Assembly: GCF_002310495.1 (NCBI RefSeq)
Contig: NZ_CP023344.1
Coordinates: 124,001 to 188,000, forward strand
DNA length: 64,000 nt
Direction of reading: 5' to 3'
Source of the DNA: Nibricoccus aquaticus
GTDB taxonomy: Bacteria > Verrucomicrobiota > Verrucomicrobiia > Opitutales > Opitutaceae
The notes beneath the pieces are model-generated. The model searched no databases, was not told where the DNA came from, and saw only the letters and a list, made by a program, of their open reading frames with translations. The number at the start of each line of letters is the position of its first letter. Position 1 is the stretch's first letter. A program made the translations under genes and the position numbers. This document shows, piece after piece, positions 1-64,000 of this stretch.

Positions 1-990
1 GAGGATTTCTTTTCGATCGATCCCAACACACCCGAAGGCGGCGAACGTCTCAAAAAGTTGGGAGGCCGTGGCGTCTATCAGGCCCAGGCCGCCGCCTTCA
101 CCCACATGTGTCTTTATAGCTGGAACGCGAAAAAGCAGCTCACCCCCGCCTACTACAAACTCGCCGAACTCGCGTCGAAAGGTCCCATCACCGAGGAAGT
201 CTTCAAAACTCACTTCAAAAGAACCTACAAACAAGCCGCCCTGCGCCTGCGCAGTCACATCCTGCACACCGATCAACAGCACATCCGCCTGACAGCCCCG
301 AAAGGCAAAGGATTCGAAAATCCACCTCGCTTTGAAGTCATCACCGCGAGCGACTCAGATTCCAGCCGCATCGCCGGCGAAACCCTCCGCCTCTCCGGTC
401 AGACTAGCGCCTCCCTCACCAGGCTCATCGCCCCCTACGTCCGTGGCGAACGCGATCCCGAACTCCTCGCCGCACTCGGCCTCGCCGAACTCAGTTCCGG
501 CAACGAAGAGCGTGCTCGGAAATTCCTAGAGGCTGCTGCCACCGGTAAAACCAAACGCCCCCGCGCCTGGCTCGCCCTCGGCAAATTGCGCATGGCCGAA
601 GCCCGCGCCAAAGCACGCGCCGATGGCCGCCCGCTCTCACAGCCCGAGTTTTCCCAAGCATCCCAGCCTCTCTTCGAAACCTTGAAATTAGCCCCGCCCA
701 TGTCCGCAGCCTACGAAGAACTCGCGCTCGCCTGGAAGGAAAGCCCAGCTCCGCCCAGCCAGCAGCAACTCACCGAGCTCGCCCGCGGCGCGATGATTTT
801 CCCTAAGAAACTCGGCCTCATCTATCGCGTGGCCGAAGTCGCCCTGATGTATGGTTTCACCAAAGAAGGCCGTATCCTCATCGAGTACGGCCTCGCCAAC
901 TCACCCGACGACACCACGCGCAGTCACTTTTCCCGACTCGCCGAAAAACTCGCCGGACTTCAGCCATCGACTCCTTCACTCAAGGGCTGA
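1..990 (+). CDS. TPR-like hypothetical protein, 5' end outside window
   Basis: The reading frame is open from the first base, so the true start lies upstream; 329 residues are visible. The C-terminal half is rich in alanine, leucine and arginine helices with TPR-like phrases (LLAALGLAELSSGNEERARKF, then AWLALGKLRMAEA, later IYRVAEVALMYGFTKEGRIL), suggesting helical repeats that scaffold protein interactions. No catalytic motif or membrane segment is visible in this part. It converges on cobA-hemD, whose stop codon lies 22 bp downstream. The missing N-terminus may carry the defining domain (for example a peptidase or a signal peptide), so no function is assigned. Confidence 0.75.
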   Translation, partial: EDFFSIDPNTPEGGERLKKLGGRGVYQAQAAAFTHMCLYSWNAKKQLTPAYYKLAELASKGPITEEVFKTHFKRTYKQAALRLRSHILHTDQQHIRLTAPKGKGFENPPRFEVITASDSDSSRIAGETLRLSGQTSASLTRLIAPYVRGERDPELLAALGLAELSSGNEERARKFLEAAATGKTKRPRAWLALGKLRMAEARAKARADGRPLSQPEFSQASQPLFETLKLAPPMSAAYEELALAWKESPAPPSQQQLTELARGAMIFPKKLGLIYRVAEVALMYGFTKEGRILIEYGLANSPDDTTRSHFSRLAEKLAGLQPSTPSLKG

Positions 991-1011
991 GCAACCCGGC
1001 GCAGTCAGTGA

Positions 1012-2541
1012 TCACCGCGTCAACCGTTCCACCATCGCCTCGATCAGCGCATCCAGGCTCGGTTTCTTCGCTTCGAAATCCACCGGCATGTCGTGCTCGT
1101 CCATCGTCGCCGTCGTCTGCGGCCCGATGCTTCCGCCGAGCGGCTTCTTCGCTCCGCGCTCCAGCTGAAGCGCCGGCGACTGCTCGTAGAACGACTGCGC
1201 CGCCGAGCTGCTTGCGAAGAGAATCGCATCCGCGCCCTTCTGCCTGAAATCGTCAGCCACCGGATTGTTCGTGAGATCGACCTTCGACGTCGTGTAGAGC
1301 GGCAGCTTGTCCACGATCGCACTCGCCGCTTCCAGCTTCTTCACCATCGAGTCGCGGTTCAGATTCCCCGTGACGACGATCACCTTCGCGCTGTCCATGC
1401 TGCCTGTCGCGATGAGCGCATCGGCCAGCGATTCGCCCGTCGCTGTATCGGGCATGCACTCAACGCGGATATTGTGCCGCTGAATCTCCCGCGCCGTTGC
1501 TGACCCCACACACGCAAACCGCAACATCCCGAGCGCGCGAATATCGGGAAATCCTTTGAGAAAATCCTCGAAGAAAAACCGCACACCATTAGCCGACGTG
1601 AACACGATCCAGTCGTAATTCCCCAGCTCCGCCAGAATTTCCACCAACGATTCGCGCGCCACATCCTTCGTGATCGAGATGAGCGGCAGCTCCAGCACCT
1701 CGGCACCGAGCGTTTCGAGTTTCTCGCGCAGTTCGCTGTTCTGATCACGCGTGCGCGTGATCACCACGCGGCGTCCGAACAACGGCAGATGCTCAAACCA
1801 GTCGATCTGCTCATGCCCGCGCACGACTTCGCCGACAAATATGATCGCTGGTGCCGCCAGCGCCGCCGTCTCCACCCGCTCGGCAAGATCGGAAACCGTT
1901 CCCGCCACACTGCGCTGCCGCCCGAGTGAAGCCCACTGCACCACCGCCGCCGGTGTCTCCGGCGAGAGCCCGCCCGCGACGAGTTCACCCATGATAAATT
2001 TCAGGTGCCCCATGCCCATGTAGATCGCGAGCGTCGTGTTCTTCAGGGCGCCGTACGCGCGCCAATCCACCTGCAACTCATGCTTCGTCGGATCTTCATG
2101 CCCCGTGAGAAACACCAGCGACGAACTCGTGTTGCGCTGCGTGAGCGGGATTCCTGAGTAAGCACCCGCCGCCAGCGCCGCCGTGACGCCCGGGACAACT
2201 TCGAACGCGATGCCATCCTTCGCCAGCGTCCGCGCCTCTTCGCCTCCGCGCCCAAACACAAACGGATCGCCGCCCTTGAGCCGTACCACGCGTTTGCCGT
2301 CCTTCGCGTGTTTCACGAGCAACGCCTCGATCTCTTCCTGCGGCACGGAGTGAAAGCCTGCCTTCTTACCCACGTACACGACTTCGCAGTCAACGCGCGT
2401 CCACTTCACGAGTTCTGGATGAACGAGGTAATCGTACACCAGCACATCGGCCTGTGAGATAAGTTCCTTCGCGCGGAACGTGACGAGACCGAGATCGCCG
2501 GGACCGGCGCCTACGAGATAAACGATACCTTTGTCAGACAT
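1012..2541 (-). CDS. cobA-hemD: Fused uroporphyrinogen-III C-methyltransferase / uroporphyrinogen-III synthase
   Basis: Bifunctional tetrapyrrole enzyme of 509 aa. Residues ~1-255 form the SUMT domain: VYLVGAGPGDLGL at the N-terminus (SAM-binding signature), LKGGDPFVFGRGGEE, VVPGVTAALAAGAYSGIPLT and the IYMGMG loop. From ~260 (RRVVITRTRDQNSEL) it is HemD, which closes hydroxymethylbilane to uroporphyrinogen III; the SUMT half methylates that product to precorrin-2 for sirohaem or B12. The start at MSDKG is preferred because the reading frame upstream of it runs into the palindromic repeat. hemC lies directly upstream on the same strand, with a large palindrome between them. The two domains catalyse consecutive steps after HemC. 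Confidence 0.93.
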   Translation of the reverse strand: MSDKGIVYLVGAGPGDLGLVTFRAKELISQADVLVYDYLVHPELVKWTRVDCEVVYVGKKAGFHSVPQEEIEALLVKHAKDGKRVVRLKGGDPFVFGRGGEEARTLAKDGIAFEVVPGVTAALAAGAYSGIPLTQRNTSSSLVFLTGHEDPTKHELQVDWRAYGALKNTTLAIYMGMGHLKFIMGELVAGGLSPETPAAVVQWASLGRQRSVAGTVSDLAERVETAALAAPAIIFVGEVVRGHEQIDWFEHLPLFGRRVVITRTRDQNSELREKLETLGAEVLELPLISITKDVARESLVEILAELGNYDWIVFTSANGVRFFFEDFLKGFPDIRALGMLRFACVGSATAREIQRHNIRVECMPDTATGESLADALIATGSMDSAKVIVVTGNLNRDSMVKKLEAASAIVDKLPLYTTSKVDLTNNPVADDFRQKGADAILFASSSAAQSFYEQSPALQLERGAKKPLGGSIGPQTTATMDEHDMPVDFEAKKPSLDALIEAMVERLTR

Positions 2542-2553
2542 GGATGAGGAATG

Positions 2554-2629
2554 AACCACAGAGACACAGAGGTCACAGAGCAATCAATCGGCTGGCTCCG
2601 TTCTCTGTGCGCTCTGTGTCTCTGTGGTT
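2554..2629. repeat. Large intergenic dyad, CACAGAGACACAGAG family, copy 1
   Basis: Left arm 2554-2580 and right arm 2603-2629 are inverted copies of each other, 25 of 27 positions complementary, with a 22-bp loop. The core is ACCACAGAGACACAGAG. The right arm overlaps the hemC stop codon (the TAA occupies 2630-2628 on the minus strand), so the dyad fills almost the whole hemC/cobA-hemD gap. A second copy is at 32706-32789. Confidence 0.9.
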
Positions 2630-3494
2630 AAATTTGAAACCCGAAATACTTCAGCGTGCTGCGCGCGAACTCGACCGGCTTCGCGAAATCCTCGGGCCCC
2701 AGTGGCAGCGAGCGCAGGCCGATTTCGTGGTGGAAAAAATAAAGCGTGTCCGCCGTCGCATGCGCGGCAAACGCCGTGTGACACCCGCCACCCAGCGCCG
2801 ATTGAAACGCACGCTCCAACGTCACAGTCGTCGCTGTCGCCGCATCAAACACGTTCGCAAACTTCGCGACATCCCCCGCCCGGCACTGCACCGCAATCGC
2901 GGCCTGCCCGACCGCCGGGACCATGTTCTCAAAACCGAGCGAGTGAAACTCCACGCCCGGCCAGTTGCCAATCTGGAGACGATTCAGTCCCGCCGCCGCC
3001 AGCAACGTCGCATCCGCCACGCCGCCTTCGGCGATCTTGCGCAAGCGCGTATCCACATTTCCACGGATCTCCGTGAACTGCGCATTGGGGAAAATCATCC
3101 CGATCTGCAAACGCCGCCGCGGGCTTCCCGTCGCGATCGTCTTCGGTTCCGCGACGCCCGCTCGCAGCACGAGAATATCCCGCGGATCTTCACGCGGCAT
3201 GTAACCGCCGATTCCGAGTCCTTCCGGCATGTCGCCGGGCAAATCCTTCGTGCTATGCACCGCGACATCCGCTTCGCCGCGCAGCAACGCCTGCTCCAGC
3301 TCACTTGTGAAAAGTCCCTTGCCACCCTTCTTCTCCAGCGACCAATCCGTCTGCTTGTCGCCGGTCGTTACGAGCTTCAGCAGCTCCGTTTCCACACCGA
3401 GTTTTGCGCGCAGATGCGCGGCAACCAGCTCCGTCTGCGCAAGCGCGAGCGGACTTTTCCGAGTGGCGAGGATGAGTTTCTTGGTGGCGGACAC
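2628..3494 (-). CDS. hemC: Hydroxymethylbilane synthase (porphobilinogen deaminase)
   Basis: Cytoplasmic enzyme of 288 aa that polymerises four porphobilinogens into hydroxymethylbilane. Visible family features are the N-terminal LILATRKSPLALAQTELV, the substrate-binding HSTKDLPGDMP with the catalytic Asp, the TGSPRRRLQ and EIRGNVDTRLRK arginines, and ALGGGCHTAFAAHA, whose Cys carries the dipyrromethane cofactor. It lies upstream of cobA-hemD on the same strand, giving the order HemC then HemD of the pathway. The stop codon is embedded in the large dyad repeat at 2554-2629. Length is slightly short but within the family range. Confidence 0.95.
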   Translation of the reverse strand: MSATKKLILATRKSPLALAQTELVAAHLRAKLGVETELLKLVTTGDKQTDWSLEKKGGKGLFTSELEQALLRGEADVAVHSTKDLPGDMPEGLGIGGYMPREDPRDILVLRAGVAEPKTIATGSPRRRLQIGMIFPNAQFTEIRGNVDTRLRKIAEGGVADATLLAAAGLNRLQIGNWPGVEFHSLGFENMVPAVGQAAIAVQCRAGDVAKFANVFDAATATTVTLERAFQSALGGGCHTAFAAHATADTLYFFHHEIGLRSLPLGPEDFAKPVEFARSTLKYFGFQI

Positions 3495-3686
3495 AGGTCA
3501 GAAAAAAGTGCGGTGGTTAGGTGAAGAGCAAAGACGCTAAGACGCAAAGTTCGAACGCGAAGCTCAGATTTTTATTTCTCACAATACTCAAAGGTCGGAC
3601 CAATCCACCGCCTCGATCTCTCACCGACTCTTTGCGTCGCCCCTTACCAGATTTGCGTCTTCGCGATTCAACTCATTCCAACGTCG
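3495..3686. repeat. Repeat-bearing gap between ilvC and hemC (GCGTCTTCGCG family)
   Basis: Position 3528-3549 holds a CAAAGACGC/AAGACGCAAAG unit in one orientation; 3630-3637 and 3652-3674 hold TTTGCGTC units in the other. The 23 bases at 3652-3674 recur exactly at 22279-22301, downstream of hemB. No gene is apparent. A promoter for hemC must lie here but no clear boxes were identified. Confidence 0.7.
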
Positions 3687-3730
3687 AAAAATAAAACAGG
3701 CCATCCCGCCGAAGCAGGATGGCCCGTTTG
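3687..3730 (-). terminator. Rho-independent terminator of ilvC
   Basis: GGCCATCC (3699-3706) pairs with GGATGGCC (3717-3724). Reading along the minus strand the hairpin is followed by TGTTTTATTTTT, a T-rich tract. It sits 35 bp after the ilvC stop codon. Confidence 0.85.
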
Positions 3731-3758
3731 AAATCAAATCAACTGAGCGAGTCGCAGT

Positions 3759-4784
3759 TTAGTAAGAAGCCTGCACGCCCTTGATGTTCTTCTTGGCCAT
3801 CCAAGGCATCATGCCGCGGAGATAAGCACCGGTCTTTTCGATCTGATGCTTTTCGCCGTCTTTGAGGAGCTTGTTGTAGTTCTTGAGGCCACCCTTGTGC
3901 TCCTTGACCCATTCCTTGGTGAACTTGCCGGTCTGGATTTCGGTCAGGATCTTCTTCATCTCTGACTTCACCTTCTTATTCACGACGCGAGGACCGCGGG
4001 TGATGTCACCGTATTTGGCGGTCTCGGAGATCGAGAAGCGCATGCCGGCGATGCCAGACTCGTACATGAGGTCACAGATGAGCTTCAGCTCGTGAAGACA
4101 CTCGAAGTAAGCCATCTCGGGCTGGTAACCAGCTTCGACGAGCGTTTCGAAACCGGCCTGAACGAGGGCGGAAGCGCCACCGCAAAGAACGGCCTGTTCG
4201 CCGAAGAGATCGGTCTCGGTCTCTTCCTTGAAGGAGGTCTGGAGAACGCCAGCGCGGGTCGAGCCGATGCCCTTCGCCCACGCGAGTGCGGTCTTCTTGG
4301 CCTTCTTGGATTTGTCCTGAGCGACCGCAATGAGTGCGGGCATACCTTTGCCTTCAGCGTAGAGGCGGCGGACCATGTGGCCGGGACCCTTTGGAGCGAC
4401 CATGATGCAATCGACGTCCTTCGGGAGCTTGATCAGGCCGAAGTGGATCGCGAGGCCGTGCGAGAAGAGGAGGGTTTTGCCCTTGGTGAGATTAGGCTCG
4501 ATGGACGACTCGTAAACGTCGGCCTGCTTCATGTCGGGTAGACCGACCATGATCACGTCAGCGCGGCGGACAGCCTCGCCCGTCTCGACGACTTCGAAGC
4601 CGTGCTTCACGGCGACGTCTTTGGATTTGGAACCTTCGTAGAGGCCGATGATGACCTTGACGCCGGAGTCCTTCAGATTGAGGGCGTGCGCGTGGCCTTG
4701 AGAACCGTAGCCGAGAACAGCAACGGTCTTGTTTTTGAACACGCCGAGATCGGCGTCTTTGTCGGTGTATACTTTGGCGGGCAT
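3759..4784 (-). CDS. ilvC: Ketol-acid reductoisomerase, class I
   Basis: Second enzyme of valine/isoleucine synthesis: isomerises and reduces acetolactate or acetohydroxybutyrate with NAD(P)H and Mg2+. The 341 aa length is that of the short class I form. The Rossmann motif [17 protein letters not shown] is followed by the KARI domain with [12 protein letters not shown] (Mg-binding Asp and Glu) and [14 protein letters not shown]. The loop LYEGSKSK after the Rossmann motif carries Ser residues of the type associated with NADPH preference. It is 58 bp downstream of ilvN on the same strand and ends in a strong terminator, so ilvN-ilvC looks like a two-gene unit. Confidence 0.96.
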
Positions 4785-4842
4785 GGTGAAATGAATGCGG
4801 GGTTACTGTTCGGGTTTGAAAAAATACGGAGTGCCTGGCGGC

Positions 4843-5313
4843 TCAACGGATCAGCGCAAGCGCGCCGGTGCGGGCAAGTTCGATGACGCCGAAGCCCTCG
4901 ATGAGCTTGAGGAACGCCGAGGTCTTACCCTCGTCGCCCGTGAGTTCGACGATCACGGAATCGTGCGCGACGTTGACGATCTTCGCGCGGAAAATGTCGC
5001 AGATCTGCATGATCTCGGAGCGGCTCTTGCCGTCGGCCTTCACCTTGGCGAGGAGCAGCTCACGCTGCACGGCCTGGCCTTCTTTGAAGTCAACGACCTC
5101 AACCACGTTGACCAGTTTCCGCAGCTGCTTGGTGACTTGATCGAGCGCGGAGTCGTCGCCTTTGAGAACTGCCGTGATGCGGGAGAGCGTGGCATCATGC
5201 GTCGGCGCTACATTGAGCGAGTCGATGTTGAAGCCGCGTCCGGAAAACAAACCGGAGACGCGCGCCAAAACGCCAAACTTGTTCTCAACGAGAATGGAGA
5301 TCGTGTGTCGCAT
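4843..5313 (-). CDS. ilvN: Acetolactate synthase regulatory (small) subunit
   Basis: Regulatory subunit (156 aa) that activates acetohydroxyacid synthase and confers valine feedback. The N-terminal ACT domain is clear: RHTISILVENKFGVLARVSGLFSGRGFNIDSL, with the effector-binding GVLARVSGLF segment. A second ACT-like half follows from about residue 80 (RELLLAKVKADGKSRSEIMQ). The catalytic subunit ilvB is not adjacent; the position upstream is occupied by a tRNA-Val gene only 26 bp away on the same strand. ilvC follows 58 bp downstream. Confidence 0.94.
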   Translation of the reverse strand: MRHTISILVENKFGVLARVSGLFSGRGFNIDSLNVAPTHDATLSRITAVLKGDDSALDQVTKQLRKLVNVVEVVDFKEGQAVQRELLLAKVKADGKSRSEIMQICDIFRAKIVNVAHDSVIVELTGDEGKTSAFLKLIEGFGVIELARTGALALIR

Positions 5314-5339
5314 GAAGGAGTTAAACAGTGGAAGGAAAA

Positions 5340-5416
5340 TGGTGGACGCTGAGGGACTCGAACCCCCGACCTACTCGGTGTAAACGAGCCGCTCTAACCA
5401 ACTGAGCTAAGCGTCC
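5340..5416 (-). tRNA. tRNA-Val (anticodon UAC), CCA encoded
   Basis: A full cloverleaf folds on the minus strand. The acceptor stem GGACGCT/AGCGTCC is followed by discriminator A and an encoded CCA (5342-5340). The D arm is GCTC-AGTTGGTTAGA-GC. The anticodon stem GCTCG/CGAGT encloses the loop TTTACAC, so the anticodon is TAC (UAC, valine). The T arm is GGGGG-TTCGAGT-CCCTC. It lies 26 bp upstream of ilvN and downstream of asd, all on the minus strand. Confidence 0.97.
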
Positions 5417-5482
5417 GGGCGGAAAGGATGAGCAAAAAGCGCGGGTGCGCGGGCTGACAAGGTTTTATTCAGGCAAATCCGA

Positions 5483-5514
5483 GTTGTGGCGTGTTATCGC
5501 TAACGCGCCACAAC
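5483..5514 (-). terminator. 14-bp hairpin between asd and tRNA-Val
   Basis: GTTGTGGCGTGTTA (5483-5496) pairs with TAACGCGCCACAAC (5501-5514), with one G-T pair and a 4-base loop. It follows the asd stop codon by about 20 bp on the minus strand. No clean T-run follows, so it could be a weak terminator, a 3'-end stabiliser or a processing site ahead of the tRNA. Confidence 0.5.
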
Positions 5515-5533
5515 CGGCGAAAAGGCATTCGCG

Positions 5534-6577
5534 TCAGACTGACGCGAGTGCGCGCTTCGGCTTCAGCAAGCCTTCGCGAGCCATGAATTCTGCGTTCTGG
5601 ACAGCGTTGAGCGCGGCACCCTTCCAAAGGTTGTCGCCGGAAACCCAGAACGACAGCCCGTTATCGAGCGCGGTATCCACGCGCAGACGGCCCACGCCGC
5701 ATTTCACCTTCTCGGCGAAATCGAGCGGCGTCGGGTATTTGCGGTTCGCCGTGTCATCGACCAACACCGCGCCTTCGAACGCCGCGATAGCCTTGCGGGC
5801 TTCTTCGACACTCACCGGCTTCTCGAACTCAGCATTCACCGCAATCGAGTGCGCCCGCACGACGGGCACGCGCACGCAGGTCGTCGAAACCTTCAGGTTC
5901 GGCAGCCCCATGATCTTGCGGCTCTCGAGCATCATCTTGTGCTCTTCGCCCGTGTAGCCGTTTTCGCCAAACGAATCCACCTGCGGGATGCAGTTCTGCG
6001 CGATCTGGTACGGATAAACTTTGTGCGTGATCGGCTGGCCCTTCACATAAGCCTGCGTCTGATTTTCCAACTCCTGCACGGCTTCCGCGCCCGTGCCGGA
6101 AACCGACTGATACGTCGCCGCAAAATAGCGCTTCAGCCCGAAACGCTGATGCAACGGCCAGAGGCCCATGAGCGTCACCGCCGTCGAGCAATTCGGATTC
6201 GCGATGATACCGCGATGATTGCGCAGTCCTTGCGGATTGATCTCGGGAATGACCAATGGGACGTCCGCGTCCATGCGATGCACAGAGCTCTTATCTATCA
6301 CAAGACAGCCTGCTTTGATCGCATCGCCTGCCAGTGCCTTGGTGACGGAGCCGCCAGCTGCGAAAAACGCCACATCGACATCCGCGAACACGCCGGGCTT
6401 CGCCTCTTCAATCACGTATTTCTTGCCGAAGCGCTCCACGGTCTTGCCCGCCGACCGCGCCGAGGCGAAAAGCCGCAGCGAGGCCATCGGGAAATTGCGC
6501 TCGTGCAAGAGCCTGACCAGCTCTTGACCGACTGCGCCGGTCGCGCCGACGATGCCAACTGTGAGTGAAGTATTCAC
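5534..6577 (-). CDS. asd: Aspartate-semialdehyde dehydrogenase
   Basis: Reduces aspartyl phosphate to aspartate semialdehyde for Lys/Thr/Met synthesis and meso-diaminopimelate. The GTG start at 6577 is chosen because AAGGAGA lies just upstream and the protein then begins NTSLTVGIVGATGAVGQELV, the family NADP-binding start. Other landmarks are IIANPNCSTAVTLMGLWPLH with the catalytic Cys, SVSGTGAEAV, and CVRVPVVRAHSIAVN with the active-site His. Length 347 aa matches the family. The frame stays open further upstream but that part has no family character and overlaps the divergent L,D-transpeptidase gene. Confidence 0.95.
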   Translation of the reverse strand: MNTSLTVGIVGATGAVGQELVRLLHERNFPMASLRLFASARSAGKTVERFGKKYVIEEAKPGVFADVDVAFFAAGGSVTKALAGDAIKAGCLVIDKSSVHRMDADVPLVIPEINPQGLRNHRGIIANPNCSTAVTLMGLWPLHQRFGLKRYFAATYQSVSGTGAEAVQELENQTQAYVKGQPITHKVYPYQIAQNCIPQVDSFGENGYTGEEHKMMLESRKIMGLPNLKVSTTCVRVPVVRAHSIAVNAEFEKPVSVEEARKAIAAFEGAVLVDDTANRKYPTPLDFAEKVKCGVGRLRVDTALDNGLSFWVSGDNLWKGAALNAVQNAEFMAREGLLKPKRALASV

Positions 6578-7115
6578 GATAGATTCTCCTTGGGAGTCGG
6601 CCAATAAAGCCCGCGCCTCGCTCGGCATCAAGCCCGCAGAGCGCCTGCTTTTCGTCAGCATCGCGAAGCAAACCATGCAGTTTTTCCGCGCAGGTAAACT
6701 CATCCGCAGCTTCGTCATCTCCACTTCTAAGAAGCCGCCCTCCAACGTGAAAAACTCCCTCGGCACCCCGCGTGGCCACCACGAAATCGTCGAGCGCATC
6801 GGCGCCGGCCAGCCCCCTGGCATGGTCTTCAAAGCCCGCGTCTGTACCGGTCACCATTTCAGCGAACTCTCAGCCGAAGCCGATACCGGCAACCTCATCA
6901 CCAGCCGCATCCTCTGGCTCCGCGGCCTCGAAACCGGCGTCAATCGCGGCGGCGAAGTCGATACTCACGACCGCTACATCTATATACACGGCACCAACCG
7001 CGAATCGACGCTCGGCCATCCGCAAAGCGCGGGCTGCGTCCTCATGCGCAATCTGGAAATCGTCGAACTCTACGATGACGTCCGCACCGGCGACCACGTC
7101 CTGATCGTGGACTAA
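6552..7115 (+). CDS. L,D-transpeptidase (YkuD domain) protein
   Basis: YkuD-fold protein of 187 aa. The catalytic signature IYIHGTNRESTLGHPQSAGC carries His, the Ser-rich loop and the nucleophilic Cys, followed by VLMRN. Family members form 3-3 peptidoglycan cross-links or attach proteins to peptidoglycan. The N-terminal fold is typical (LLFVSIAKQTMQFFRAGKLI). No signal peptide or membrane segment is visible, which is odd for a periplasmic enzyme. The start is uncertain: ATG 6552 overlaps the first codons of the divergent asd by 26 bp, with GTG 6561 as an alternative, so the two genes must share an extremely compact regulatory region. Confidence 0.85.
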   Translation: MPTVSEVFTIDSPWESANKARASLGIKPAERLLFVSIAKQTMQFFRAGKLIRSFVISTSKKPPSNVKNSLGTPRGHHEIVERIGAGQPPGMVFKARVCTGHHFSELSAEADTGNLITSRILWLRGLETGVNRGGEVDTHDRYIYIHGTNRESTLGHPQSAGCVLMRNLEIVELYDDVRTGDHVLIVD

Positions 7116-7253
7116 CCCGCCTGCTCCGAACTCCGATGGAGGGTCCACCTTCGTATGGACCGGATCTGGATGAATCGCCGACATGCGCACTGCGTTTCCC
7201 TCTCTCCGTTTCCAGCCTTCCTGAGTTCCAGATTAACTCCGTTCCATAATTCC

Positions 7254-9362
7254 TCACTCCGCCACGCGCCGCGTGATCGCCGCATCCTCGATCTCAAAAA
7301 TCGCCGGCAGCTTCTCCGGCCTGAAAAAAAACACCAACGCCACCGGCCGGTTCTCTGCAAAACGCCACGGCAGCTTCGCCCGCCCGAAAAACGCCATCGT
7401 GAAATTCTCCGCCGCCTCCGCATACCCGCGCCACTCCCGCGCCGCCTGCAACCGCGGCCACACCTGATAAAGATTCCCGTTCTCCGTCCTGAAATAGACG
7501 TCGAACCACGCCTCGGCCTCCGCACTTCCTTCCGCCAGCCGATGCGAAAACTCCAGCAGCGTCCCCGGCTCGAAAACAAAACTCTCCGGCAACGGCAGCT
7601 CCACCATCGCCGGCCTCCCCGGCTCCTCCGGCAACGCATCGACCTTAAACGTCCAGGCCGCTTTCGCCGCCGACTCCGCCACCGTCACGCCCTGCGAAAC
7701 CAGCCAGCGCCCCTGCCGCTGCAACCCCGGCTCCTCGCTCGCCCGCCACCGCGCCAGCAACCGTTCCGCCACCGCGTCCGCCGTTTTTCCTTCATGCGAA
7801 AAATCAAAAACAACCTCTTCCGCCATCATCGTCGGATCAGGCCACCACGTTGTGATCAACCGCGCCCTCACACTCCGCGCACCGTCATGCCCAGCTGAAA
7901 AAACCGTCTCGCTCCGCACTCCGCGAAACGCCGCCGCCTCCACCTCCGCCCGCACCCTCACCACCCGCCGCTCCCCAGCCTCAAGCGTCACCGCCAACTC
8001 TCCCCGCCCCTCGCTGCTCAACCCCGCGCCCAGCCTCAACACGCCCGCCACCCGCTCCTCCGAAAAATTATACACCACCACCTCACCCACGCCCGACGAC
8101 CTCCCTCCCTCCGTCGCTCCGCGCGCAAAATACCCAAGAAAACTCTTCCGCTGCTCCAGCCCTTCGCCCGCCACGAAATCCAGCACCACCGCCGATTCAT
8201 CCACATCCCCCGCCACGCGCCAGCTCCGCGCATTCTCTCCGTCCATAGCCCCCTCCGCCAGCAACCACGCCAGCGCCGGCGACACCCGCAACCGCTGTCC
8301 CTTCGCCGCAGTCCCACCCCCATTCGCGTGATCCATCAACAACCCAAACTCACTGATCCCCCGCTCCAGATAAGGCATCAACACAAACGCCATCGCACCC
8401 TCCGGCCTCAGCTCCCGCAACTGCGCGCCCACCTCGCGAAACCACCGCGCCTGCCTCTCCCGCCCTTCCTCCGTCCGCCCCGCATCTCCATCCAGCAACC
8501 CATACCCATACTCCGTCAAAAACACCGGCAGCTCACGGCTCACACGCCCCGCCTTTTCCACCGCAGACTCACCGCCGGTTTTTGCCGACCGCTCCACCGC
8601 GTCACGAAATTGCCCATACACGCCCGAAAAATCCTCCGCGTACCCGTAAAAGTGAAAGTTAAACCCGTCCGTCGCCGCACCCGCACCAGTCTCCCACAAC
8701 CGCTCGAAATACGGCCCCGGCGGCAGCGCCAGCGGCGCCATCACCACGCGCGCCCGCGACTCCGCCGCCCCACTCGCGCCTTCCACTTCCCGTTCACCCG
8801 CCCTCAACCCCAGCCTGCACGCCTTCAAATAAGCCACGTACGTCTCCGCATTCTCCTCCAAAAACGAAATATCCGGCTCGTTCCCGATCTCCCACCCATC
8901 CACGCACCCCGCAAAATCCCGCCCCAACGCCCGCACCCGCGCCCACACGTCGCGCAAATCCATCGCAACGCGCTTCCCTCCGCCCGCTCTCACTCCACCC
9001 GCCCAGCTCGCCTCATCCCATTCCACCAACGCACAGATCCGCCATCCTCGTTCCCGCAAAATCCGCAGCGCGTCCTTCTCACGTGCCATAGCCCCTCCTT
9101 CCGACTGGGCCAGCCCGCGGATCCGCAGCCACCCGTCCGCCGGCTTAGCGTCCTGTGCCTCCACCCACTCCATCACTTTCAAGCTATCAACCGCACCCGT
9201 TCCGACATCGAAGCCCACGCGCGCCGATAACTCGCCTGACAACCCCCACCACAAAACCAGCGCGCCAAGCATCCGGGTCACTCTGGAAAAACGCTTCAAC
9301 GCACGCGGCTGTTTCACCCGGCCGATCGAACCAATCCCACGGCCTGACGCCAGCGGATTCAA
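7254..9362 (-). CDS. Secreted clan GH-A-like glycoside hydrolase
   Basis: Protein of 702 aa, or ~672 if it begins at Met 9272. The segment MLGALVLWWGLSGELSA is a plausible signal peptide. A TIM-barrel hydrolase is suggested by WEIGNEPD (putative acid/base Glu, ~residue 160), FNFHFYGYAEDF and FLTEYGYG (putative nucleophile Glu, ~281), the paired glutamates of clan GH-A (GH5/GH39-like). The ~350 C-terminal residues look like beta-sandwich modules without a recognised motif. It is divergent from the sugar-phosphate transferase at the head of the polysaccharide locus, so trimming or degrading exopolysaccharide is a reasonable but untested role. Confidence 0.7.
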   Translation of the reverse strand: MNPLASGRGIGSIGRVKQPRALKRFSRVTRMLGALVLWWGLSGELSARVGFDVGTGAVDSLKVMEWVEAQDAKPADGWLRIRGLAQSEGGAMAREKDALRILRERGWRICALVEWDEASWAGGVRAGGGKRVAMDLRDVWARVRALGRDFAGCVDGWEIGNEPDISFLEENAETYVAYLKACRLGLRAGEREVEGASGAAESRARVVMAPLALPPGPYFERLWETGAGAATDGFNFHFYGYAEDFSGVYGQFRDAVERSAKTGGESAVEKAGRVSRELPVFLTEYGYGLLDGDAGRTEEGRERQARWFREVGAQLRELRPEGAMAFVLMPYLERGISEFGLLMDHANGGGTAAKGQRLRVSPALAWLLAEGAMDGENARSWRVAGDVDESAVVLDFVAGEGLEQRKSFLGYFARGATEGGRSSGVGEVVVYNFSEERVAGVLRLGAGLSSEGRGELAVTLEAGERRVVRVRAEVEAAAFRGVRSETVFSAGHDGARSVRARLITTWWPDPTMMAEEVVFDFSHEGKTADAVAERLLARWRASEEPGLQRQGRWLVSQGVTVAESAAKAAWTFKVDALPEEPGRPAMVELPLPESFVFEPGTLLEFSHRLAEGSAEAEAWFDVYFRTENGNLYQVWPRLQAAREWRGYAEAAENFTMAFFGRAKLPWRFAENRPVALVFFFRPEKLPAIFEIEDAAITRRVAE

Positions 9363-9466
9363 AACTACGCCAGCCAGTCTTCTGGACTTAAAATCCTTTC
9401 AAAACCTCGCGCCTCCACTTTCGACTTTGCCCCCGCCGCCCGCTTCGCTCGTCCTGACTCATCTCC

Positions 9467-10894
9467 ATGTCCGCCCCCCAGACCTACACGCGCACGCAGA
9501 ACTCCCTGCTCACCTGCCTGCTTCTCGGTGACGCGCTGCTCTGCTTCGCCGGTCTCTCCCTCGGCTACTGGCTCCGCTTTGAAAGCCCGCTCCGCGCCAT
9601 CGGCATCGAGGCCGACGCCGGCACCACCTACGCCAGCTACCTCCCGCTCCTCAGCCTCGGCACCGGCTTCTTCGTCATCGCCTGTACGTATCTGAATCTC
9701 TACGACGGCCGCCACCTCCTCCGCCCCAACCGCGCCCGCAGCATCATCGGCCGCGCCGTCTTCTTCTGGTTCGCCGCCTTCCTCGGCACCTCGCTCGTAC
9801 TCAAATTCGAGCCGCCCATCTCCCGTCTCTTCGTCGCCATCTCCTGCCTCACCACCGTCGCCGTCGTCATCGGCTGGCGCACCCTCTTCCACGCCTGGCT
9901 CAGCCGCAGCCCCCTCCGCGCCCGCCTCATCCAGCGCGTCGCCATCGTCGGCTGGACCCAGGAAGCCGCCGAAGTCGCCGAGGCCATCCAGCGCGACCGC
10001 AACCACCCCTACGAAATCGCCGGCATCGTGGAAACACCCACCCCGTCCGCCACCATCGCCCGCGCCCCGTCGTATCCGATCATCGGGCACATCGATCGAT
10101 TCGAAGACGTGTTTACCCGCCACAACCCCGGCATCGTCATCGTCGCCGACCTCGAGCTCCCCAAAGAACAGCTCATGCGCGCCGCCGCCCTCAGCGAGCA
10201 ATACTACGCCGCCTTCAAAGTCATCCCGTCGTTCTTCCAGATCTTCATCTCCAACCTCCGCCTCCAGACCATCTCCGGAGTCCCCATCCTCGGCGTCGAA
10301 GAACTCCCCATCCTCTCCCTCGCCAACGGCTACCTCAAACGCGCCATCGACCTCGCCGGCGCCGTCGTCGGCCTCCTGCTCAGCGCGCCGCTGATCGCCA
10401 TCCTCGCCATCCTCATCAAACGCGAAAGCACCGGCCCCGTTTTCTACGCCCAGGAACGCGTCGGCCTCAACGGCCGCTGGTTCCGCATCTATAAACTTCG
10501 CTCCATGCGCATCGACGCCGAGACCGATTCCGGCGCCCTCTGGGCCGTGAAAGACGACCCACGCCGCACCCGCATCGGCGCGTTCATGCGCGCCACCAAC
10601 CTCGACGAAATCCCCCAGTTTTGGAACGTCCTCCTCGGCCACATGAGCCTCGTCGGCCCCCGCCCCGAACGCCCCGAGTTGATCGCCCGCTTCGAACGCG
10701 AAATCCCGCACTACAACCCGCGCCACGAAGTCCGCCCCGGCATGACCGGCTGGGCCCAGATCAACGGCCTCCGCGGCAACACCAGCCTCGCCGAACGCAT
10801 CAAGTACGACCTGTTCTACATCGAAAACTGGTCCCCCTGGTTCGACGTCCAAATCATGGTCCTCACGTTCTTCCGCATGAAGAACGCCTACTGA
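9467..10894 (+). CDS. Undecaprenyl-phosphate sugar-1-phosphate transferase (polyisoprenyl PHPT, WbaP/WcaJ type)
   Basis: Initiates polysaccharide assembly by moving a sugar-1-phosphate to undecaprenyl phosphate at the inner membrane; 475 aa. The N-terminal third has four or five membrane helices ([18 protein letters not shown] onward), a CoA-binding-like Rossmann region follows ([19 protein letters not shown]), then a membrane hairpin ([20 protein letters not shown]) and the catalytic domain. Signature motifs are YKLRSM, the Asp-Glu pair in [24 protein letters not shown] and [15 protein letters not shown]. It is convergent with the glycosyltransferase operon, ending 25 bp from EpsI. The sugar is not predictable from sequence. 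Confidence 0.93.
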
Positions 10895-10919
10895 TTCGCT
10901 CTCTGTTTCGCTGTCACGC

Positions 10920-11612
10920 TCACCGCCCGTCGATAACCGGTTTCAGCGCAGCCATCGCCGCACGGAACCCGGCATCTCCCGTAAGATCCGCGAATGGCAC
11001 ATTCGCCGACACCCGCACGAAATACTGGCTGCGCCGCTGATTCAGCCCGAAGCGTTTGAAATCACTAAACACCGCCCACCAAGGCGGCGTCCCCGCCACA
11101 TCGTAGCTCACCGCTTCGCCACCCGACAGATGCCAGAAGCGCACATAGCGCTGCGTGCCTCTCGGATCTTTGAACACCCGGTATTCCCCTCGCTGAACCA
11201 AATCCACCTCACGAGCGCTAATCACAGCCGGGCTCTCAGCCGCGCCGCGAGCCACCATCGTCCACCCCGCCGCCACCCAGCACACATCCGGCGTGTGCCC
11301 CGCGATGAGCCGGTGCGACATTTTTCCCGGCCGCCAGTACGCCGCATAAACTTCAAACTCCACTCCACCCCGACGGTAAGTCCGCAGCACCACATCGTCG
11401 TAGTTGAGCAACTCGCCCACCGCACGTTTCATCTCCTGCGTCTCCGCCACCTGCCCCTCGCGCGCCGTCCAGCCCGCGATTTCTTTCGGCACCAGATCCG
11501 TCAACGGCACGCGCACCGGCTCCGCCTCCATTCTCGTTGCAGAGTAAATTTGCAGCGCCACCGCCGCCAGCAGCACCACGCCCATGAAGATGAGAACAAC
11601 GCGTAGTTTCAT
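10920..11612 (-). CDS. Exosortase-associated EpsI-family protein
   Basis: Protein of 230 aa with one N-terminal membrane anchor (VVLIFMGVVLLAAVALQIYS) and a periplasmic domain. The family hallmark AGHTPDVCWVAAGW (His-x-Pro-x-x-Cys ... Gly-Trp) is present, preceded by VYAAYWRPGKMSHRLI. EpsI proteins accompany exosortases in exopolysaccharide/PEP-CTERM loci; their biochemical role is not settled. Here it is the last gene of the wzx-wzy-GT operon, 16 bp after the GT2 gene. No exosortase is encoded anywhere in this window, so it is either an orphan or works with one elsewhere. Confidence 0.85.
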   Translation of the reverse strand: MKLRVVLIFMGVVLLAAVALQIYSATRMEAEPVRVPLTDLVPKEIAGWTAREGQVAETQEMKRAVGELLNYDDVVLRTYRRGGVEFEVYAAYWRPGKMSHRLIAGHTPDVCWVAAGWTMVARGAAESPAVISAREVDLVQRGEYRVFKDPRGTQRYVRFWHLSGGEAVSYDVAGTPPWWAVFSDFKRFGLNQRRSQYFVRVSANVPFADLTGDAGFRAAMAALKPVIDGR

Positions 11613-11628
11613 ATCGTTTCAAACCAGA

Positions 11629-12534
11629 TCACGCCGGCCGCACTTTGCGACTCCCCTTCAGCCAGCGCCGCATCCGCGCCCAGCTCTCCCAAAGTCCGAA
11701 CGCCACATCGTATTTGAGTTTCACCCACCGCGACCCGTGCGGATTAAAATGCTTCAGAAAAAACGTCTTCGAGCCCTCAAAAAACTCCCGGCTCATTGCC
11801 GCCGTCTCCCGGCTCGAACTCGCGCCCTTCAAGTGTACGACCATCTCGCTCCCAATGAAAACCACCTCATACCCCGCCAGCGTGAAGCGATGACAGAAAT
11901 CCAAATCTTCGCCGTACATGAAGAAGCTCTCATCGAAGAGCCCGACCTTCTCCAGTAACGATCGGCTCGTCATCAAAAACGCCCCGTTCACCGAGCCCAC
12001 TGCATACGTCCCCCGCTCATCCAAATAAGTGAGATTGTAGCCTGAAACCAGTTTCCACCGCGGAAACGCCGCCGCCAGCCCCGACGCCCGGCAAAGCCCG
12101 TCCCAAAGCGTCGGAATCCCCCGCCGCGACGCCAGGTCCATCTTACCATCGCCCATCACCAGCCGCGGCGAAACCACTCCGGCCCGCGGCCGTTCACGCA
12201 ACGTCTTCACGCACATCTCGAACGCCGCCACATTCGAAACCGTGTCCGGATTGAGAAAGAGCACATACTCCCCGCGCGACGCGTAGAACCCGCGATTGTT
12301 CGCCCGCCCAAATCCCAGATTCTCCCCGGTCCGCATCAGTGCCACCTCGGGAAATCGCTTCGCCACCACCTCTGCCGTCGCCACGTCCGGCGAATTATCC
12401 ACTACGATAATCTCCACCTCTCCACCCGTCAGCCGCCGTGGAATCGATTCCAGACAATCCCCAATCTCCCCCTCCGAGCGGTACGTGACGATGATGACTG
12501 ATAAATGCACAGTCGCGTAATCGAGAGCCGTCAT
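11629..12534 (-). CDS. Glycosyltransferase family 2 (rhamnosyltransferase-like)
   Basis: GT-A fold transferase of 301 aa. It opens with LSVIIVTYRSEGEIGDCLESI, the nucleotide-sugar binding strand; VEIIVVDNSPD and YVLFLNPDTV carry the DxD-type metal site, and FDESFFMYGEDLDFCHRF is the WbbL-like motif seen in rhamnosyltransferases. There are no membrane segments, so it is probably cytoplasmic and acts on lipid-linked intermediates. The ATG overlaps the stop of the upstream GT4 gene by 4 bp, indicating translational coupling. The donor sugar is unknown. Confidence 0.9.
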   Translation of the reverse strand: MTALDYATVHLSVIIVTYRSEGEIGDCLESIPRRLTGGEVEIIVVDNSPDVATAEVVAKRFPEVALMRTGENLGFGRANNRGFYASRGEYVLFLNPDTVSNVAAFEMCVKTLRERPRAGVVSPRLVMGDGKMDLASRRGIPTLWDGLCRASGLAAAFPRWKLVSGYNLTYLDERGTYAVGSVNGAFLMTSRSLLEKVGLFDESFFMYGEDLDFCHRFTLAGYEVVFIGSEMVVHLKGASSSRETAAMSREFFEGSKTFFLKHFNPHGSRWVKLKYDVAFGLWESWARMRRWLKGSRKVRPA

Positions 12535-13583
12535 ATCACGCCGAATTTATTCCAGTGTTCAGACCACGAGTCCCGACGATTCCACTCCCCTTCCCGCCGG
12601 GCGGTCACGCGGACGCGCCTCTTCTCAGATTCGCGAACACAGGCCATCATGGCCTCCGCGATCTCCCGCGGTTCATCGCTTTTGAAATATAAAGCAGCCT
12701 CTCCATAAATGTCCTGCGCGTACGGCAATTCAGGGAGCACCGCAGGAAGTCCGTGATGCATCGCCTCAAGCAACGGCAACGCGAGCGTCTCTTGATTCGA
12801 AGTGAACAGAAGCGCATCGGACACCGCAAAATGCGCCATCACTGTTTCATGCGAAATCGCACCAAGCTCGCGCACACAAGAAGCCCGCTTGGGCAACTCA
12901 CCGGTAAGCACCAAGCCAACACGTGAATCTTCGCGGTTGGCCAGGATCGCAGCCTGCACCGCCAGCTCCACACGCTTATGAGGGAACGAACTCGCCGGAT
13001 AAAAAAACTGAAATGCGAAAATTTTTTCCACGGATTTCACCGTCTCTGGAAAACTCGGGAGCGGGCGAGCGACCTCAATGGGCGCCGCCCCCAACCCACG
13101 ACGTGCGGCGTATGCACTCATCCGAACCGCCATGTGCTCAGTCTGTACGACAACCTTCTCGGCACGCTTTAAACAGGAATCGAGGCACCAGCGCTTGAAC
13201 CAATTGGGACGCCCACCTTTTCCAGACCACTCATCCTGCCCACCCTCGACCAGAAGCGCGTTGTGACAATAGAGCACTGTCGGCGTCCAACGGGGCGCGC
13301 ACCAACCGTAGTTTGAGACATTAACAATCCGCCTGAAGACACCCAGCGCCCCTAGCAAATAAAGCGACAGTTCAAACAACGGCCTCAACCACCGTCCAAA
13401 TACACGATGATTGAGCGGTATTCCGTGAATCACGGCCGCACCTGCCAGTAGATCCGCCCGGTTTCCGCTGGGCAATATCACCCAAAGGTGAGCACCCGCC
13501 GGGGCTGACTTGAGCAACTCACGAAGCACCAGCCGCGAGCCAGCCTCATAGCAACCAAGTCCATTTACTAACACCGGGCGCAT
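12531..13583 (-). CDS. Glycosyltransferase family 4 (group 1)
   Basis: GT-B fold protein of 350 aa. The N-terminal acceptor half includes MRPVLVNGLGCYEAGSRLVL; the C-terminal donor half has FPHKRVELAVQAAI and the retaining-GT signature LLFTSNQETLALPLLEAMHH, with the paired glutamates of the E-x7-E motif. It probably adds one sugar to the repeat unit using a nucleotide sugar. It lies 9 bp after the acyltransferase gene and shares a 4-bp overlap with the next gene. Its GC content is lower than that of the flanking housekeeping genes, usual for polysaccharide loci. Confidence 0.9.
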   Translation of the reverse strand: MRPVLVNGLGCYEAGSRLVLRELLKSAPAGAHLWVILPSGNRADLLAGAAVIHGIPLNHRVFGRWLRPLFELSLYLLGALGVFRRIVNVSNYGWCAPRWTPTVLYCHNALLVEGGQDEWSGKGGRPNWFKRWCLDSCLKRAEKVVVQTEHMAVRMSAYAARRGLGAAPIEVARPLPSFPETVKSVEKIFAFQFFYPASSFPHKRVELAVQAAILANREDSRVGLVLTGELPKRASCVRELGAISHETVMAHFAVSDALLFTSNQETLALPLLEAMHHGLPAVLPELPYAQDIYGEAALYFKSDEPREIAEAMMACVRESEKRRVRVTARREGEWNRRDSWSEHWNKFGVI

Positions 13584-13592
13584 GGCGGATAT

Positions 13593-14255
13593 TCAGCGAG
13601 TCCGCACCACCCGGCACGGCGAACCATGAGCAACCGAGCGCGCCGGGATTGAGCGAGTCACGACACTGCCAGCACCAATCACGGCGTGTTCTCCAATCTC
13701 CACGCCATCGAGTATCTTCACGTCGTTTCCTATCCAGCAATGACGGCCGATCGTAATCCCTTTGCTGGGAACGGTGGCCGTGGAGATTCCATCCAGCACC
13801 GAAAGATCATGGCTTTGCGCCGAGATCTGCAATTTGGCGCCGATTGCGGTGCCGCTTCCGATTCGCACCGGCCCGTGAAAACCGATCACCGCTCCGGGGC
13901 CAATGTAGACATGGTCCTCAATCACCAAGGTATCGCCAGGATTGTTCAGATGCGCCGTGCCTTGCACCCAAAACCCTTCGGCAAGCGTTACGCGGTCGCC
14001 GATCGTCACGCCACCTTTGCAAAGGCCGTTGAATAGACTGTAGCGGCCTAGAAAAACCCATTTACCAAAGCGGATTTTTTCAGGAAACCACACGCTCGTT
14101 CCGCGCCCGATAAAAAGCGGGCCTGATGTATGACGGAAATTCCAGACACGATACCACCAGCCGCGCAAATACGGCCCGGCCGCGCGATACCACATCCAGC
14201 GAAGCGCCAGCAGGGGATCGGCTCCACGAGTGCTGGCGAAGCGGTCATACCACAT
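13593..14255 (-). CDS. Hexapeptide-repeat (left-handed beta-helix) acyltransferase
   Basis: Protein of 220 aa in which residues ~45-210 are hexapeptide repeats of the LbH fold: IRFGKWVFLGRYSLFNG, VTIGDRVTLAEG, VYIGPGAVIG, VRIGSGTAIGAKLQIS, ITIGRHCWIGNDVKIL, VEIGEHAVIGAGSVVT. The C-terminal end RSVAHGSPCRVVR is typical of maltose/WcaF-type O-acetyltransferases. It probably acetylates a sugar of the repeat unit. The His in the QSHDLSV segment could be the catalytic base, but this is not certain. It sits in the operon between a GT2 gene (64-bp gap) and the GT4 gene (9-bp gap). Confidence 0.85.
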   Translation of the reverse strand: MWYDRFASTRGADPLLALRWMWYRAAGPYLRGWWYRVWNFRHTSGPLFIGRGTSVWFPEKIRFGKWVFLGRYSLFNGLCKGGVTIGDRVTLAEGFWVQGTAHLNNPGDTLVIEDHVYIGPGAVIGFHGPVRIGSGTAIGAKLQISAQSHDLSVLDGISTATVPSKGITIGRHCWIGNDVKILDGVEIGEHAVIGAGSVVTRSIPARSVAHGSPCRVVRTR

Positions 14256-14319
14256 ATTGAAAACTCGTGCGTAAAATCACGCGGCTACGCAACGGCGCAC
14301 TTTCATCGATAACATCACG

Positions 14320-15135
14320 CTAGCGAGTGTCCGAACGCCCGGCAGAGAGCATGGCTGCATTGCTGCGAAATCCCGTCGCGAGCATACGGCGGATACGGCG
14401 CGGCATATTTCCCAGCCGAAATTTCCAAGTCGCCGAGAAAATATCCAACGCACTCGGCCGCTCCGGGAAATGACTGAGCGTTACCCTCCTCATTTCTTCC
14501 TGCATTCGCGCAGTGTCCGCCGAAAGCTGGCCCGGGCGAAGACGGAAACAGCCCACCTCTCCCTCGAAATAGTTGAACGAGTATCCCGATTTCAAAGCCC
14601 GCAGCCAGAACTCCTGATCCCCGCACAAACGCCACTCTGGCCTGAACCCGCCACACTCGCTGACTAGGTCACGTCCAAAAACCATCCCGAGCTGACTCAC
14701 GGGATTTATTCCTGCGTGAAGTAGTGCGACGAACCTACGCGAGGATTTCTCAACCGAAATAAGCCCGTGCCTTTTTCCGTCTTCATCAATCATGGCCACA
14801 TCGCCGTAAGAAATACTTCTCGGCGCACAGCGTGTGTGCGCCTTCGCGATTCCTTGAAAATCACCACCCAAAACATCGTCGTCATTGATGTACGTGAAAC
14901 AATCCCACCCGTGACCAGCCGCCTGAAGTCCAGCGTTCAATGCGCCATACAAGCCGCCTTCCCGACCGGCATCCGCGACGACTTCGCATCCAGCAAATTG
15001 CTTTCTCAACGACTGCACTTTCGGCTCAGGCGCTACCAGCACATGGCGTTTCGCGATACGCAGCGATTCGACCGACGCCACCGTCTCAGCCAAAAATCGC
15101 GATTCTCCAAGTGTGGGCGTAAGAATCAGGATCAT
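14320..15135 (-). CDS. Glycosyltransferase family 2
   Basis: GT-A transferase of 271 aa beginning MILILTPTLGESRFLAETVASV. GGLYGALNAGLQAA and CFTYINDDDVLGG (metal-binding DDD) form the nucleotide-sugar site, and CGDQEFWLRALKSGYSFNYF matches the acceptor-side ED/GDxEFW motif of the family. The start overlaps the stop of the upstream polymerase gene by 4 bp (ATGA), so it is coupled to it. The sequence is closest in style to transferases that extend O-antigen repeat units. Donor and acceptor are not predictable. Confidence 0.88.
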   Translation of the reverse strand: MILILTPTLGESRFLAETVASVESLRIAKRHVLVAPEPKVQSLRKQFAGCEVVADAGREGGLYGALNAGLQAAGHGWDCFTYINDDDVLGGDFQGIAKAHTRCAPRSISYGDVAMIDEDGKRHGLISVEKSSRRFVALLHAGINPVSQLGMVFGRDLVSECGGFRPEWRLCGDQEFWLRALKSGYSFNYFEGEVGCFRLRPGQLSADTARMQEEMRRVTLSHFPERPSALDIFSATWKFRLGNMPRRIRRMLATGFRSNAAMLSAGRSDTR

Positions 15136-16412
15136 TGGACGACGAAAGCTCTCCGTCTATGAATCTGCGCCAGTGATATGCCCAAAGCAGTTCCTGCTAG
15201 GATACGCTCATACCCCCCCATCGGACTCATCAAGATAGCATAGACGAGATTCAGCATCACAAGCAGCAGCATCGGCATCCAGCGAATGTCCTCAGGATGA
15301 TTCGACTGGAGGAAATCCACGGTTCCCCCCACAGCCAGCCAGAGAAGCCAGCAACCGAACAACAGGCCAAACACTCCATACTCGAAAGCGAACTGGAGAA
15401 TAAATGAATGCACGCCGACGAGTATGCCCGGCTGCGACACATCGGTGTATCGCACCGCATGCGCCCAGCTACCACTCCCCCAAAGCGGCGAATCGCAAAA
15501 ACCCCGCCAGGCATCCACCGCCATGTCGAGACGTTGAAAATTGGAGTAATCCCAGTCGCTGCGCAGCTGCTCGGGAACGTAGTCGCCTTGAAAAATACTG
15601 ATCGCGATCGCCGCAATGACGACTGGCAGCACCATGACGCACGCGATCACGCCACCGCGCGGCATCCTTTTCCATAAATGCGCAGACACCGCGAACAACC
15701 CCGCCAGGACGAGCACTCCACCTAGACTGCGATATGAAAGGGCCAGCGCGATCGTCAGGCCCAATGGCATCATGATGATGCCCGCAGTCATCGGCGAAAC
15801 CAATCGTGCAATCACCAGCATCAACCAGAACGTCATGGACCATCCGCCGAAATATTTCACGAATATCATGACTGAGGTGACTTCGAAGGGCGTCTGAATA
15901 ATTGCCGCAATCGGCACCGCCGCCGCCAGGGCCAGAAAAACGACCAGCATTTTCGCCCGCGATAACCGGCTGGCCATCGCCATCATCACGACCGCACAAA
16001 CGCCAAAGACCAGATTCCTGGAGAGCCCGCGCAGATAGAGCCCTGGCGGCGTGTGACTCAACAAATCCCAAACGAGACCGATGACTGGAAAAGCCAGCAG
16101 CAACAATGCTTCGCGCCAGTGAGCTATAATGTAGCGTCGCGTTGTGGGCCATAAGCACGCTCCGACAAATGCTACCGGCATCATGAGATCAGCGAAGAAA
16201 AGACGACCGACAACCTGAACGCTAAAGCCGCCGCACAAACAGAGAACTATAAAGACAGCATATACGAGGGTCTTTGCCGCCCGCACCATGCCGGAATCAC
16301 TAGTCACAGGCAGCGACCTCAAACCCGGCGCGCGCGGAATCGGCACGTGGTTTTTCAGTGAAAACGGTGACCGATTTCCCATCGTTTGTCCTGGATCAAT
16401 CATGGCGCGCAA
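15132..16412 (-). CDS. O-antigen ligase/polymerase-like membrane protein (Wzy/WaaL type)
   Basis: Polytopic protein of up to 426 aa with roughly ten membrane helices, first TLVYAVFIVLCLCGGFSVQV. A large periplasmic loop (GDYVPEQLRSDWDYSNFQRL to SWAHAVRYTDVSQPG) carries the SPLWGSGSW segment typical of O-antigen polymerase/ligase proteins, followed by GVHSFILQFAFEYGVFGL, a classic family signature. It would polymerise repeat units in the periplasm. The start is uncertain: 16412 overlaps wzx by 17 bp, with Met at 16403 and 16382 as alternatives. It is coupled to the following GT2 gene by a 4-bp overlap. Confidence 0.85.
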   Translation of the reverse strand: MRAMIDPGQTMGNRSPFSLKNHVPIPRAPGLRSLPVTSDSGMVRAAKTLVYAVFIVLCLCGGFSVQVVGRLFFADLMMPVAFVGACLWPTTRRYIIAHWREALLLLAFPVIGLVWDLLSHTPPGLYLRGLSRNLVFGVCAVVMMAMASRLSRAKMLVVFLALAAAVPIAAIIQTPFEVTSVMIFVKYFGGWSMTFWLMLVIARLVSPMTAGIIMMPLGLTIALALSYRSLGGVLVLAGLFAVSAHLWKRMPRGGVIACVMVLPVVIAAIAISIFQGDYVPEQLRSDWDYSNFQRLDMAVDAWRGFCDSPLWGSGSWAHAVRYTDVSQPGILVGVHSFILQFAFEYGVFGLLFGCWLLWLAVGGTVDFLQSNHPEDIRWMPMLLLVMLNLVYAILMSPMGGYERILAGTALGISLAQIHRRRAFVVQ

Positions 16413-17736
16413 CGGTTCGCAAAGTCCGGCTGGCCTCGCGATAACTAAACGGCAAAAAAATCACACACCAGGCCAGCAGCAGCGCCATTGGTCCCGCGAT
16501 CAATCCGTATCGCGGCAGTCCCCACCAAATCCCCCCAAGTGCCAAGCCAACCGCGATAAGCCCGTAAGCAGTTTGCCCGCGCAAGCGGCCCAAGCTGTTG
16601 AGCAAATAAACCGGCACCTGCCCGAAACTAAAGGTCGCTGCTTGTAGCCCAAAGACCAACGCAAGCGCAGGAGCGATCAAAACACTCTCATGGCTCCAAA
16701 TAAGAATCGCTGGACCACCCCACACAACAAACGTGATTTGAGGTAGTACAATCAACAGACCTGTGCCCATCACAGAACGCCTGTATGCTCTGCGCATCCA
16801 GTCATAATCACCTCTCGCATGGGCTTCGGAAAATGCCGGCCATAGCTGAGTGAGGATCACATGTTGGAGCACACTAAAAAGCCCAAGTAATCGCTGACAA
16901 AGAGACCACGGTGTCACCATTGCCGGCCCAAGCGTCGCCGAAATCAAAACAGGCGGCATCGCACTCAATGCCAGCGCCCCCAGTTGAGGCAGCGTAAACG
17001 GTAGCCCTTGTTTGAACAATCGCGCCATCCCTGTCGCGTCCGGACGCGGCATATCAAAAATCCGCCACCCCATTTTTCTAAATAGATGAACCCCGAGCGC
17101 AACGTGTCCGATGACTGAGGGTGCCGCTGCCGCCGCCACGAACCCCGCGAAGCCCACCCGCCCGCCACTCGCCGCGAGCACGACGGCCAGAGTGAGCATG
17201 TTAATCGCCGCGTACCACACGTTCGCCAGCCAGCCCAGTTGCAGACCGTAAGCCAGCCGCGCCAGCACCGTCAGCGGCAAATTCGCGCAAAATAAAATAA
17301 TCAGCACTAACAGGCCCGAATGCGCCTCAGCCTCGATCTCAGGATCGGGCACTCCAATCCAGCGCGCCCACGGCAGGCAAACGCTGCCGATAATCAACAC
17401 CGCCGCCAGTCCCACTCCTGACAGCCCAAGCACGGCCAGCCCATTCACCCCGGTCCTTTGTGCATCGTCTGCACGATCTTTTCCGAAGTGCACCGCCGCC
17501 TCATTCTGCACACCTGCGCCTATTCCCAAATCCGCAAACGCCATCATCGCCAGCGCCCCCACCAGCGTCATCCAAAGACCAAAGAGCTCATTCCCCAGAT
17601 ATCCGATCGCCACCGGCACCTGCGCGAGCTGACAGAGAGCACTTACGGCCTTCGCGACAACCGATGCACCCGCTCCCTGCCATAGAGCAGTTTCGCGGCG
17701 GTTCGCGGCGACTTCGGTAGGCGACGTTAACGACAT
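16396..17736 (-). CDS. Polysaccharide flippase, Wzx/MVF type
   Basis: Protein of 446 aa with about twelve to fourteen hydrophobic helices. The N-terminal phrase TALWQGAGASVVAKAVSALCQLAQVPVAI and FGLWMTLVGALAMMAFADLGIGAGVQNEA are characteristic of Wzx flippases, which move lipid-linked repeat units across the inner membrane. It is the first gene of the polysaccharide operon and overlaps the polymerase. The gap to the upstream exbD is 91 bp, where the operon promoter probably sits; it contains a CCCCGAGGGG palindrome (17808-17817) of unknown meaning. Confidence 0.9.
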   Translation of the reverse strand: MSLTSPTEVAANRRETALWQGAGASVVAKAVSALCQLAQVPVAIGYLGNELFGLWMTLVGALAMMAFADLGIGAGVQNEAAVHFGKDRADDAQRTGVNGLAVLGLSGVGLAAVLIIGSVCLPWARWIGVPDPEIEAEAHSGLLVLIILFCANLPLTVLARLAYGLQLGWLANVWYAAINMLTLAVVLAASGGRVGFAGFVAAAAAPSVIGHVALGVHLFRKMGWRIFDMPRPDATGMARLFKQGLPFTLPQLGALALSAMPPVLISATLGPAMVTPWSLCQRLLGLFSVLQHVILTQLWPAFSEAHARGDYDWMRRAYRRSVMGTGLLIVLPQITFVVWGGPAILIWSHESVLIAPALALVFGLQAATFSFGQVPVYLLNSLGRLRGQTAYGLIAVGLALGGIWWGLPRYGLIAGPMALLLAWCVIFLPFSYREASRTLRTVARHD

Positions 17737-17827
17737 GAGGAGGGCGCGTTCTTATCCACGAGCACCCACCACCGCTGCAATCGCGGAAAAACGCACCGCG
17801 CAGCCAAACCCCGAGGGGCAGCAATAC

Positions 17828-18223
17828 TCACCTCGATTGCAGACTGAACTTGTTCAGCCCCGTATTCCGGCAGGCATCCATGACAAACGTCAGCTCCTTG
17901 AGCGGCGTCATCTCGTCAGCCCGGATCAGCACCGGAATGTCGCGGTCGATCTTCTTCACCTCGAGTAACAGCTTCATCAACTGCTCCTTGGTGGCGACCT
18001 TCTCATTGAAAGAGATCGTCCCGTCCTGCGCGATGCCGATGACGACCGTCCCCTTGAACTGGTTTTTGCCCGCAGTATCCACTTTGGGCAGCGTGATGTT
18101 CAGCGTCTGGTTCGTCGCGAAGCGCATCGTCACAAACGAAAACAGCACCAGCATCACGAGCACATCGATCAGCGGCACCAGCGGCAGCTCCGGCCGGTGG
18201 CGGCGTTTGGTGCGCAGACTCAT
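17828..18223 (-). CDS. exbD: ExbD/TolR-family energy-transducing protein
   Basis: Protein of 131 aa with a single N-terminal membrane helix LVPLIDVLVMLVLFSFVTM containing the conserved Asp that carries protons, then a periplasmic domain (VVIGIAQDGTISFNEKVAT, PVLIRADEMTPLKELTFVMDACRNTG). ExbD or TolR works with the ExbB/TolQ channel to power outer-membrane processes. The start overlaps the exbB stop by 4 bp. No TonB or TolA gene is nearby, so the energised partner (TonB-dependent transport, Tol-Pal, or an export system) cannot be decided. Confidence 0.9.
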   Translation of the reverse strand: MSLRTKRRHRPELPLVPLIDVLVMLVLFSFVTMRFATNQTLNITLPKVDTAGKNQFKGTVVIGIAQDGTISFNEKVATKEQLMKLLLEVKKIDRDIPVLIRADEMTPLKELTFVMDACRNTGLNKFSLQSR

Positions 18224-18837
18224 GAGAGCAGTTCTTTGCCCGCCGTCTGCCCACGCGACTTGCCTGCGCGCGAAAGGATTCGCTCGAGCAGCACGTCCAG
18301 CCGCGCCGCCTGGCTATCAATGCGCCGCTGCAAATAACCATTCCCCACCAGCGCGACCAGCGCCACGACCAGGCCGATCAACGTTGCCGACAGCGCATAA
18401 CCCACGCTCTCGGTGAACTTCGCCGGGTCCGGCATCTTCGTGTCCGGATCGATCACCGCGAAAGCCGACAACAACCCAAACACCGTTCCGATCAGCCCGA
18501 TCAGCGGCGCACCCGTATAAATCATGTCCAGATAACTCACCCCGCGCTCCATCTTGATCACCTCAAGTCGCGCGTACGCCTTCGCACCGTCGTCATCGCC
18601 CGGATGTTTTTCAGAAAACTGGATGATCCGCCCGAGCGCCGAATGCGGCCCGCCCGCCAGCGGCTTCCCCTGCAAAACCGAGTCCGTCAGATCGGCCGGC
18701 ATGATCGCATCGCCTCGCAGCGCCACCGCGCGCTCACAAATGATGAAGATCGCCACGAATGAAAATATGCCCAACGGCCAGACAAGAAAGCCTGCGCCTT
18801 GGAGGATGCGAATCGGATCAACGAGAGCTAAAATCAT
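18220..18837 (-). CDS. exbB: ExbB/TolQ/MotA-family proton channel
   Basis: Protein of 205 aa. The start MILALVDPIRILQGAG is preferred over an upstream extension that lacks family character. Three membrane helices are visible: GFLVWPLGIFSFVAIFIICE, MIYTGAPLIGLIGTVFGLLSAF and YALSATLIGLVVALVALVGN. The GAPLIGLIGTVFGL segment and the TATLIGLxVA-like helix are the diagnostic ExbB motifs. It forms the pentameric channel around ExbD, with which it is translationally coupled. pyrD lies 91 bp upstream on the same strand. Confidence 0.92.
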   Translation of the reverse strand: MILALVDPIRILQGAGFLVWPLGIFSFVAIFIICERAVALRGDAIMPADLTDSVLQGKPLAGGPHSALGRIIQFSEKHPGDDDGAKAYARLEVIKMERGVSYLDMIYTGAPLIGLIGTVFGLLSAFAVIDPDTKMPDPAKFTESVGYALSATLIGLVVALVALVGNGYLQRRIDSQAARLDVLLERILSRAGKSRGQTAGKELLS

Positions 18838-18928
18838 AAATGCAGTTGGGAAGGTAAGTGCGCTCCTGTGACGCCTTCGAGCAAGAAAAGGTTCAGGAAA
18901 TTTTCCGACGACTGCGCGCACGCCCGCT

Positions 18929-20005
18929 TCAGCCGCACGCCACCGCGCTCAGCTGCCGCTCGCTCAACCCATGCGCCAGATCGCGCGCAAAAAACGGTCC
19001 GCGATAGATCATGCCCGAATAAACCTGTACCAGCGTCGCGCCCGCATCGAGTTTCTCGCCCGCACTCGCCTCATCCGTGATGCCGCCCACCCCGATGATC
19101 GGCAGCGTCCCACCCGTCGCCAACGCGATGTACCGCACGATCTCCGTCGACCGCTTCCGCACAGGCACCCCGCTCAATCCGCCCGCCTCGTTCACCGATG
19201 CGAAATACCCCGGCCGGGCGAGCGTCGTGTTCGTCGCGATGATCCCATCGAGCCCGAACTCCGCGATCGCCGTCAGCACTGCGTCGATCTGGCGGAAGCT
19301 CAAATCCGGCGCGATCTTCAGCAGCACCGGCACGCGCACCTTGCCCGGCAGCGCCGCCCGCTCGCGATTCGCCGAGGTGATCGCCCCGAGGAGTTCCCGC
19401 AGTCGTTCCTCGTCCTGGAGTTTCCGCAGATCCGGCGTGTTCGGGCTGCTCACATTGAGCACGAGATAATCCGCATAATCCGCCAGCTTCGCGAAACTCG
19501 TCAGATAGTCCGCCACCGCCTGATCGAGATCAGCCACCTTCGACTTCCCGAGATTCACTCCAAGCGGGATGCGCCGCTTTCCCACGCCCGGCTGTTTCGC
19601 GAGTCGCGCCGCCACCGCCTCGCAGCCTTCATTATTAAAACCCATCCGGTTGATCACCGCCTCCTCCGCCGGATAGCGAAACATCCGCGGCTTCGGATTT
19701 CCCGGCTGCCCCAGCGCCGTCACTGTGCCGATCTCCACATGGCCGAAGCCCAGCGCCGCCGCCGCCGGCCACGCGCGCGCATTCTTATCGAAGCCCGCCG
19801 CCAGCCCCACCGCATTAGGAAATTTCAGCCCAAACGCCTCCACCGGTTTCGCCGCCGCCGGCAGCCGGCTCAGCCGCTCCAATATCCGGCACACCGGCGT
19901 CAGCCGCCCCAGCAGCGCCATCGCCGCCACGCCACGCTCGTGCGCGTGCTCTGAATCCATCTTGAACAACACCGGGCGGACAACCTTCTCGTAGAGAAAA
20001 TTCAT
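18929..20005 (-). CDS. pyrD: Dihydroorotate dehydrogenase (quinone), class 2
   Basis: FMN flavoenzyme of pyrimidine synthesis that oxidises dihydroorotate with membrane quinones. The start MNFLYEKVVRPVLFKMDSE is the class 2 N-terminus with a membrane-associating helix; the longer upstream frame is not family-like. Motifs include NAVGLAAGFDKNA, INRMGFNNEG, LGVNLGKSK, LVLNVSSPNTPDLRKLQ (catalytic Ser region), GIIATNTT and PIIGVGGI near the C-terminus. At 358 aa it fits class 2. It heads a minus-strand run pyrD-exbB-exbD, probably only loosely linked. Confidence 0.95.
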   Translation of the reverse strand: MNFLYEKVVRPVLFKMDSEHAHERGVAAMALLGRLTPVCRILERLSRLPAAAKPVEAFGLKFPNAVGLAAGFDKNARAWPAAAALGFGHVEIGTVTALGQPGNPKPRMFRYPAEEAVINRMGFNNEGCEAVAARLAKQPGVGKRRIPLGVNLGKSKVADLDQAVADYLTSFAKLADYADYLVLNVSSPNTPDLRKLQDEERLRELLGAITSANRERAALPGKVRVPVLLKIAPDLSFRQIDAVLTAIAEFGLDGIIATNTTLARPGYFASVNEAGGLSGVPVRKRSTEIVRYIALATGGTLPIIGVGGITDEASAGEKLDAGATLVQVYSGMIYRGPFFARDLAHGLSERQLSAVACG

Positions 20006-20257
20006 TTGGGCCGGACCCTGGGTTTTCGTCCCGCAAAAATCAAGCGCCCGCCCGCGCATCTTCGCCCGCTTTTCGTCCTCATTTCCGCTGCCGTTTTTGT
20101 GCTTGTTATTCACTTCCCCCCTCCCACCCTGCGCCTGTTTTTTAAGGTCTGGCGCGCAGGCAAACGTGTGGAGCCGCGAAAGTTTTAAGAATTTCACTTT
20201 CCCGGTTTGACTCTGCTAAAGCCCGGGCCTTTTGCTCCGAAAAGTTTCCTAAGCAAC

Positions 20258-21076
20258 ATGGCCAAATCCTCCACAACTCTCGACTGGTGCAGCGTTCGTC
20301 TCGGCGAAGACCACAACTGGTGGGTCACCGAAGTCAGCGACTCCGTTCGCTGGGACGCCGATGGCCTCAGCATCATCGACCCGCGCCAGGTCGCCCACCT
20401 GCTCGAACTCGTGGAGCCCCTCCGTGATTACGGCTTCGACCAGGACATCCTCGACGCCGCCTTCATCGCCTTCCGCATCGAGAAAGACCTCGGCGACGGC
20501 AAAGTCCGCCTCAAGCGCGTCAAAGACTCCATCGTCGAGTCCGACGACAAACTCTTCGCCCTCGCCGACATCCTCGACGAAGAAAACGGGCCCTACGCCG
20601 ACCTCCTCGACCATCTTACCCGCTGCCGCGTGAAGATGCTCAACGACCTCTTTAACTTCGAATCCAAACTCACGGTGGACGAAGTCGAAGACGAAATCCG
20701 CGAAGACCAGAACACCAATTTCATCGAGGGCAAAGCCGTCCACACCTTTGAAGAAGTCACCGACATCCTCGAATACACCCCCGCCGGCTGGGACGTTGAC
20801 GAAGAGACCACCGAAAAAGCCTCGTCCGACGACGACGAGGCCGACGACGCCGACCTCCCCGAGCTCGACGCCGAAGAAGAAGAAAAGCTCAAGAACGACC
20901 AATCCCTCAAATGGGATGAGGACGACGAAGACGCCGACAAAGACGACGATAAGAAAGACGGCGACGACGATGATGACGAAGACGACGATTCGGACGACGA
21001 AGACGATGATGATGACGACTCCGACGACGACGAAGACGAGAAGCCCAAGCGCTCCACCAAGAGCAAAAAACGCTGA
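20258..21076 (+). CDS. Hypothetical protein with extreme acidic tail
   Basis: Protein of 272 aa starting MAKSSTTLDWCSVRLGEDHNWW. Residues ~1-180 look globular and alpha-helical (HLLELVEPLRDYGFDQDILD, VRLKRVKDSIVESDDKLF, DLLDHLTRCRVKMLNDLFNF). Residues ~185-260 are almost entirely Asp/Glu with a few Ser and Lys, surely disordered, and the last eleven residues are basic (KPKRSTKSKKR). The DNA of the tail is a GAY/GAR triplet repeat (about 20930-21045), prone to slippage. No known family is recognised. Acidic tails of this kind often bind basic proteins, calcium or nucleic-acid-binding partners, but no role can be assigned. It is divergent from pyrD and 41 bp upstream of a Wza-like gene. Confidence 0.8.
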   Translation: MAKSSTTLDWCSVRLGEDHNWWVTEVSDSVRWDADGLSIIDPRQVAHLLELVEPLRDYGFDQDILDAAFIAFRIEKDLGDGKVRLKRVKDSIVESDDKLFALADILDEENGPYADLLDHLTRCRVKMLNDLFNFESKLTVDEVEDEIREDQNTNFIEGKAVHTFEEVTDILEYTPAGWDVDEETTEKASSDDDEADDADLPELDAEEEEKLKNDQSLKWDEDDEDADKDDDKKDGDDDDDEDDDSDDEDDDDDDSDDDEDEKPKRSTKSKKR

Positions 21077-21117
21077 CGTTGCCTTCACCCGGGGTTTGGC
21101 CCACTGAACCTCGCATC

Positions 21118-21717
21118 ATGCTTATCGCTTCCCGGCTGCGCCTCCCCGCGCTCTTGTTGATCGCCGCCTGCGCCTTACTCGCAGGCTGCGAAACGACACC
21201 CGCCAACACCGCCGGAAACCTGAAGCTCCCCGACACCGCCGCGATCGCGTCCCTGCGCCCCGGTGACAGCCTCGTGATCACACTCCAAGGCGTCCCAGAC
21301 CCCAGCAGCAACCCCGTGCAGATCGACGACCAGGGCCTCGTCACTCTCCCTTTCATCGGCGCCGTGTCCACGACCGGAACGACCACCGCCACCCTCTCGC
21401 AACGCATCCGTGAGACCTACCTCACGAAAAAAATCTACACCACGGTCGATGTCTCCGTCGCCGTGACCGAGCGCTACATCTACGTCGGCGGCGAAGTCAT
21501 CCGCCCCGGCCGCATCATCTGGACCCCCGACCTCACCGTCACCAAAGCCATCCAAGCCGCCGGCGGCTTCAGCCTCTACGCCAAAGAAAACCGCCTCAGC
21601 CTCGTCCGCGACCGCGTCGCCCATCCCGTCAACGCAACTGCCGCGGAAAAAAATCCCGCCGAGGATCCGCGCCTGATGCCCGGCGACTCCATACAGGTCC
21701 CGAAGTCCGCCTTCTGA
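21118..21717 (+). CDS. Wza-like polysaccharide export lipoprotein
   Basis: Outer-membrane export protein of 199 aa. A lipobox, LLAGC, sits at the end of the signal peptide LRLPALLLIAACA. The Poly_export domain follows: LRPGDSLVITLQGVPDP, IDDQGLVTLPFIGAV, IRETYLTKKIYTTVDVSVAV; then an SLBB-like segment, YVGGEVIRPGRIIWTPDLTV. It is shorter than classical Wza (~380 aa), as in many non-enteric systems. It is a second Wza-type protein: another is in the operon at 57796-58467, and unlike that one this copy has a clear lipobox. It may serve the polysaccharide locus at 9-17 kb. Confidence 0.88.
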   Translation: MLIASRLRLPALLLIAACALLAGCETTPANTAGNLKLPDTAAIASLRPGDSLVITLQGVPDPSSNPVQIDDQGLVTLPFIGAVSTTGTTTATLSQRIRETYLTKKIYTTVDVSVAVTERYIYVGGEVIRPGRIIWTPDLTVTKAIQAAGGFSLYAKENRLSLVRDRVAHPVNATAAEKNPAEDPRLMPGDSIQVPKSAF

Positions 21718-21765
21718 GGTCGAGCGCGCCTCCGAATTTTTGGTCTGCGATGCTCCGGCTGCCTC

Positions 21766-22245
21766 TCAGCCCAGCACCTTCCGCATCTTGAATCGCTCGA
21801 ACGTCACTCCGAGCCGCACCGACTGCTCGACTTCCGTCACCGCAAATCCCTGCCGCTCGAAAAACAGACGGCTGATCCGGCTCGCCTCGGTCCGCAATTC
21901 CTTCGCTCCCGCCGCCCTCGCCCGCATTTCCATCTCCGCATAAATCGCCGACGCCAGCCCGCGCCGTGCAAAGGCACCTTGGCAGTAGAGAAACGCCACG
22001 TGATCCACCGGCTCCAGCTGCCCAAAAGCCACAACCGCTCCGCCCACCTCCGCCACGATCACGCCACCTCGAGCCAGTCGTTCTTCGAAATCTCCACCGC
22101 TCGCCGGATAAGACGCCCACATCCGCACCTGCTCTTCGCTATACGCCGATCTGGCCAACGTCTCCACCGCATCGCGGTAAACCTCCGCTACCGTCCGATA
22201 GTCATCACCCACATAACTCCGAAGAGAAAACGTCGCTTTTATCAC
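21766..22245 (-). CDS. GNAT-family N-acetyltransferase
   Basis: Protein of 159 aa with the GNAT fold: SLRSYVGDDYRTVAEVYRDA (strand 1, helix 1), GGVIVAEVGGAVVAFGQLEP (strands 2-4), YCQGAFARRGLASAIYAEME (motif A with the acetyl-CoA pyrophosphate loop, RRGLA), and RTEASRISRLFFERQGF (motif B). It resembles the YafP/ElaA-like small acetyltransferases with an N-terminal DYRTVAEVYRDAV. The substrate cannot be inferred. It is convergent with the Wza-like gene and followed upstream by hemB on the same strand, from which it is separated by a repeat. Confidence 0.88.
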   Translation of the reverse strand: MIKATFSLRSYVGDDYRTVAEVYRDAVETLARSAYSEEQVRMWASYPASGGDFEERLARGGVIVAEVGGAVVAFGQLEPVDHVAFLYCQGAFARRGLASAIYAEMEMRARAAGAKELRTEASRISRLFFERQGFAVTEVEQSVRLGVTFERFKMRKVLG

Positions 22246-22278
22246 TTCGATTCAGATCAACCGCGATCACTTCGCCTC

Positions 22279-22301
22279 TTTGCGTCTTCGCGATTCAACT
22301 C
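22279..22301. repeat. 23-bp dispersed repeat (GCGTCTTCGCG family)
   Basis: These 23 bases are identical to 3652-3674. Both copies lie just after the stop codon of a minus-strand gene (hemB here, ilvC there). Shorter relatives occur at 43613-43640, 61871-61894 and 63441-63464. Confidence 0.85.
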
Positions 22302-22306
22302 CGAGT

Positions 22307-23320
22307 TCACTTCCCCAACTCCGCCGCCATCTCCTTCGCGAAGTACGTCAAAATCATATCCGCCCCCGCACGCTTGATCGCGAGCAACGACTCATGCCGC
22401 ACCCGCGCCAGATCGAGCCAGCCCAGCTGCGCCGCCGCCTGGATCTGCGCGTACTCACCAGAAACCTGATACGCCGCGAGTGGTTTCTTCGTCGCCTCGC
22501 GCACCTCGCGGATGATGTCCAGATAAGCGCCCGCCGGTTTCACCATCAACACATCAGCGCCTTCCGCTTCATCGAGCAACGCCTCGACAACCGCCTCGCG
22601 CCGATTCGCCGGATTCAGCTGATAAGTCCGTTTATCCAGCGCGTGTGTCCCCGCCGCCTTCGCACTACCGACCGCATCGCGGAACGGCCCGTAATAAGCC
22701 GAGGCGAACTTCGACGAGTAAGCCATGATCGCCGTGTTCGTGAAACCCGCCGCATCCAGCCCGGCACGAATCGCGCCGATGCGCCCGTCCATCATGTCCG
22801 ACGGCGCCACGAAATCCACACCCGCCCGCGCATGAAGCACCGCCATCTTCACCAGTACCGCCACCGTCGCATCGTTCGCCACGTCTTTCCCTTCCGCCGT
22901 CAGCAAACCGTCGTGACCGTGCGTCGTGTACGGATCGAGCGCGATGTCCGTCATCACGACGAGTTCCGGCAGCGCCTTCTTCACCGCGCGCACCGCGCGC
23001 AAAATCAACGCGTCCTCATGCAACGCCGCCGACCCGCTGTCGTCCTTGTAGTTGGCATCCAACTTCGGAAACAACGCCACCGCCGGCACCCCGAGCTTCG
23101 CCAGCGCGCGGCATTCCTTCACCAGATCGACGATGTTGAGCCGCGACACACCCGGCATCGACCCGATCGGCTCCGGGGCCCCTTTGCCGTCCACGACAAA
23201 CAGCGGCGCGATAAAATCCGCCGGCCGCAGCACAGTCTCCTCAACCAGAGCGCGCACAGAAGCATTGCGACGCAAACGACGGGGACGAACGGCAAGATCG
23301 AGTTTGAAGGAGTCGGCCAT
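22307..23320 (-). CDS. hemB: Delta-aminolevulinic acid dehydratase (porphobilinogen synthase)
   Basis: Condenses two 5-aminolevulinates into porphobilinogen, the HemC substrate; 337 aa starting MADSFKLDLAVRPRRLRR, with the family N-terminal arm. Schiff-base lysines are visible in MAYSSKFASAYYGPFRDA and VLMVKPAGAYLDII. The metal-site segment reads DIALDPYTTHGHDG, with Asp where Zn-type enzymes have Cys, so this is the Mg2+-responsive, zinc-independent class. FVAPSDMMDGRIGAIR is also diagnostic. It is separated by nearly 19 kb from hemC and cobA-hemD. Confidence 0.95.
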   Translation of the reverse strand: MADSFKLDLAVRPRRLRRNASVRALVEETVLRPADFIAPLFVVDGKGAPEPIGSMPGVSRLNIVDLVKECRALAKLGVPAVALFPKLDANYKDDSGSAALHEDALILRAVRAVKKALPELVVMTDIALDPYTTHGHDGLLTAEGKDVANDATVAVLVKMAVLHARAGVDFVAPSDMMDGRIGAIRAGLDAAGFTNTAIMAYSSKFASAYYGPFRDAVGSAKAAGTHALDKRTYQLNPANRREAVVEALLDEAEGADVLMVKPAGAYLDIIREVREATKKPLAAYQVSGEYAQIQAAAQLGWLDLARVRHESLLAIKRAGADMILTYFAKEMAAELGK

Positions 23321-23396
23321 GGCGAAAAGTGGCCGCCACCCAACACCCTCCCGCGGCTCCCGCCAAATTGTTTTTAATGCGCTCCCCTTCTCCGCT

Positions 23397-23470
23397 ACCT
23401 GGGAGCGCCGGTCGGCTTTCCATCTCAGCGTCTCCAATCCTGTTCATCCTCTTAATCCTGTCCAAACTCC
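23397..23470. repeat. Repeat cluster upstream of cysS
   Basis: CCTGGGAGCGCCGGTCGGC (23398-23416) is a shortened member of the GGGAGCGCCGAC hairpin family. It is followed at 23436-23470 by the ATCCTGTTCATCCTCTTAATCCTGTCC family, which recurs at 43518, 45850 and 47060. Confidence 0.75.
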
Positions 23471-23547
23471 GTCCATCCCACCCTCTTCACCCGCGCGCTT
23501 GAGCCTTTCCTCCTCCGCGCTTTTCGTTCTGCTTCGTCCCTCCGCTC

Positions 23548-25026
23548 ATGCCGATCACGCTCCACGACTCGCTGACCCGCCAGCCCAAGGTTCTCGCCCC
23601 CTCGCACGCCGACGGCGTCTTCCGCTTCTATAACTGCGGCCCGACTGTCTACGCCCCCGCCCACATCGGCAATTTCCGCACCTTCGTCGTCAACGACGTC
23701 CTCCGCCGCCTCCTCGAACTCGAGTTCGGCCCCGATAAAGTGAAACACGTCCGCAACCTCACCGACGTCGACGACAAGACCATCCGCCGCGCCCGCGAAG
23801 AAAACCGCCCGCTCGCCGAAGTCACCAAACAGTGGACCGACAAATTCCACGCCGACTGCGACGCCCTCAACTGCCTCCGCCCCCACGTCGAACCCGCCGC
23901 CACCGACCCGCGCTACATGCGCGAGCAGGTAAACATGATCGAGGTCTTGATGGAGAAAGGAAACGCCTACCGCGCCGCCGACGGCTCCGTGTATTTCAAA
24001 GTGTCCTCATTCGAGGGCTACGGCGCGCTCTCCCGCGTCAAGGAGCGCGAACTCCAGCTCGGCTCCGCCCTCGCCGGAAAATCGCAGGCCGCCGACGCCG
24101 ACGAAAAAGAAGACATGTCCGACTTCGCGCTCTGGAAAGCCTGGAAAGCCGAAGACGGCCCCAACAAATGGCCCGGCCCGCGCGGCGCCAGCGAAGGCCG
24201 CCCCGGCTGGCACATCGAGTGCAGCGCCATGAGCAAAGCCATCCTCGGCGACACCATCGACCTCCACACCGGCGGCGTCGACCTGCTCTTCCCCCACCAC
24301 GAAAACGAAATCGCCCAAAGCCAGTGCTGCAACGGCACGACCTTCGCGAACCACTGGTACCACAGCGAACACCTCCTCGTTGACGGCAAGAAGATGAGCA
24401 AATCGCTCGGCAACCTCTACACCCTCGACGACCTCAAAGCCAAAGGCGTGAGCCCCATGGCCCTCCGCTACGCCCTCCTCGCCGGCCACCCGCGCAAACA
24501 ACTCAACTTCACCCTCGATCAACTCCACGCCGCCGAAAGCGCTCTAACAAGATTAGGTAAGTTTCGTTCAGTTCTTTCGCGAGCAGCTCGCGACGCCACT
24601 CCTCAACCCGTACCCAACGATTTCGGTTTTGTACTAGATGCGCTCAGAGACGACTTAAACACACCTTCAGCGTTGGGCGTTCTATTCAAAATCATCAATG
24701 ATGGTGCCGATCTTGAAGCGGCGCATGCAGCATCCTACCTGCAATCATTCGATCTAATTTTAAGAGTGCTAGGGTTGTCTTTGCTGGAAGGTAACGCCGT
24801 TCCAGCCTCGGCATACGGAGCATCATTTTCGGCTTCTTACGCCAATGCCACAGCAGTGAAAGCCGCAGCCCCCGCCGAAGTCACCGCCCTCGCCGAAAAA
24901 CGCTGGGCCGCCAAAGCCGCCAAAGACTTCAAAGCCGCCGACGCCCTCCGCGCCGAAATCACCGCCACCGGCTGGACCATGCTCGACCGCAAAGACGGCT
25001 ACTCGCTCGAGCCTGTGAAAAAATAA
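23548..25026 (+). CDS. cysS: Cysteinyl-tRNA synthetase
   Basis: Class I aminoacyl-tRNA synthetase of 492 aa. The zinc-ligand Cys is in FYNCGPTVYAPAHIGNFRTF, which also holds the HIGN motif; other zinc ligands are in GWHIECSAMSKAILG and LFPHHENEIAQS. The KMSKS loop is DGKKMSKSLGNLYTLDDLK. The anticodon-binding part follows, ending FKAADALRAEITATGWTMLDRKDGYSLE. Codons for residues ~332-438 (24541-24864) are strikingly unlike the rest of the gene (TTA, CTA, AGA, TCA), as described separately. The protein itself stays in frame and family-like. It is probably monocistronic. Confidence 0.95.
   Translation: MPITLHDSLTRQPKVLAPSHADGVFRFYNCGPTVYAPAHIGNFRTFVVNDVLRRLLELEFGPDKVKHVRNLTDVDDKTIRRAREENRPLAEVTKQWTDKFHADCDALNCLRPHVEPAATDPRYMREQVNMIEVLMEKGNAYRAADGSVYFKVSSFEGYGALSRVKERELQLGSALAGKSQAADADEKEDMSDFALWKAWKAEDGPNKWPGPRGASEGRPGWHIECSAMSKAILGDTIDLHTGGVDLLFPHHENEIAQSQCCNGTTFANHWYHSEHLLVDGKKMSKSLGNLYTLDDLKAKGVSPMALRYALLAGHPRKQLNFTLDQLHAAESALTRLGKFRSVLSRAARDATPQPVPNDFGFVLDALRDDLNTPSALGVLFKIINDGADLEAAHAASYLQSFDLILRVLGLSLLEGNAVPASAYGASFSASYANATAVKAAAPAEVTALAEKRWAAKAAKDFKAADALRAEITATGWTMLDRKDGYSLEPVKK
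24541..24864 (+). other. Atypical-codon segment inside cysS
   Basis: Within an otherwise strongly GC3-biased gene this ~320-bp stretch uses CTA, TTA, TTG, AGA, ACA, TCA, GTA and GGT codons. Bias returns abruptly after GCAGTGAAA. The boundaries fall near the end of the catalytic domain and before the C-terminal ALAEKRWAAKAAKDFKAAD helix. Confidence 0.75.
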
Positions 25027-25124
25027 CGGAATTCACCCGAGCCAATCCCGCCACCGCCAATAAACGGTAGCGACAGGTCGTATGAGGCAGTTTCCCGTAT
25101 AAAACACGGGGTTCTTCGAGACTC

Positions 25125-25715
25125 TCAAGCGCCCGATTGAAGCTTCCACTTGATCTCCAGTCCAGACACTGAGCGGCCCTGCTTCATGGTAGCTGCATAT
25201 ACTTGCGGCCATCCGCGTCGGCCCTTTTCGCGAATTTCATTTATTTGTTCCGGTGTACGCTTCGATACAATAGCCTTCACTGGAGATGCATCGCTAACAG
25301 TGTCGGGATACAAAATCGTCCACCACCAGACAAACGATGCCTCTAAATCGGTCGGCTCAAGTCCAAGATCTTTAATGCCGAAAACCGTCGCAAACAACCA
25401 ATGCTCGGCGAGTCTCGGCTCAAAATCTAACACTGCATCTGGATCTCCCTTTCGATCCGCGTGCTTGGTAAAGCTGTATGGCTTCCTTAAAAATGTGGCT
25501 ACGCTGTTCCTGTGCTCTGGTTTGATTACTTCACTGCCGAAGAAAACAGAGGTTTTTCCAGCATGCTCCAACAGATCATGGACAACTTGATGAGCAGCGC
25601 TGGCAAGGACGTACACAATGAGCGGATCGCCATGCTCGAAATATAGTTCAAGGGCATGCTTAAGCTGACGTCTGGCGGCTTCGATCTTAGTAATTTTTTC
25701 CGGCGTAGAACTCAT
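25125..25715 (-). CDS. Hypothetical protein, atypical composition
   Basis: Protein of 196 aa. The N-terminal helix reads KIEAARRQLKHALELYFEHGDPLIVYVLASAAHQVVHDLLEH, and the centre has WLFATVFGIKDLGL and SFVWWWTILYPDT. There is no signal peptide or membrane span and no catalytic motif that I recognise; the helical HxxxxH/D pattern at the start recalls uncharacterised bacterial proteins of similar length that are scattered among unrelated genomes. The base composition is clearly more AT-rich than its neighbours, suggesting acquisition. It is convergent with cysS and stands alone; the 98-bp gap contains a weak CCCGT/ACGGG hairpin near 25094-25110. Confidence 0.7.
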   Translation of the reverse strand: MSSTPEKITKIEAARRQLKHALELYFEHGDPLIVYVLASAAHQVVHDLLEHAGKTSVFFGSEVIKPEHRNSVATFLRKPYSFTKHADRKGDPDAVLDFEPRLAEHWLFATVFGIKDLGLEPTDLEASFVWWWTILYPDTVSDASPVKAIVSKRTPEQINEIREKGRRGWPQVYAATMKQGRSVSGLEIKWKLQSGA

Positions 25716-25883
25716 TCTTCAACAGTAGTCTTTTTGACTGCAGTCGCCAAGCTGATGCGGGGTCATAGTCTATGACTTTTCGGTTAGCATCACTGTTAGC
25801 TATCAACTTCAGCTCGTTGCCGAATTCCCTCCGATTTCACGATGACTTCATGCCGACTTCATCTACTCGAGCGAACCTGAGCC

Positions 25884-26138
25884 ATGACATCCTCACCTCG
25901 TCAAACCAACGTCGCCGGCTCCGGCCTTTCAGCCCAAGCCTTGAAGCGGATCAAGCTCACCGCCTTTTCCGTCTGCCTGCTCATGATAGCTGGTATCGTC
26001 GGCTTGATGATCCTCGCCTCTCGAAAAGACGAAGACATCGCCGGCATCGTCGCACCTGCTTTGTTAGTGGTGATTGTTTCCGGCATCACTGCCGTCGTGG
26101 CAGCCATCGCACAAAAACGCGCAGCGAAAAATCACTAG
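25884..26138 (+). CDS. Small two-helix membrane protein, hypothetical
   Basis: An 84-aa product with two predicted membrane helices, LTAFSVCLLMIAGIVGLMIL and IVAPALLVVIVSGITAVVAA, separated by a charged loop ASRKDEDIAG. The N-terminus is polar and the C-terminus is basic (QKRAAKNH). No family is recognised. It is flanked by AT-richer intergenic DNA and by a dyad repeat at 26167. Coding status rests on length, hydrophobic periodicity and the absence of a better frame. Confidence 0.5.
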   Translation: MTSSPRQTNVAGSGLSAQALKRIKLTAFSVCLLMIAGIVGLMILASRKDEDIAGIVAPALLVVIVSGITAVVAAIAQKRAAKNH

Positions 26139-26166
26139 AGCCCTTCAAACTAAACGATGGCATCCG

Positions 26167-26192
26167 TTGGAGGGACGACCTCCGTGTCGTCC
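26167..26192. repeat. GGAGGGACGACCTCCGTGTCGTCC hairpin, copy 1
   Basis: A GGACGAC/GTCGTCC hairpin. Near-identical copies are at 60670-60695 and 61821-61845 (the last with one T in place of C). All three are intergenic. Confidence 0.88.
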
Positions 26193-26250
26193 ATGGCCGG
26201 CACAAAACCGACCTCCTCACCCGATTCAGAGTGCGACTTCTAGCGAGCGA

Positions 26251-27834
26251 CTACTCTTCGCCCACTAACTGCACCGCGTCGACCTCCTGCCAGCTTGCGA
26301 CGGCGTCGATATCGAGCGTCACGCGCACAGTGGCGACGCGATAAGCCGTGCGTGGCACGCGCACGCTGAACCACGCGATCGCATTGAGCGCACCCGGCGG
26401 ACGCGCCGGGTCGATACCGCTCCACCAGAGATGCGTGCCGCCATCCGTATCGATCGCTTCTATCTTCACGACGGCACCGGGATTGTAGCTCTGCCGCACA
26501 CGAACCTCAGTGGCGTGCACCGGCTTCGAATAGGTGAGTTCGATCCACTGCAACCCTTTCGCCGAGCTGCCCGGGCACCACGCCGACGTATTGTCGCCGC
26601 CCTCAGCCACGTTCGGAGCACCCATGGCCTGCATAGCCGCATAACCCGGCGAGCCATATTCAGAACTCGCTTTCGCCCCCGTCGCCCATTGGCCGCGAGA
26701 CTCTGAACGAATGGATGCCTCCGCCAGATCCGCGGGCGGAACGATGACGCCGGTTTCCACGGAGGCGTACGAAGCAAGCTCAGCCTTCGCTGCCTGCGGG
26801 GTGGTCGAAGCAATCACAGATGATGGAGCTGTCGGTGCGTTTCCGACACTCACGGGTTTAGAAGCGGTTGAACCCGGAACCGTGATTTTTTCTGCCGTTG
26901 AACTCGCGCTGTTCGTGACCGCAGTCGGAGCAGGCGACGTCGCGTTTGCTGCAGATGCCGCAGTTGGCGCGACTGCTGGTGAGATCGCAGAAGCCGTCGC
27001 CAATTCCCGAGACCGAAACACCGACTCAGGCGGGCGCGACCAGGCAGGAATCGCGCTCGCGTCACCTCCACCCACAGCCGACGAAACAGTCGCGTCATCC
27101 GGCGCATCCAGGCGTCGGCGCAATTCATACAACGTCACTGACGGCTCCACACCCTCGATACTCGCAGCGAGCGCCTGCGCGCGAACCAGACACGCCTTTG
27201 CCGAAACGGGATCACTTGCACTCAGGCATAACAAACCGCGAAATGTCAGCAGATCGATATTGTCCGCATTCGCCGTCAGCACCGCATCCACGCGTAGCGC
27301 CGCAGCCTCAGGACGACCACCAAGCACATCATCGTACGCGAGCGCGAGCACGCGCTCCATGGGATCTTGCGCCGTCGCTGCGGGCAAAATTTCCAGTGCG
27401 AGCGGTTCAGGTGTAGGTGCACCGCTCCAGCGCACGCGCAGCGAATATTTCCCAGGAGCTAGTTTCTCCGTCGTAGCCGCCGGTATCCACCAAAGCCCGC
27501 TCACCGGATTTTCCGCGGTCGCGGTGATCTGTTTTTGTCCACCGGCGCCGTTTGCCTGCGCGGCGACTGCGCTGCCTCCAGCATCAGGCGAAAGCTCAAC
27601 TGACACATCCCTCCGCCAATCGTCGCCGCGCGCCACAATAGAGACAGGCTCGTTGCTGTTTTCCGCCGGTGCGATTTCGACACCGATGCGAAGCGGCTGG
27701 CCTGCGATCACTTGTGCGCGTCCGGCGCCGATTAGCCACGCGTTGATTTGCGCCGTTCCAGCACGCGCAGTCGTCATGCCCGCCGCTATGACAGCGAGTC
27801 CGATCAGCAAAAGACGTTGGAAGCGCGCGGTCAT
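26251..27834 (-). CDS. Secreted protein with C-terminal discoidin-like/pappalysin-scaffold-like domain
   Basis: Protein of 527 aa. The start at MTARFQRLLLIGLAVIAAGM gives a clean signal peptide ending TTARA; translation begins one base into the stop codon of the upstream metalloprotease gene (TGATG). Residues ~25-130 resemble a beta-sandwich (VIAGQPLRIGVEIAPAEN, GKYSLRVRWSG); 140-230 are helical with TPR character; ~240-370 are an Ala/Ser/Thr/Pro linker. The C-terminal ~150 residues (ATGAKASSEYGSPGYAAMQA, GLQWIELTYSKPVHATEVRV, VASWQEVDAVQLVGEE) resemble the F5/8C-like scaffold seen in pappalysin-type proteins. It is probably a binding partner or substrate-recognition protein of the protease. 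Confidence 0.7.
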   Translation of the reverse strand: MTARFQRLLLIGLAVIAAGMTTARAGTAQINAWLIGAGRAQVIAGQPLRIGVEIAPAENSNEPVSIVARGDDWRRDVSVELSPDAGGSAVAAQANGAGGQKQITATAENPVSGLWWIPAATTEKLAPGKYSLRVRWSGAPTPEPLALEILPAATAQDPMERVLALAYDDVLGGRPEAAALRVDAVLTANADNIDLLTFRGLLCLSASDPVSAKACLVRAQALAASIEGVEPSVTLYELRRRLDAPDDATVSSAVGGGDASAIPAWSRPPESVFRSRELATASAISPAVAPTAASAANATSPAPTAVTNSASSTAEKITVPGSTASKPVSVGNAPTAPSSVIASTTPQAAKAELASYASVETGVIVPPADLAEASIRSESRGQWATGAKASSEYGSPGYAAMQAMGAPNVAEGGDNTSAWCPGSSAKGLQWIELTYSKPVHATEVRVRQSYNPGAVVKIEAIDTDGGTHLWWSGIDPARPPGALNAIAWFSVRVPRTAYRVATVRVTLDIDAVASWQEVDAVQLVGEE

Positions 27835-30473
27835 CAGTGTGGAGGGATGGCGTCGTTGGGGCAGACCTGCGACAGGCAGTTTCCGTTGCCGCCCGAAGCG
27901 TCGCCGAAACGCGGTTGCGGTTGATGACCCGCGTCGTTCGCACCGGTGCCAACAGGGCTCTGGCAAAGCAGATTGCCCACGTGATTCTGGCCACCGCGCA
28001 CCACATAATACGTGTCGGTCTTGCCCGCGACCGGATAAGCGTTCGCGAAATAGTACCGCATCAGACACGACTCGTGACCGGAGTCCGCCTGCCCGAGTTT
28101 GCCGATCGTCACAGAGCGCGAGAATCCGGGAAATTTTCCTTTTTCGCGGAATGCCTCGAACCCGGCTTCGGTCATGCCACGAGCCACATCGTCATAAACC
28201 GCCGACTCGCGCCAATACTCCGCCGACTTTCCATAATGGGAAAAGCGCGAGGCGCGTTCTCCTGCATCAGCCGACGGCGGATGAGCCGCGCGGTGCGCAC
28301 GTTCCGCGGCCAAGGCGCGTTCAAACGCCGGAGCCATCTCCTCGGCGATATCCCGTCCGGTGTCTTCCCAGAGCAGCGTGATCGTGCGGCCACGATCGAG
28401 ACTGTAAGGCTTGCCGCTAGAGGGCAGGCGCAGATCGAAATCGGAGATGAAAGGCGAACGCGTGCAAAAGCGCACATGGTGCGTCGGGTTGTTGGGATCG
28501 CTCGCCGCCTGAAAATAGAACTCGTTCACATCCTCGCCTTCACCGTGATGCTCGACGCCGACCGCGTGGAGCAGTTCATGAGCGATACCACGCGCGTAGG
28601 CCTGCCGCGCATCGGCGTCGCTGAGATTGTACCGGCCCACGCTGCGGCCCGCGGAAAAAATTCCGTCCGTCACGCCGGGCATCTCGACCGTGATGTTCTG
28701 AACGTCTTTCGGCCGCCAGCGCTGTCCCGCACCGACACCCTTAATCGCGTGCGTGCGCCCGCCCGAGCTGCCCGTGCCCTCGGCGTTAAACATCACCACG
28801 CAGTGCTGATCGACACGATGCGGAGCGTCGCGGTGATTCAGGTTCATCACGCGCGACAGATTGAATTCCTGATCCGTCTGCCGGTGCTGCACGCGAATCT
28901 GCGTCACGCTGCTAAATAGCGCGATTCCCGCCTCCGCCGGACGACCGATGTAGTTGCGCACAAAAAAATCCTTCCGCTTCGGATCGCCTTCGTAGTGTTT
29001 CCCACCGATCGCCCAGCCTCGATATTCTTCGTAAAGCGTGAAGCCGTCGCCATTCAGCGGCTGGCCCGCGACTTTCTCTTCGTCGTCGCCGGCAGAGAGC
29101 GCTTTAACGCCGTGCGCGTCACGCCAGCTCTGCGCCACCCAGTCACCCGCTGCGCGTTTCGGTAGACGCACGGCAGGATCGGCTGCGCCCTTCAACTTGC
29201 CGATGAGTTCACGCCCGTCCTCGAGTTCGCACACGACGAGCAACTCACTGCGTCCGCCAAAATCATACGACTCCACCGCGATGTCCGCATACGGACTGCC
29301 TTTGTCGTCGCGCGGCGGATTTTTCAGCTCTCCCTTTTGTCCTTGGTCGCTAATCTTCGCGCCGACGCCGGTGAACGGTTGCGCCGTTCGAAAACCTGGA
29401 GCCGCCGTCAGCTTCAAATCGTACTCGCTGTCCCTCGCGCCCACAGGCCAGTTCAGGCAGACGCCCGGCTCGCGTGAGGTGCCGACCAGCTCGAAGCGAA
29501 ATTTCTTCACGTCGGGAATCGATTTTCCCGAGCCGCTCTTGCGCACAAGCCGCGCGCGAAACGCGAGCCCGTTGCCCGATTTGTCCGTCTGCGCGATCGA
29601 TCCTTCCGGCCGCCACGTGTCGTAACCCGACGCCTCGATCTCAACCTCCAGATCGTCGTAAACTGGATACATGATCACCTGGGTCTTCGATCGCGATGCC
29701 GCCCTGCCCCAAGCGTAGCCGCCCTTTTGCTCGTAGTTATAGACGACCACGCCGGGACCGCCGCGGAAGGGCCCCCAAATGCCTGGTTCGTCGCTCAAGG
29801 TTCCCCAGGTGATCGGATGGAAAGTCGTGGCCCGGTCGATCGTCGTATAGCGCGTCTCGTATTTGCTGCTGCTGAGATTCACCTCGCCGACGGCGCGGCC
29901 GGTGATGCGCGTCTGCACGTAGTCTTTTTCTTCGATGATCCCCGAGTGGAGAAACGCGTGCGACTTATCGATCCAGAGAGTCAGTTCGATCCCTCTCATC
30001 GGCCAGGTGCCGGAGACGTCCATTCCTTCTTCGCTGCCAAAGCCTCGCGGATTCCAAGTCGAGTCGCGATACCTCAACGATCCGGCGGCTTTCCCATCGC
30101 CCTTCCAGACGATCACCCCGCGCTCGGGAAATGATCCTTCGCGATCCGCCTCCAACCGAAAGGTCCCAGAGGTCGCACCTTCCTGCGTGTAGGTGTATTT
30201 ATTCCAATCGCCGCCGCTCTCCACGCCGTAGGATTCGTAAGTGAAACGCCCTTCCCACGACGCTATTCCGGCGAACTTCCGCGACAGCTCCTGCTGTGCG
30301 GGACTCAGCGTACTTTTTTCCTCATCGTCTTCGGCTCGAAGCTCCGTCGAAGACAGCAGCGCCGCCGTCATCAGCATCCAAAAGGTCGCAGCCAATCGCC
30401 AGTCCCGCGTACGTCCTTCAAACGTCCGGTCCTGCCGATCATGTGTTGGCAGCAACCTACGCAGACTCAGCAT
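27834..30473 (-). CDS. Secreted zinc metalloprotease (metzincin-like)
   Basis: Protein of 879 aa. After a polar 25-residue lead, the hydrophobic segment LAATFWMLMTAALLSSTELRA is a signal peptide. The zinc site HELLHAVGVEHHGEGED (HExxHxxGxxH, about residues 632-642) is that of metzincins and sits in a C-terminal domain with FHSxx-type long loops around ITVEMPGVTDGIFSAGRSVG. The N-terminal ~600 residues are beta-rich (RFTYESYGVESGGDWNKYTY, VRTRITGRAVGE) and probably dictate substrate binding. It is coupled to the downstream secreted gene by a 1-nt stop/start overlap. Target and trigger are unknown; an immediate family name is not claimed. Confidence 0.78.
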   Translation of the reverse strand: MLSLRRLLPTHDRQDRTFEGRTRDWRLAATFWMLMTAALLSSTELRAEDDEEKSTLSPAQQELSRKFAGIASWEGRFTYESYGVESGGDWNKYTYTQEGATSGTFRLEADREGSFPERGVIVWKGDGKAAGSLRYRDSTWNPRGFGSEEGMDVSGTWPMRGIELTLWIDKSHAFLHSGIIEEKDYVQTRITGRAVGEVNLSSSKYETRYTTIDRATTFHPITWGTLSDEPGIWGPFRGGPGVVVYNYEQKGGYAWGRAASRSKTQVIMYPVYDDLEVEIEASGYDTWRPEGSIAQTDKSGNGLAFRARLVRKSGSGKSIPDVKKFRFELVGTSREPGVCLNWPVGARDSEYDLKLTAAPGFRTAQPFTGVGAKISDQGQKGELKNPPRDDKGSPYADIAVESYDFGGRSELLVVCELEDGRELIGKLKGAADPAVRLPKRAAGDWVAQSWRDAHGVKALSAGDDEEKVAGQPLNGDGFTLYEEYRGWAIGGKHYEGDPKRKDFFVRNYIGRPAEAGIALFSSVTQIRVQHRQTDQEFNLSRVMNLNHRDAPHRVDQHCVVMFNAEGTGSSGGRTHAIKGVGAGQRWRPKDVQNITVEMPGVTDGIFSAGRSVGRYNLSDADARQAYARGIAHELLHAVGVEHHGEGEDVNEFYFQAASDPNNPTHHVRFCTRSPFISDFDLRLPSSGKPYSLDRGRTITLLWEDTGRDIAEEMAPAFERALAAERAHRAAHPPSADAGERASRFSHYGKSAEYWRESAVYDDVARGMTEAGFEAFREKGKFPGFSRSVTIGKLGQADSGHESCLMRYYFANAYPVAGKTDTYYVVRGGQNHVGNLLCQSPVGTGANDAGHQPQPRFGDASGGNGNCLSQVCPNDAIPPH

Positions 30474-30672
30474 CGCGCGAGCATCCGATCCGCGTTTTCG
30501 ACGACAAGCCGGAAGTGGTCAATCGAACTGCTCAAGAAGTCAGTCAACCTCAGCTGGACCTGCCCTTCCTCGCCTAAAATGCCGTCTTTACGTCTTGGCC
30601 TCCCCGCGATTCTCCCCTCTGTTCTTCTCTCCGGCCCTGCAACCGTACGCAGGACCACAACCAACTCCTCCC

Positions 30673-32619
30673 ATGTCGATGACTCCGCTCGAAGAACTCC
30701 GCCACTCCGGTTCGCACATCCTCGCGACCGCCGTCCTTCGCCTCTTTCCAGACGCGAAACTAGACATCGGACCTCCGACCGACACCGGTTTCTACTACGA
30801 CATCGACCTCGAGCACAAATTCACGGCCGACGACCTCATCAAGCTAGAAGCCGAAATGAAAAAAATCGCCGAGGAAAATCAGCCGTTCCTCCGCAAGGAA
30901 GTTTCCCGCGAAGAAGCCATCGAGATCATCAAGTCCCGCGGCCAGGAACGCTACAAACTCGGCCGTCTCGCCGACATTCCCGAAGGCGAAAAAATCTCCT
31001 TCTACCAGAACGGCGAGTTCATGGACCTCTGCGCCGGCACGCACCTCCGCTACACGGCGAAATTCAAAGCCTTCAAACTCCTCTCCATCGCGGGCGCCTA
31101 TCACCGCGGCGACGAGAAAAACAAACAGCTCCAGCGCATCTACGGCACCGCGTTTCCGACCAAGGAAGAACTCGCGCAATACCTCGAGCGCCAGGAACAG
31201 GCCAAGGCCCGCGACCACCGCAAACTCGGCCGCGAGCTGAAGCTCTTCCACATCGACGAAGACGTCGGCCAGGGCCTCATCCTCTGGACGCCCAACGGCT
31301 CCATCATCCGCCAGGAGTTGCAGGACTTCATCGGCGGCGAGCTCCGCAAACAGGGTTACTCCCAAGTCTTCACGCCGCACATCGGCAAACTCTCGCTCTA
31401 CAAAACCTCGGGCCACTTCCCCTACTACAAGGAGTCGCAGTTCCCCGCGTTCGCCGAGCCCGACGCCCTCGCAAAAATGTCGGCCGACGGCTGCGGCTGC
31501 GCCGAACTCACTGCGCGCCTCGAAGCCGTTTCCTCGCAATTCGCCGACCAGCTCAACACCCGCGTCGGCAAAGAAATGATCGGCCAGGATCGCGTGATGG
31601 ACGCCACCAAGCTCCTCGACGGCTTCATGCTGAAGCCGATGAACTGCCCGCATCACATCAAGATCTTCGCGTCGCAGCCGCACAGCTACCGCGATCTCCC
31701 CGTCCGCCTCGCTGAGTTCGGCACCGTTTACCGCTGGGAACAATCCGGCGAGCTCAACGGCATGACCCGCGTCCGCGGCTTCACGCAGGACGACGCCCAC
31801 CTCTTCTGCACCGAGGAACAAGTCTCCGCCGAAATTCAAGGCTGTCTCTCGCTCGTGAAAACCGTCCTCACCACGCTCGGCATGGCCGACTACCGCGTGC
31901 GCGTCGGCCTGCGCGATCCAGATTCCAACAAATACACCGGCACCGCCGAAAACTGGGACAAAGCCGAGAACGCCTGCCGCGAAGCCGCGAAAACCCTCGG
32001 CGTTCCTTTCACCGAAGAGCCCGGCGAAGCCGCGTTTTACGGCCCGAAGATCGACTTCGTCATCAAAGACGTCATCGGCCGTGAATGGCAGCTCGGCACC
32101 GTACAGGTCGACTACAACCTCCCCGTCCGCTTCGACCTCTCCTACATCGGCGCCGACAACACCGCGCACCGCCCCGTGATGATCCACCGCGCGCCCTTCG
32201 GCTCGATGGAGCGTTTCTGCGGCGTCTTGATCGAGCACTTCAACGGCGACTTCCCCGTCTGGCTCGCGCCCGAGCAAATCCGCCTCGTGCCGATCAGCGA
32301 GAAAGTCATCGACTACGGCCGCGACCTCCTCGCCCAACTCCGCGCCGCCGGTCTCCGCGCCACGCTCGACGAACACAGCGACAAACTCGGCGCCAAAATC
32401 CGCCGCGGCGAAATCGACAAGGTTCCGTACACGCTCGTCCTCGGCCAGAAAGAAGCCGAAGTGAAATCCGTGAGCGTCCGCAGCCGCGCGAAAGGCGACG
32501 AAGGCGTCATGCCCTTCGCCGACTATCTCGAACGCGTGAAACAGGAAGTCGCCACCCGCGCCCTCCCCGTGAAGAAGCCCGCGGCTCCAGCAACGTTGGC
32601 CACTCCGGCCAAGCCGTAA
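30673..32619 (+). CDS. thrS: Threonyl-tRNA synthetase lacking the TGS domain
   Basis: Class II synthetase of 648 aa. It starts directly in the N2 editing domain: LRHSGSHILATAVLRLF (HxxxH) and LCAGTHLRY (CxxxH) keep the hydrolytic zinc-like site. The catalytic core has motif 2 (RWEQSGELNGMTRVRGFTQDDAHLFC), the zinc Cys in LKPMNCPHH, and RPVMIHRAPFGSMERF (motif 3); an anticodon domain ends the protein. The TGS domain normally at the N-terminus is absent, and no TGS-like sequence is found in frame upstream. About 45-50 extra residues (~260-318, including DGCGCAELTARL) are inserted between the strand ending SQFPAF and motif LKPMNC. A terminator follows the stop. Confidence 0.93.
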   Translation: MSMTPLEELRHSGSHILATAVLRLFPDAKLDIGPPTDTGFYYDIDLEHKFTADDLIKLEAEMKKIAEENQPFLRKEVSREEAIEIIKSRGQERYKLGRLADIPEGEKISFYQNGEFMDLCAGTHLRYTAKFKAFKLLSIAGAYHRGDEKNKQLQRIYGTAFPTKEELAQYLERQEQAKARDHRKLGRELKLFHIDEDVGQGLILWTPNGSIIRQELQDFIGGELRKQGYSQVFTPHIGKLSLYKTSGHFPYYKESQFPAFAEPDALAKMSADGCGCAELTARLEAVSSQFADQLNTRVGKEMIGQDRVMDATKLLDGFMLKPMNCPHHIKIFASQPHSYRDLPVRLAEFGTVYRWEQSGELNGMTRVRGFTQDDAHLFCTEEQVSAEIQGCLSLVKTVLTTLGMADYRVRVGLRDPDSNKYTGTAENWDKAENACREAAKTLGVPFTEEPGEAAFYGPKIDFVIKDVIGREWQLGTVQVDYNLPVRFDLSYIGADNTAHRPVMIHRAPFGSMERFCGVLIEHFNGDFPVWLAPEQIRLVPISEKVIDYGRDLLAQLRAAGLRATLDEHSDKLGAKIRRGEIDKVPYTLVLGQKEAEVKSVSVRSRAKGDEGVMPFADYLERVKQEVATRALPVKKPAAPATLATPAKP

Positions 32620-32647
32620 GCGCCCGCGCATCGCTTCCCTCTCTCAA

Positions 32648-32680
32648 GGTCGCCCGTTCACACGGGCGGCCTTTTTATTT
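32648..32680 (+). terminator. Rho-independent terminator of thrS
   Basis: CGCCCGT (32651-32657) pairs with ACGGGCG (32662-32668), extended by flanking GGT/GCC, loop TCAC, then TTTTTATTTT. It lies 28 bp after the thrS stop. Confidence 0.92.
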
Positions 32681-32705
32681 TCAAACTCAGATAATAGAAC
32701 CACAG

Positions 32706-32789
32706 AACCACAGAGACACAGAGGGCACAGAGAAAGACCGAATGCTTCACTCCGTCTCTATTCTCTGTGCCCTCTGTGTCTCTGTGCTT
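32706..32789. repeat. Large intergenic dyad, CACAGAGACACAGAG family, copy 2
   Basis: Arms 32706-32733 and 32762-32789 are inverted copies, 27 of 28 positions complementary, with a 28-bp loop unrelated to that of copy 1 (2554-2629). The right arm ends 6 bp before the trmO stop codon, and the element lies between convergent thrS and trmO. Confidence 0.92.
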
Positions 32790-32795
32790 AAAAAT

Positions 32796-33491
32796 TCAGA
32801 TTTTTCGAATTTCTAAAACCTCCCGCACACCGCCTTCGCCCATGCGCCAGCGTACATTCCAGCCCGCAATCGCCAGACCATAATCCCGGGGCTGCTTTTC
32901 CAAATCGACATAAGCAGGCGCGAGTTCGAGTCGCAGCACCTCCCGAAGTAATTGCGTCGTCTCTTCTCCCAACAGCTCCGCGAATTCCGCCGCGATGATC
33001 ACCTGCGTCGCTTCACTGATCGGCGGCGGTGAGTTCGCCCAATCCGCCCGCGCCTCCGGCAACGCCTCACACCACGGCAGATACGGCTTCACGTCATACA
33101 CCGGCGTCCCGTCCACGCAGTCGATCCCGGCCACGCGCAGCACACCCGGCTCGATCGCTACGATTTTCACCAGCGAAAGCCCGAGCCCGTTCGGCCGGTT
33201 CGGTGCCCGGGAAGCAAATACGCCGACTTTCTCATTCCCACCCAATCTCGGCGGGCGTACGACCGCGCTGCCACTCCACGGAGGATTTTTGTGAAACCCG
33301 GTGACCAACCACACATGCGAAAACGCCTCCAGCCCGCGCATGAATTCCGGCGCGGCAAACTCCGGCAAAAACTCCACGCGCCCTTCCGCCGCCGGCACCA
33401 ACCCGCTCTGCCTCGGCACGCCAAACTTCTCCGCAAACGGAGTCCGTACAAACGCGACTGGACGAAGAAGGGTTTCGAGGGCTGCGGCCAT
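32796..33491 (-). CDS. trmO: tRNA (N6-threonylcarbamoyl-A37)-N6-methyltransferase TrmO
   Basis: SAM-dependent enzyme that N6-methylates t6A37 of tRNA-Thr. The product is 231 aa from MAAALETLLRPVAFVRTPF. Family signatures are FGVPRQSGLVPAAEGRVEF, FSHVWLVTGFHKNPPW, SRAPNRPNGLGLSLVKI and IDCVDGTPVYDVKPYLPW (SAM/RNA-binding beta-barrel domain). The C-terminal half is the variable helical part. A longer upstream frame exists but lacks family character. The neighbouring thrS encodes the enzyme that charges tRNA-Thr; the genes converge, so any functional link is by proximity only. Confidence 0.92.
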   Translation of the reverse strand: MAAALETLLRPVAFVRTPFAEKFGVPRQSGLVPAAEGRVEFLPEFAAPEFMRGLEAFSHVWLVTGFHKNPPWSGSAVVRPPRLGGNEKVGVFASRAPNRPNGLGLSLVKIVAIEPGVLRVAGIDCVDGTPVYDVKPYLPWCEALPEARADWANSPPPISEATQVIIAAEFAELLGEETTQLLREVLRLELAPAYVDLEKQPRDYGLAIAGWNVRWRMGEGGVREVLEIRKI

Positions 33492-33580
33492 GCGGTTACT
33501 TTTCCAGCCACCGGGAAACCACGTCGATGTGATTCTCAACGCCACAATCAAACGCCTTCAATCACCCAGCCATCCGCCGA

Positions 33581-33612
33581 CAAAAAGGCCGGTCCCTTTC
33601 GGAACCGGCCGG
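33581..33612 (-). terminator. Rho-independent terminator of glnK1
   Basis: GGCCGGT (33587-33593) pairs with ACCGGCC (33604-33610), loop CCCTTTCGG-like, followed on the minus strand by TTTTTGT. It is 38 bp past the glnK1 stop codon. Confidence 0.9.
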
Positions 33613-33647
33613 CCGCGTGTGCGGAGTCGAAATGATTCAATCCAGAC

Positions 33648-33998
<351 letters not shown>

Positions 33999-34009
33999 CT
34001 AGAATACGG

Positions 34010-35449
34010 TTAGTTGACGTAACCCTCTTCGCCGTGCTCGTTGATGTCGAGCCCCTGGCGTTCGGTTTCAGGCGAAGGACGCAGGCCGATGACGGCTTTG
34101 ACGATGAAGGCGATGATCGCCGTGGCGACCACACTCCAGACGATCGTCAGGCCGATCGCCTTGAACTGGGACATCAGGAGACCTTCCTTGAGAGGACCGA
34201 CCACCGAGTTGATTTTTTCGTCGGCAAACACGCCGGTGAGGATTGCACCGAGGGTGCCGCCCACGCCGTGGACGCCGAACGTGTCGAGCGCGTCGTCGTA
34301 ACCGAGCTTATTCTTCAAGTAAGCGACTGCGAGATACGGGATGATACCGGCAAGCACGCCGATGATGACCGCGGAGGAGACACTCACAAAACCAGCGCAA
34401 GGAGTGATCACCACCAGACCGGCGACGATACCCGAGCAAAAACCGAGAACCGACGCATGACCACGAGTGATCCATTCAGTCATGGCCCAGACAAAGCCAC
34501 CGACAGCGGCGGCAATCGTCGTGGTGGCGAATGCGTTCGATGCGATCGCGTCAGCGCCGAGCGCGGAACCGGCGTTAAAGCCGTACCACCCCACCCAGAG
34601 CATGCCGGTGCCGACCATACAGAGCACCATCGAGTGCGGCGCCATCTTCTCTTTGCCGTAGCCGATACGTGGCCCAAGGATGATACAGAGAACAAGCGCA
34701 GACCAGCCGGAGGTCATGTGGACCACCGTGCCACCAGCGAAGTCGATCGCCTTGATCGTGGCGTTCGCATTGAGGATGCCGCTCATGAATCCAGTCGTGG
34801 ACCAGACCATGTGGGCGAAGGGGAAATAAACCACGAACATCCAGATCGCGACGAATGCGAGTACCGCGAGGAACTTCATGCGCTCGGCGATCGCGCCGAC
34901 GATCAGCGCCGGCGTGATGATGGCGAACGAGAGCTGGAACATCGCCCACATCGTATCGCTGATCCACCAGTAACCCGCGCCGGTCGCGCCAGGGTTCACG
35001 CCGTTCAGGAAAGCGTACGCGCCATCACCGATGAACGCGTTGCCGGCGCCGAACGCCAGGCTGTAACCGATCGCCCACCACAAGATGGTGACGAGCCCCG
35101 CGATGCCCATGCACTGCGCGAGCACGGAGAGGACGTTCTTCTTGCGAACCAGACCGCCGTAGAAAAGAGCGAGGCCGGGCATCGTCATGAAGATGACCAG
35201 CGCCGTGCTCACCATCTGCCACGCGTTGTGGCCGGGGCCCGGGCCAGGGATCTTAGAGGCCACGTCGGGCGTGCGGGCCGCGTTGTTAAAGTAGGCTTCG
35301 ATGTCAGCGACGCGCTGTTCGAGCGTCGGTTCAGGCAGTGCCGCAGGGGCGGCGGCCGGTTCGGTTTGGGCCCAGGCGCTCACTGCGGTGAAACACGCAA
35401 GAAAGAGCCAGGCGGCTAGACGGGTAGGTTTAAGCAAGGATCGAATCAT
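34010..35449 (-). CDS. amt1: Ammonium transporter Amt, copy 1
   Basis: Amt/Rh channel. From the Met at 35449 the protein is 479 aa with a signal peptide (LAAWLFLACFTAVSAWA) followed by a periplasmic Pro/Ala segment and eleven membrane helices. Key residues: the pore twin histidines in DFAGGTVVHMTSGWSA and DTFGVHGVGGTLGAIL, the Phe gate region LFYGGLVRKKNVLSV and NGVNPGATG-type loops. A further in-frame Met lies at 35494 but has no better ribosome site and would lengthen the signal peptide. It is partnered with glnK1 (23 bp downstream). The N-terminal extension before helix 1 is longer than in enteric AmtB. Confidence 0.95.
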   Translation of the reverse strand: MIRSLLKPTRLAAWLFLACFTAVSAWAQTEPAAAPAALPEPTLEQRVADIEAYFNNAARTPDVASKIPGPGPGHNAWQMVSTALVIFMTMPGLALFYGGLVRKKNVLSVLAQCMGIAGLVTILWWAIGYSLAFGAGNAFIGDGAYAFLNGVNPGATGAGYWWISDTMWAMFQLSFAIITPALIVGAIAERMKFLAVLAFVAIWMFVVYFPFAHMVWSTTGFMSGILNANATIKAIDFAGGTVVHMTSGWSALVLCIILGPRIGYGKEKMAPHSMVLCMVGTGMLWVGWYGFNAGSALGADAIASNAFATTTIAAAVGGFVWAMTEWITRGHASVLGFCSGIVAGLVVITPCAGFVSVSSAVIIGVLAGIIPYLAVAYLKNKLGYDDALDTFGVHGVGGTLGAILTGVFADEKINSVVGPLKEGLLMSQFKAIGLTIVWSVVATAIIAFIVKAVIGLRPSPETERQGLDINEHGEEGYVN

Positions 35450-35590
35450 GACGGAAACGATTTTAGCAGCATTGATGCCATGAGGTATTTTCATGCTAGT
35501 TTGTGCGAAAATTTCGTTACGGGCACGTCCGTCCCCTCAAACACACTGCCTGGCATCCCTCTCCTACGCGCCCCCCAGCCATGCTACCTC

Positions 35591-35627
35591 AATAAAAAGC
35601 CGGCCCCATGGACAGGAGCCGGCTTTG
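35591..35627 (-). terminator. Rho-independent terminator of glnK2
   Basis: AAGCCGGC (35597-35604) pairs with GCCGGCTT (35618-35625), followed on the minus strand by TTTATT. It lies 35 bp after the glnK2 stop codon, between glnK2 and amt1, so amt1-glnK1 probably has its own promoter. Confidence 0.88.
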
Positions 35628-35661
35628 CGAAAACGGAGCCGTGAGGATTATTAAATCCGGC

Positions 35662-36079
<418 letters not shown>

Positions 36080-36115
36080 CACGAGTAGAGTTTGGCAATA
36101 GTTCGAGTAGGGAAG

Positions 36116-37492
36116 TTATTTGTGAGCGGGCGTGAAGTCGGGATACGCCTCGTTGCCATGCTCGCCGACATCGAGACCCTCGATCTCCTCTTCGGCGCTG
36201 ACCCGCAGACCCATGACGATCTTGATCACGTAGAAGGACACGAAACAGAAGATAAACGTGAACGCCCCGATGGCGACGATACCCTTAAGCTGCGACATCA
36301 GCTGGGCACCGCCAGCGAGCTTTCCAAAGAGACCGACTGCCAGTGTGCCCCAGATGCCGTTCACCAGATGGACCGACGTGGCACCGACAGGATCGTCGAG
36401 CTTGATTTTGTCGAAGAAGAAAACCGAGAACACCACGAGTATGCCACCGATCAACCCGATGATGATCGCTTCATTCGGCCCCATTTGATCGGCACCGGCG
36501 GTGATGGCCACCAGACCGGCGAGGATGCCGTTAAGCGCCATGGAAACGTCAGGCTTTTTCTGGAGCAACCACGACGTCAGCGTCGATGACACACCACCAG
36601 CTGCCGCAGCCAGCGAGGTCGTCACCAGCACCAGCGAAACTGCGCCAGGGTTCGCGGACAGCACCGAGCCACCATTAAAGCCGAACCAGCCCAGCCAGAG
36701 GATGAACACACCGATCGTCGCGAGCGGGATCGAGTGACCGAGGATCGGAAGCACTTTGCCCTCTTTGTTATATTTGCCGATGCGCGGCCCGAGGATGATG
36801 ATGCCCGCCAGCGCACCCCAGCCACCCACCGAGTGTACTAGAGTCGAACCTGCGAAATCGTAGAACGGCGTCGCCATCGTGTTCAGCCAGCCGTTGCCCC
36901 ATTTCCACATGCCCGTGATCGGATAGGAAATCGTCACGATCAAAACCGTGAACACCATGAACGAGCTCAGCTTGATACGCTCGGCCACCGCGCCAGAAAC
37001 GATCGTCGCCGCTGTCGCCGCAAACATCGCCTGGTAAAGGAAGTCCGTCCAGTACGTGTAACCGGCATTGTAAACATTAGTGAGACTCGCGACCTCGTCC
37101 GTGACGCCGATCCCGACCCCGGCAAAACCGAACCATTTCCCGGCATAATCAGCGCCTGGGTACATCAGATTAAAGCCGATAAACGCGTACGTCAGGATGC
37201 CGATGCACGGCACGATCGTATTTTTGAACATGATGTTGGCTGTGTTCTTCGAGCGCGTGAGCCCCGACTCTACACAGGCGAAGCCCAGGTTCATGAAAAA
37301 AACCAAGGACGCCGCCACCATCATCCACACGTTATTGACCGTGAAGAGCGTGTACTCTGGGGACGCCTGAAAGGCGGCCACATCGGCGTATTTGGGCGCA
37401 TCTTGCGCGACGAGGGGTGCGACGACCGCAAGCGCCGCGAGTGCGCCTGCCATTTTGAGGAGCCCGGACGAGGGCTGGAACCTTAGCTTCAT
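36116..37492 (-). CDS. amt2: Ammonium transporter Amt, copy 2
   Basis: Amt channel of 458 aa with signal peptide GALAALAVVAPLVA and eleven predicted helices. Twin-His pore residues are in YDFAGSTLVHSVGGWGAL and PVGATSVHLVNGIWGTL; the first helix reads WMMVAASLVFFMNLGFACVE, with the cytoplasmic SGLTRSKNTANIM following. The sequence is clearly divergent from amt1 (for example GADYAGKWFGFAGVGIG here), so the two pairs are not recent duplicates at the channel level, unlike the P-II genes. It is the promoter-proximal gene of the minus-strand cluster; a sigma-54-like promoter lies 70-85 bp upstream. Confidence 0.95.
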   Translation of the reverse strand: MKLRFQPSSGLLKMAGALAALAVVAPLVAQDAPKYADVAAFQASPEYTLFTVNNVWMMVAASLVFFMNLGFACVESGLTRSKNTANIMFKNTIVPCIGILTYAFIGFNLMYPGADYAGKWFGFAGVGIGVTDEVASLTNVYNAGYTYWTDFLYQAMFAATAATIVSGAVAERIKLSSFMVFTVLIVTISYPITGMWKWGNGWLNTMATPFYDFAGSTLVHSVGGWGALAGIIILGPRIGKYNKEGKVLPILGHSIPLATIGVFILWLGWFGFNGGSVLSANPGAVSLVLVTTSLAAAAGGVSSTLTSWLLQKKPDVSMALNGILAGLVAITAGADQMGPNEAIIIGLIGGILVVFSVFFFDKIKLDDPVGATSVHLVNGIWGTLAVGLFGKLAGGAQLMSQLKGIVAIGAFTFIFCFVSFYVIKIVMGLRVSAEEEIEGLDVGEHGNEAYPDFTPAHK

Positions 37493-37562
37493 AGTATCTT
37501 TCAGGTGTTGTGGGTTGGCGTATGCGGAAGAAGCCGGGCGCTAATGCCGGGCGCGGACAAAA

Positions 37563-37578
37563 AGCACAGTGTATGCCA
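37563..37578 (-). promoter_or_regulatory. Candidate sigma-54 promoter of amt2-glnK2
   Basis: On the minus strand TGGCATACACTGTGCT gives the -24 GG and -12 GC with the exact 10-base spacing of RpoN promoters (consensus TGGCAC-N5-TTGC). The -12 box deviates by one base (GTGC). It would place the transcription start about 60 bp before the amt2 start. RpoN/NtrC control of amtB-glnK is established in proteobacteria; here it is inferred. Confidence 0.55.
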
Positions 37579-37681
37579 AAGGCAGGTCGTCCTTATAAAC
37601 CTCCGATCAGCATTCTATTGGTTCGCCGGACTCTAAGCATAAGCGCTGCATCGGGACGTCGATTTGAACCCTGTCGTCACC

Positions 37682-38977
37682 ATGCCTGCTCATCTAGCGG
37701 AAATCCCTCCCCTGCTCATCATTCCCTTCGGTCTGCTGCTGCTGCTGATCGCTGTCATGCCGCTCTCTCCGGACAGAGTGAAACACTGGTGGGAACATCG
37801 CTACGCTTACGTCGCAGTCGGCCTCGGTCTCCTTGTTGCCGCCTACTATGTTTTCAAAATCCCCGACGGCGGCCACACCGTGCTCCACACCCTTCACGAG
37901 TACATTTCATTCATCGCCTTGATCGGCTCCCTCTTTGTCGTTGCCGGCGGGATACATCTCAACGTCAAGGGCAGCGCCACTCCGCTCGAAAATGCCGTCT
38001 TCCTTTTCGCGGGCGCCATCCTCGCCAACTTTGTCGGTACCACCGGCGCTTCGATGGTTCTCATCCGTCCGTTCATCCGCATGAACAAGGTCCGGGTCAG
38101 CTCGTACCACATCGTTTTCTTCATCTTCATAGTCTCAAACGTTGGTGGCGCCCTCACGCCCATCGGTGACCCGCCGCTTTTTCTCGGTTATCTCAGAGGA
38201 GTTCCGTTCTTCTGGCTGCTCGAGCGCGCAGTGCTTCCCTGGCTCTTCACCGTCGGCGCGATTCTCGCCGCCTTTTTCGTCATCGACCGCCGCTGCTACA
38301 ACAAAATCCCTCGCTCGCTTCAGACCCAGGCGGCCCAGCCCGAACAATGGCGTTTCGATGGCTCGATCAATGTTCTCTTCCTTGCCTTGATTATCGGCGC
38401 TGTATTCCTGCCCGAGCGCTGGTTTCTGCGTGAAATCGTCATGCTCGCCGCCGCCGTCGCCTCCTACCGTCTGACCCCTCGCCTCATTCACGAAGAAAAC
38501 AAATTCACCTTCGGCCCGATTAAAGAGGTCGGCTTCCTGTTCATCGGCATTTTCATGACCATGATGCCGGCACTCGGCTACTTGGAACTCCACGGTGCGG
38601 GCTTCGGCATCACCCAGCCGCTGCACTACTACTTCGCCACAGGCTCTCTCTCCGCCGTCCTCGACAACGCCCCGACCTACCTGAACTTCCTTAAACTCGC
38701 TCAGGTCAGCACCGCCACCAGTGGAGTCGTGGATGACACCCCCGCCGCCATGCAGGCATTTCTAGCCGCACATCCGTCACTGGTTATCGCCGTCAGCCTT
38801 GGCGCGGTCTTCTTCGGCGCGATGACCTATATCGGCAACGGTCCAAACTTCATGGTCAAATCCATCGCCGAGTCAGCAGGCGTCAAAGTCCCATCCTTCT
38901 TCGGCTACATCCTCCGCTACAGCCTGCCCGTATTGCTGCCTATTCTGATCCTGACCGCGGCTATTTTCCTGCGATAA
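37682..38977 (+). CDS. Na+/H+ antiporter, NhaD/CitMHS-like (ion transporter superfamily)
   Basis: Membrane protein of 431 aa with about twelve helices, starting MPAHLAEIPPLLIIPFGLLL. Signature segments are AILANFVGTTGASMVLIRPFIRMN and VSNVGGALTPIGDPPLFLGYL (the conserved NxGGxLTPIGDPPL of NhaD-type antiporters), repeated in inverted fashion as GSLSAVLDNAPTYLNFLK and AMTYIGNGPNFMVKSIAE. It probably exchanges sodium for protons at the inner membrane. It is divergent from the amt cluster and convergent with the transglutaminase gene (20 bp apart). A TTG further upstream is possible but the ATG is preferred. Confidence 0.9.
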   Translation: MPAHLAEIPPLLIIPFGLLLLLIAVMPLSPDRVKHWWEHRYAYVAVGLGLLVAAYYVFKIPDGGHTVLHTLHEYISFIALIGSLFVVAGGIHLNVKGSATPLENAVFLFAGAILANFVGTTGASMVLIRPFIRMNKVRVSSYHIVFFIFIVSNVGGALTPIGDPPLFLGYLRGVPFFWLLERAVLPWLFTVGAILAAFFVIDRRCYNKIPRSLQTQAAQPEQWRFDGSINVLFLALIIGAVFLPERWFLREIVMLAAAVASYRLTPRLIHEENKFTFGPIKEVGFLFIGIFMTMMPALGYLELHGAGFGITQPLHYYFATGSLSAVLDNAPTYLNFLKLAQVSTATSGVVDDTPAAMQAFLAAHPSLVIAVSLGAVFFGAMTYIGNGPNFMVKSIAESAGVKVPSFFGYILRYSLPVLLPILILTAAIFLR

Positions 38978-38997
38978 CGCGAGTACGTCTGCCACGC

Positions 38998-41196
38998 TCA
39001 GCCGCGCGCTCGCCGCCGCCCGAGCTTTCGCGCCTTCCGCCAGAGAGCTCCCGTGTCCGGCCAGCTCCCGCGCGGACCGTAGCGCACCTTTTCCAGCTCC
39101 GCCCGCACCGCACGCAACTCCTCCGGCGCCCCTCCGCCCCCGTCGAGTCTGCGCAACCACCGGCCCGCCTCGCGCCGCACCGGATCGATCCCGCCCCCGC
39201 GCGCGCTCCGCCAGCTTAGCCACCACGCACGTACCTTCCGCCGCCAGGCCAGCCACAACACCCCCAGCCCGGCCCCAGCCCCCGCGATCCACCCAATGCG
39301 CCCGCCACTCCACGGCTGCATCAGCCAGCCCTTTATCCACGCGAGTGCCTGATCGGCGAATGCCTTCAAGTTTCTCCCGACGTCCTGTGCGCTTTCCTTC
39401 AGCGCCTCTCGCAACACCCGCTGATCCCCCTGGTCGAAGTTCACGATCCGCCGGTACCAGAACAACCGCAGCCGGTCCACCGTCGCCGCCCACCCACCAT
39501 CTTCATCGCGCAAGCCCGCCGCTCCCATCAACGCCTCCAGCGCATCCACGCCACCATCGCCCCGCCCCGCCGCCGTCGTCGGGTCAACGCGCACCCAGCT
39601 CTCAGCCCCGTCAAAAATCTCGCACCACGCGTGCGCGTTCGAGTTGCGCACGATCAGGTAATCCTCGTTCCACGCCCCGCCCACGAAGCCCGCCACCACC
39701 CGCGCCGGATGCCCTGCCGCCCTCGCCAGCAACGTGAACGCCCCCGCGAACAACTCACAGTGTCCCGGCTCTTTCGATACGAGCCACCGTACCAGCGGAT
39801 CGCCCGCGCCCGCCGGTATCTCCGGACTTAGCGAGTACGCATGACGTCCCCCCAGCCACGCCTGCGCCTTCTGCGAAAACTCGCCCGCCGACAGCTCCAC
39901 GCCCCCCGTGATTTCCGCCACCACCTGCGCCAGCAACGTCTCATCCGCCTCGCTCAAGCTCAGCTCCATCATCGTCGGCCGGTTCGGCATCTTCGCCCGC
40001 CGCTCCTCGTCGCTCAACCGCAACCACCCCGCAAACTCCGGATCGCGCAGCGCCTCCCGCCCCGTCATCCCGCGCACCCGGTACGCCTTCATCGCCATCG
40101 GCTCCCGCGTCAGCTCGATCACCCGCAACCTCCGGCTCGCCCGCAGACTTTGCGGCTCCGTGAAACTCATCCGCTCAAATCCTCCCGTCAGCGGCAGATA
40201 CCGCCCCACACCCGCCTCGACATAAAACGTCCACGCCACCGACCGCCTCGACGGCGGCTCTCCGCCCGAGATAGCCGGCACCGTCACCACCGGATCAAAC
40301 GCCGCCGCCTTCAACCCCGCCGACAGCCGGAAACTCTGCTCGCGGTACTCGTCCATCACCACCATCCGCCAGTACAGCTGCTCAGGCAGCGACGCCCGGT
40401 CTCCCACCTCCACCCGCATAGCCACGCTTTCATCTTTCGAAATCTCCCCCACGTCCCCGAACCGCAGCGTATCCGTAAACCCCGAGTTCGACTTCCGCTT
40501 CATCATCCCCTCCAGAAAAAGACTGTTCCTCAACTCGAACCGCGGGATCGCCAGAAACAACAACCCCGACACCACCGCCACACCCACAAACAACACACCG
40601 CCAAAAACCAAAATTCTCCAGTCCGCCACCGCGCGCACTTTCTTAAACACCCTGCGCCACTCCACCCGTTCCGCCCACCCGGGCACCCGCCCCGCCTCGG
40701 CCGCCTTCACTCCCGCCGCCTCCGACAGCGTCATCGCCATCAACATCGCCAGCCCCAGCACCGTGAACGCCATGATCTGCGCCGCGAACCCCATCGACAC
40801 AGTCAGCACACCCGCCACCACCACGAGAAACAACCCCAGCACCACCAGTTGCAACTCGTCGCGCCGTCTCCGGTAACTGATCGCCCGATACGTCAGCAGC
40901 AGCAGCGCCAGCCGCGTCATCACCGTCAGCACCTCGCCCTGCGCGTAGAAATCATACACGGCAAACGCCACGATCGCGGGAAACGCCAGCCGGTGAACCC
41001 ACCCCGGCACCCGCCCCGGCAGCGCCGGTTTCCACAGCACGAGCAGCACCGCCGCCGTGCAGACGCCCAGCATCCACTCCGCCCCCACATCGAGAAACGC
41101 CACCGCCCACGCGCCCGTGAGTGCGGCGATTCCGCCGAGCATCCACCGCAGTTGCAGCAGTTCGTCGTGATTAAGCTGAGGCCGCTTTTTCTCCAT
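38998..41196 (-). CDS. Transglutaminase-like membrane protein (TgpA type)
   Basis: Protein of 732 aa. Residues ~1-200 contain about six membrane helices (DUF3488-like), then a periplasmic transglutaminase domain with the Cys-His-Asp triad: KEPGHCELFAGAFTLLARAAG, NSNAHAWCEIFDG and WVRVDPTTAAG. One more helix (RIGWIAGAGAGLGVLWLAW) precedes a cytoplasmic DUF4129-like tail (RWLRRLDGGGGAPEELRAV). In related bacteria this is the last gene of MoxR-DUF58-TgpA units thought to act in envelope maturation. It overlaps the DUF58 gene by 26 bp; a start at 41142 would remove the overlap. Confidence 0.92.
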   Translation of the reverse strand: MEKKRPQLNHDELLQLRWMLGGIAALTGAWAVAFLDVGAEWMLGVCTAAVLLVLWKPALPGRVPGWVHRLAFPAIVAFAVYDFYAQGEVLTVMTRLALLLLTYRAISYRRRRDELQLVVLGLFLVVVAGVLTVSMGFAAQIMAFTVLGLAMLMAMTLSEAAGVKAAEAGRVPGWAERVEWRRVFKKVRAVADWRILVFGGVLFVGVAVVSGLLFLAIPRFELRNSLFLEGMMKRKSNSGFTDTLRFGDVGEISKDESVAMRVEVGDRASLPEQLYWRMVVMDEYREQSFRLSAGLKAAAFDPVVTVPAISGGEPPSRRSVAWTFYVEAGVGRYLPLTGGFERMSFTEPQSLRASRRLRVIELTREPMAMKAYRVRGMTGREALRDPEFAGWLRLSDEERRAKMPNRPTMMELSLSEADETLLAQVVAEITGGVELSAGEFSQKAQAWLGGRHAYSLSPEIPAGAGDPLVRWLVSKEPGHCELFAGAFTLLARAAGHPARVVAGFVGGAWNEDYLIVRNSNAHAWCEIFDGAESWVRVDPTTAAGRGDGGVDALEALMGAAGLRDEDGGWAATVDRLRLFWYRRIVNFDQGDQRVLREALKESAQDVGRNLKAFADQALAWIKGWLMQPWSGGRIGWIAGAGAGLGVLWLAWRRKVRAWWLSWRSARGGGIDPVRREAGRWLRRLDGGGGAPEELRAVRAELEKVRYGPRGSWPDTGALWRKARKLGRRRARG

Positions 41197-42328
41197 CGAC
41201 GTAGGCGGCCACCCCGCGCGCCCCCTCGGGCGCGAAGATCAGCACATTTTTCCGTTTCAATTTCATTTCCATCTTCACACCTGCGGAATCGCTCCGCGCC
41301 CCGCCGTTTTCCGACAATGGCCCCACCAGCGCCACCGCATCGAGAAACGCCTCCAGATCCGCCACCCGCCGCACCGCCATCGGCGCTTCATCGTTGATCG
41401 CCACCAGCAACAACCGGCCCGCGCGAAACAAATCCTCCGCGAGCGTCGCCGCCAGACCGCACAACAACTCGAACTGCTCCGCCCGCGTCCACACTTCCGC
41501 CGGCGTCCGCAGCCACAGCGAATACCCGTCCTCCCCGTCCGCCGCCCGCCGCGTCACCATCAACCGCCCCAGCCGCGCCGTCGCCTTCCAGTGAATCGCA
41601 CGGTGCGAATCCCCCTGCGCGTATCGGCGTAGCGAATGCAACTCCGCCCCGCCCCCCGCCCGCGCCAGCGCCCGCCCCGGCTGCGCCCGCTCCCACAACG
41701 CCGCCGGAAACCGCCGGTACTCCACCGCCGCCGGCCACACGATCAGCTCCCGCGTCAGCCGCACCGGAAACGTCTTCCGTAAAAACCCAAAGGGAAACAG
41801 CGACCCCACCGCCTCCAGCGAAAGCACTTCCTTCCCGCGCCGCGCCGGCCGCACCGTCCAGTCCAGCCGTGCCTCCCCGCCCGCATCCAGCCGCTCGCGC
41901 AGATCCAGCCGCTCCGCTTTCGCGAGGCTCGTGCTCTTCAACTCAAACCACACGCCATACGTCGGCAGCACCCGCTTCGCATTGAGCAGTTCCAGCACCA
42001 CCGGATGCGCCTGCCCCGCCCTCATCGGCGGCTCCGCCACCAGCCGCCACCTCACGCCCGACAGATTCAGCCACGATAACACGCCGCTCAGCACCAGACA
42101 CGCCAGCAGCAGCGACAGCGTGATGAACAAAATATTATTCGCCGAATTATACGCCGCCAGCCCCACGCCCAGCGAAAGCGCCACCAGCACCGCCCCCGGC
42201 AGCGTCATCCGCACCCGCTGTCCACGCTGCGGATACACCAGTGCCCACACCAACCGGCGCCAAAACCGCCTGTGCCCGCTCACGGCACCCGACGGACCAG
42301 CAAATTCATTGGGCAGCGCGGCGCTCAC
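41171..42328 (-). CDS. DUF58 domain protein
   Basis: Protein of 385 aa. Two membrane helices near the N-terminus (MTLPGAVLVALSLGVGLAAY, ILFITLSLLLACLVLSGVL) lead to a beta-rich segment (RWRLVAEPPMRAGQAHPVVL) and the DUF58 core with the diagnostic LHSLRRYAQGDSHRAIHWKATARLGRLMV. That signature (RxYxxGDxxRxIxWxxxAR) recalls vWA-like proteins that work with MoxR ATPases. The start overlaps the MoxR stop by 4 bp and the stop overlaps the transglutaminase start, a fully coupled three-gene operon. Confidence 0.92.
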   Translation of the reverse strand: MSAALPNEFAGPSGAVSGHRRFWRRLVWALVYPQRGQRVRMTLPGAVLVALSLGVGLAAYNSANNILFITLSLLLACLVLSGVLSWLNLSGVRWRLVAEPPMRAGQAHPVVLELLNAKRVLPTYGVWFELKSTSLAKAERLDLRERLDAGGEARLDWTVRPARRGKEVLSLEAVGSLFPFGFLRKTFPVRLTRELIVWPAAVEYRRFPAALWERAQPGRALARAGGGAELHSLRRYAQGDSHRAIHWKATARLGRLMVTRRAADGEDGYSLWLRTPAEVWTRAEQFELLCGLAATLAEDLFRAGRLLLVAINDEAPMAVRRVADLEAFLDAVALVGPLSENGGARSDSAGVKMEMKLKRKNVLIFAPEGARGVAAYVDGEKAASA

Positions 42329-43296
42329 AGCGGCGGCGGCAACGTCCCCAGAATCCGTTTCAACACCGCCGTCACCAACCGCCGCTCCTCCAGCGAATCC
42401 GACCCCGGCCGCACCAGCGCCAGCCGGTGAGCAAACACCGGCATCACCAGCTCCGTCACATCGTCCGGCAACACAAAATCCCGCCCGCGCAACAACGCCC
42501 GCGCCTGCGCCGCCCGCTTCAGCGCCAGCCCACCGCGCACACTGATCCCCGCCTTGAACTCCGCCTCCGTCCGTGTCGCCGCCACGATCTTCAACAAGAA
42601 CTCCAGCACCGAGTCTTCCACAAACACCTGCGTCGATAGCCCCTGCAGCCTCAACAATTCATCGCGCGTGATCACCGGCGTCAGCTCGATCGCATCGTAC
42701 GCCGTCCGCACTGAACGCAGGATCTCCAACTCGTCCGCGCTCTGCGGATACCCCATGTGCAGCCGCATGAGAAACCGGTCCATCTGGCTCTCCGGCAGCG
42801 GAAAAGTCCCTTCGTAATCCACCGGATTCTGCGTCGCGAAAACCATGAACGGCGCGCCCACCGCATGCGCCGCCCCATCCACGGTCACCCGCGCCCGATC
42901 CATCACCTCCAGTAACGCCGACTGCGTCTTCGGTGTCGCCCGGTTGATCTCATCCGCCAGCACCACGTTCGCGAACACCGGCCCCTTCTTGAAAACAAAC
43001 TCCCGCACCGTCTCGTCGTAAATTGCCACGCCCGTCACATCCGTCGGCAGCAGATCGCTCGTAAACTGAATGCGCGAAAACGCCGAATCCATCGACCGCG
43101 CCAGCGCATACGCGAGCGTCGTCTTCCCCACGCCCGGCATGTCCTCGACCAGCGCATGACCGCCCGCCACGAGACACGTCAGCACCTGATCGATCACCTC
43201 GTCCTTACCCTTGATCGTCCGCCGCATATTCGCCCGCACACGATCCAGCGCCTGCTTGCCATCCGCGATCAACGTGCCCGAAACAAATTCACTCAT
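42325..43296 (-). CDS. MoxR-family AAA+ ATPase
   Basis: Cytoplasmic chaperone-like ATPase of 323 aa. Walker A is EDMPGVGKTTLAYALA, Walker B is NVVLADEINRATPKTQSALL, sensor 1 is FMVFATQNPVDYEGTFPLPESQMDRF, and the C-terminal lid helix includes GLALKRAAQARALLRGRDFV. MoxR proteins remodel partner proteins, usually a vWA/DUF58 protein such as the one encoded directly downstream. It is the first gene of the operon. The 5' side has a 400-bp repeat-rich gap shared with polX. Confidence 0.95.
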   Translation of the reverse strand: MSEFVSGTLIADGKQALDRVRANMRRTIKGKDEVIDQVLTCLVAGGHALVEDMPGVGKTTLAYALARSMDSAFSRIQFTSDLLPTDVTGVAIYDETVREFVFKKGPVFANVVLADEINRATPKTQSALLEVMDRARVTVDGAAHAVGAPFMVFATQNPVDYEGTFPLPESQMDRFLMRLHMGYPQSADELEILRSVRTAYDAIELTPVITRDELLRLQGLSTQVFVEDSVLEFLLKIVAATRTEAEFKAGISVRGGLALKRAAQARALLRGRDFVLPDDVTELVMPVFAHRLALVRPGSDSLEERRLVTAVLKRILGTLPPPL

Positions 43297-43697
43297 GCGC
43301 GCAAGCTACGCAGCCTCCTCCACCCCGCAAACGGGATTTCCAAGGACAGTCGGCCACAACCTCCTTTCAAAAAAAATTCACCGCCACGCCTCAGCCCTCC
43401 CGCTGATTCCGCATCCATCTTTCCGTTCCGTATCTGTGCCCATCCGTGAAATCTGTGGTGAAGACTCCGTCTCTGACTTGAAAACCACGCCTGACGCACC
43501 GCCCGCCCGCATTCCTCAATCCTGTCCATCCTGAATCACATCCGAACTCAGTCTCCGACTCACCACACACGCCCTCCGCGTCTCCGCGGTAAATTCACCT
43601 CTTCGTTCCGACCTTAGCGTCTTCGCGTCTTTGCTATTAACCAACCCGTCATCCGCGATCTGCTCGTATCACGCTTTCGCTACTCGCCATCCGCCAT
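43297..43697. repeat. 401-bp gap with dispersed repeats, between polX and moxR
   Basis: Three repeat types are visible: ATCCTGTCCATCCTG (43518-43544), CTCCGCGTCTCCGCGGT (43573-43590, also at 50369-50382), and TTAGCGTCTTCGCGTCTTTGC (43613-43634). No open frame with coding character is seen. Both flanking genes are on the minus strand, so the moxR promoter must lie here, but no clear boxes stand out. Confidence 0.7.
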
Positions 43698-45461
43698 TCA
43701 CCGCTTGCGCCCGCCCAACCACGTTAGCACCTCCGCCAGCGTCCGTGTATTGAGCACATTCTCCTTCGTCAGCCACCCCTTGCGCGCCGCCACCACACCG
43801 TGATGCACGTACGTCAGCCCGCCCGTGTCATGCGCATCCGGATTGATCGCGCACATCAGCCCGCGCTCCGCACCGCGTCTCCACAAACGCCAGTCCATAT
43901 CCAGCCGCCACGGATTCGCGTTCAACTCGATGACCACCTTGTTCGCGATCGCCGCATCGATGATCTTCGCCGCATTCACCCCGTAAGCTTCGCGCTGAAG
44001 TAACAAACGCCCCGTCAAATGCCCGAGCATCGACACATGCGGTGACTCGATCGCCTTGATGATCCGCGCCGTCATCACGTCCTCCGTCTGCGCGAACGCG
44101 TTGTGCACCGACGCCACCACATAATCCAGTTTCGCCAGCGTCGCGTCATCGAAGTCCATCCGCCCGTCCGCCAGGATGTCGCACTCGCTTCCACTCAACA
44201 CCCGCACTCGAAACCGCCCCGACGCATTCAACGCCTCGATCGCCGCGATCTGCTCCATCAACCGCGCCTCGTTCAAGCCATTCGCCTGAAAACTCGCCTT
44301 CGAGTGATCGGAGATCCCGAGATATTCCCAACCCAGCGCATCCGCCGCTGCCGCCATTTCATTGAGCGTGTTTCGGCCATCCGAAGCCGTCGTGTGATTA
44401 TGAAACGCCCCGCGCAAATCCCCATCCTCGATCAGCCGCGGCAGTTCACCCACCTCCGCCGCCTCGATCTCGCCCAACCCTTCGCGCAATTCCGGCGGAA
44501 TGAATTTCAGTCCTAGGTGCGAAAACAACTCCGCCTCATCTATAATCTTCAAACTCACGTCCGGCCCACCCGCCGCTTTCGCCTTCACCGTGCCTTCACC
44601 TTCCGCTGGCACCAGCCCCCACTCGCTCAAACTCAATCCACGCGCGAGCGCCCGCTGCCGCATCTGCACATTGTGATCCTTCGACCCCGTGAAGTGATGC
44701 AGCGCAAAAACGAACTGCTCCGCCGGCACGATCCGCAAATCCGCCTGCAAGCCACTCTCGTAACGCACGCTCGCTTTCGTCTCCCCCTTCGCCGTCACCT
44801 CCTTCACGCCCGGCCGTGACACAAACCACTCGACCACCGGCGCGACCTGCGATGCCGCCACGATAAAATCCAAATCGCCCACCGTCTCCATCCCGCGCCG
44901 CAAACTCCCCGCATGCTCCGCCCGCTGCACTTCGGGAAGCGCCCGCAGCCCCGCCAGAATCGGCTCCGCCACATCGAACGCCACCGCCCGCAAATGCCGC
45001 TTCGAGTACGCCTCCCGATTCCGGATACCCGCCAAAATTTTCTCCTGCGACTTCTCCCCAAACCCCGCGAGCGCCGCGACCTTCCCCTCCGCACACGCCT
45101 TCGTGAGCCCTTCGATCGTATCGATGCCCAGCTGCTCATTCAGCGCCTTGATCTTCTTCGCCCCGAGCCCGGGAATTTCTAGCATCTCAATCAACCCCGG
45201 CGCCACCGTCGCCTTCAGATCCTCATAAAACTTCAAATGCCCCGTCGTGTGCAGCTCCGTGATCTTCTGCACGAGCGCCTCGCCAAAACCTTTGATCTTC
45301 CCAAGCCGCTCCTCCGCGATGACCGTCGCGAGATCTTCCTCCAACGCTTCGAGAGTCCGCGCCCCCGTCTGATACGCCCGTGTCTTGAAAGGATTCTCCC
45401 CCTTCAATTCCAGCAGCACAGCGATGTCATTCAGCACGTCGGCGATCTCGTTCTTGTTCAC
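43698..45461 (-). CDS. polX: DNA polymerase X family protein with PHP domain
   Basis: Repair polymerase of 587 aa. The GTG at 45461 is chosen as start ([20 protein letters not shown] is the family N-terminus); a TTG lies 12 bp upstream. Residues ~1-80 form the HhH 8-kDa domain, the palm follows with [19 protein letters not shown] (catalytic Asp pair), and the C-terminal PHP domain ([38 protein letters not shown]) provides 3'-5' exonuclease and AP-endonuclease chemistry. PolX acts in base excision repair. It is probably transcribed alone. Confidence 0.95.
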
Positions 45462-45893
45462 ATCACCACCCAAACAACGATTCCGCCCCGCGCACTCCGA
45501 AAATTCCTTCCACGCGCGACTTCACCTCTGAGGTAGGGACAATGCTCCGCATTGTCCGCCTCCGTCCCTGGGAGCGCCGACGTCCCCGTCGGCTTCGGCC
45601 TTCACCCGGTCGTCCATGCTCATCAGCCTCGCCGGCAGTTTGCCCTACTCGCTACCCACCGCTCGCTACTTTCCTCCGCACACCCCCACGCCTCTCACCC
45701 TCTGTGCCTCCTCCGTGCTCTCTGTGTAACCATCCGTCCGCAGCCCGCATTCTCCAACAAAACCTTCCGTCGCGAAACACCCGCTCCCTCACTTGAACGT
45801 TCAGCGTTAAACGTTGAACGTTGAGCGTTCTCCCGTCCTCGGACTCCCTCCTGTTAATCCTGCCATCCTGCCATCCTGTCCAAAATTCCGCCC
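45462..45893. repeat. Repeat-rich 432-bp gap upstream of the solute-binding protein gene
   Basis: In order: hairpin GGACAATGCTCCGCATTGTCC (45537-45557, flanked by GTAGG and CCTCC); CCTGGGAGCGCCGACG...CGTCGGC (45567-45593); a tandem GAACGTT/AGCGTT stretch (45793-45830); and ATCCTGTTAATCCTGCC-type repeats (45850-45889) ending just before the start codon at 45894. No gene is evident. A polX promoter is expected near 45480-45530. Confidence 0.75.
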
Positions 45894-46934
45894 ATGTCTT
45901 TCCTCCGCCTCCGTCTAGCCTCCCTCGCCCTCCTCTCCACCTTCGCCTTCACCGCCTGCGGCAAAAAACAATCCGCCCCCTCCGACTCTTCCTCCTCCAC
46001 TTCCGCTCCGTCCTCTTCCTCCACCGCCGCTCTCACCAAAATCACCGTCCAACTCGACTGGGTCGCCGAGCCCGAACACGGCGGTTTCTACCAAGCCCTC
46101 GCCCGCGGCTTCTTCCGCGAAGAAAACCTCGACGTCACCCTGATCCCCGGCGGCCCCAACGCCTTCGCCACGCAAAAAGTCGCCAGCGGCCAGGCCCAGT
46201 TCGCCCAGGCCGACAGCACCAACACCATCCTCGCCATCGCCCAGGGCATCCCCGTCATCAATTTCGCCGCCGTCTTCCAAAACGATCCCTCCGTCCTGAT
46301 GCTCCACTCGGACAACCCGGTCGCCCGCTTCGAAGACCTCGCCGGCAAGACCATCATGGCCCGCCCCGAATGGGCCTTCATCCCGTACGTGAAGAAAAAA
46401 TACGGCATCGAGTTCGGCCTCATCCCGCAAAACTTCTCCCTCGCCAACTTCGTCGCCGACAAAAATTTCATCCAGCAAGCCTTCTACATCGCCGAGCCCT
46501 TCAACGTCGCCAAGGAGAGCCACGGCACCATCAAAACGAAATACCTCTACCCGTGGGACGCCGGCTTCGACGCGTACGTCACCGTCATCGCCAACAAACC
46601 CTGGCTCGCGAAAAACCCCGACGCCGCCCGCGCCTTCTACCGCGCCTACGTCCGCGGCTGGCAGGACTACCTCGAAGGAGACCCCGCACCCGCCCACGCC
46701 CTCATGAAGAAAGCCAACCCCGCCGCGACCGACGACTACCTCGCCTTCTCGCGCCAAATGATCATCGACGAAAAACTCGTCATCGGCCGCACCGCCACCG
46801 ACGCCTCCCAAATCGGCCGCCTCAGCCCCGCCCGCTTCCAAACCCAACTCACCCAACTCCGCGATTTGGACATCCTCAAAAAAGCCCTGACCGTCGACGA
46901 CGTCCTCGCGTCCGACAGCCCTGCCGCCAAGTAG
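45894..46934 (+). CDS. NMT1/THI5-like solute-binding lipoprotein
   Basis: Periplasmic ABC-type binding protein of 346 aa. The lipobox FAFTAC ends the signal peptide at about residue 21, followed by a Ser-rich linker. The mature fold is that of NMT1/THI5 and SsuA-like proteins: ITVQLDWVAEPEHGGFYQALARGFF (family signature), VTLIPGGPNAFATQKVASGQAQFAQ, GIPVINFAAVFQNDPSVLML, AGKTIMARPEW. Ligands in the family are pyrimidine precursors, alkanesulfonates or nitrate-like ions. No permease or ATPase gene is adjacent, so it is an orphan binding protein. An amidohydrolase gene lies 0.8 kb downstream in the same direction. Confidence 0.88.
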   Translation: MSFLRLRLASLALLSTFAFTACGKKQSAPSDSSSSTSAPSSSSTAALTKITVQLDWVAEPEHGGFYQALARGFFREENLDVTLIPGGPNAFATQKVASGQAQFAQADSTNTILAIAQGIPVINFAAVFQNDPSVLMLHSDNPVARFEDLAGKTIMARPEWAFIPYVKKKYGIEFGLIPQNFSLANFVADKNFIQQAFYIAEPFNVAKESHGTIKTKYLYPWDAGFDAYVTVIANKPWLAKNPDAARAFYRAYVRGWQDYLEGDPAPAHALMKKANPAATDDYLAFSRQMIIDEKLVIGRTATDASQIGRLSPARFQTQLTQLRDLDILKKALTVDDVLASDSPAAK

Positions 46935-47094
46935 GCCAGCGTGCTCGCACGCGCTCCGTCCCTGGGAGCGCCGACGGCCCGTCGGCTCCGGCAATAGACT
47001 CCATCGATACTGTACCGACTACACACTCCACTGACCGCAGCCCTCTCATCACTCCGACCAATCCTCTTAATCCCGTTAATCCTGTCCAAATTCC
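46931..47094. repeat. Repeat cluster between two genes
   Basis: AGCGTGCTCGCACGCGCT (46938-46955) is a hairpin that overlaps the previous stop region, followed by CCTGGGAGCGCCGACGGCCC (46961-46980) with GTCGGC completing its stem. ATCCTCTTAATCCCGTTAAT (47061-47080) belongs to the same family as 45850-45889. Confidence 0.75.
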
Positions 47095-47137
47095 GATTCC
47101 CAAATCGCGGCACCCCGACCCCTTCTCAATTCACCTC

Positions 47138-47536
47138 ATGAATAGCGCGAAACGATATCGACTGGGCGGAAGCAACGAGACCATCGACGAGAGAGAGGAA
47201 GCCACATTTCGAGAAGCAGCGCGGCTCCGATTGCTGCAGACCAGTCCTCGTTTTAAGAGAAGGGACCGCTACTTCCGTTTTGCGACCATCGCACTGTGGC
47301 TGACCTTCTACATCTGCGGTCTCCTGAGCATCCCTTCAAAATCGAAACACTCCCCCTTTGAAGGGAACACTCACATGAAAATAGGAGCCGTCATGTTTGT
47401 CACAGTCGGCCTCATTGGATTGCTCGAATGGCGGAAACGTAAATCGATGGATGCTGAAATTCGGCGGATATTTAGGTTAGACGATTTCAAAGCAGTCGAA
47501 GCAGCAGTGGAGCAAAAACACGGACGCGTTATTTAA
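47138..47536 (+). CDS. Small membrane protein, hypothetical
   Basis: A 132-aa product: basic N-terminus (MNSAKRYRLGGSNETIDERE), two membrane helices (FRFATIALWLTFYICGLLSI and MKIGAVMFVTVGLIGLLEW) and a charged C-terminal tail (IFRLDDFKAVEAAVEQKHGR). No family is recognised. The gene is noticeably richer in A+T than its neighbours, so it is probably a recent arrival. Orientation and spacing would allow expression from the same region as the next gene, but the 201-bp gap argues against an operon. Confidence 0.6.
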   Translation: MNSAKRYRLGGSNETIDEREEATFREAARLRLLQTSPRFKRRDRYFRFATIALWLTFYICGLLSIPSKSKHSPFEGNTHMKIGAVMFVTVGLIGLLEWRKRKSMDAEIRRIFRLDDFKAVEAAVEQKHGRVI

Positions 47537-47700
47537 TTTATCCCGCACGAAAACAGCGCGGACATCGCCGAATAAATTCCTTTCGCCCAGCACCCCGCCT
47601 GCGCCCAACTACAAACTACCTCCGTCCGCCAACCCGGCCCAAGCCCTGCTACCTTTCGGCATTCAACCTTCGCCCTCCTAATCGCCGTTCCTCTCAGACA

Positions 47701-47730
47701 CTGGTCATTGGTCACTGGTTAACTGGTCAT
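47701..47730. repeat. Short tandem ACTGGTCATTGGTCACTGG motif
   Basis: CTGGTCATTGGTCACTGGTT followed by AACTGGTCAT gives three imperfect copies of an (A)CTGGTCA unit directly in front of the amidohydrolase start at 47738. A role in translation or regulation is possible but not indicated by any known motif. Confidence 0.6.
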
Positions 47731-47737
47731 CCCCATC

Positions 47738-48961
47738 ATGCCCGAACTCCGCGACTGCATCGTCCTCCACGGCCCCGACCTCGTGCCGCACCGCGCACGC
47801 CGCTTCGCCTGGGTTCACGACACCATCACCGCCATCGAACTCGGCGAACCCTGCACCCAGCTCGACACCGGCGCCCTCGTCGTAATCCCCGGCCTCTACA
47901 ACAGCCACACCCACATGGGCGACAGCGCCCTCCCCGACGGCGCCACCGGCCTCACCCTCGAACAAGCCTTCTTCCGGCCCGACGGCTATAAATACCGCGA
48001 ACTCGCAAAACTCTCCGAGGAAACCCACCTCCCGCACCTCGTCGCCCATCTTGGATACATGGCCCGCTGCGGCGTCGTCTGCCACCTCGACTTCCGCGAA
48101 CAAGGCCTCCCCGGCGCCCGCCTCCTCCGCAAAGCCTCCGAGCAAACCGGCGTCCAATCCATCATCCTCAGCCAGTTCAACGAATCGCCCATCCCCGAAG
48201 ACCAGCTCCGCGCCAACCTCTCGCCCCTCCCCGAAACCGCGCGCCTCGAACTCGAGCAAATCCTCACCATCGCCGACGGCTTCTCCGAAAGCACGATGAA
48301 CGACCTCACGGACAACGCCTGGCGCGAAATCCGCGACATCACCTCCGCCCGCCGCAAACTCCGCGCCATCCACTGCCTCGAAAACCCCGGCTACCGCGAC
48401 CTCTCCGTCGCGACCACCGGGCGCGGCGACCTCATCCGCGCGCTCGAGATTTACGACCCGCACCTCGTCGTGCACATGACCGCCGCCAACGCCGACGAAA
48501 TCGCCCTCCTCGCCCGCTCCGGCAAAACCGCCGTCCTCAACCCCCGCGCCAACGCCGCCCTCGGCCTCGCCCTCCCGCCCGTCGCCGCCCTCCTCGCCGC
48601 CGGCGCCAATCTCCTCCTCGGCACCGACAACGGCATGCTCAACAGCCCCTCGATCCTCGCGGAGTTGGATTTCACCTTTAAAGTCGCCAAGTCCCAATTC
48701 GCCGACGCCCTCCGCCCCGATCCGACGGCGATCTTGAAAATGGCCACGAGCAACATCCGCCCCGCGCTCGGCGGCGACCACTTCGGCCACCTCGCCCACG
48801 GCCTGCCCGCCAGCTTCGTCATCCTCGACTTCACCGCCCCCCACCTCCGCGCCACGCGACATATTACCGCAAGCATCGTCGGCCGAGTCACCCCCGCCGA
48901 CATCCTCGCCACCTACCACACCGGCCGCGAACTCTACCGCGCGCCCGCATTCACCTTCTAG
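47738..48961 (+). CDS. Amidohydrolase-superfamily protein (ATZ/TRZ-like deaminase)
   Basis: Metal-dependent hydrolase of 407 aa. The HxH metal site is in IPGLYNSHTHMGDSALP; further metal ligands are likely in RAIHCLEN, LVVHMTAANADE and LLGTDNGML (the catalytic Asp). The C-terminal segment GLPASFVILDFTAPHLR is the usual beta-sandwich return. Family members deaminate or hydrolyse C-N bonds of purines, pyrimidines and related rings (guanine/cytosine deaminases, atrazine-type enzymes). Together with the upstream binding protein it could serve a nucleobase or pyrimidine salvage route, but this is a guess from proximity. Confidence 0.82.
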   Translation: MPELRDCIVLHGPDLVPHRARRFAWVHDTITAIELGEPCTQLDTGALVVIPGLYNSHTHMGDSALPDGATGLTLEQAFFRPDGYKYRELAKLSEETHLPHLVAHLGYMARCGVVCHLDFREQGLPGARLLRKASEQTGVQSIILSQFNESPIPEDQLRANLSPLPETARLELEQILTIADGFSESTMNDLTDNAWREIRDITSARRKLRAIHCLENPGYRDLSVATTGRGDLIRALEIYDPHLVVHMTAANADEIALLARSGKTAVLNPRANAALGLALPPVAALLAAGANLLLGTDNGMLNSPSILAELDFTFKVAKSQFADALRPDPTAILKMATSNIRPALGGDHFGHLAHGLPASFVILDFTAPHLRATRHITASIVGRVTPADILATYHTGRELYRAPAFTF

Positions 48962-49075
48962 GGCCGGAGCTCCAGTTCGTTTTTGGATTCCAAAAGTCGC
49001 CAGCCCACTCTGCTGAACTTAAGAGTTGCGACTCAGGATTCGTCCGTCCGAAGAATTCTCCACCCCAGCCCCCGT

Positions 49076-49426
49076 ATGACTCAAGAACGAGCAGAAAAAG
49101 CTAAACGCCCGGCCCGTGTTTCAAAATTTCACTGCTCCAAGTTCATCGACTTGGTTCTTGTTATGGATGCCGATGGGCAACGCGTCACAACGATTAAAGT
49201 GGGTCGCATCGTGAGTGATCGTCGAGAGGCTTCCGTTTGTCCCCTACTCGGCAAAGCGTATCTTGGCGGCACCGGGCGGGAAGTGAGCCTTCTGCGGGTG
49301 ATTGCTGATATTAAAGCACTCGTCGCTGCGAAAACCGGGTCGTCGAATTGGCGCTTCGCGACCAGCACAGGTGGTAAACACTCTCCTGTCGTAGCTGGGC
49401 CTCTCGCGGAAAAACTTGCGGCGTGA
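49076..49426 (+). CDS. Hypothetical protein upstream of exonuclease-BRCT gene
   Basis: A 116-aa product from MTQERAEKAKRPARVSKFHC. A central beta-rich part (FIDLVLVMDADGQRVTTIKVGRI) is followed by a helical/loop segment (REVSLLRVIADIKALVAAKT) and ends in VVAGPLAEKLAA. No signal peptide, membrane span or known motif is present. Its stop codon overlaps the GTG start of the exonuclease gene by 4 bp (GTGA), so the two are almost certainly translated together and may be partners. Its composition is lower in GC than flanking core genes. Confidence 0.65.
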   Translation: MTQERAEKAKRPARVSKFHCSKFIDLVLVMDADGQRVTTIKVGRIVSDRREASVCPLLGKAYLGGTGREVSLLRVIADIKALVAAKTGSSNWRFATSTGGKHSPVVAGPLAEKLAA

Positions 49427-50280
49427 AAGCAACTAACTGGGTGCTGATCGATACGGAGACTTCCGGGATCTACACCAACCCGGTTTACTGCGTGGAAATT
49501 GCTGCCCAGCGAATGCGCGGGCTGGAGCCTGACGGAGAGCCTTTTCATGCCTTTCTGAACCACGAGGCGGAGATCGAGCTAGGAGCCGAGCGGGCTCATG
49601 GCTACAGCCGTGAGTATCTTCGTCGGCATGGACGCGCTCCCAAAGACGTACACCAAGATCTGCAATCATTCGTGGGATCGCTGCCCGTCGTAGCATATAA
49701 CTTCGGTTACGATTTCACTCGGGTGCTCATTCCAGAATCTCAGCGCCTTGGGATGGATTGGGAGCCCAACCGCGGCTTCTGCGCCATGGCTCTTGCTAGG
49801 AGATGCATCCCTCAAATGCACTCCCACAAGCTTCAGATACTAGCTGAGCGTTTTCTTCCCGACGCGCCTCCACAGGCACATCAAGCCAAAGGGGATGTCG
49901 GGCTGACTATCAGGCTGCTTCGCGAAGTGATCTATCCACTTCTCGAAAACCGAGGGCACACTGCATTCAAAGCTATCGTCGAAATCGCAGATGGTTTTTC
50001 GCCATTCGAAACTCACGAAGCGCCCGAATTCAGTCGCTCATTTCCCGAAAGTAAAAAGCTGGCAGGCCTCAGGTTCGTGATAACAGGCACTCTGAGATCG
50101 ATGGATCGGGAGGATGCCGAAAGTATGATCGCCGCTGCGGGAGGACGAACATCTTCTTCTGTAAGCGGAAAGACCGACTATCTGTTGGTTGGAATCGATG
50201 CAGGTTCGAAACTAACCAAAGCGAGAGATCTAGGCATAAAACTGATCGGCGAGGATGAGCTCTTTGAGATGCTTAAATGA
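49423..50280 (+). CDS. DnaQ-like 3'-5' exonuclease fused to a BRCT domain
   Basis: A 285-aa protein. The N-terminal exonuclease (DEDD type) has ExoI WVLIDTETSG, ExoII YNFGYDFTRVLIPES and ExoIII HQAKGDVGLTIRLL (the final catalytic Asp). The C-terminal ~75 residues are a BRCT module of the NAD-ligase type: LAGLRFVITGTLRSMDREDA, SSVSGKTDYLLVGID, GSKLTKARDLGIKLIGEDEL. BRCT domains recognise DNA ends or phosphoproteins, so the fusion suggests DNA-end processing. It begins with GTG overlapping the preceding small gene. The pair has atypical composition and no other repair gene beside it. Confidence 0.85.
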   Translation: MKATNWVLIDTETSGIYTNPVYCVEIAAQRMRGLEPDGEPFHAFLNHEAEIELGAERAHGYSREYLRRHGRAPKDVHQDLQSFVGSLPVVAYNFGYDFTRVLIPESQRLGMDWEPNRGFCAMALARRCIPQMHSHKLQILAERFLPDAPPQAHQAKGDVGLTIRLLREVIYPLLENRGHTAFKAIVEIADGFSPFETHEAPEFSRSFPESKKLAGLRFVITGTLRSMDREDAESMIAAAGGRTSSSVSGKTDYLLVGIDAGSKLTKARDLGIKLIGEDELFEMLK

Positions 50281-50355
50281 ACTTACGCATCGAGTCCCCA
50301 AAAGACGCTGGAGCGAAAGTCCTATCAGGCCCGTAACACCATTGTCTCCTCTGAA

Positions 50356-50386
50356 CTCCGCGTCCTCCGCGTCTCCGCGGTGAAAC
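50356..50386. repeat. CTCCGCGTCTCCGCGG repeat
   Basis: Two tandem CTCCGCGTC units followed by TCCGCGGTGAAAC. It is related to 43573-43590. It lies immediately before the 231-bp duplicated segment. Confidence 0.65.
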
Positions 50387-50395
50387 TTTCCCTTT

Positions 50396-50626
50396 GCGCT
50401 CCGCTCCGTCTTGCGTGGCCATCACCTCATGCCGCAACCCACCGCCCGCGAACGCTTCTTCCCGCTCCTCCGCACCGCCCTCGCGGAAAGCACCTTCGTG
50501 AAGCTCACCCTCGGCAAACACCGCGGCGCCGACACCACGCTCAACAACCTCTTCATCCGCCCCGTCGTCCTGAAGACCGGCCCGCAGCTCACCTTCGTCT
50601 ACCGCCACGCCACCCGCGACATCACG
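50396..50626 (+). repeat. 231-bp direct repeat, copy 1 (intact-start copy)
   Basis: It matches 51805-52035 without gaps, differing at about 16 positions (93% identity). This copy contains the ATG (50429) of the small gene. The two copies lie 1409 bp apart and bracket the EamA transporter gene. Confidence 0.9.
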
Positions 50627-50815
50627 AAAAACCACGCTTACGCCGAAGCCATCGCCCTCATCGAACAACTCATCGGCACCGACTTCCTCGACGCCCACCT
50701 GTTCACCAGCGCCGAAACCGTCCAGCTCGCCACCGATGCCGAAGGTATCACCCGTTTCTCGCTAAAAAAACTCCCCCACCCCGCCAGCCCCGAGTCTCCG
50801 TCCCCCATCGCCTGA
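50429..50815 (+). CDS. Conserved-looking 128-aa protein, possibly a truncated methyltransferase-type gene
   Basis: The product begins MPQPTARERFFPLLRTALAE and continues FVKLTLGKHRGADTTLNNLF, RPVVLKTGPQLTFVYRHATR and LIEQLIGTDFLDAHLFTSAE. I recall a similar N-terminal domain in uncharacterised Verrucomicrobiota SAM-dependent methyltransferases of about 390 aa, which would make this a remnant whose catalytic half is missing, but I cannot verify that here. The tail (KKLPHPASPESPSPIA) looks degenerate. Its first ~65 codons are duplicated at 51838-52035 with the start codon lost. No catalytic motif is present, so function is not assigned. Confidence 0.5.
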   Translation: MPQPTARERFFPLLRTALAESTFVKLTLGKHRGADTTLNNLFIRPVVLKTGPQLTFVYRHATRDITKNHAYAEAIALIEQLIGTDFLDAHLFTSAETVQLATDAEGITRFSLKKLPHPASPESPSPIA

Positions 50816-50897
50816 CACGGCGAGCCCGCCGCGACTCTTCGCTCTACGCAACTGCTTCGCCCGCGATGCTCAGCTCACTCCACCGCTCGCGCATCCC

Positions 50898-51758
50898 TTG
50901 AAAGTCGCCTCCATCGTTCTCCTCACCGGCATCGCGATGCTCGCGTTTGCCGCCAACTCCGTGCTCTGCCGTCTCGCGCTCGGCCACGATGAAATCGATG
51001 CCACCGGTTTCACCGCGATCCGCCTCGCGGCCGGCGCGCTCGTACTGGCCTCAATCATAGCCGCCCGGCGCCAAAAGACATCTGCGAACCAGCGCGGAAG
51101 CTGGATCTCCGCCAGCATGCTCTTCCTTTACGCAGCCGCCTTTTCGCTCGCGTATCGCCAGCTCAGCTCAGGCACCGGCGCGCTGATACTTTTCGGCTCC
51201 GTGCAGCTCACCATGCTGATCGCCGCGCACCGCACCGGCGAGCGAGCCGCCGCGCCTGAGTGGATGGGCCTGATCCTCGCATTCGGTGGCCTGACCTACC
51301 TCGTCGCTCCAGGCATCGCCGCTCCGCCCGCACTTGGCGCAGCCTTGATGAGCGTCGCGGGCCTGGCTTGGGGCGTGTATTCGATCCGTGGACGAGGCGC
51401 GCAGGATCCGCTCGCGGTCACCGCCGGAAACTTCATCCGCTGCGTCCCCATGGCCATCATCGCGATGCTGATAGCGATCCGCACCGTCCACGTGACGCCG
51501 ACCGGCATCCTCCTCGCGGCCATCTCCGGCGCGATCACCTCCGGCCTGGGTTACGTGATCTGGTATAGCGTTCTTCCCCACCTCACCAAAACACGGGCGG
51601 CGCTCGTCCAGTTATCCGTCCCCATCATCGCCGCTCTCGGCGGCGCGGCCTTTCTTGGTGAAAAAATAACCGCACGCCTCGCCGTCGCGAGTTTGCTGGT
51701 ACTCGGCGGCATCGCCCTTGCCGTCGGCGTCAGCAGCTTCGCACCGAAAAAGTCCTGA
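50898..51758 (+). CDS. EamA/DMT-family transporter
   Basis: Ten-helix drug/metabolite transporter of 286 aa made of two EamA repeats (first helix KVASIVLLTGIAMLAFAANS; second repeat around ALGAALMSVAGLAWGVYSIR). The C-terminal repeat ends LLVLGGIALAVGVSSF. The start is a TTG at 50898; an in-frame ATG at 50934 would cut the first helix. It is flanked by a 231-bp direct duplication, the downstream copy starting 46 bp after its stop. Substrates of the family are metabolites or amino acids and cannot be predicted here. Confidence 0.88.
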   Translation: MKVASIVLLTGIAMLAFAANSVLCRLALGHDEIDATGFTAIRLAAGALVLASIIAARRQKTSANQRGSWISASMLFLYAAAFSLAYRQLSSGTGALILFGSVQLTMLIAAHRTGERAAAPEWMGLILAFGGLTYLVAPGIAAPPALGAALMSVAGLAWGVYSIRGRGAQDPLAVTAGNFIRCVPMAIIAMLIAIRTVHVTPTGILLAAISGAITSGLGYVIWYSVLPHLTKTRAALVQLSVPIIAALGGAAFLGEKITARLAVASLLVLGGIALAVGVSSFAPKKS

Positions 51759-51804
51759 ACGTTCACTGCGAGCGCATCGCGACCGCCACCCGCAAAAACC
51801 CGTT

Positions 51805-52035
51805 GCGCTCTGCCCCGTCTTGCGCGGCCATCACCGCCTGCCGCAACCCACCGCCCGCGAACGCTTCTTCCCGCTCTTCCGCACCGCCCTCGCAGAAAGC
51901 ACCTTCGTGAAGCTCACGCTCGGCAAACACCGAGGCGCCGACACCACGATCAACAACCTCTTCATCCGCCCCGTCGTCCTGAAGACCGGCCCACAGCTCA
52001 CCTTCGTCTACCGCCACGCCACGAAAGACATCACG
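51805..52035 (+). pseudogene. 231-bp direct repeat, copy 2: decayed 5' fragment of the 50429 gene
   Basis: It is 93% identical to 50396-50626. The ATG of copy 1 corresponds to CTG here, and the frame leaves the homologous segment about 65 codons in and runs into unrelated sequence. No ribosome site or stop-proximal coding character supports expression, so it is treated as a duplicated gene remnant. The homologous reading frame itself is preserved, consistent with recent origin. Confidence 0.8.
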
Positions 52036-52095
52036 AAGAAGGGGAAAAGGGATCAAACTGAGATCGTCCCGCCTTCCCGGGTTCGCGCATCCCGC

Positions 52096-52869
52096 TCAAA
52101 AGGTCTTCAACCGGATATTCCGGTACTCGACTTTCATCGGCGGCCCCGTGTGGACCTGCATACCGATCTGCCCGTCCTGCGCCGGACCAGCTGTGTCGTC
52201 ATCGATCACCACGCACATCACCTGACCGTTGAGCATGTGCGTCAGCGTGTTTCCCCGTGCGATGAGATGCACCGAATTCCACCCCGGCGTGATGACCTTC
52301 GCCAGCTCCGCATCCTCGCCAATTCTTCCGATCACAATCGGCGGACGGGTTCCCACCACGCGCGAGACCGAGCCGCGCACACCGAGAAACAACCGCCCCT
52401 TTTCCTCGTAGTTGCTACCCGTGTACCGATTCTTCCCATCGAGATCGAACTGGTAGCCACGCATCGCAAACGCGTTCGTCGGCGTCACTTTGTCCGGCAC
52501 CACGCTGCTGCGATAGTTGATGCCACTGTTGCCGGATTCCGTGATGCGAAACTCCAGCCGCAGCTCGAAATCCTTCGGCCTGCCGCCCTGCCAGAGGATA
52601 AAAGTATTACTCTTCAAACGCGTCTGCTCCGTGATCTCCCCGATCATCGTGCCTGCCTCCACGCGCCAGTAAGTCAGATCACCCGCCCACCCTGTCAGAC
52701 TCTTCCCGTCAAAAATCGCCTCGAACCCCGGCTCATCGCCCTCCATCGGCGCAGGCCGGTCACTCTGCTTCGGCACATAAGCCGGCACCGTCTCGGTGCC
52801 CGTCGTCGTTTGCACACCAGCACCGCCGATCACGAGCAGGGAAAACACACACGAGAGGAAACGTTTCAT
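52096..52869 (-). CDS. 3-keto-disaccharide hydrolase / DUF1080 domain secreted protein
   Basis: A 257-aa secreted protein. The start MKRFLSCVFSLLVIGGAG gives a clean signal peptide; upstream frame is not family-like. The DUF1080 (concanavalin-like) fold is recognised by EAIFDGKSLTGWAGDLTYWRVEAG, SNTFILWQGGRPKDFELRLEF, SGNSGINYRSSVVPD, YQFDLDG and NSVHLIARGNTLTHMLNGQV. The family is very common in Verrucomicrobiota and Planctomycetes and acts on 3-keto-glucosides or related sugars. It stands alone, convergent with the duplicated fragment and divergent from leuS. Confidence 0.92.
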   Translation of the reverse strand: MKRFLSCVFSLLVIGGAGVQTTTGTETVPAYVPKQSDRPAPMEGDEPGFEAIFDGKSLTGWAGDLTYWRVEAGTMIGEITEQTRLKSNTFILWQGGRPKDFELRLEFRITESGNSGINYRSSVVPDKVTPTNAFAMRGYQFDLDGKNRYTGSNYEEKGRLFLGVRGSVSRVVGTRPPIVIGRIGEDAELAKVITPGWNSVHLIARGNTLTHMLNGQVMCVVIDDDTAGPAQDGQIGMQVHTGPPMKVEYRNIRLKTF

Positions 52870-53009
52870 AGGGCAAGAGAGAGCATCGCAGGACAGACGT
52901 CTCTCACCGCCAAAAGTTGCCCACCACGTACACCCGCAACCTTGCACCGGATTCTAGTCCCGGGCGTTGACGCTCCCCGCGATTCCTTCACCGTCGCCGG
53001 TTCTTCCAA

Positions 53010-55598
53010 ATGGCCACGAACAGCACCGACTACAACTTCGCCCAAATCGAGCCGCACTGGCAAAAAATCTGGGACGAGCAAAAGACCTTCCGCACGACCA
53101 ACGACACGTCGAAGCCCAAGTTCTACGCGCTCGATATGTTCCCCTACCCGTCCGGCGCCGGCCTCCACATCGGCCACCCCGAAGGCTACACCGCCACCGA
53201 CATCATCACCCGCGCCAAACGCGCCCAAGGTTTCAACGTCCTCCATCCCATCGGCTGGGACGCCTTCGGTCTCCCCGCTGAACAGCACGCCGTCAAAACC
53301 GGCACGCATCCCGCGACCAACACGCAGAACAACATCGCCAACTTCCGCCGTCAGCTGAAAGCCCTCGGCTTCGCTTACGACTGGGATCGCGAAGTCGATA
53401 CGACCGACCCGACTTACTTCCGCTGGACGCAGTGGATTTTCCTCCAGCTCTTCAAACGCGGCCTCGCCTACGTCGACGAACGCCCCGTCTGGTGGTGCCC
53501 TGAGCTCCGCACCGTCCTCGCCAACGAAGAAGTCGTCGACGGCAAATCCGAAGTCGGCGGTTTCCCCGTCGAGCGCCGCAATCTCCGCCAGTGGGTTCTG
53601 CGCATCACCGCCTACGCCGAGCGCCTGCTCGCCGACCTCAAAGACGTGGACTGGCCCGACTCCACCAAGCGCATGCAGGAAGCCTGGATCGGCCGCAGCG
53701 AAGGCGCCGAACTCCTCTTCAAGTTGGAGAAGGAAAACCTCGGCGACCTCAAGGTCTTCACCACGCGCCCCGACACCGTCTTCGGCGTCACCTACATGGT
53801 CATCGCGCCCGAGCACCCGCTCGTCGACGCGCTCACCACGCCTGCACAACGCGAGGCCGTCGAAGCCTACAAGAAAAAGGCCGCCGCCAAGAGCGACCTC
53901 GAGCGCACCGATCTCGCCAAGGATAAATCCGGCGTCTTCAGCGGCTCATTCGCGCTAAATCCCGCCAACGGCGCGCGCGTCCCCGTCTGGATCGCCGACT
54001 ACGTCGTCATGGGCTACGGCACCGGCGCGATCATGGCCGTCCCCGCGCACGACGAACGCGACTACGAGTTCGCCGTCAAATTCCAGATCCCCGTCATCCA
54101 GGTCATCGAGCCCGCCAAACACGAGGGCAACGGCGACGGGCATCCGAAACTCCCCTACACCGGCGACGGCGTGCTCGTTCACTCCGAAGGCTACTCCGGC
54201 CTGCCGTGGGAAGAGGCCAAAAAGAAAATCACCGCCGACTTCACCGCCAAAGGCCGCGGCAAAGCCACGGTGAATTACAAACTCCGCGACTGGCTCTTCT
54301 CCCGCCAACGCTACTGGGGAGAACCCTTCCCGATCGTCTGGGTAACCGAGGCCGATTACCAACGCGCCGTCACCGCACGACGAGCCGATCTGCCTCCACA
54401 ACCGATCACCTACACGAGCGAAGGCGCCACTTGGTTCGCTCTCCCGCTTCCCGCCACCGCGCTCCCGCTCGCACTGCCCGATGTCCAAAGCTATCTCCCC
54501 AGCGGCAACGGTGAAAGCCCCCTCGCCAACGTCACCGATTGGCTCGAAATCTGGTTCAACGCCGAGACCGGCGCATCCATTCCCGCTTCGCAGCCGAAAC
54601 CCGCCGGCGACGCCTGGGTTCGCGGCCGTCGCGAGACCAACACCATGCCGCAGTGGGCCGGCTCGTGCTGGTACTACCTGCGCTACCTCGATCCGAAAAA
54701 CCCCGCCGCACCCGCCTCGCCCGAGCTCCTGAAATATTGGGGCGTGCCCGACATCTACGTCGGCGGCGCCGAACATGCCGTGCTGCATCTCTTGTATGCA
54801 CGTTTCTGGCACAAGGTGCTCTTCGACGAAGGCATCGTCCCGCAGTCCGAGCCGTTCAAGAAACTCTTCCACCAAGGCATCATCCTCGGCGAAGACGGCG
54901 AAAAAATGTCCAAGAGCCGCGGTAACACCGTGAGTCCCGACGACATCATCAAGACCCACGGCGCCGACACTCTCCGTCTCTATTTGATGTTCCTCGGCCC
55001 GCTCGAAGCCATGAAACCATGGAATCCCCGTGGGATCGAAGGTGTCTACCGCTTCCTCCAAAAAATCTGGCGCGAATCCATCGCCGAAGATGGCTCCGTC
55101 AACGCCAAGGTCTCCGCCTCCGCCGAGGACTCTGCCGAACTCAGCAAGCTGCTCCACGAGACGATTAAAAAAGTCACCGAGGACATCGCTGCGCTGCGCT
55201 TCAACACCGCCATCTCGCAGATGATGATCTTCGCCAACGCGCTCCAGAAAGCGCCGTCGATCAACCGCGCGAGCCTGCGCTCATTCCTCCAACTCCTCGC
55301 GCCCTTTGCGCCTCACTTCGCCGAAGAACTTTGGGCCCGCCTCGGCGGTACCGGCTCCGTCGTCGATGCTGCTTGGCCCAAGTTCGACGCGTCGAAACTC
55401 GTTTCCACTGAAGCCAAAGTCGTCGTCCAGGTGAACGGCAAGAAACGCGCCGAGCTCCTCCTCCCCGTCGGCACGGATCAAGCCGCCGCACTCGCCGCCG
55501 CCCAAGCCAATCCCGACGCCGCACCGCACCTCACCGGCAAAGCCATCAAGCGCGTCGTCTTCGTCCCCGGTAAAATCCTGAATCTGGTCGTCGAGTAA
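53010..55598 (+). CDS. leuS: Leucyl-tRNA synthetase
   Basis: Class I synthetase of 862 aa, the length of bacterial LeuRS. HIGH box: PYPSGAGLHIGHPEGYTATD. The CP1 editing domain is present (FTTRPDTVFGVTYMVIAPEH; YGTGAIMAVPAHDERDYEFA). The catalytic tail carries GRRETNTMPQWAGSCWYYLR and the KMSKS loop ILGEDGEKMSKSRGN; the anticodon helix bundle and C-terminal domain follow (VVVQVNGKKRAELLLPVGTD). It is monocistronic, with a terminator 20 bp past the stop. Confidence 0.97.
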   Translation: MATNSTDYNFAQIEPHWQKIWDEQKTFRTTNDTSKPKFYALDMFPYPSGAGLHIGHPEGYTATDIITRAKRAQGFNVLHPIGWDAFGLPAEQHAVKTGTHPATNTQNNIANFRRQLKALGFAYDWDREVDTTDPTYFRWTQWIFLQLFKRGLAYVDERPVWWCPELRTVLANEEVVDGKSEVGGFPVERRNLRQWVLRITAYAERLLADLKDVDWPDSTKRMQEAWIGRSEGAELLFKLEKENLGDLKVFTTRPDTVFGVTYMVIAPEHPLVDALTTPAQREAVEAYKKKAAAKSDLERTDLAKDKSGVFSGSFALNPANGARVPVWIADYVVMGYGTGAIMAVPAHDERDYEFAVKFQIPVIQVIEPAKHEGNGDGHPKLPYTGDGVLVHSEGYSGLPWEEAKKKITADFTAKGRGKATVNYKLRDWLFSRQRYWGEPFPIVWVTEADYQRAVTARRADLPPQPITYTSEGATWFALPLPATALPLALPDVQSYLPSGNGESPLANVTDWLEIWFNAETGASIPASQPKPAGDAWVRGRRETNTMPQWAGSCWYYLRYLDPKNPAAPASPELLKYWGVPDIYVGGAEHAVLHLLYARFWHKVLFDEGIVPQSEPFKKLFHQGIILGEDGEKMSKSRGNTVSPDDIIKTHGADTLRLYLMFLGPLEAMKPWNPRGIEGVYRFLQKIWRESIAEDGSVNAKVSASAEDSAELSKLLHETIKKVTEDIAALRFNTAISQMMIFANALQKAPSINRASLRSFLQLLAPFAPHFAEELWARLGGTGSVVDAAWPKFDASKLVSTEAKVVVQVNGKKRAELLLPVGTDQAAALAAAQANPDAAPHLTGKAIKRVVFVPGKILNLVVE

Positions 55599-55617
55599 CG
55601 CCCACGCCCGCCCACAG

Positions 55618-55652
55618 GCACCGCCAGTGATTGCATAATCCTGGCGGTTTTA
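55618..55652 (+). terminator. Rho-independent terminator of leuS
   Basis: CCGCCAG (55621-55627) pairs with CTGGCGG (55641-55647), followed by TTTT. It lies about 25 bp after the leuS stop codon. Confidence 0.85.
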
Positions 55653-55675
55653 ACGCCCTAGCCCGTAGTAATGAT

Positions 55676-55730
55676 GCAAATGCATATTTCGCACTATTTT
55701 TGCATTTGCCCTTTTTGAGGGGATTCCCCT
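55676..55730. promoter_or_regulatory. Two dyads in front of the export operon
   Basis: GCAAATGCA (55676-55684) is inverted as TGCATTTGC (55701-55709) across 16 bp. Just after it AGGGG-ATT-CCCCT (55718-55730) is a perfect dyad ending 11 bp before the fecR ATG. Both look like protein-binding sites rather than terminators, since no T-run follows the first and the second sits by the start codon. A related sequence, GGGAATACCCCTAG, occurs at the start of the gene at 62472-63281. Confidence 0.5.
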
Positions 55731-55741
55731 ACGGTCCGCCC

Positions 55742-56578
55742 ATGACTAAGTTCCCCGCCCTCCGCACTCTCCTCGCCTTCCCGCTACTCGTGGGCGTGCT
55801 CGCGTTTCCTTTCGTCGCCACCGCCGCCGTCAAAAATAAAAACCCCGCCAGCAAAATCTACGTCGCTGATATCACCGGTGAGTCCCACATCGACACCGGC
55901 GAACGCATCGAGTCGTTGACCAAAAAATCCGTTTACGTCGCCGAAGGCACATCCATCGAAACGAAACCCGGCTCCAGTCAGACACTCGTTTTCTCCAATG
56001 GCACCGCGATCTATGTCGGCCCTGACTCGCGCTTCGAGGTGAAAAAATTTCTCCAGGAGCCGTTCCTCCCCAACCGCAGCGACCTCGACGCCGAGCCGTC
56101 CATCTCCCAGACCATTGTCAAAATCACCCGCGGCTCCGTCGGCGTCTGCACGAGCAAACTCGTCGCCGGCAGTTCCATGACCTACCAGACACCGCATGCC
56201 ACGGTGAACATCCGCGGCCGCAAGGTCATGATTGAGGTCAGCGACACCGAGACCCGCGTCTCACTCATCGAAGGCGACGTCACCGTCTTCGTCCCCGATG
56301 TCGGCGGCACCAGCCAGACACTGCGTCCGGGGCAACAAGCCATCATCCGCAAAACCGCGACCGATCAGACCGCCACTCTCGCCGTCCAGCCGATCATGGA
56401 CGAGCAACAGGCCAAGCTGGATGAAAACGTTTCCCTCGCCTGCATCTCCCGCCGCACCGTCTTCTTCGAGGTCGCCCAACGCGGCGAAGGCGAAGACGCA
56501 GAGATCCGCCCCGTCGAGGTCGTCCCCGCCAACCCCGACCCCGGCTTCACCGTCAGCCCCGCCCGCATTGGCGGTTAA
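55742..56578 (+). CDS. FecR-domain periplasmic protein
   Basis: A 278-aa protein with signal peptide LLAFPLLVGVLAFPFVATAA. The FecR-like beta-domain is visible: ESLTKKSVYVAEGTSIETKP, TLVFSNGTAIYVGPDSRFEV, TIVKITRGSVGVCTSKLVAG, TPHATVNIRGRKVMIEVSDT, TRVSLIEGDVTVFVPDVGG and LRPGQQAIIRK. FecR domains in such loci are thought to sense or organise cell-envelope polymers rather than to signal for iron. It heads the plus-strand export operon (76 bp to the barrel gene). Its promoter-proximal dyads suggest dedicated control. Confidence 0.88.
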   Translation: MTKFPALRTLLAFPLLVGVLAFPFVATAAVKNKNPASKIYVADITGESHIDTGERIESLTKKSVYVAEGTSIETKPGSSQTLVFSNGTAIYVGPDSRFEVKKFLQEPFLPNRSDLDAEPSISQTIVKITRGSVGVCTSKLVAGSSMTYQTPHATVNIRGRKVMIEVSDTETRVSLIEGDVTVFVPDVGGTSQTLRPGQQAIIRKTATDQTATLAVQPIMDEQQAKLDENVSLACISRRTVFFEVAQRGEGEDAEIRPVEVVPANPDPGFTVSPARIGG

Positions 56579-56653
56579 ATCCGCACCGACAAAACTAGAA
56601 CCGCCCGCGCACCGTTCGCCCGCTCTCGTTCCTCGGCCTGATCTCTCGATTTC

Positions 56654-57802
56654 ATGACACTGTCCGCCTCGTCCCGACTCCGTGCACCGGTCCTCGCCGC
56701 TTTGCTAACCGGCTCCTTCGCGACCACCGCCCACGCGCTCGTGAAGTTTAACGACGGCCACGACGAGATCTTCGTCACAGGCACCGCCGGCATCGGCTAC
56801 GATTCCAACATCTACGCCTACGACGGCGGCGACGGAGACACCACCTACAACGCGTCACTGGAACTCGAATACCGCCGCAAGGCCGGCTTGCTCGGCGTCA
56901 ACGCCGACCTCGGCTGGAATTTTTCCAAGTTCCAGGAATTCTCCTCCGAAGACTTCGCCAACCCCCACGCCCGCCTCGAACTCACCAAAGACTCCGGACG
57001 CACCACCGGCTCCGTCACCGCCGGCGCCAAACGCGAGAGCCGTGCCGACTCCGCCATCAACATCCGCACCACCTCTTGGGAGTACGACGCCGGCCTCAAC
57101 GCCAAATACCCCGTCATCGAGCGCTATTCCCTCACCGGCCAGCTCGCCTGGAACCGCCGCGACTTTCAGGACAACTTCGCCCTCGTCGATCTCAACATCT
57201 GGTCTCTCAGCTCCGATCTTTTCTACGTTTACAACAGCCAGCGCGACCTCTTCGGCGGCTACCGCTTCCGCGTTACCGACACCACCGCCGACACTCAGGA
57301 CATCGATCACGCCTTCACCGTCGGCACCTCGGGCAAAATCATTTCCACTATTAACGGCTCCGCCCGCGTCGGCTACCAGCTGCGCGAATCCAACCGCACC
57401 GACGGCACCCGCGAGACCTTCGACGGCTTCACCTCTGTCGTATCCGCGACCTGGAGCGGCCTGAAGCGCCTCAACGTCACCGGCCAGGTCTCCAGCGATT
57501 TCAACACCCTCGCCACCGACGTTAGCGTCTCCACGCTCGCCGCCGGTCTCGACGCCCAGTACGCGCTCAACGCCCGCTTCTCCCTCTACGCCGGCACCGG
57601 CGTCGGTCGCACCCGCTTCCTCGGAACGTTCGGCAGCGGCCGTCGCGACACCTACTTCACCTGGAACACCGGCATCGCCTACACGCTCAACGACCACTTC
57701 AAAGCCACCCTCGGCTACACATGGTTCCAGAACTGGTCCACGCTCGCATTTTCTGACTACACGCGGAACACGATTTCATTGAATCTCTCATCCCGATGGT
57801 GA
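56654..57802 (+). CDS. Outer-membrane beta-barrel protein of the exopolysaccharide operon
   Basis: A 382-aa protein with signal peptide APVLAALLTGSFATTAHA and alternating amphipathic strands (IFVTGTAGIGYDSNIYAYDG; YNASLELEYRRKAGLLGVNA; GSARVGYQLRESNRT) ending in the aromatic C-terminus SLNLSSRW that BAM recognises. It resembles outer-membrane beta-barrels found with polysaccharide export genes. It probably forms the outer-membrane pore or channel for the polymer together with the Wza-like lipid-side protein. The next gene overlaps its end by 7 bp. Confidence 0.88.
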   Translation: MTLSASSRLRAPVLAALLTGSFATTAHALVKFNDGHDEIFVTGTAGIGYDSNIYAYDGGDGDTTYNASLELEYRRKAGLLGVNADLGWNFSKFQEFSSEDFANPHARLELTKDSGRTTGSVTAGAKRESRADSAINIRTTSWEYDAGLNAKYPVIERYSLTGQLAWNRRDFQDNFALVDLNIWSLSSDLFYVYNSQRDLFGGYRFRVTDTTADTQDIDHAFTVGTSGKIISTINGSARVGYQLRESNRTDGTRETFDGFTSVVSATWSGLKRLNVTGQVSSDFNTLATDVSVSTLAAGLDAQYALNARFSLYAGTGVGRTRFLGTFGSGRRDTYFTWNTGIAYTLNDHFKATLGYTWFQNWSTLAFSDYTRNTISLNLSSRW

Positions 57803-58467
57803 ACAGTCGGCGCGTGCCGTTCCTTTGCCGTCACCCCGCCCGCTCTGCCCTTCGCCTCGCGTCTGGCTTTTTATTCCTCGTCCTCGCGTTCACCGCCGCC
57901 ATCGCCTCTGGCCAGGACACCGCCAGACCCGCCCCACGCCCCGTCCCCAGCTACGCCATCGTCGCCACCGACCGCCTCCGCATCGACGTCTATCAAGAGG
58001 AGGATCTCTCCGTCATCGCCTCAGTCGATGCCAAGGGCACCATCAATCTCCGCCTCGTTGGCGAAGTCATCGTCGCCGGCAAAACCGTCCCCGAGGCCCA
58101 GAAAGCCATCGAGACCGCGTATCGCGAAGGCCGTTACCTCGTTACTCCTCAGGTCACCATCAACATCGAGGAATACGCCCCGCGCGAGGTCTCCATCGAC
58201 GGCATGGTCCGCAACCCCGGCCGCTTTCCCCTGCCCATTGAATCAGGCATCACCGTCGCCGATCTCGTCCTCAAAGCCGGCGGTCTCACCGACACCGCCC
58301 GCGGTTCCGCCGTCACCGTCACCCGCCGCGGCCCCGACGGCAAACAGACCGTCTTCACCGTGGACGTCGAGAGCCTCATCAAGGGCAAATCCTCCGGCAA
58401 AGCCGCCGACAACGCCTTCCTTCTTCAGCCGGGCGACATCGTCTTCGTTCCCCAGCGTATCATTTAA
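57796..58467 (+). CDS. Wza-like polysaccharide export protein (SLBB)
   Basis: A 223-aa protein. The signal peptide is LASGFLFLVLAFTAAIASGQ; there is no lipobox, unlike the paralogue at 21118-21717. The Poly_export domain follows (YAIVATDRLRIDVYQEEDL, VDAKGTINLRLVGEVIVAG) and an SLBB domain (EVSIDGMVRNPGRFPLPIES, TVADLVLKAGGLTDTARGS, AFLLQPGDIVFVPQRII). It overlaps the barrel gene by 7 bp (or 4 bp from GTG 57799), so expression is coupled. It likely forms the periplasmic/outer-membrane conduit. Confidence 0.92.
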   Translation: MVNSRRVPFLCRHPARSALRLASGFLFLVLAFTAAIASGQDTARPAPRPVPSYAIVATDRLRIDVYQEEDLSVIASVDAKGTINLRLVGEVIVAGKTVPEAQKAIETAYREGRYLVTPQVTINIEEYAPREVSIDGMVRNPGRFPLPIESGITVADLVLKAGGLTDTARGSAVTVTRRGPDGKQTVFTVDVESLIKGKSSGKAADNAFLLQPGDIVFVPQRII

Positions 58468-58483
58468 CTCCTGACGCGCCTCC

Positions 58484-60637
58484 ATGTCCGATTCGCCTCT
58501 GAACCCATCCAACGCGTCCCAATCCGGAGATCAACTCGTCGAGCGCCGCACTATTCGCGACTACCTCATCATCCTCCGCGAGCGCCTCTGGATCGCCCTG
58601 CCCCTCGCCCTCCTCGTCGCCGTCGGCTTCGGCTACTGGAAAGCCCGCGCCGTCCCCATGTACCAGGCCCGCGCGACCATGCAGATCGAGAAGCCCGAGA
58701 AGATCGTCACCTCCCAGGAGATCGTGGACATCTCCATCAACAGCGACATCGAGCTCAACACCTACCTCCAGGTTCTCGGCAGCGCCAAGCTCCGCGGCAA
58801 AGTCATCCAGTCGCTCACCCCCGCCGAGGTGAAAATGCTCCAGCAGCCTTTCCTGGCCACCCTCGAGCCCGGCCAGCCACCGCCGTCCATCCACGAGGTC
58901 GTCGGCTCCATCGGCGTCCAGGCGATCAAGAACAGTTTTCTCATCAGCATCACCGCCACGCACCGCTCCGGCGAAGGCGCCGCACTCATCGCCAACCGCT
59001 ACGTCGATCAGTTCATGCAGGATCTTCTCATGAACGTCGGCGGGAAAAACGAATACGCCGTCCAGTCGCTCCGCACCCGCGCCGAACAGCTCCGCAAGGA
59101 AGTCGAAGTCGCCGACCAGCGCCTCCAGACCTACATGAAGGAGCAGCGCCTCGTCTCCCTCGATAGCAGCGTCAACATCGTCAGCGACCGCCTCAAAACC
59201 GTTAACGCCGCCCTCTCCTCCGCCCGCCTCGATCGTCTTCAACTCGAAGAACTCAACAACCAGATAGCCTCCTTCAAAAAAGACGCCCGTAACCTCCTCG
59301 AGATCGCCGCCATCTCCAACCACGGCACCATCCCCGCCGTCAGCTCCCAGCTCTCCGAACTCACCCGCCAGCAATCCGTCCTCGCCCAGCGCTACTTCGA
59401 GCGCCACCCGAAGATGATCGAGCTGGAGAAATCCATCAAAGCCGCCCGCGAACAACTTACCCGCGCCACCGACCTCGCCATCGCCGACCTCCACGCCAGC
59501 CTCGAAAAATCCCGGGCCAACGAGAAATCCTTGGAGCAAGAATACGCGCTGAACGAAAAGGAGCAGATACGCCTCCGCGATCTCTCTATCGACTTCAAGA
59601 GCCTCGAAAACCAGGCCGCCGTCGCCAAAGGCAACTACACCCAGATCCTCGACCGCCTCAGCCAGGCCACCACCAGCAGCAACCTCGAACGCATCTCCGT
59701 CCGCCCCCTCGACCCGGCCACCCCCGCCGGCGCGCCGTACACGCCCGACATCCGCTCCATCGCGAAAACCAGCATCGGCCTCTTCGTCCTCGTCTTCGTC
59801 GGCGTCGCCATCGGCCTCAGCTTCATCGACGACCGCATCAAGAGCTCGTGGGACGTCGAACACTTCATCGGCGTCCACCTCCTCGGCATCGTCCCCGATC
59901 TCTCCGGACTCAAGGACGACGACAAATACTCCCTCGTCCTCAAAAACCGCGAAGCCCCCGGCGTCGAATCGTTCCTCAGCGTTTACAGCTCCGCCAAGAT
60001 CCACTCGAAGCTCGATTACCCCAAATCGATCCTCGTCACCTCCACCATCCCCGGCGAAGGCAAAACGCTCGTTTCCTCCAACCTCGCCGCCAGCTTCGCC
60101 CGCCACGGCAAACGCACCCTCCTCATCGACTGCGACCTCCGCCGCCCGATGGTCCATCGCCACTTCAACCAGCCCAACGACAACGGCCTCATCACCTGGT
60201 TCGAACACGGCGCCTCGCTCGACGGCGACCTCACCGAAAATCAGCACCTCGGCATCACCAGGCTCAGCGAAAATTTCTCCCTCCTCTGCTCCGGCGGACG
60301 CTCCAAAACGCCCACCGAGATCCTGGAAAATCCCGCTTTCGGCCAGCTCCTCGCCCGCCTCAAAAAACACTTCGACCTCATCATCGTCGATTCCCCGCCG
60401 ATGGGTGCCGTCACCGACTCGCTCCTCATCGCCGAGCGCACCGACGAAGTCGTCTACGTCTGCCGCTTCAACAAAGCCTACCGCAAGCACATCAAGCTCT
60501 ACATCCGCGCGCTTCATAACGGCAAAAACGACATCCTCGGCATCGTCCTCAACGGCCTCTCCACCCGCCGCATCGAGTACTACTCCAACTACCGCTACTA
60601 CCGGAGCTACAAAAAATACTACGGCACCCAGACCTGA
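58484..60637 (+). CDS. Wzc-like polysaccharide co-polymerase and BY-kinase
   Basis: Inner-membrane protein of 717 aa with an N-terminal Wzz domain (YLIILRERLWIALPLALLVAVG helix; coiled coils around 200-400; second helix SIGLFVLVFVGVAIGLSFI preceded by a Pro-rich PATPAGAPYTPD) and a cytoplasmic tyrosine kinase. Walker A TSTIPGEGKTLVSSNLA lies at about residue 523; A' is LLIDCDLRRPM and B is DLIIVDSPPMGA. The C-terminal tail carries eight tyrosines (YYSNYRYYRSYKKYY). It controls chain length and drives export with the Wza-like protein. It is the last gene of the operon, 16 bp after wza. Confidence 0.95.
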   Translation: MSDSPLNPSNASQSGDQLVERRTIRDYLIILRERLWIALPLALLVAVGFGYWKARAVPMYQARATMQIEKPEKIVTSQEIVDISINSDIELNTYLQVLGSAKLRGKVIQSLTPAEVKMLQQPFLATLEPGQPPPSIHEVVGSIGVQAIKNSFLISITATHRSGEGAALIANRYVDQFMQDLLMNVGGKNEYAVQSLRTRAEQLRKEVEVADQRLQTYMKEQRLVSLDSSVNIVSDRLKTVNAALSSARLDRLQLEELNNQIASFKKDARNLLEIAAISNHGTIPAVSSQLSELTRQQSVLAQRYFERHPKMIELEKSIKAAREQLTRATDLAIADLHASLEKSRANEKSLEQEYALNEKEQIRLRDLSIDFKSLENQAAVAKGNYTQILDRLSQATTSSNLERISVRPLDPATPAGAPYTPDIRSIAKTSIGLFVLVFVGVAIGLSFIDDRIKSSWDVEHFIGVHLLGIVPDLSGLKDDDKYSLVLKNREAPGVESFLSVYSSAKIHSKLDYPKSILVTSTIPGEGKTLVSSNLAASFARHGKRTLLIDCDLRRPMVHRHFNQPNDNGLITWFEHGASLDGDLTENQHLGITRLSENFSLLCSGGRSKTPTEILENPAFGQLLARLKKHFDLIIVDSPPMGAVTDSLLIAERTDEVVYVCRFNKAYRKHIKLYIRALHNGKNDILGIVLNGLSTRRIEYYSNYRYYRSYKKYYGTQT

Positions 60638-60645
60638 CAGTGGCA

Positions 60646-60734
60646 GAGACAATGCCCCGCGTTGTCCGCCTGGAGGGACGACCTCCGTGTCGTCCGTTCC
60701 GTTGGTAGGGCGGGTTAGCCCTAACCCCGCCGGT
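60646..60734. repeat. Stack of three hairpin repeats upstream of lpxI
   Basis: In order: GACAATGCCCCGCGTTGTCC (60648-60667), then GGAGGGACGACCTCCGTGTCGTCC (60672-60695), then GTAGGGCGGGTTAGCC and its inverted CCTAACCCCGCC (60706-60731). All three have the GTAGGG/GGAGGG ... CC(T)CC outline. The remaining 150 bp to the lpxI start at 60887 show no gene. Confidence 0.8.
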
Positions 60735-60886
60735 TGTATATCGCTCGCCTCCTGACCCCAAAATTGCCCTCAACCGCTTCGCCTTCCTCCTGTATCCACA
60801 TTCAAGCCACACTATCCGCCGTCACCTCCGATTCCAGTCTTCCTGAGTTCCACATTCTTTCGTTTCCGTTTCCCTCCCTCGCCGCC

Positions 60887-61732
60887 GTGTCCGTCTCCGC
60901 ATTCCTCCCCAAATCCTTCGATCCTAAAAAACCCGTCGCACTCATCGCCGGCCAAGGCCTCTACCCGGTCCTCATCGCCCAATCCATCCGCCGCGCCGGC
61001 ATTCCCCTCCGCCTGATCGCCTTCGAGGAAGAAACCCGGCCCGACCTCTACGACTCCTTCGCCGAAGCCGACCGCAAAAAGCTCCTCGTCGGCCAGCTCG
61101 GCAAGATGCTCAAGTCCCTCGAACAATTCGGCGCCGGCGCCGCCATCATGGCCGGCCAGATCACCCCCAAGCGTCTCTTCAAAGGCCTGCACCCCGACTT
61201 CAAGGCCGCCCGCATTCTCTTCTCCCTGAAACGCCGCAACGCCGAGACCATCTTCGGCGCCATCGCCTCCGAGATCGAGCAGCTCGGTATCCAGATGCTC
61301 GATGCCCGCAGCTTCCTCGACGACCAGCTCGCCACGCCCGGTGTCATGACCGGCGGCAAATTCCCCATCGACCGCGAGTACCTCGATCACGGCATTCACA
61401 TCGCCCGGGAATCCGCCCGCCTCGACATCGGCCAGGGCTGCGTCGTCCGCAAAGGCACCGTCCTCGCCGTCGAAGCCTTCGAAGGCACCGACGCCATGCT
61501 CCGCCGCGCCGGCGAATTCAAAACCGACAACGCCCTCTTCGTGAAAACCGTGAAGACGCACCAGGACTACCGCTTCGACGTCCCCGTCTTCGGCCAGCGC
61601 ACACTCGAGACGATGCGCGAAGCCAGCCTCCACGCCGCCGCCCTCGAAGTCGGCCGCGTCATCATGATCGATAAACCTGCCGTCCTCGCCCAAGCCAAGG
61701 AATGGGGCATCTCCCTCCTCGGCTTCGAGTAA
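60887..61732 (+). CDS. lpxI: UDP-2,3-diacylglucosamine pyrophosphatase LpxI
   Basis: Hydrolyses UDP-2,3-diacylglucosamine to lipid X in lipid A synthesis, in place of LpxH. The GTG at 60887 gives a 281-aa protein starting SVSAFLPKSF and matching the family length; the frame continues upstream without family character. Motifs include VALIAGQGLYPVLIAQSIR (N-terminal Rossmann-like lobe), GAGAAIMAGQITPKRLF, QLGIQMLDARSFLDD, IGQGCVVRKGTVLAVEAFEG (catalytic C-terminal domain with the Glu/Asp metal ligands) and VKTHQDYRFDVPVFGQRTL. It shows the organism makes lipid A. Confidence 0.94.
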   Translation: MSVSAFLPKSFDPKKPVALIAGQGLYPVLIAQSIRRAGIPLRLIAFEEETRPDLYDSFAEADRKKLLVGQLGKMLKSLEQFGAGAAIMAGQITPKRLFKGLHPDFKAARILFSLKRRNAETIFGAIASEIEQLGIQMLDARSFLDDQLATPGVMTGGKFPIDREYLDHGIHIARESARLDIGQGCVVRKGTVLAVEAFEGTDAMLRRAGEFKTDNALFVKTVKTHQDYRFDVPVFGQRTLETMREASLHAAALEVGRVIMIDKPAVLAQAKEWGISLLGFE

Positions 61733-61735
61733 CTC

Positions 61736-61895
61736 GTAGGGCTCGACCTCTGGTCCACGCCTCCAAATATCCGAACGTAGCCGCGCCATTTAAGGCGCGC
61801 CCCCACCGCAAATCTTCATCTGGAGGGACGACCTCTGTGTCGTCCACCTCCCCATTTACTCCGGTCTTCCTTTGCGCCTTCGCGCCTTTGCGTAA
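61736..61895. repeat. Repeat stack after lpxI
   Basis: GTAGGGCTCGACCTCTGGTCCACGCCTCC-like unit (61737-61764), GCGCCATTTAAGGCGCG (61785-61801), the third GGAGGGACGACCTCTGTGTCGTCC copy (61821-61845) and TTTGCGCCTTCGCGCCTTTGCG (61871-61892). lpxI and the next gene converge, so these sit in a non-promoter region. Confidence 0.75.
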
Positions 61896-61911
61896 GTCCC
61901 TTTTCCGACCT

Positions 61912-62403
61912 TCACTCCAGCGCCACCTCCGCGAGCTCCTTCCCTAACATCCCCGCCAGCGCCTCCACCACGATCCCGTGATCGTCCCGCTGCGGCACGC
62001 CCGACACGGTCACCGTACCGACCACGCCCACACCTTTCACGCGAATCGGAAACGCCCCGCCATGCGGCGCATAATCCGCCACGCTCGCCCCGTGCGATTC
62101 CGCCAGAGTCGTCTTATCCCGCTCGCCCCACAGCCCGACCACATACGACGGCCGCTGAAACCGCTGCGCCACGTTCCGCTTCCGCCGGATCCAGTCCGCA
62201 TGATCGAGCGTCGTCCCCGGCATCCCGTGATAAAAAACCGTCGCCCCGTTCAGTGTCACATCAAACGCCACCGCCACCCCGCGCCGCTCCGCCACCGCCT
62301 TGATCCGCGCTCCCAGCTCCCACGCTGTGCTCGCGTCGAATCTCTCAAAAACAAAAACTGCTTCCTGCTGTGCGATGCGCTCCAGATCGGCCGAAATATT
62401 CAT
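61912..62403 (-). CDS. UPF0303 / heme-degrading-domain family protein
   Basis: A 163-aa cytoplasmic protein. The start MNISADLERIAQQEAVFVFE is preferred. GVAVAFDVTLNGATVFYHGM, HADWIRRKRNVAQRFQRPSYV, HGASVADYAPHGGAFPIRVK and VGVVGTVTVSGVPQRDDHGIV match the YBR137W/HbpS-like fold (PF03928 family), whose members bind haem-like or corrinoid ligands but whose biological role is poorly known. It is convergent with lpxI and separated by 68 bp from the next minus-strand gene. Confidence 0.8.
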   Translation of the reverse strand: MNISADLERIAQQEAVFVFERFDASTAWELGARIKAVAERRGVAVAFDVTLNGATVFYHGMPGTTLDHADWIRRKRNVAQRFQRPSYVVGLWGERDKTTLAESHGASVADYAPHGGAFPIRVKGVGVVGTVTVSGVPQRDDHGIVVEALAGMLGKELAEVALE

Positions 62404-62471
62404 CAACCGATTCCGCGTCATCCTCCGCTGAAACACCAGCGCCCACCCAATCTAACAGTTGGTTCTCCTGC

Positions 62472-63281
62472 TCATCCGCGATTCTTCTTACTCCGCTCCG
62501 CCTCGACTCGCGCCAGCAACGCCCCCCACTGCGCCCCCTCCGGATCTTCCAGCTGCGGGAAAATCGTCTCCCTCCGCGTCCGCGTCGCATCGCTCTCGTT
62601 CCAAAACACCACCGTCCGCGTCACACTTCCCTCGATCTCCGTTCCCGACACCGCATCGATCACGTCGCCCGCCGAAAAATCCAGTGTCTGCACCGCCGCG
62701 CCAAACCCCGCGAAACGCCCCTCCAGCCGCTCGCTTAACTTCCGCACCACCTCCATCGCCGCCGACTCTCCCAGCTCCTTCAACAGCGCCGCATAAAACT
62801 CCGTCCGCAACGCCGCCCCCGCGTCCACATACTCAGGGATCTCCAGCCGCCCACGCCCATCCTCGCTCACTGCCGCCACCGCGATCTCCGCCTCATACGC
62901 ATGACGCACCGCCTGCGTAGTGAGCGTCACTCCCGCCAGTGCCGCCCACTCCCGTTCGCTCAAAGATAGCTCCACCGACTCCCCCAGCGCCCGCAACTCG
63001 ATCTCCTCCGCCAGCAACGCCGTCGCCCCCGCTCCGATCGAGGTCGCCTGCTTCAACACCTCCACTTTGCCCGTCCCACTCCGGGCTCCCACACCTGCGA
63101 GCGACTCCACCCCACACCTCGCCGACGAAAAATCCTCAGCCCTCAACCGGTTACCATTCCCCTGCGCCACATTCAAAGCAACCGCTCCACCCACCGCCGC
63201 CTCCCCACTCCGAAACGACCACGCCCCCACAATCGCGAGCAGCAAAAAAATCACACAGGGCAAAGTCCAGCGGGGCATCAT
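62472..63281 (-). CDS. Hypothetical membrane-anchored protein
   Basis: A 269-aa product with one N-terminal anchor (TLPCVIFLLLAIVGAWSFRS), then an extracytoplasmic, helix-rich domain full of Ala, Glu and Arg (AAMEVVRKLSERLEGRFAG; RVEAERSKKNRG at the end). FSAGDVIDAVSGTEIEGSV may be a turn-rich segment. No family is recognised. Directly in front of the ATG, on the plus strand, GGGAATACCCCTAG (63286-63299) resembles the dyad in front of fecR, so the gene may be co-regulated with the export operon. Confidence 0.7.
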   Translation of the reverse strand: MMPRWTLPCVIFLLLAIVGAWSFRSGEAAVGGAVALNVAQGNGNRLRAEDFSSARCGVESLAGVGARSGTGKVEVLKQATSIGAGATALLAEEIELRALGESVELSLSEREWAALAGVTLTTQAVRHAYEAEIAVAAVSEDGRGRLEIPEYVDAGAALRTEFYAALLKELGESAAMEVVRKLSERLEGRFAGFGAAVQTLDFSAGDVIDAVSGTEIEGSVTRTVVFWNESDATRTRRETIFPQLEDPEGAQWGALLARVEAERSKKNRG

Positions 63282-63580
63282 GAGGGAATACCCCTAGCAC
63301 CCACAATTCCCCACAAACGATCAACCGCCTTCCCCGCGTGGACACACTGAACCGCCCCTCCGCAAATCCCCTACACGTCGCACCACTCACTCCCCCTCCT
63401 GCGTCACTTTCCTATCCGCAATCCTTCCTCGCTGATTTTTTTGCGTCTTAGCGCCTTTGCGTGAGCCCCATTCCTTCCTCCGCCAAGTTCTCCAGTCCAC
63501 TCTCTACTTTCCACCCTCTTCCGCTTCCTTCTCCGAAACCTCCTCGCTACTCCCCAAAACATCCGATTCCTTCCGCCCAA
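63282..63580. other. 299-bp gap between divergent genes
   Basis: It holds the GGGAATACCCCTAG motif at 63286-63299 and a TTTTTTGCGTCTTAGCGCC repeat (63437-63455). Otherwise I see nothing: no open frame with coding bias. Promoters for the genes on both sides are expected. Confidence 0.6.
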
Positions 63581-63946
63581 ATGAAGAAATCCTTCCCCTT
63601 TCAAACTCCCGGCAAAGACGACGCCCGCGTCCTCGAAGCCATCAAAGGCGACATCCGCAAATACCTGAAACGCGAACGCCGCAAAAAATTCCCCGAAGGC
63701 CACGACCTCTGGGATTTCAACTGCAAGCTCGGCCCCGACCAGTCCACCGCCGAAGTCATCGCTCTCGCCGACCTCATCCCCGCGCTCGACAAACTCGCCG
63801 CCACCGAAGGCACCACCCATGCTTACGTCGAGATTCTCGCCTTCGCCAGCCACCGCCAGCCCAAGCGCGTCAACCCCTTCGACCAGCCCGAACCCGATTC
63901 CACCGCCGCGGAGCCTGCCGCCCCCGAAAATCCCCCCGCTGGCTAA
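63581..63946 (+). CDS. DUF6172-like conserved protein
   Basis: A 121-aa protein starting MKKSFPFQTPGKDDARVLEA. The basic helix IRKYLKRERRKKFPEGHDLW and FNCKLGPDQSTAEVIALADL, followed by HAYVEILAFASHR, match a widespread small family that I recall as DUF6172. The C-terminal 25 residues are Pro/Glu/Ala-rich and probably disordered. The ATG at 63581 is favoured over an upstream frame without family character. Function is unknown; the basic helix suggests RNA or DNA binding but this is a guess. Confidence 0.75.
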   Translation: MKKSFPFQTPGKDDARVLEAIKGDIRKYLKRERRKKFPEGHDLWDFNCKLGPDQSTAEVIALADLIPALDKLAATEGTTHAYVEILAFASHRQPKRVNPFDQPEPDSTAAEPAAPENPPAG

Positions 63947-63968
63947 CTCCGCCCGAACGTCTCCGCTG

Positions 63969-63995
63969 TAGGGCGCGAGCTTGCTCGCGCCTCCG
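63969..63995. repeat. GTAGGGCGCGAGCTTGCTCGCGCC hairpin
   Basis: GCGCGAG/CTCGCGC with a CTTG centre, framed by GTAGG and CCTCCG. It follows the last gene at 63946 and may extend to other copies outside the window. Confidence 0.85.
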
Positions 63996-64000
63996 ATCCC

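Follow-up and report, generated by a model that had tools for sequence, protein, structure and literature searches.

The repeat pair and its parent gene

In the chromosome of Nibricoccus aquaticus a gene for an EamA-family transporter stands between two direct copies of one short sequence. What is the sequence that has been doubled, and how did it come to lie on both sides of a transporter? We considered these questions for a window of 64 000 nucleotides, the whole stretch of DNA that was analysed, which corresponds to positions 124001–188000 of a 4,730,447-bp genome assembled as one contig. Positions given below are those of the window unless the chromosome is named.

The two copies, 50396–50626 and 51805–52035, align without gaps and have 216 of 231 bases in common (93.5%), as the original prediction of a direct duplication flanking the EamA gene had claimed. 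The full gapless match is slightly longer, pairing 50390–50631 with 51799–52040 (225 of 242 bases equal); the copies are spaced by 1409 bases from start to start and their longest identical run is 43 bp. A DNA search of the genome with the first copy retrieves the second at E = 2.4e-100, which places the resemblance far beyond chance. The same prediction noted that the start codon of the first copy has been lost in the second and that the second is cut off. Both points hold: the ATG at 50429 is aligned with a CTG at 51838, and the match ends at 52040. Given the single contig, an assembly error is an unlikely source of the arrangement.

The gene enclosed by the repeats (50898–51758, plus strand) encodes 286 residues from a TTG start, with an inner ATG at 50937. 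It matches Pfam EamA (PF00892) in two stretches (E = 4e-23, 82.6 bits against a cut-off of 28.2), and the product is predicted to work, probably, as an ordinary transporter.

The search with the first copy finds three places in the genome, namely both window copies and chromosome positions 4045510–4045751 on the minus strand (G000:C1:4045510-4045751(-)). This third copy is 96% identical to the first over 242 bp and forms the 5′ end of an intact open reading frame at 4.044–4.046 Mb, also on the minus strand, which encodes 468 amino acids from the ATG matching that of the first copy or 474 from a TTG. The frame carries Methyltransf_32 (PF13679; 97.5 bits against a cut-off of 27, E = 9e-28). By its predicted product the intact copy is the gene of a SAM-dependent methyltransferase and, judged by alignment, both window repeats are 5′ fragments of this one gene. 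A full-length homologue of the interrupted gene, for which a search had been proposed, is therefore present on the same chromosome, at 4.0457 Mb. Stub 1, as we call the first copy, lies at 174.4 kb of the chromosome on the plus strand and the intact copy at 4045.7 kb on the minus strand, so that the two are in opposite orientation and 0.86 Mb apart.

A methyltransferase match (E ≤ 1e-30) is found in 204 of 252 genomes of the family (Opitutaceae), with that of N. aquaticus counted. Directly behind the intact gene is a tandem paralogue (L117:6814-8031, chromosome 4042813–4044030) that also carries Methyltransf_32, is 35% identical and strongly diverged, and has a very long branch in the methyltransferase tree. 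In that tree three of 26 forks are starred and the intact copy is sister to that of G002 (98/97); it says only that the intact copy appears to be an ordinary member and its neighbour a distant paralogue.

Stub 1 (50390–50820, plus strand, the right edge being approximate) holds an open frame from the ATG at 50429 to a stop at 50815. It matches the intact gene for about 190 bp beyond its match to stub 2, to about 50820; the alignment is gapless at first; after codon 114 a homopolymer differs in length and the frame shifts. Stub 2 (51791–52040, plus strand) retains less of the 5′ part of this gene. On the left it can be aligned with the intact copy for 8 bp more than stub 1, with a weaker gapped continuation further left. 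Neither stub has a Pfam or NCBIfam match at E ≤ 0.1, the methyltransferase domain is missing from both, and the rest of the gene was not found beside either of them.

Over 114 codons stub 1 differs from the intact gene by 13 nonsynonymous and eight synonymous changes (dN/dS 0.53, one-sided binomial p = 0.13). The values for stub 2 against the intact gene (66 codons; dN/dS 0.52, p = 0.13) and for the two stubs against each other (dN/dS 0.33, p = 0.13) are similar. Purifying selection on stub 1 is thus not significant, and a dN/dS of 0.53 would be compatible with some mild selection. The lack of a domain match, the frameshift and the absence of significant selection lead us to read both copies as stubs, which are most likely inert. 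The original prediction that the first copy opens a short gene does not stand, since this copy is a 5′ remnant, with a frameshift, of the methyltransferase gene that is intact elsewhere. Its suggestion that one copy has decayed is right for stub 2, which lacks the ATG, but incomplete, as stub 1 is broken too.

We also compared the three copies with one another over the 231 bases. Private differences number two in stub 1, 11 in stub 2 and four in the intact copy, and at two positions all three differ. Of two neighbouring residues that set both stubs apart from the intact copy, most relatives share the intact form at one and the form of the stubs at the other. Informative sites are too few to fix the order of duplication.

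Gene neighbourhoods at the two sites

On the plus strand of the window the gene order is that of an NMT1/THI5-like solute-binding protein (45894–46934; PF09084, E = 7e-36), an amidohydrolase (47738–48961; PF01979), an exonuclease–BRCT fusion (49423–50280; PF00929 and PF00533) and stub 1. A copy of a dispersed intergenic repeat (50346–50386, plus strand, with a 29-base core at 50356–50384) abuts the left edge of stub 1 and could mark a crossover or break point. The repeat has at least 25 further matches in the same genome at E < 0.02 among the 40 of 210 candidates that were scored; some copies occur as inverted pairs, at 2292527/2292576 and 3775359/3775408.

Beyond stub 2 is a gene of the 3-keto-disaccharide hydrolase family (52096–52869, minus strand; PF06439). 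A second copy of it is present at 38.7 kb of the chromosome (74% identity in DNA, 67% in protein), so that another duplicate adjoins the scar. It is followed on the plus strand by a gene that we take, from its sequence, to encode leucyl-tRNA synthetase (LeuS; 53010–55598). Between 44 and 58 kb of the window no Rfam family reaches its gathering score, and a scan of the window for tRNA genes gives one, at 5.3 kb. A mobile element at the borders of the repeat was considered and, on these signs, rejected; the DNA of stub 1 also has no counterpart among 72,556 plasmid records (E ≤ 1e-5).

To which gene, then, did the methyltransferase once adjoin? The amidohydrolase has an orthologue in 49 relatives, all of other genera, and the surroundings were fetched for 26 of these. 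The loci were taken mainly from best matches and suggestive coordinates, not at random, and some were picked because earlier coordinates pointed to a neighbour. The methyltransferase gene follows the amidohydrolase directly and on the same strand in eight of the 26 (G006, G019, G021, G023, G058, G059, G061 and G063), representing four genera, and lies 2.9 kb behind it in G057. It is absent from the stretches fetched for the remaining 17. Short amidohydrolase loci of 13 further relatives, with up to 1.5 kb on each side, do not contain it (0/13), which gives a direct link in eight of 39 relatives checked overall. Nor is it present in the amidohydrolase loci of nine named genomes (five Opitutaceae and one each of Opitutae, Verrucomicrobia, Verrucomicrobiota and Akkermansia muciniphila). 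A LeuS tree of 21 genomes groups Nibricoccus with the genera g67, g3 and g5 (support 87/83); g67, the genus closest by LeuS identity, which includes G230, falls among the relatives lacking the link, and the window amidohydrolase is often closer in identity to loci that lack it.

Several relatives likewise have the solute-binding protein gene upstream of the methyltransferase. G021 and G023 carry all three genes, with the amidohydrolase in the middle and the methyltransferase last. Four others (G003, G230, G014 and G142) lack the amidohydrolase at this place, and the solute-binding protein gene is followed by the methyltransferase at distances of 20 bp to 1.5 kb (within 1.6 kb). On the other side, of the 18 loci with a visible 3′ flank, 15 have an Rsm22-like gene (PF09243) behind the methyltransferase and on its strand, the exceptions being G002, G004 and G142; the count leaves out G063, which ends inside the gene. 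An Rsm22-like gene is also found 3′ of the intact copy at 4.04 Mb in N. aquaticus, with the paralogue between them. The neighbours in relatives therefore indicate that the genes 5′ of the methyltransferase have been kept at the window and those 3′ of it at 4.04 Mb.

The reciprocal join can be sought on the other side of the intact copy. Upstream of it, all on the minus strand, are an α/β-hydrolase gene, an open reading frame without a family and a gene for a 938-residue protein, presumably, from its sequence, a type IA topoisomerase. The latter, at 4.05 Mb, precedes the intact methyltransferase by 2.6 kb. The topoisomerase gene was sought and found in 20 relatives, and its 3′ flank was fetched in 17. 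In 14 of the 17 a gene for a class II fructose-bisphosphate aldolase, 82–94% identical to that of N. aquaticus, comes after it on its own strand at no more than about 6 kb; the link is missing in G002, G004 and G125. The aldolase gene of N. aquaticus is found at 192.8 kb of the chromosome, on the plus strand and downstream of the window stubs. Partners have thus been exchanged, amidohydrolase and methyltransferase with respect to some relatives (8/39), topoisomerase and aldolase with respect to most (14/17). As the chromosome now stands, the aldolase side lies beyond the amidohydrolase side, and the intact methyltransferase comes after the topoisomerase.

LeuS was also tried as a marker of the reciprocal join and rejected, as it adjoins neither the amidohydrolase nor the methyltransferase in the relatives examined. 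With the genes that follow it LeuS forms a conserved block in most of these relatives, away from the amidohydrolase. It is 20 kb from the topoisomerase in G066 and 75–124 kb from it in G142, G057, G178, G019 and G004, in varying order. The block seems to have moved separately and is not used as evidence.

A probable large rearrangement and its alternatives

We were left with a gene whose beginning is present three times and whose neighbours are divided between two sites. Our reading is that the window probably holds one breakpoint of a large rearrangement, and it is likely that the stubs are its scar, the event having left the beginning of the methyltransferase gene behind as a second copy in the opposite orientation. 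We infer that the window is the old site of the methyltransferase gene, where it would have stood downstream of the solute-binding protein and amidohydrolase genes, and that a single event moved it. One break would have fallen at the start of the methyltransferase gene, the other between the genes for type IA topoisomerase and class II aldolase, and the broken halves would have joined the other way round. The intact methyltransferase gene would thereby have arrived at 4.0457 Mb, behind the topoisomerase, with a duplicate inverted 5′ end staying at the window breakpoint. Other events, whose order is likewise a matter of reconstruction, would then have filled the scar with the second stub, the exonuclease–BRCT gene and the EamA gene.

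If the two neighbourhoods were originally on opposite strands, one inversion gives both the present joins and the present strands. The strands fit, with the window on plus and the 4.05 Mb site on minus. Topoisomerase and methyltransferase are on one contig in 11 relatives, and in eight of these they are on opposite strands. Measured along the short arc, the point halfway between the breakpoints is at 4.475 Mb and falls inside the interval 4.33–4.55 Mb in which the GC skew switches sign (the switch being known to 0.22 Mb); in 20 samples of 20 kb the skew is +0.245 at 4.31–4.33 Mb and −0.18 at 4.55–4.57 Mb. We estimate that a midpoint would fall inside this interval by chance about one time in ten. 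The sampled skew also has a switch near 2.15 Mb but none at dnaA, which occupies bases 31–1380 of the chromosome.

The three remaining relatives (3/11) have topoisomerase and methyltransferase on the same strand, and from such an order excision and re-insertion would give the same joins. A circle carrying the stretch from the aldolase gene to the solute-binding protein and amidohydrolase genes would have been cut from between topoisomerase and methyltransferase and inserted at 0.17–0.19 Mb, with a copy of the methyltransferase 5′ end. This route, which overlaps with our explanation, is possible but the less probable course. On a single strand of G142, G163 and G230, and over 11–74 kb, the topoisomerase gene is followed first by the aldolase gene and then by the methyltransferase; G142 and G230 have the solute-binding protein gene there too. 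In N. aquaticus the intervening piece is gone from this place, and its ends face each other across an 18.8-kb gap at 0.17–0.19 Mb. However, a single inversion is enough for the opposite strands of the other eight relatives, the amidohydrolase of G230 is outside the interval in question, and this route gives no reason to expect breakpoints placed almost symmetrically about the skew switch. Within the rearrangement reading we therefore lean towards an inversion with duplication at the breakpoint over excision and re-insertion, bearing in mind that the rearrangement is read across genera.

The original prediction had explained the repeat by an insertion of the transporter that duplicated part of a pre-existing gene at this place, with no wider rearrangement. 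Part of this stands, as a direct duplication does flank the EamA gene. The transporter is also absent from the amidohydrolase neighbourhood of relatives, as had been anticipated, with an EamA match in none of the 26 fetched stretches. EamA relatives occur in 15 of 252 family genomes, own included (E ≤ 1e-20); the nine nearest are 46–57% identical and five more 31–35%. Two full-length genes with the transporter between them, the arrangement named as counter-evidence, were not seen; the loci of 14 EamA relatives, with up to 1.5 kb on each side, contain no methyltransferase match. Yet the gene order points to a chromosomal rearrangement that split two neighbourhoods. An insertion does not explain an intact copy 0.86 Mb away in opposite orientation or the exchanged partner genes at both sites, and the rest of the gene adjoins neither stub. 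We regard insertion by itself as unlikely.

The patchy distribution of the EamA gene and its absence from the 26 stretches suggest that it was probably gained late. Relatives of 51–56% identity are found in plasmid records, of the Burkholderia group and others, with Burkholderia at the top, among the best five of 475 matches. These identities are similar to those within the family, which fits horizontal gain and would give no date. The GC3 of the gene is 0.79, near the 0.81 of LeuS. The exonuclease–BRCT gene has a GC content of 0.533 and a GC3 of 0.54 in a GC-rich genome, is found in four of 252 family genomes (own included) and was, by these signs, probably acquired. The scar thus holds one foreign-looking gene and a transporter of patchy distribution. 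We note that the 89 bases upstream of the intact copy resemble those upstream of stub 2 to a degree equalled in 12 of 2000 shuffles (11 bases next to the match being left out and base composition alone being kept). The same test for stub 1 gives no signal (1017/2000). This is suggestive only, but the 3′ end of the EamA gene may once have lain beside the start of the intact gene.

Could stub 1 be a functional gene in its own right, encoding the N-terminal methyltransferase domain as a separate protein of 128 residues? Its open frame spans the whole N-terminal part that is conserved in relatives, and the dN/dS against the intact copy, given above, is of the kind that such a gene might have. Against this, the frame is shifted after codon 114, the nonsynonymous deficit is not significant, no free N-terminal part is found beside the amidohydrolase in any of the 26 fetched loci and, in a weak test, no promoter-like site was found. 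The idea is improbable, and stub 1 should not be annotated as a small gene. As the original prediction proposed, the EamA gene might be looped out by recombination between the direct stubs, for which the 43-bp identical run offers a possible substrate. It is improbable that the scar is a working device in which the EamA gene is lost or amplified through the direct stubs and the chromosome flips to and fro by recombination with the inverted intact copy (4.0457 Mb); both the dose of the transporter and the order of the chromosome could then be switched.

Comparison with known systems

Furuta and coworkers are reported to have described, in 2011, duplicate copies lying inverted at the two breakpoints of an inversion. 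In N. aquaticus the same segment is present at both breakpoints, inverted and 96% identical over 242 bp. The process, termed DNA duplication associated with inversion, occurs in other bacteria and is reported, in the excerpts consulted, for Helicobacter pylori, Thiomonas and Thermus (PMC8963470; PMC3120642). The likeness to those accounts extends to a large rearrangement, a duplicated breakpoint segment and genes born or broken there. Unlike them, the present case has just the 5′ end of a gene doubled, a second stub and other genes have been added, and the inversion itself would be one read across genera.

The general mechanism is thus already known from other bacteria, and the scar is a clear piece of genome history of a known kind. 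An odd repeat becomes a landmark here, because three copies of one gene start and the flanking gene order trace a rearrangement of the chromosome. It shows a conserved gene neighbourhood that was split without loss of the gene, and other genes collecting at the scar. A search of the literature, judged by title, returned no paper on genome inversion in Opitutaceae.

Two further systems may be compared, again from excerpts of the papers. In H. pylori the 3′ part of an ATPase gene (CHA-ud), brought by an inversion and then duplicated, flanks cagA as direct repeats, and recombination changes the copy number (PMC6672019). There, as here, a fragment of another gene forms direct repeats around a gene. 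The fragment is the 3′ part of an ATPase gene in one case, with variable copy number, and the 5′ end of a methyltransferase gene in the other, with an EamA gene as cargo and a change of copy number as a possibility. Symmetric inversions are described as the predominant large variation in bacterial chromosomes (PMC9584773), and the breakpoints in N. aquaticus resemble such replication-associated inversions in being roughly symmetric about the GC-skew switch. As far as the consulted part of that survey goes, the same, often abundant, repeat is present at both ends (transposase genes in one example), whereas here the shared segment is the 5′ end of one gene and the dispersed repeat abuts stub 1 only.
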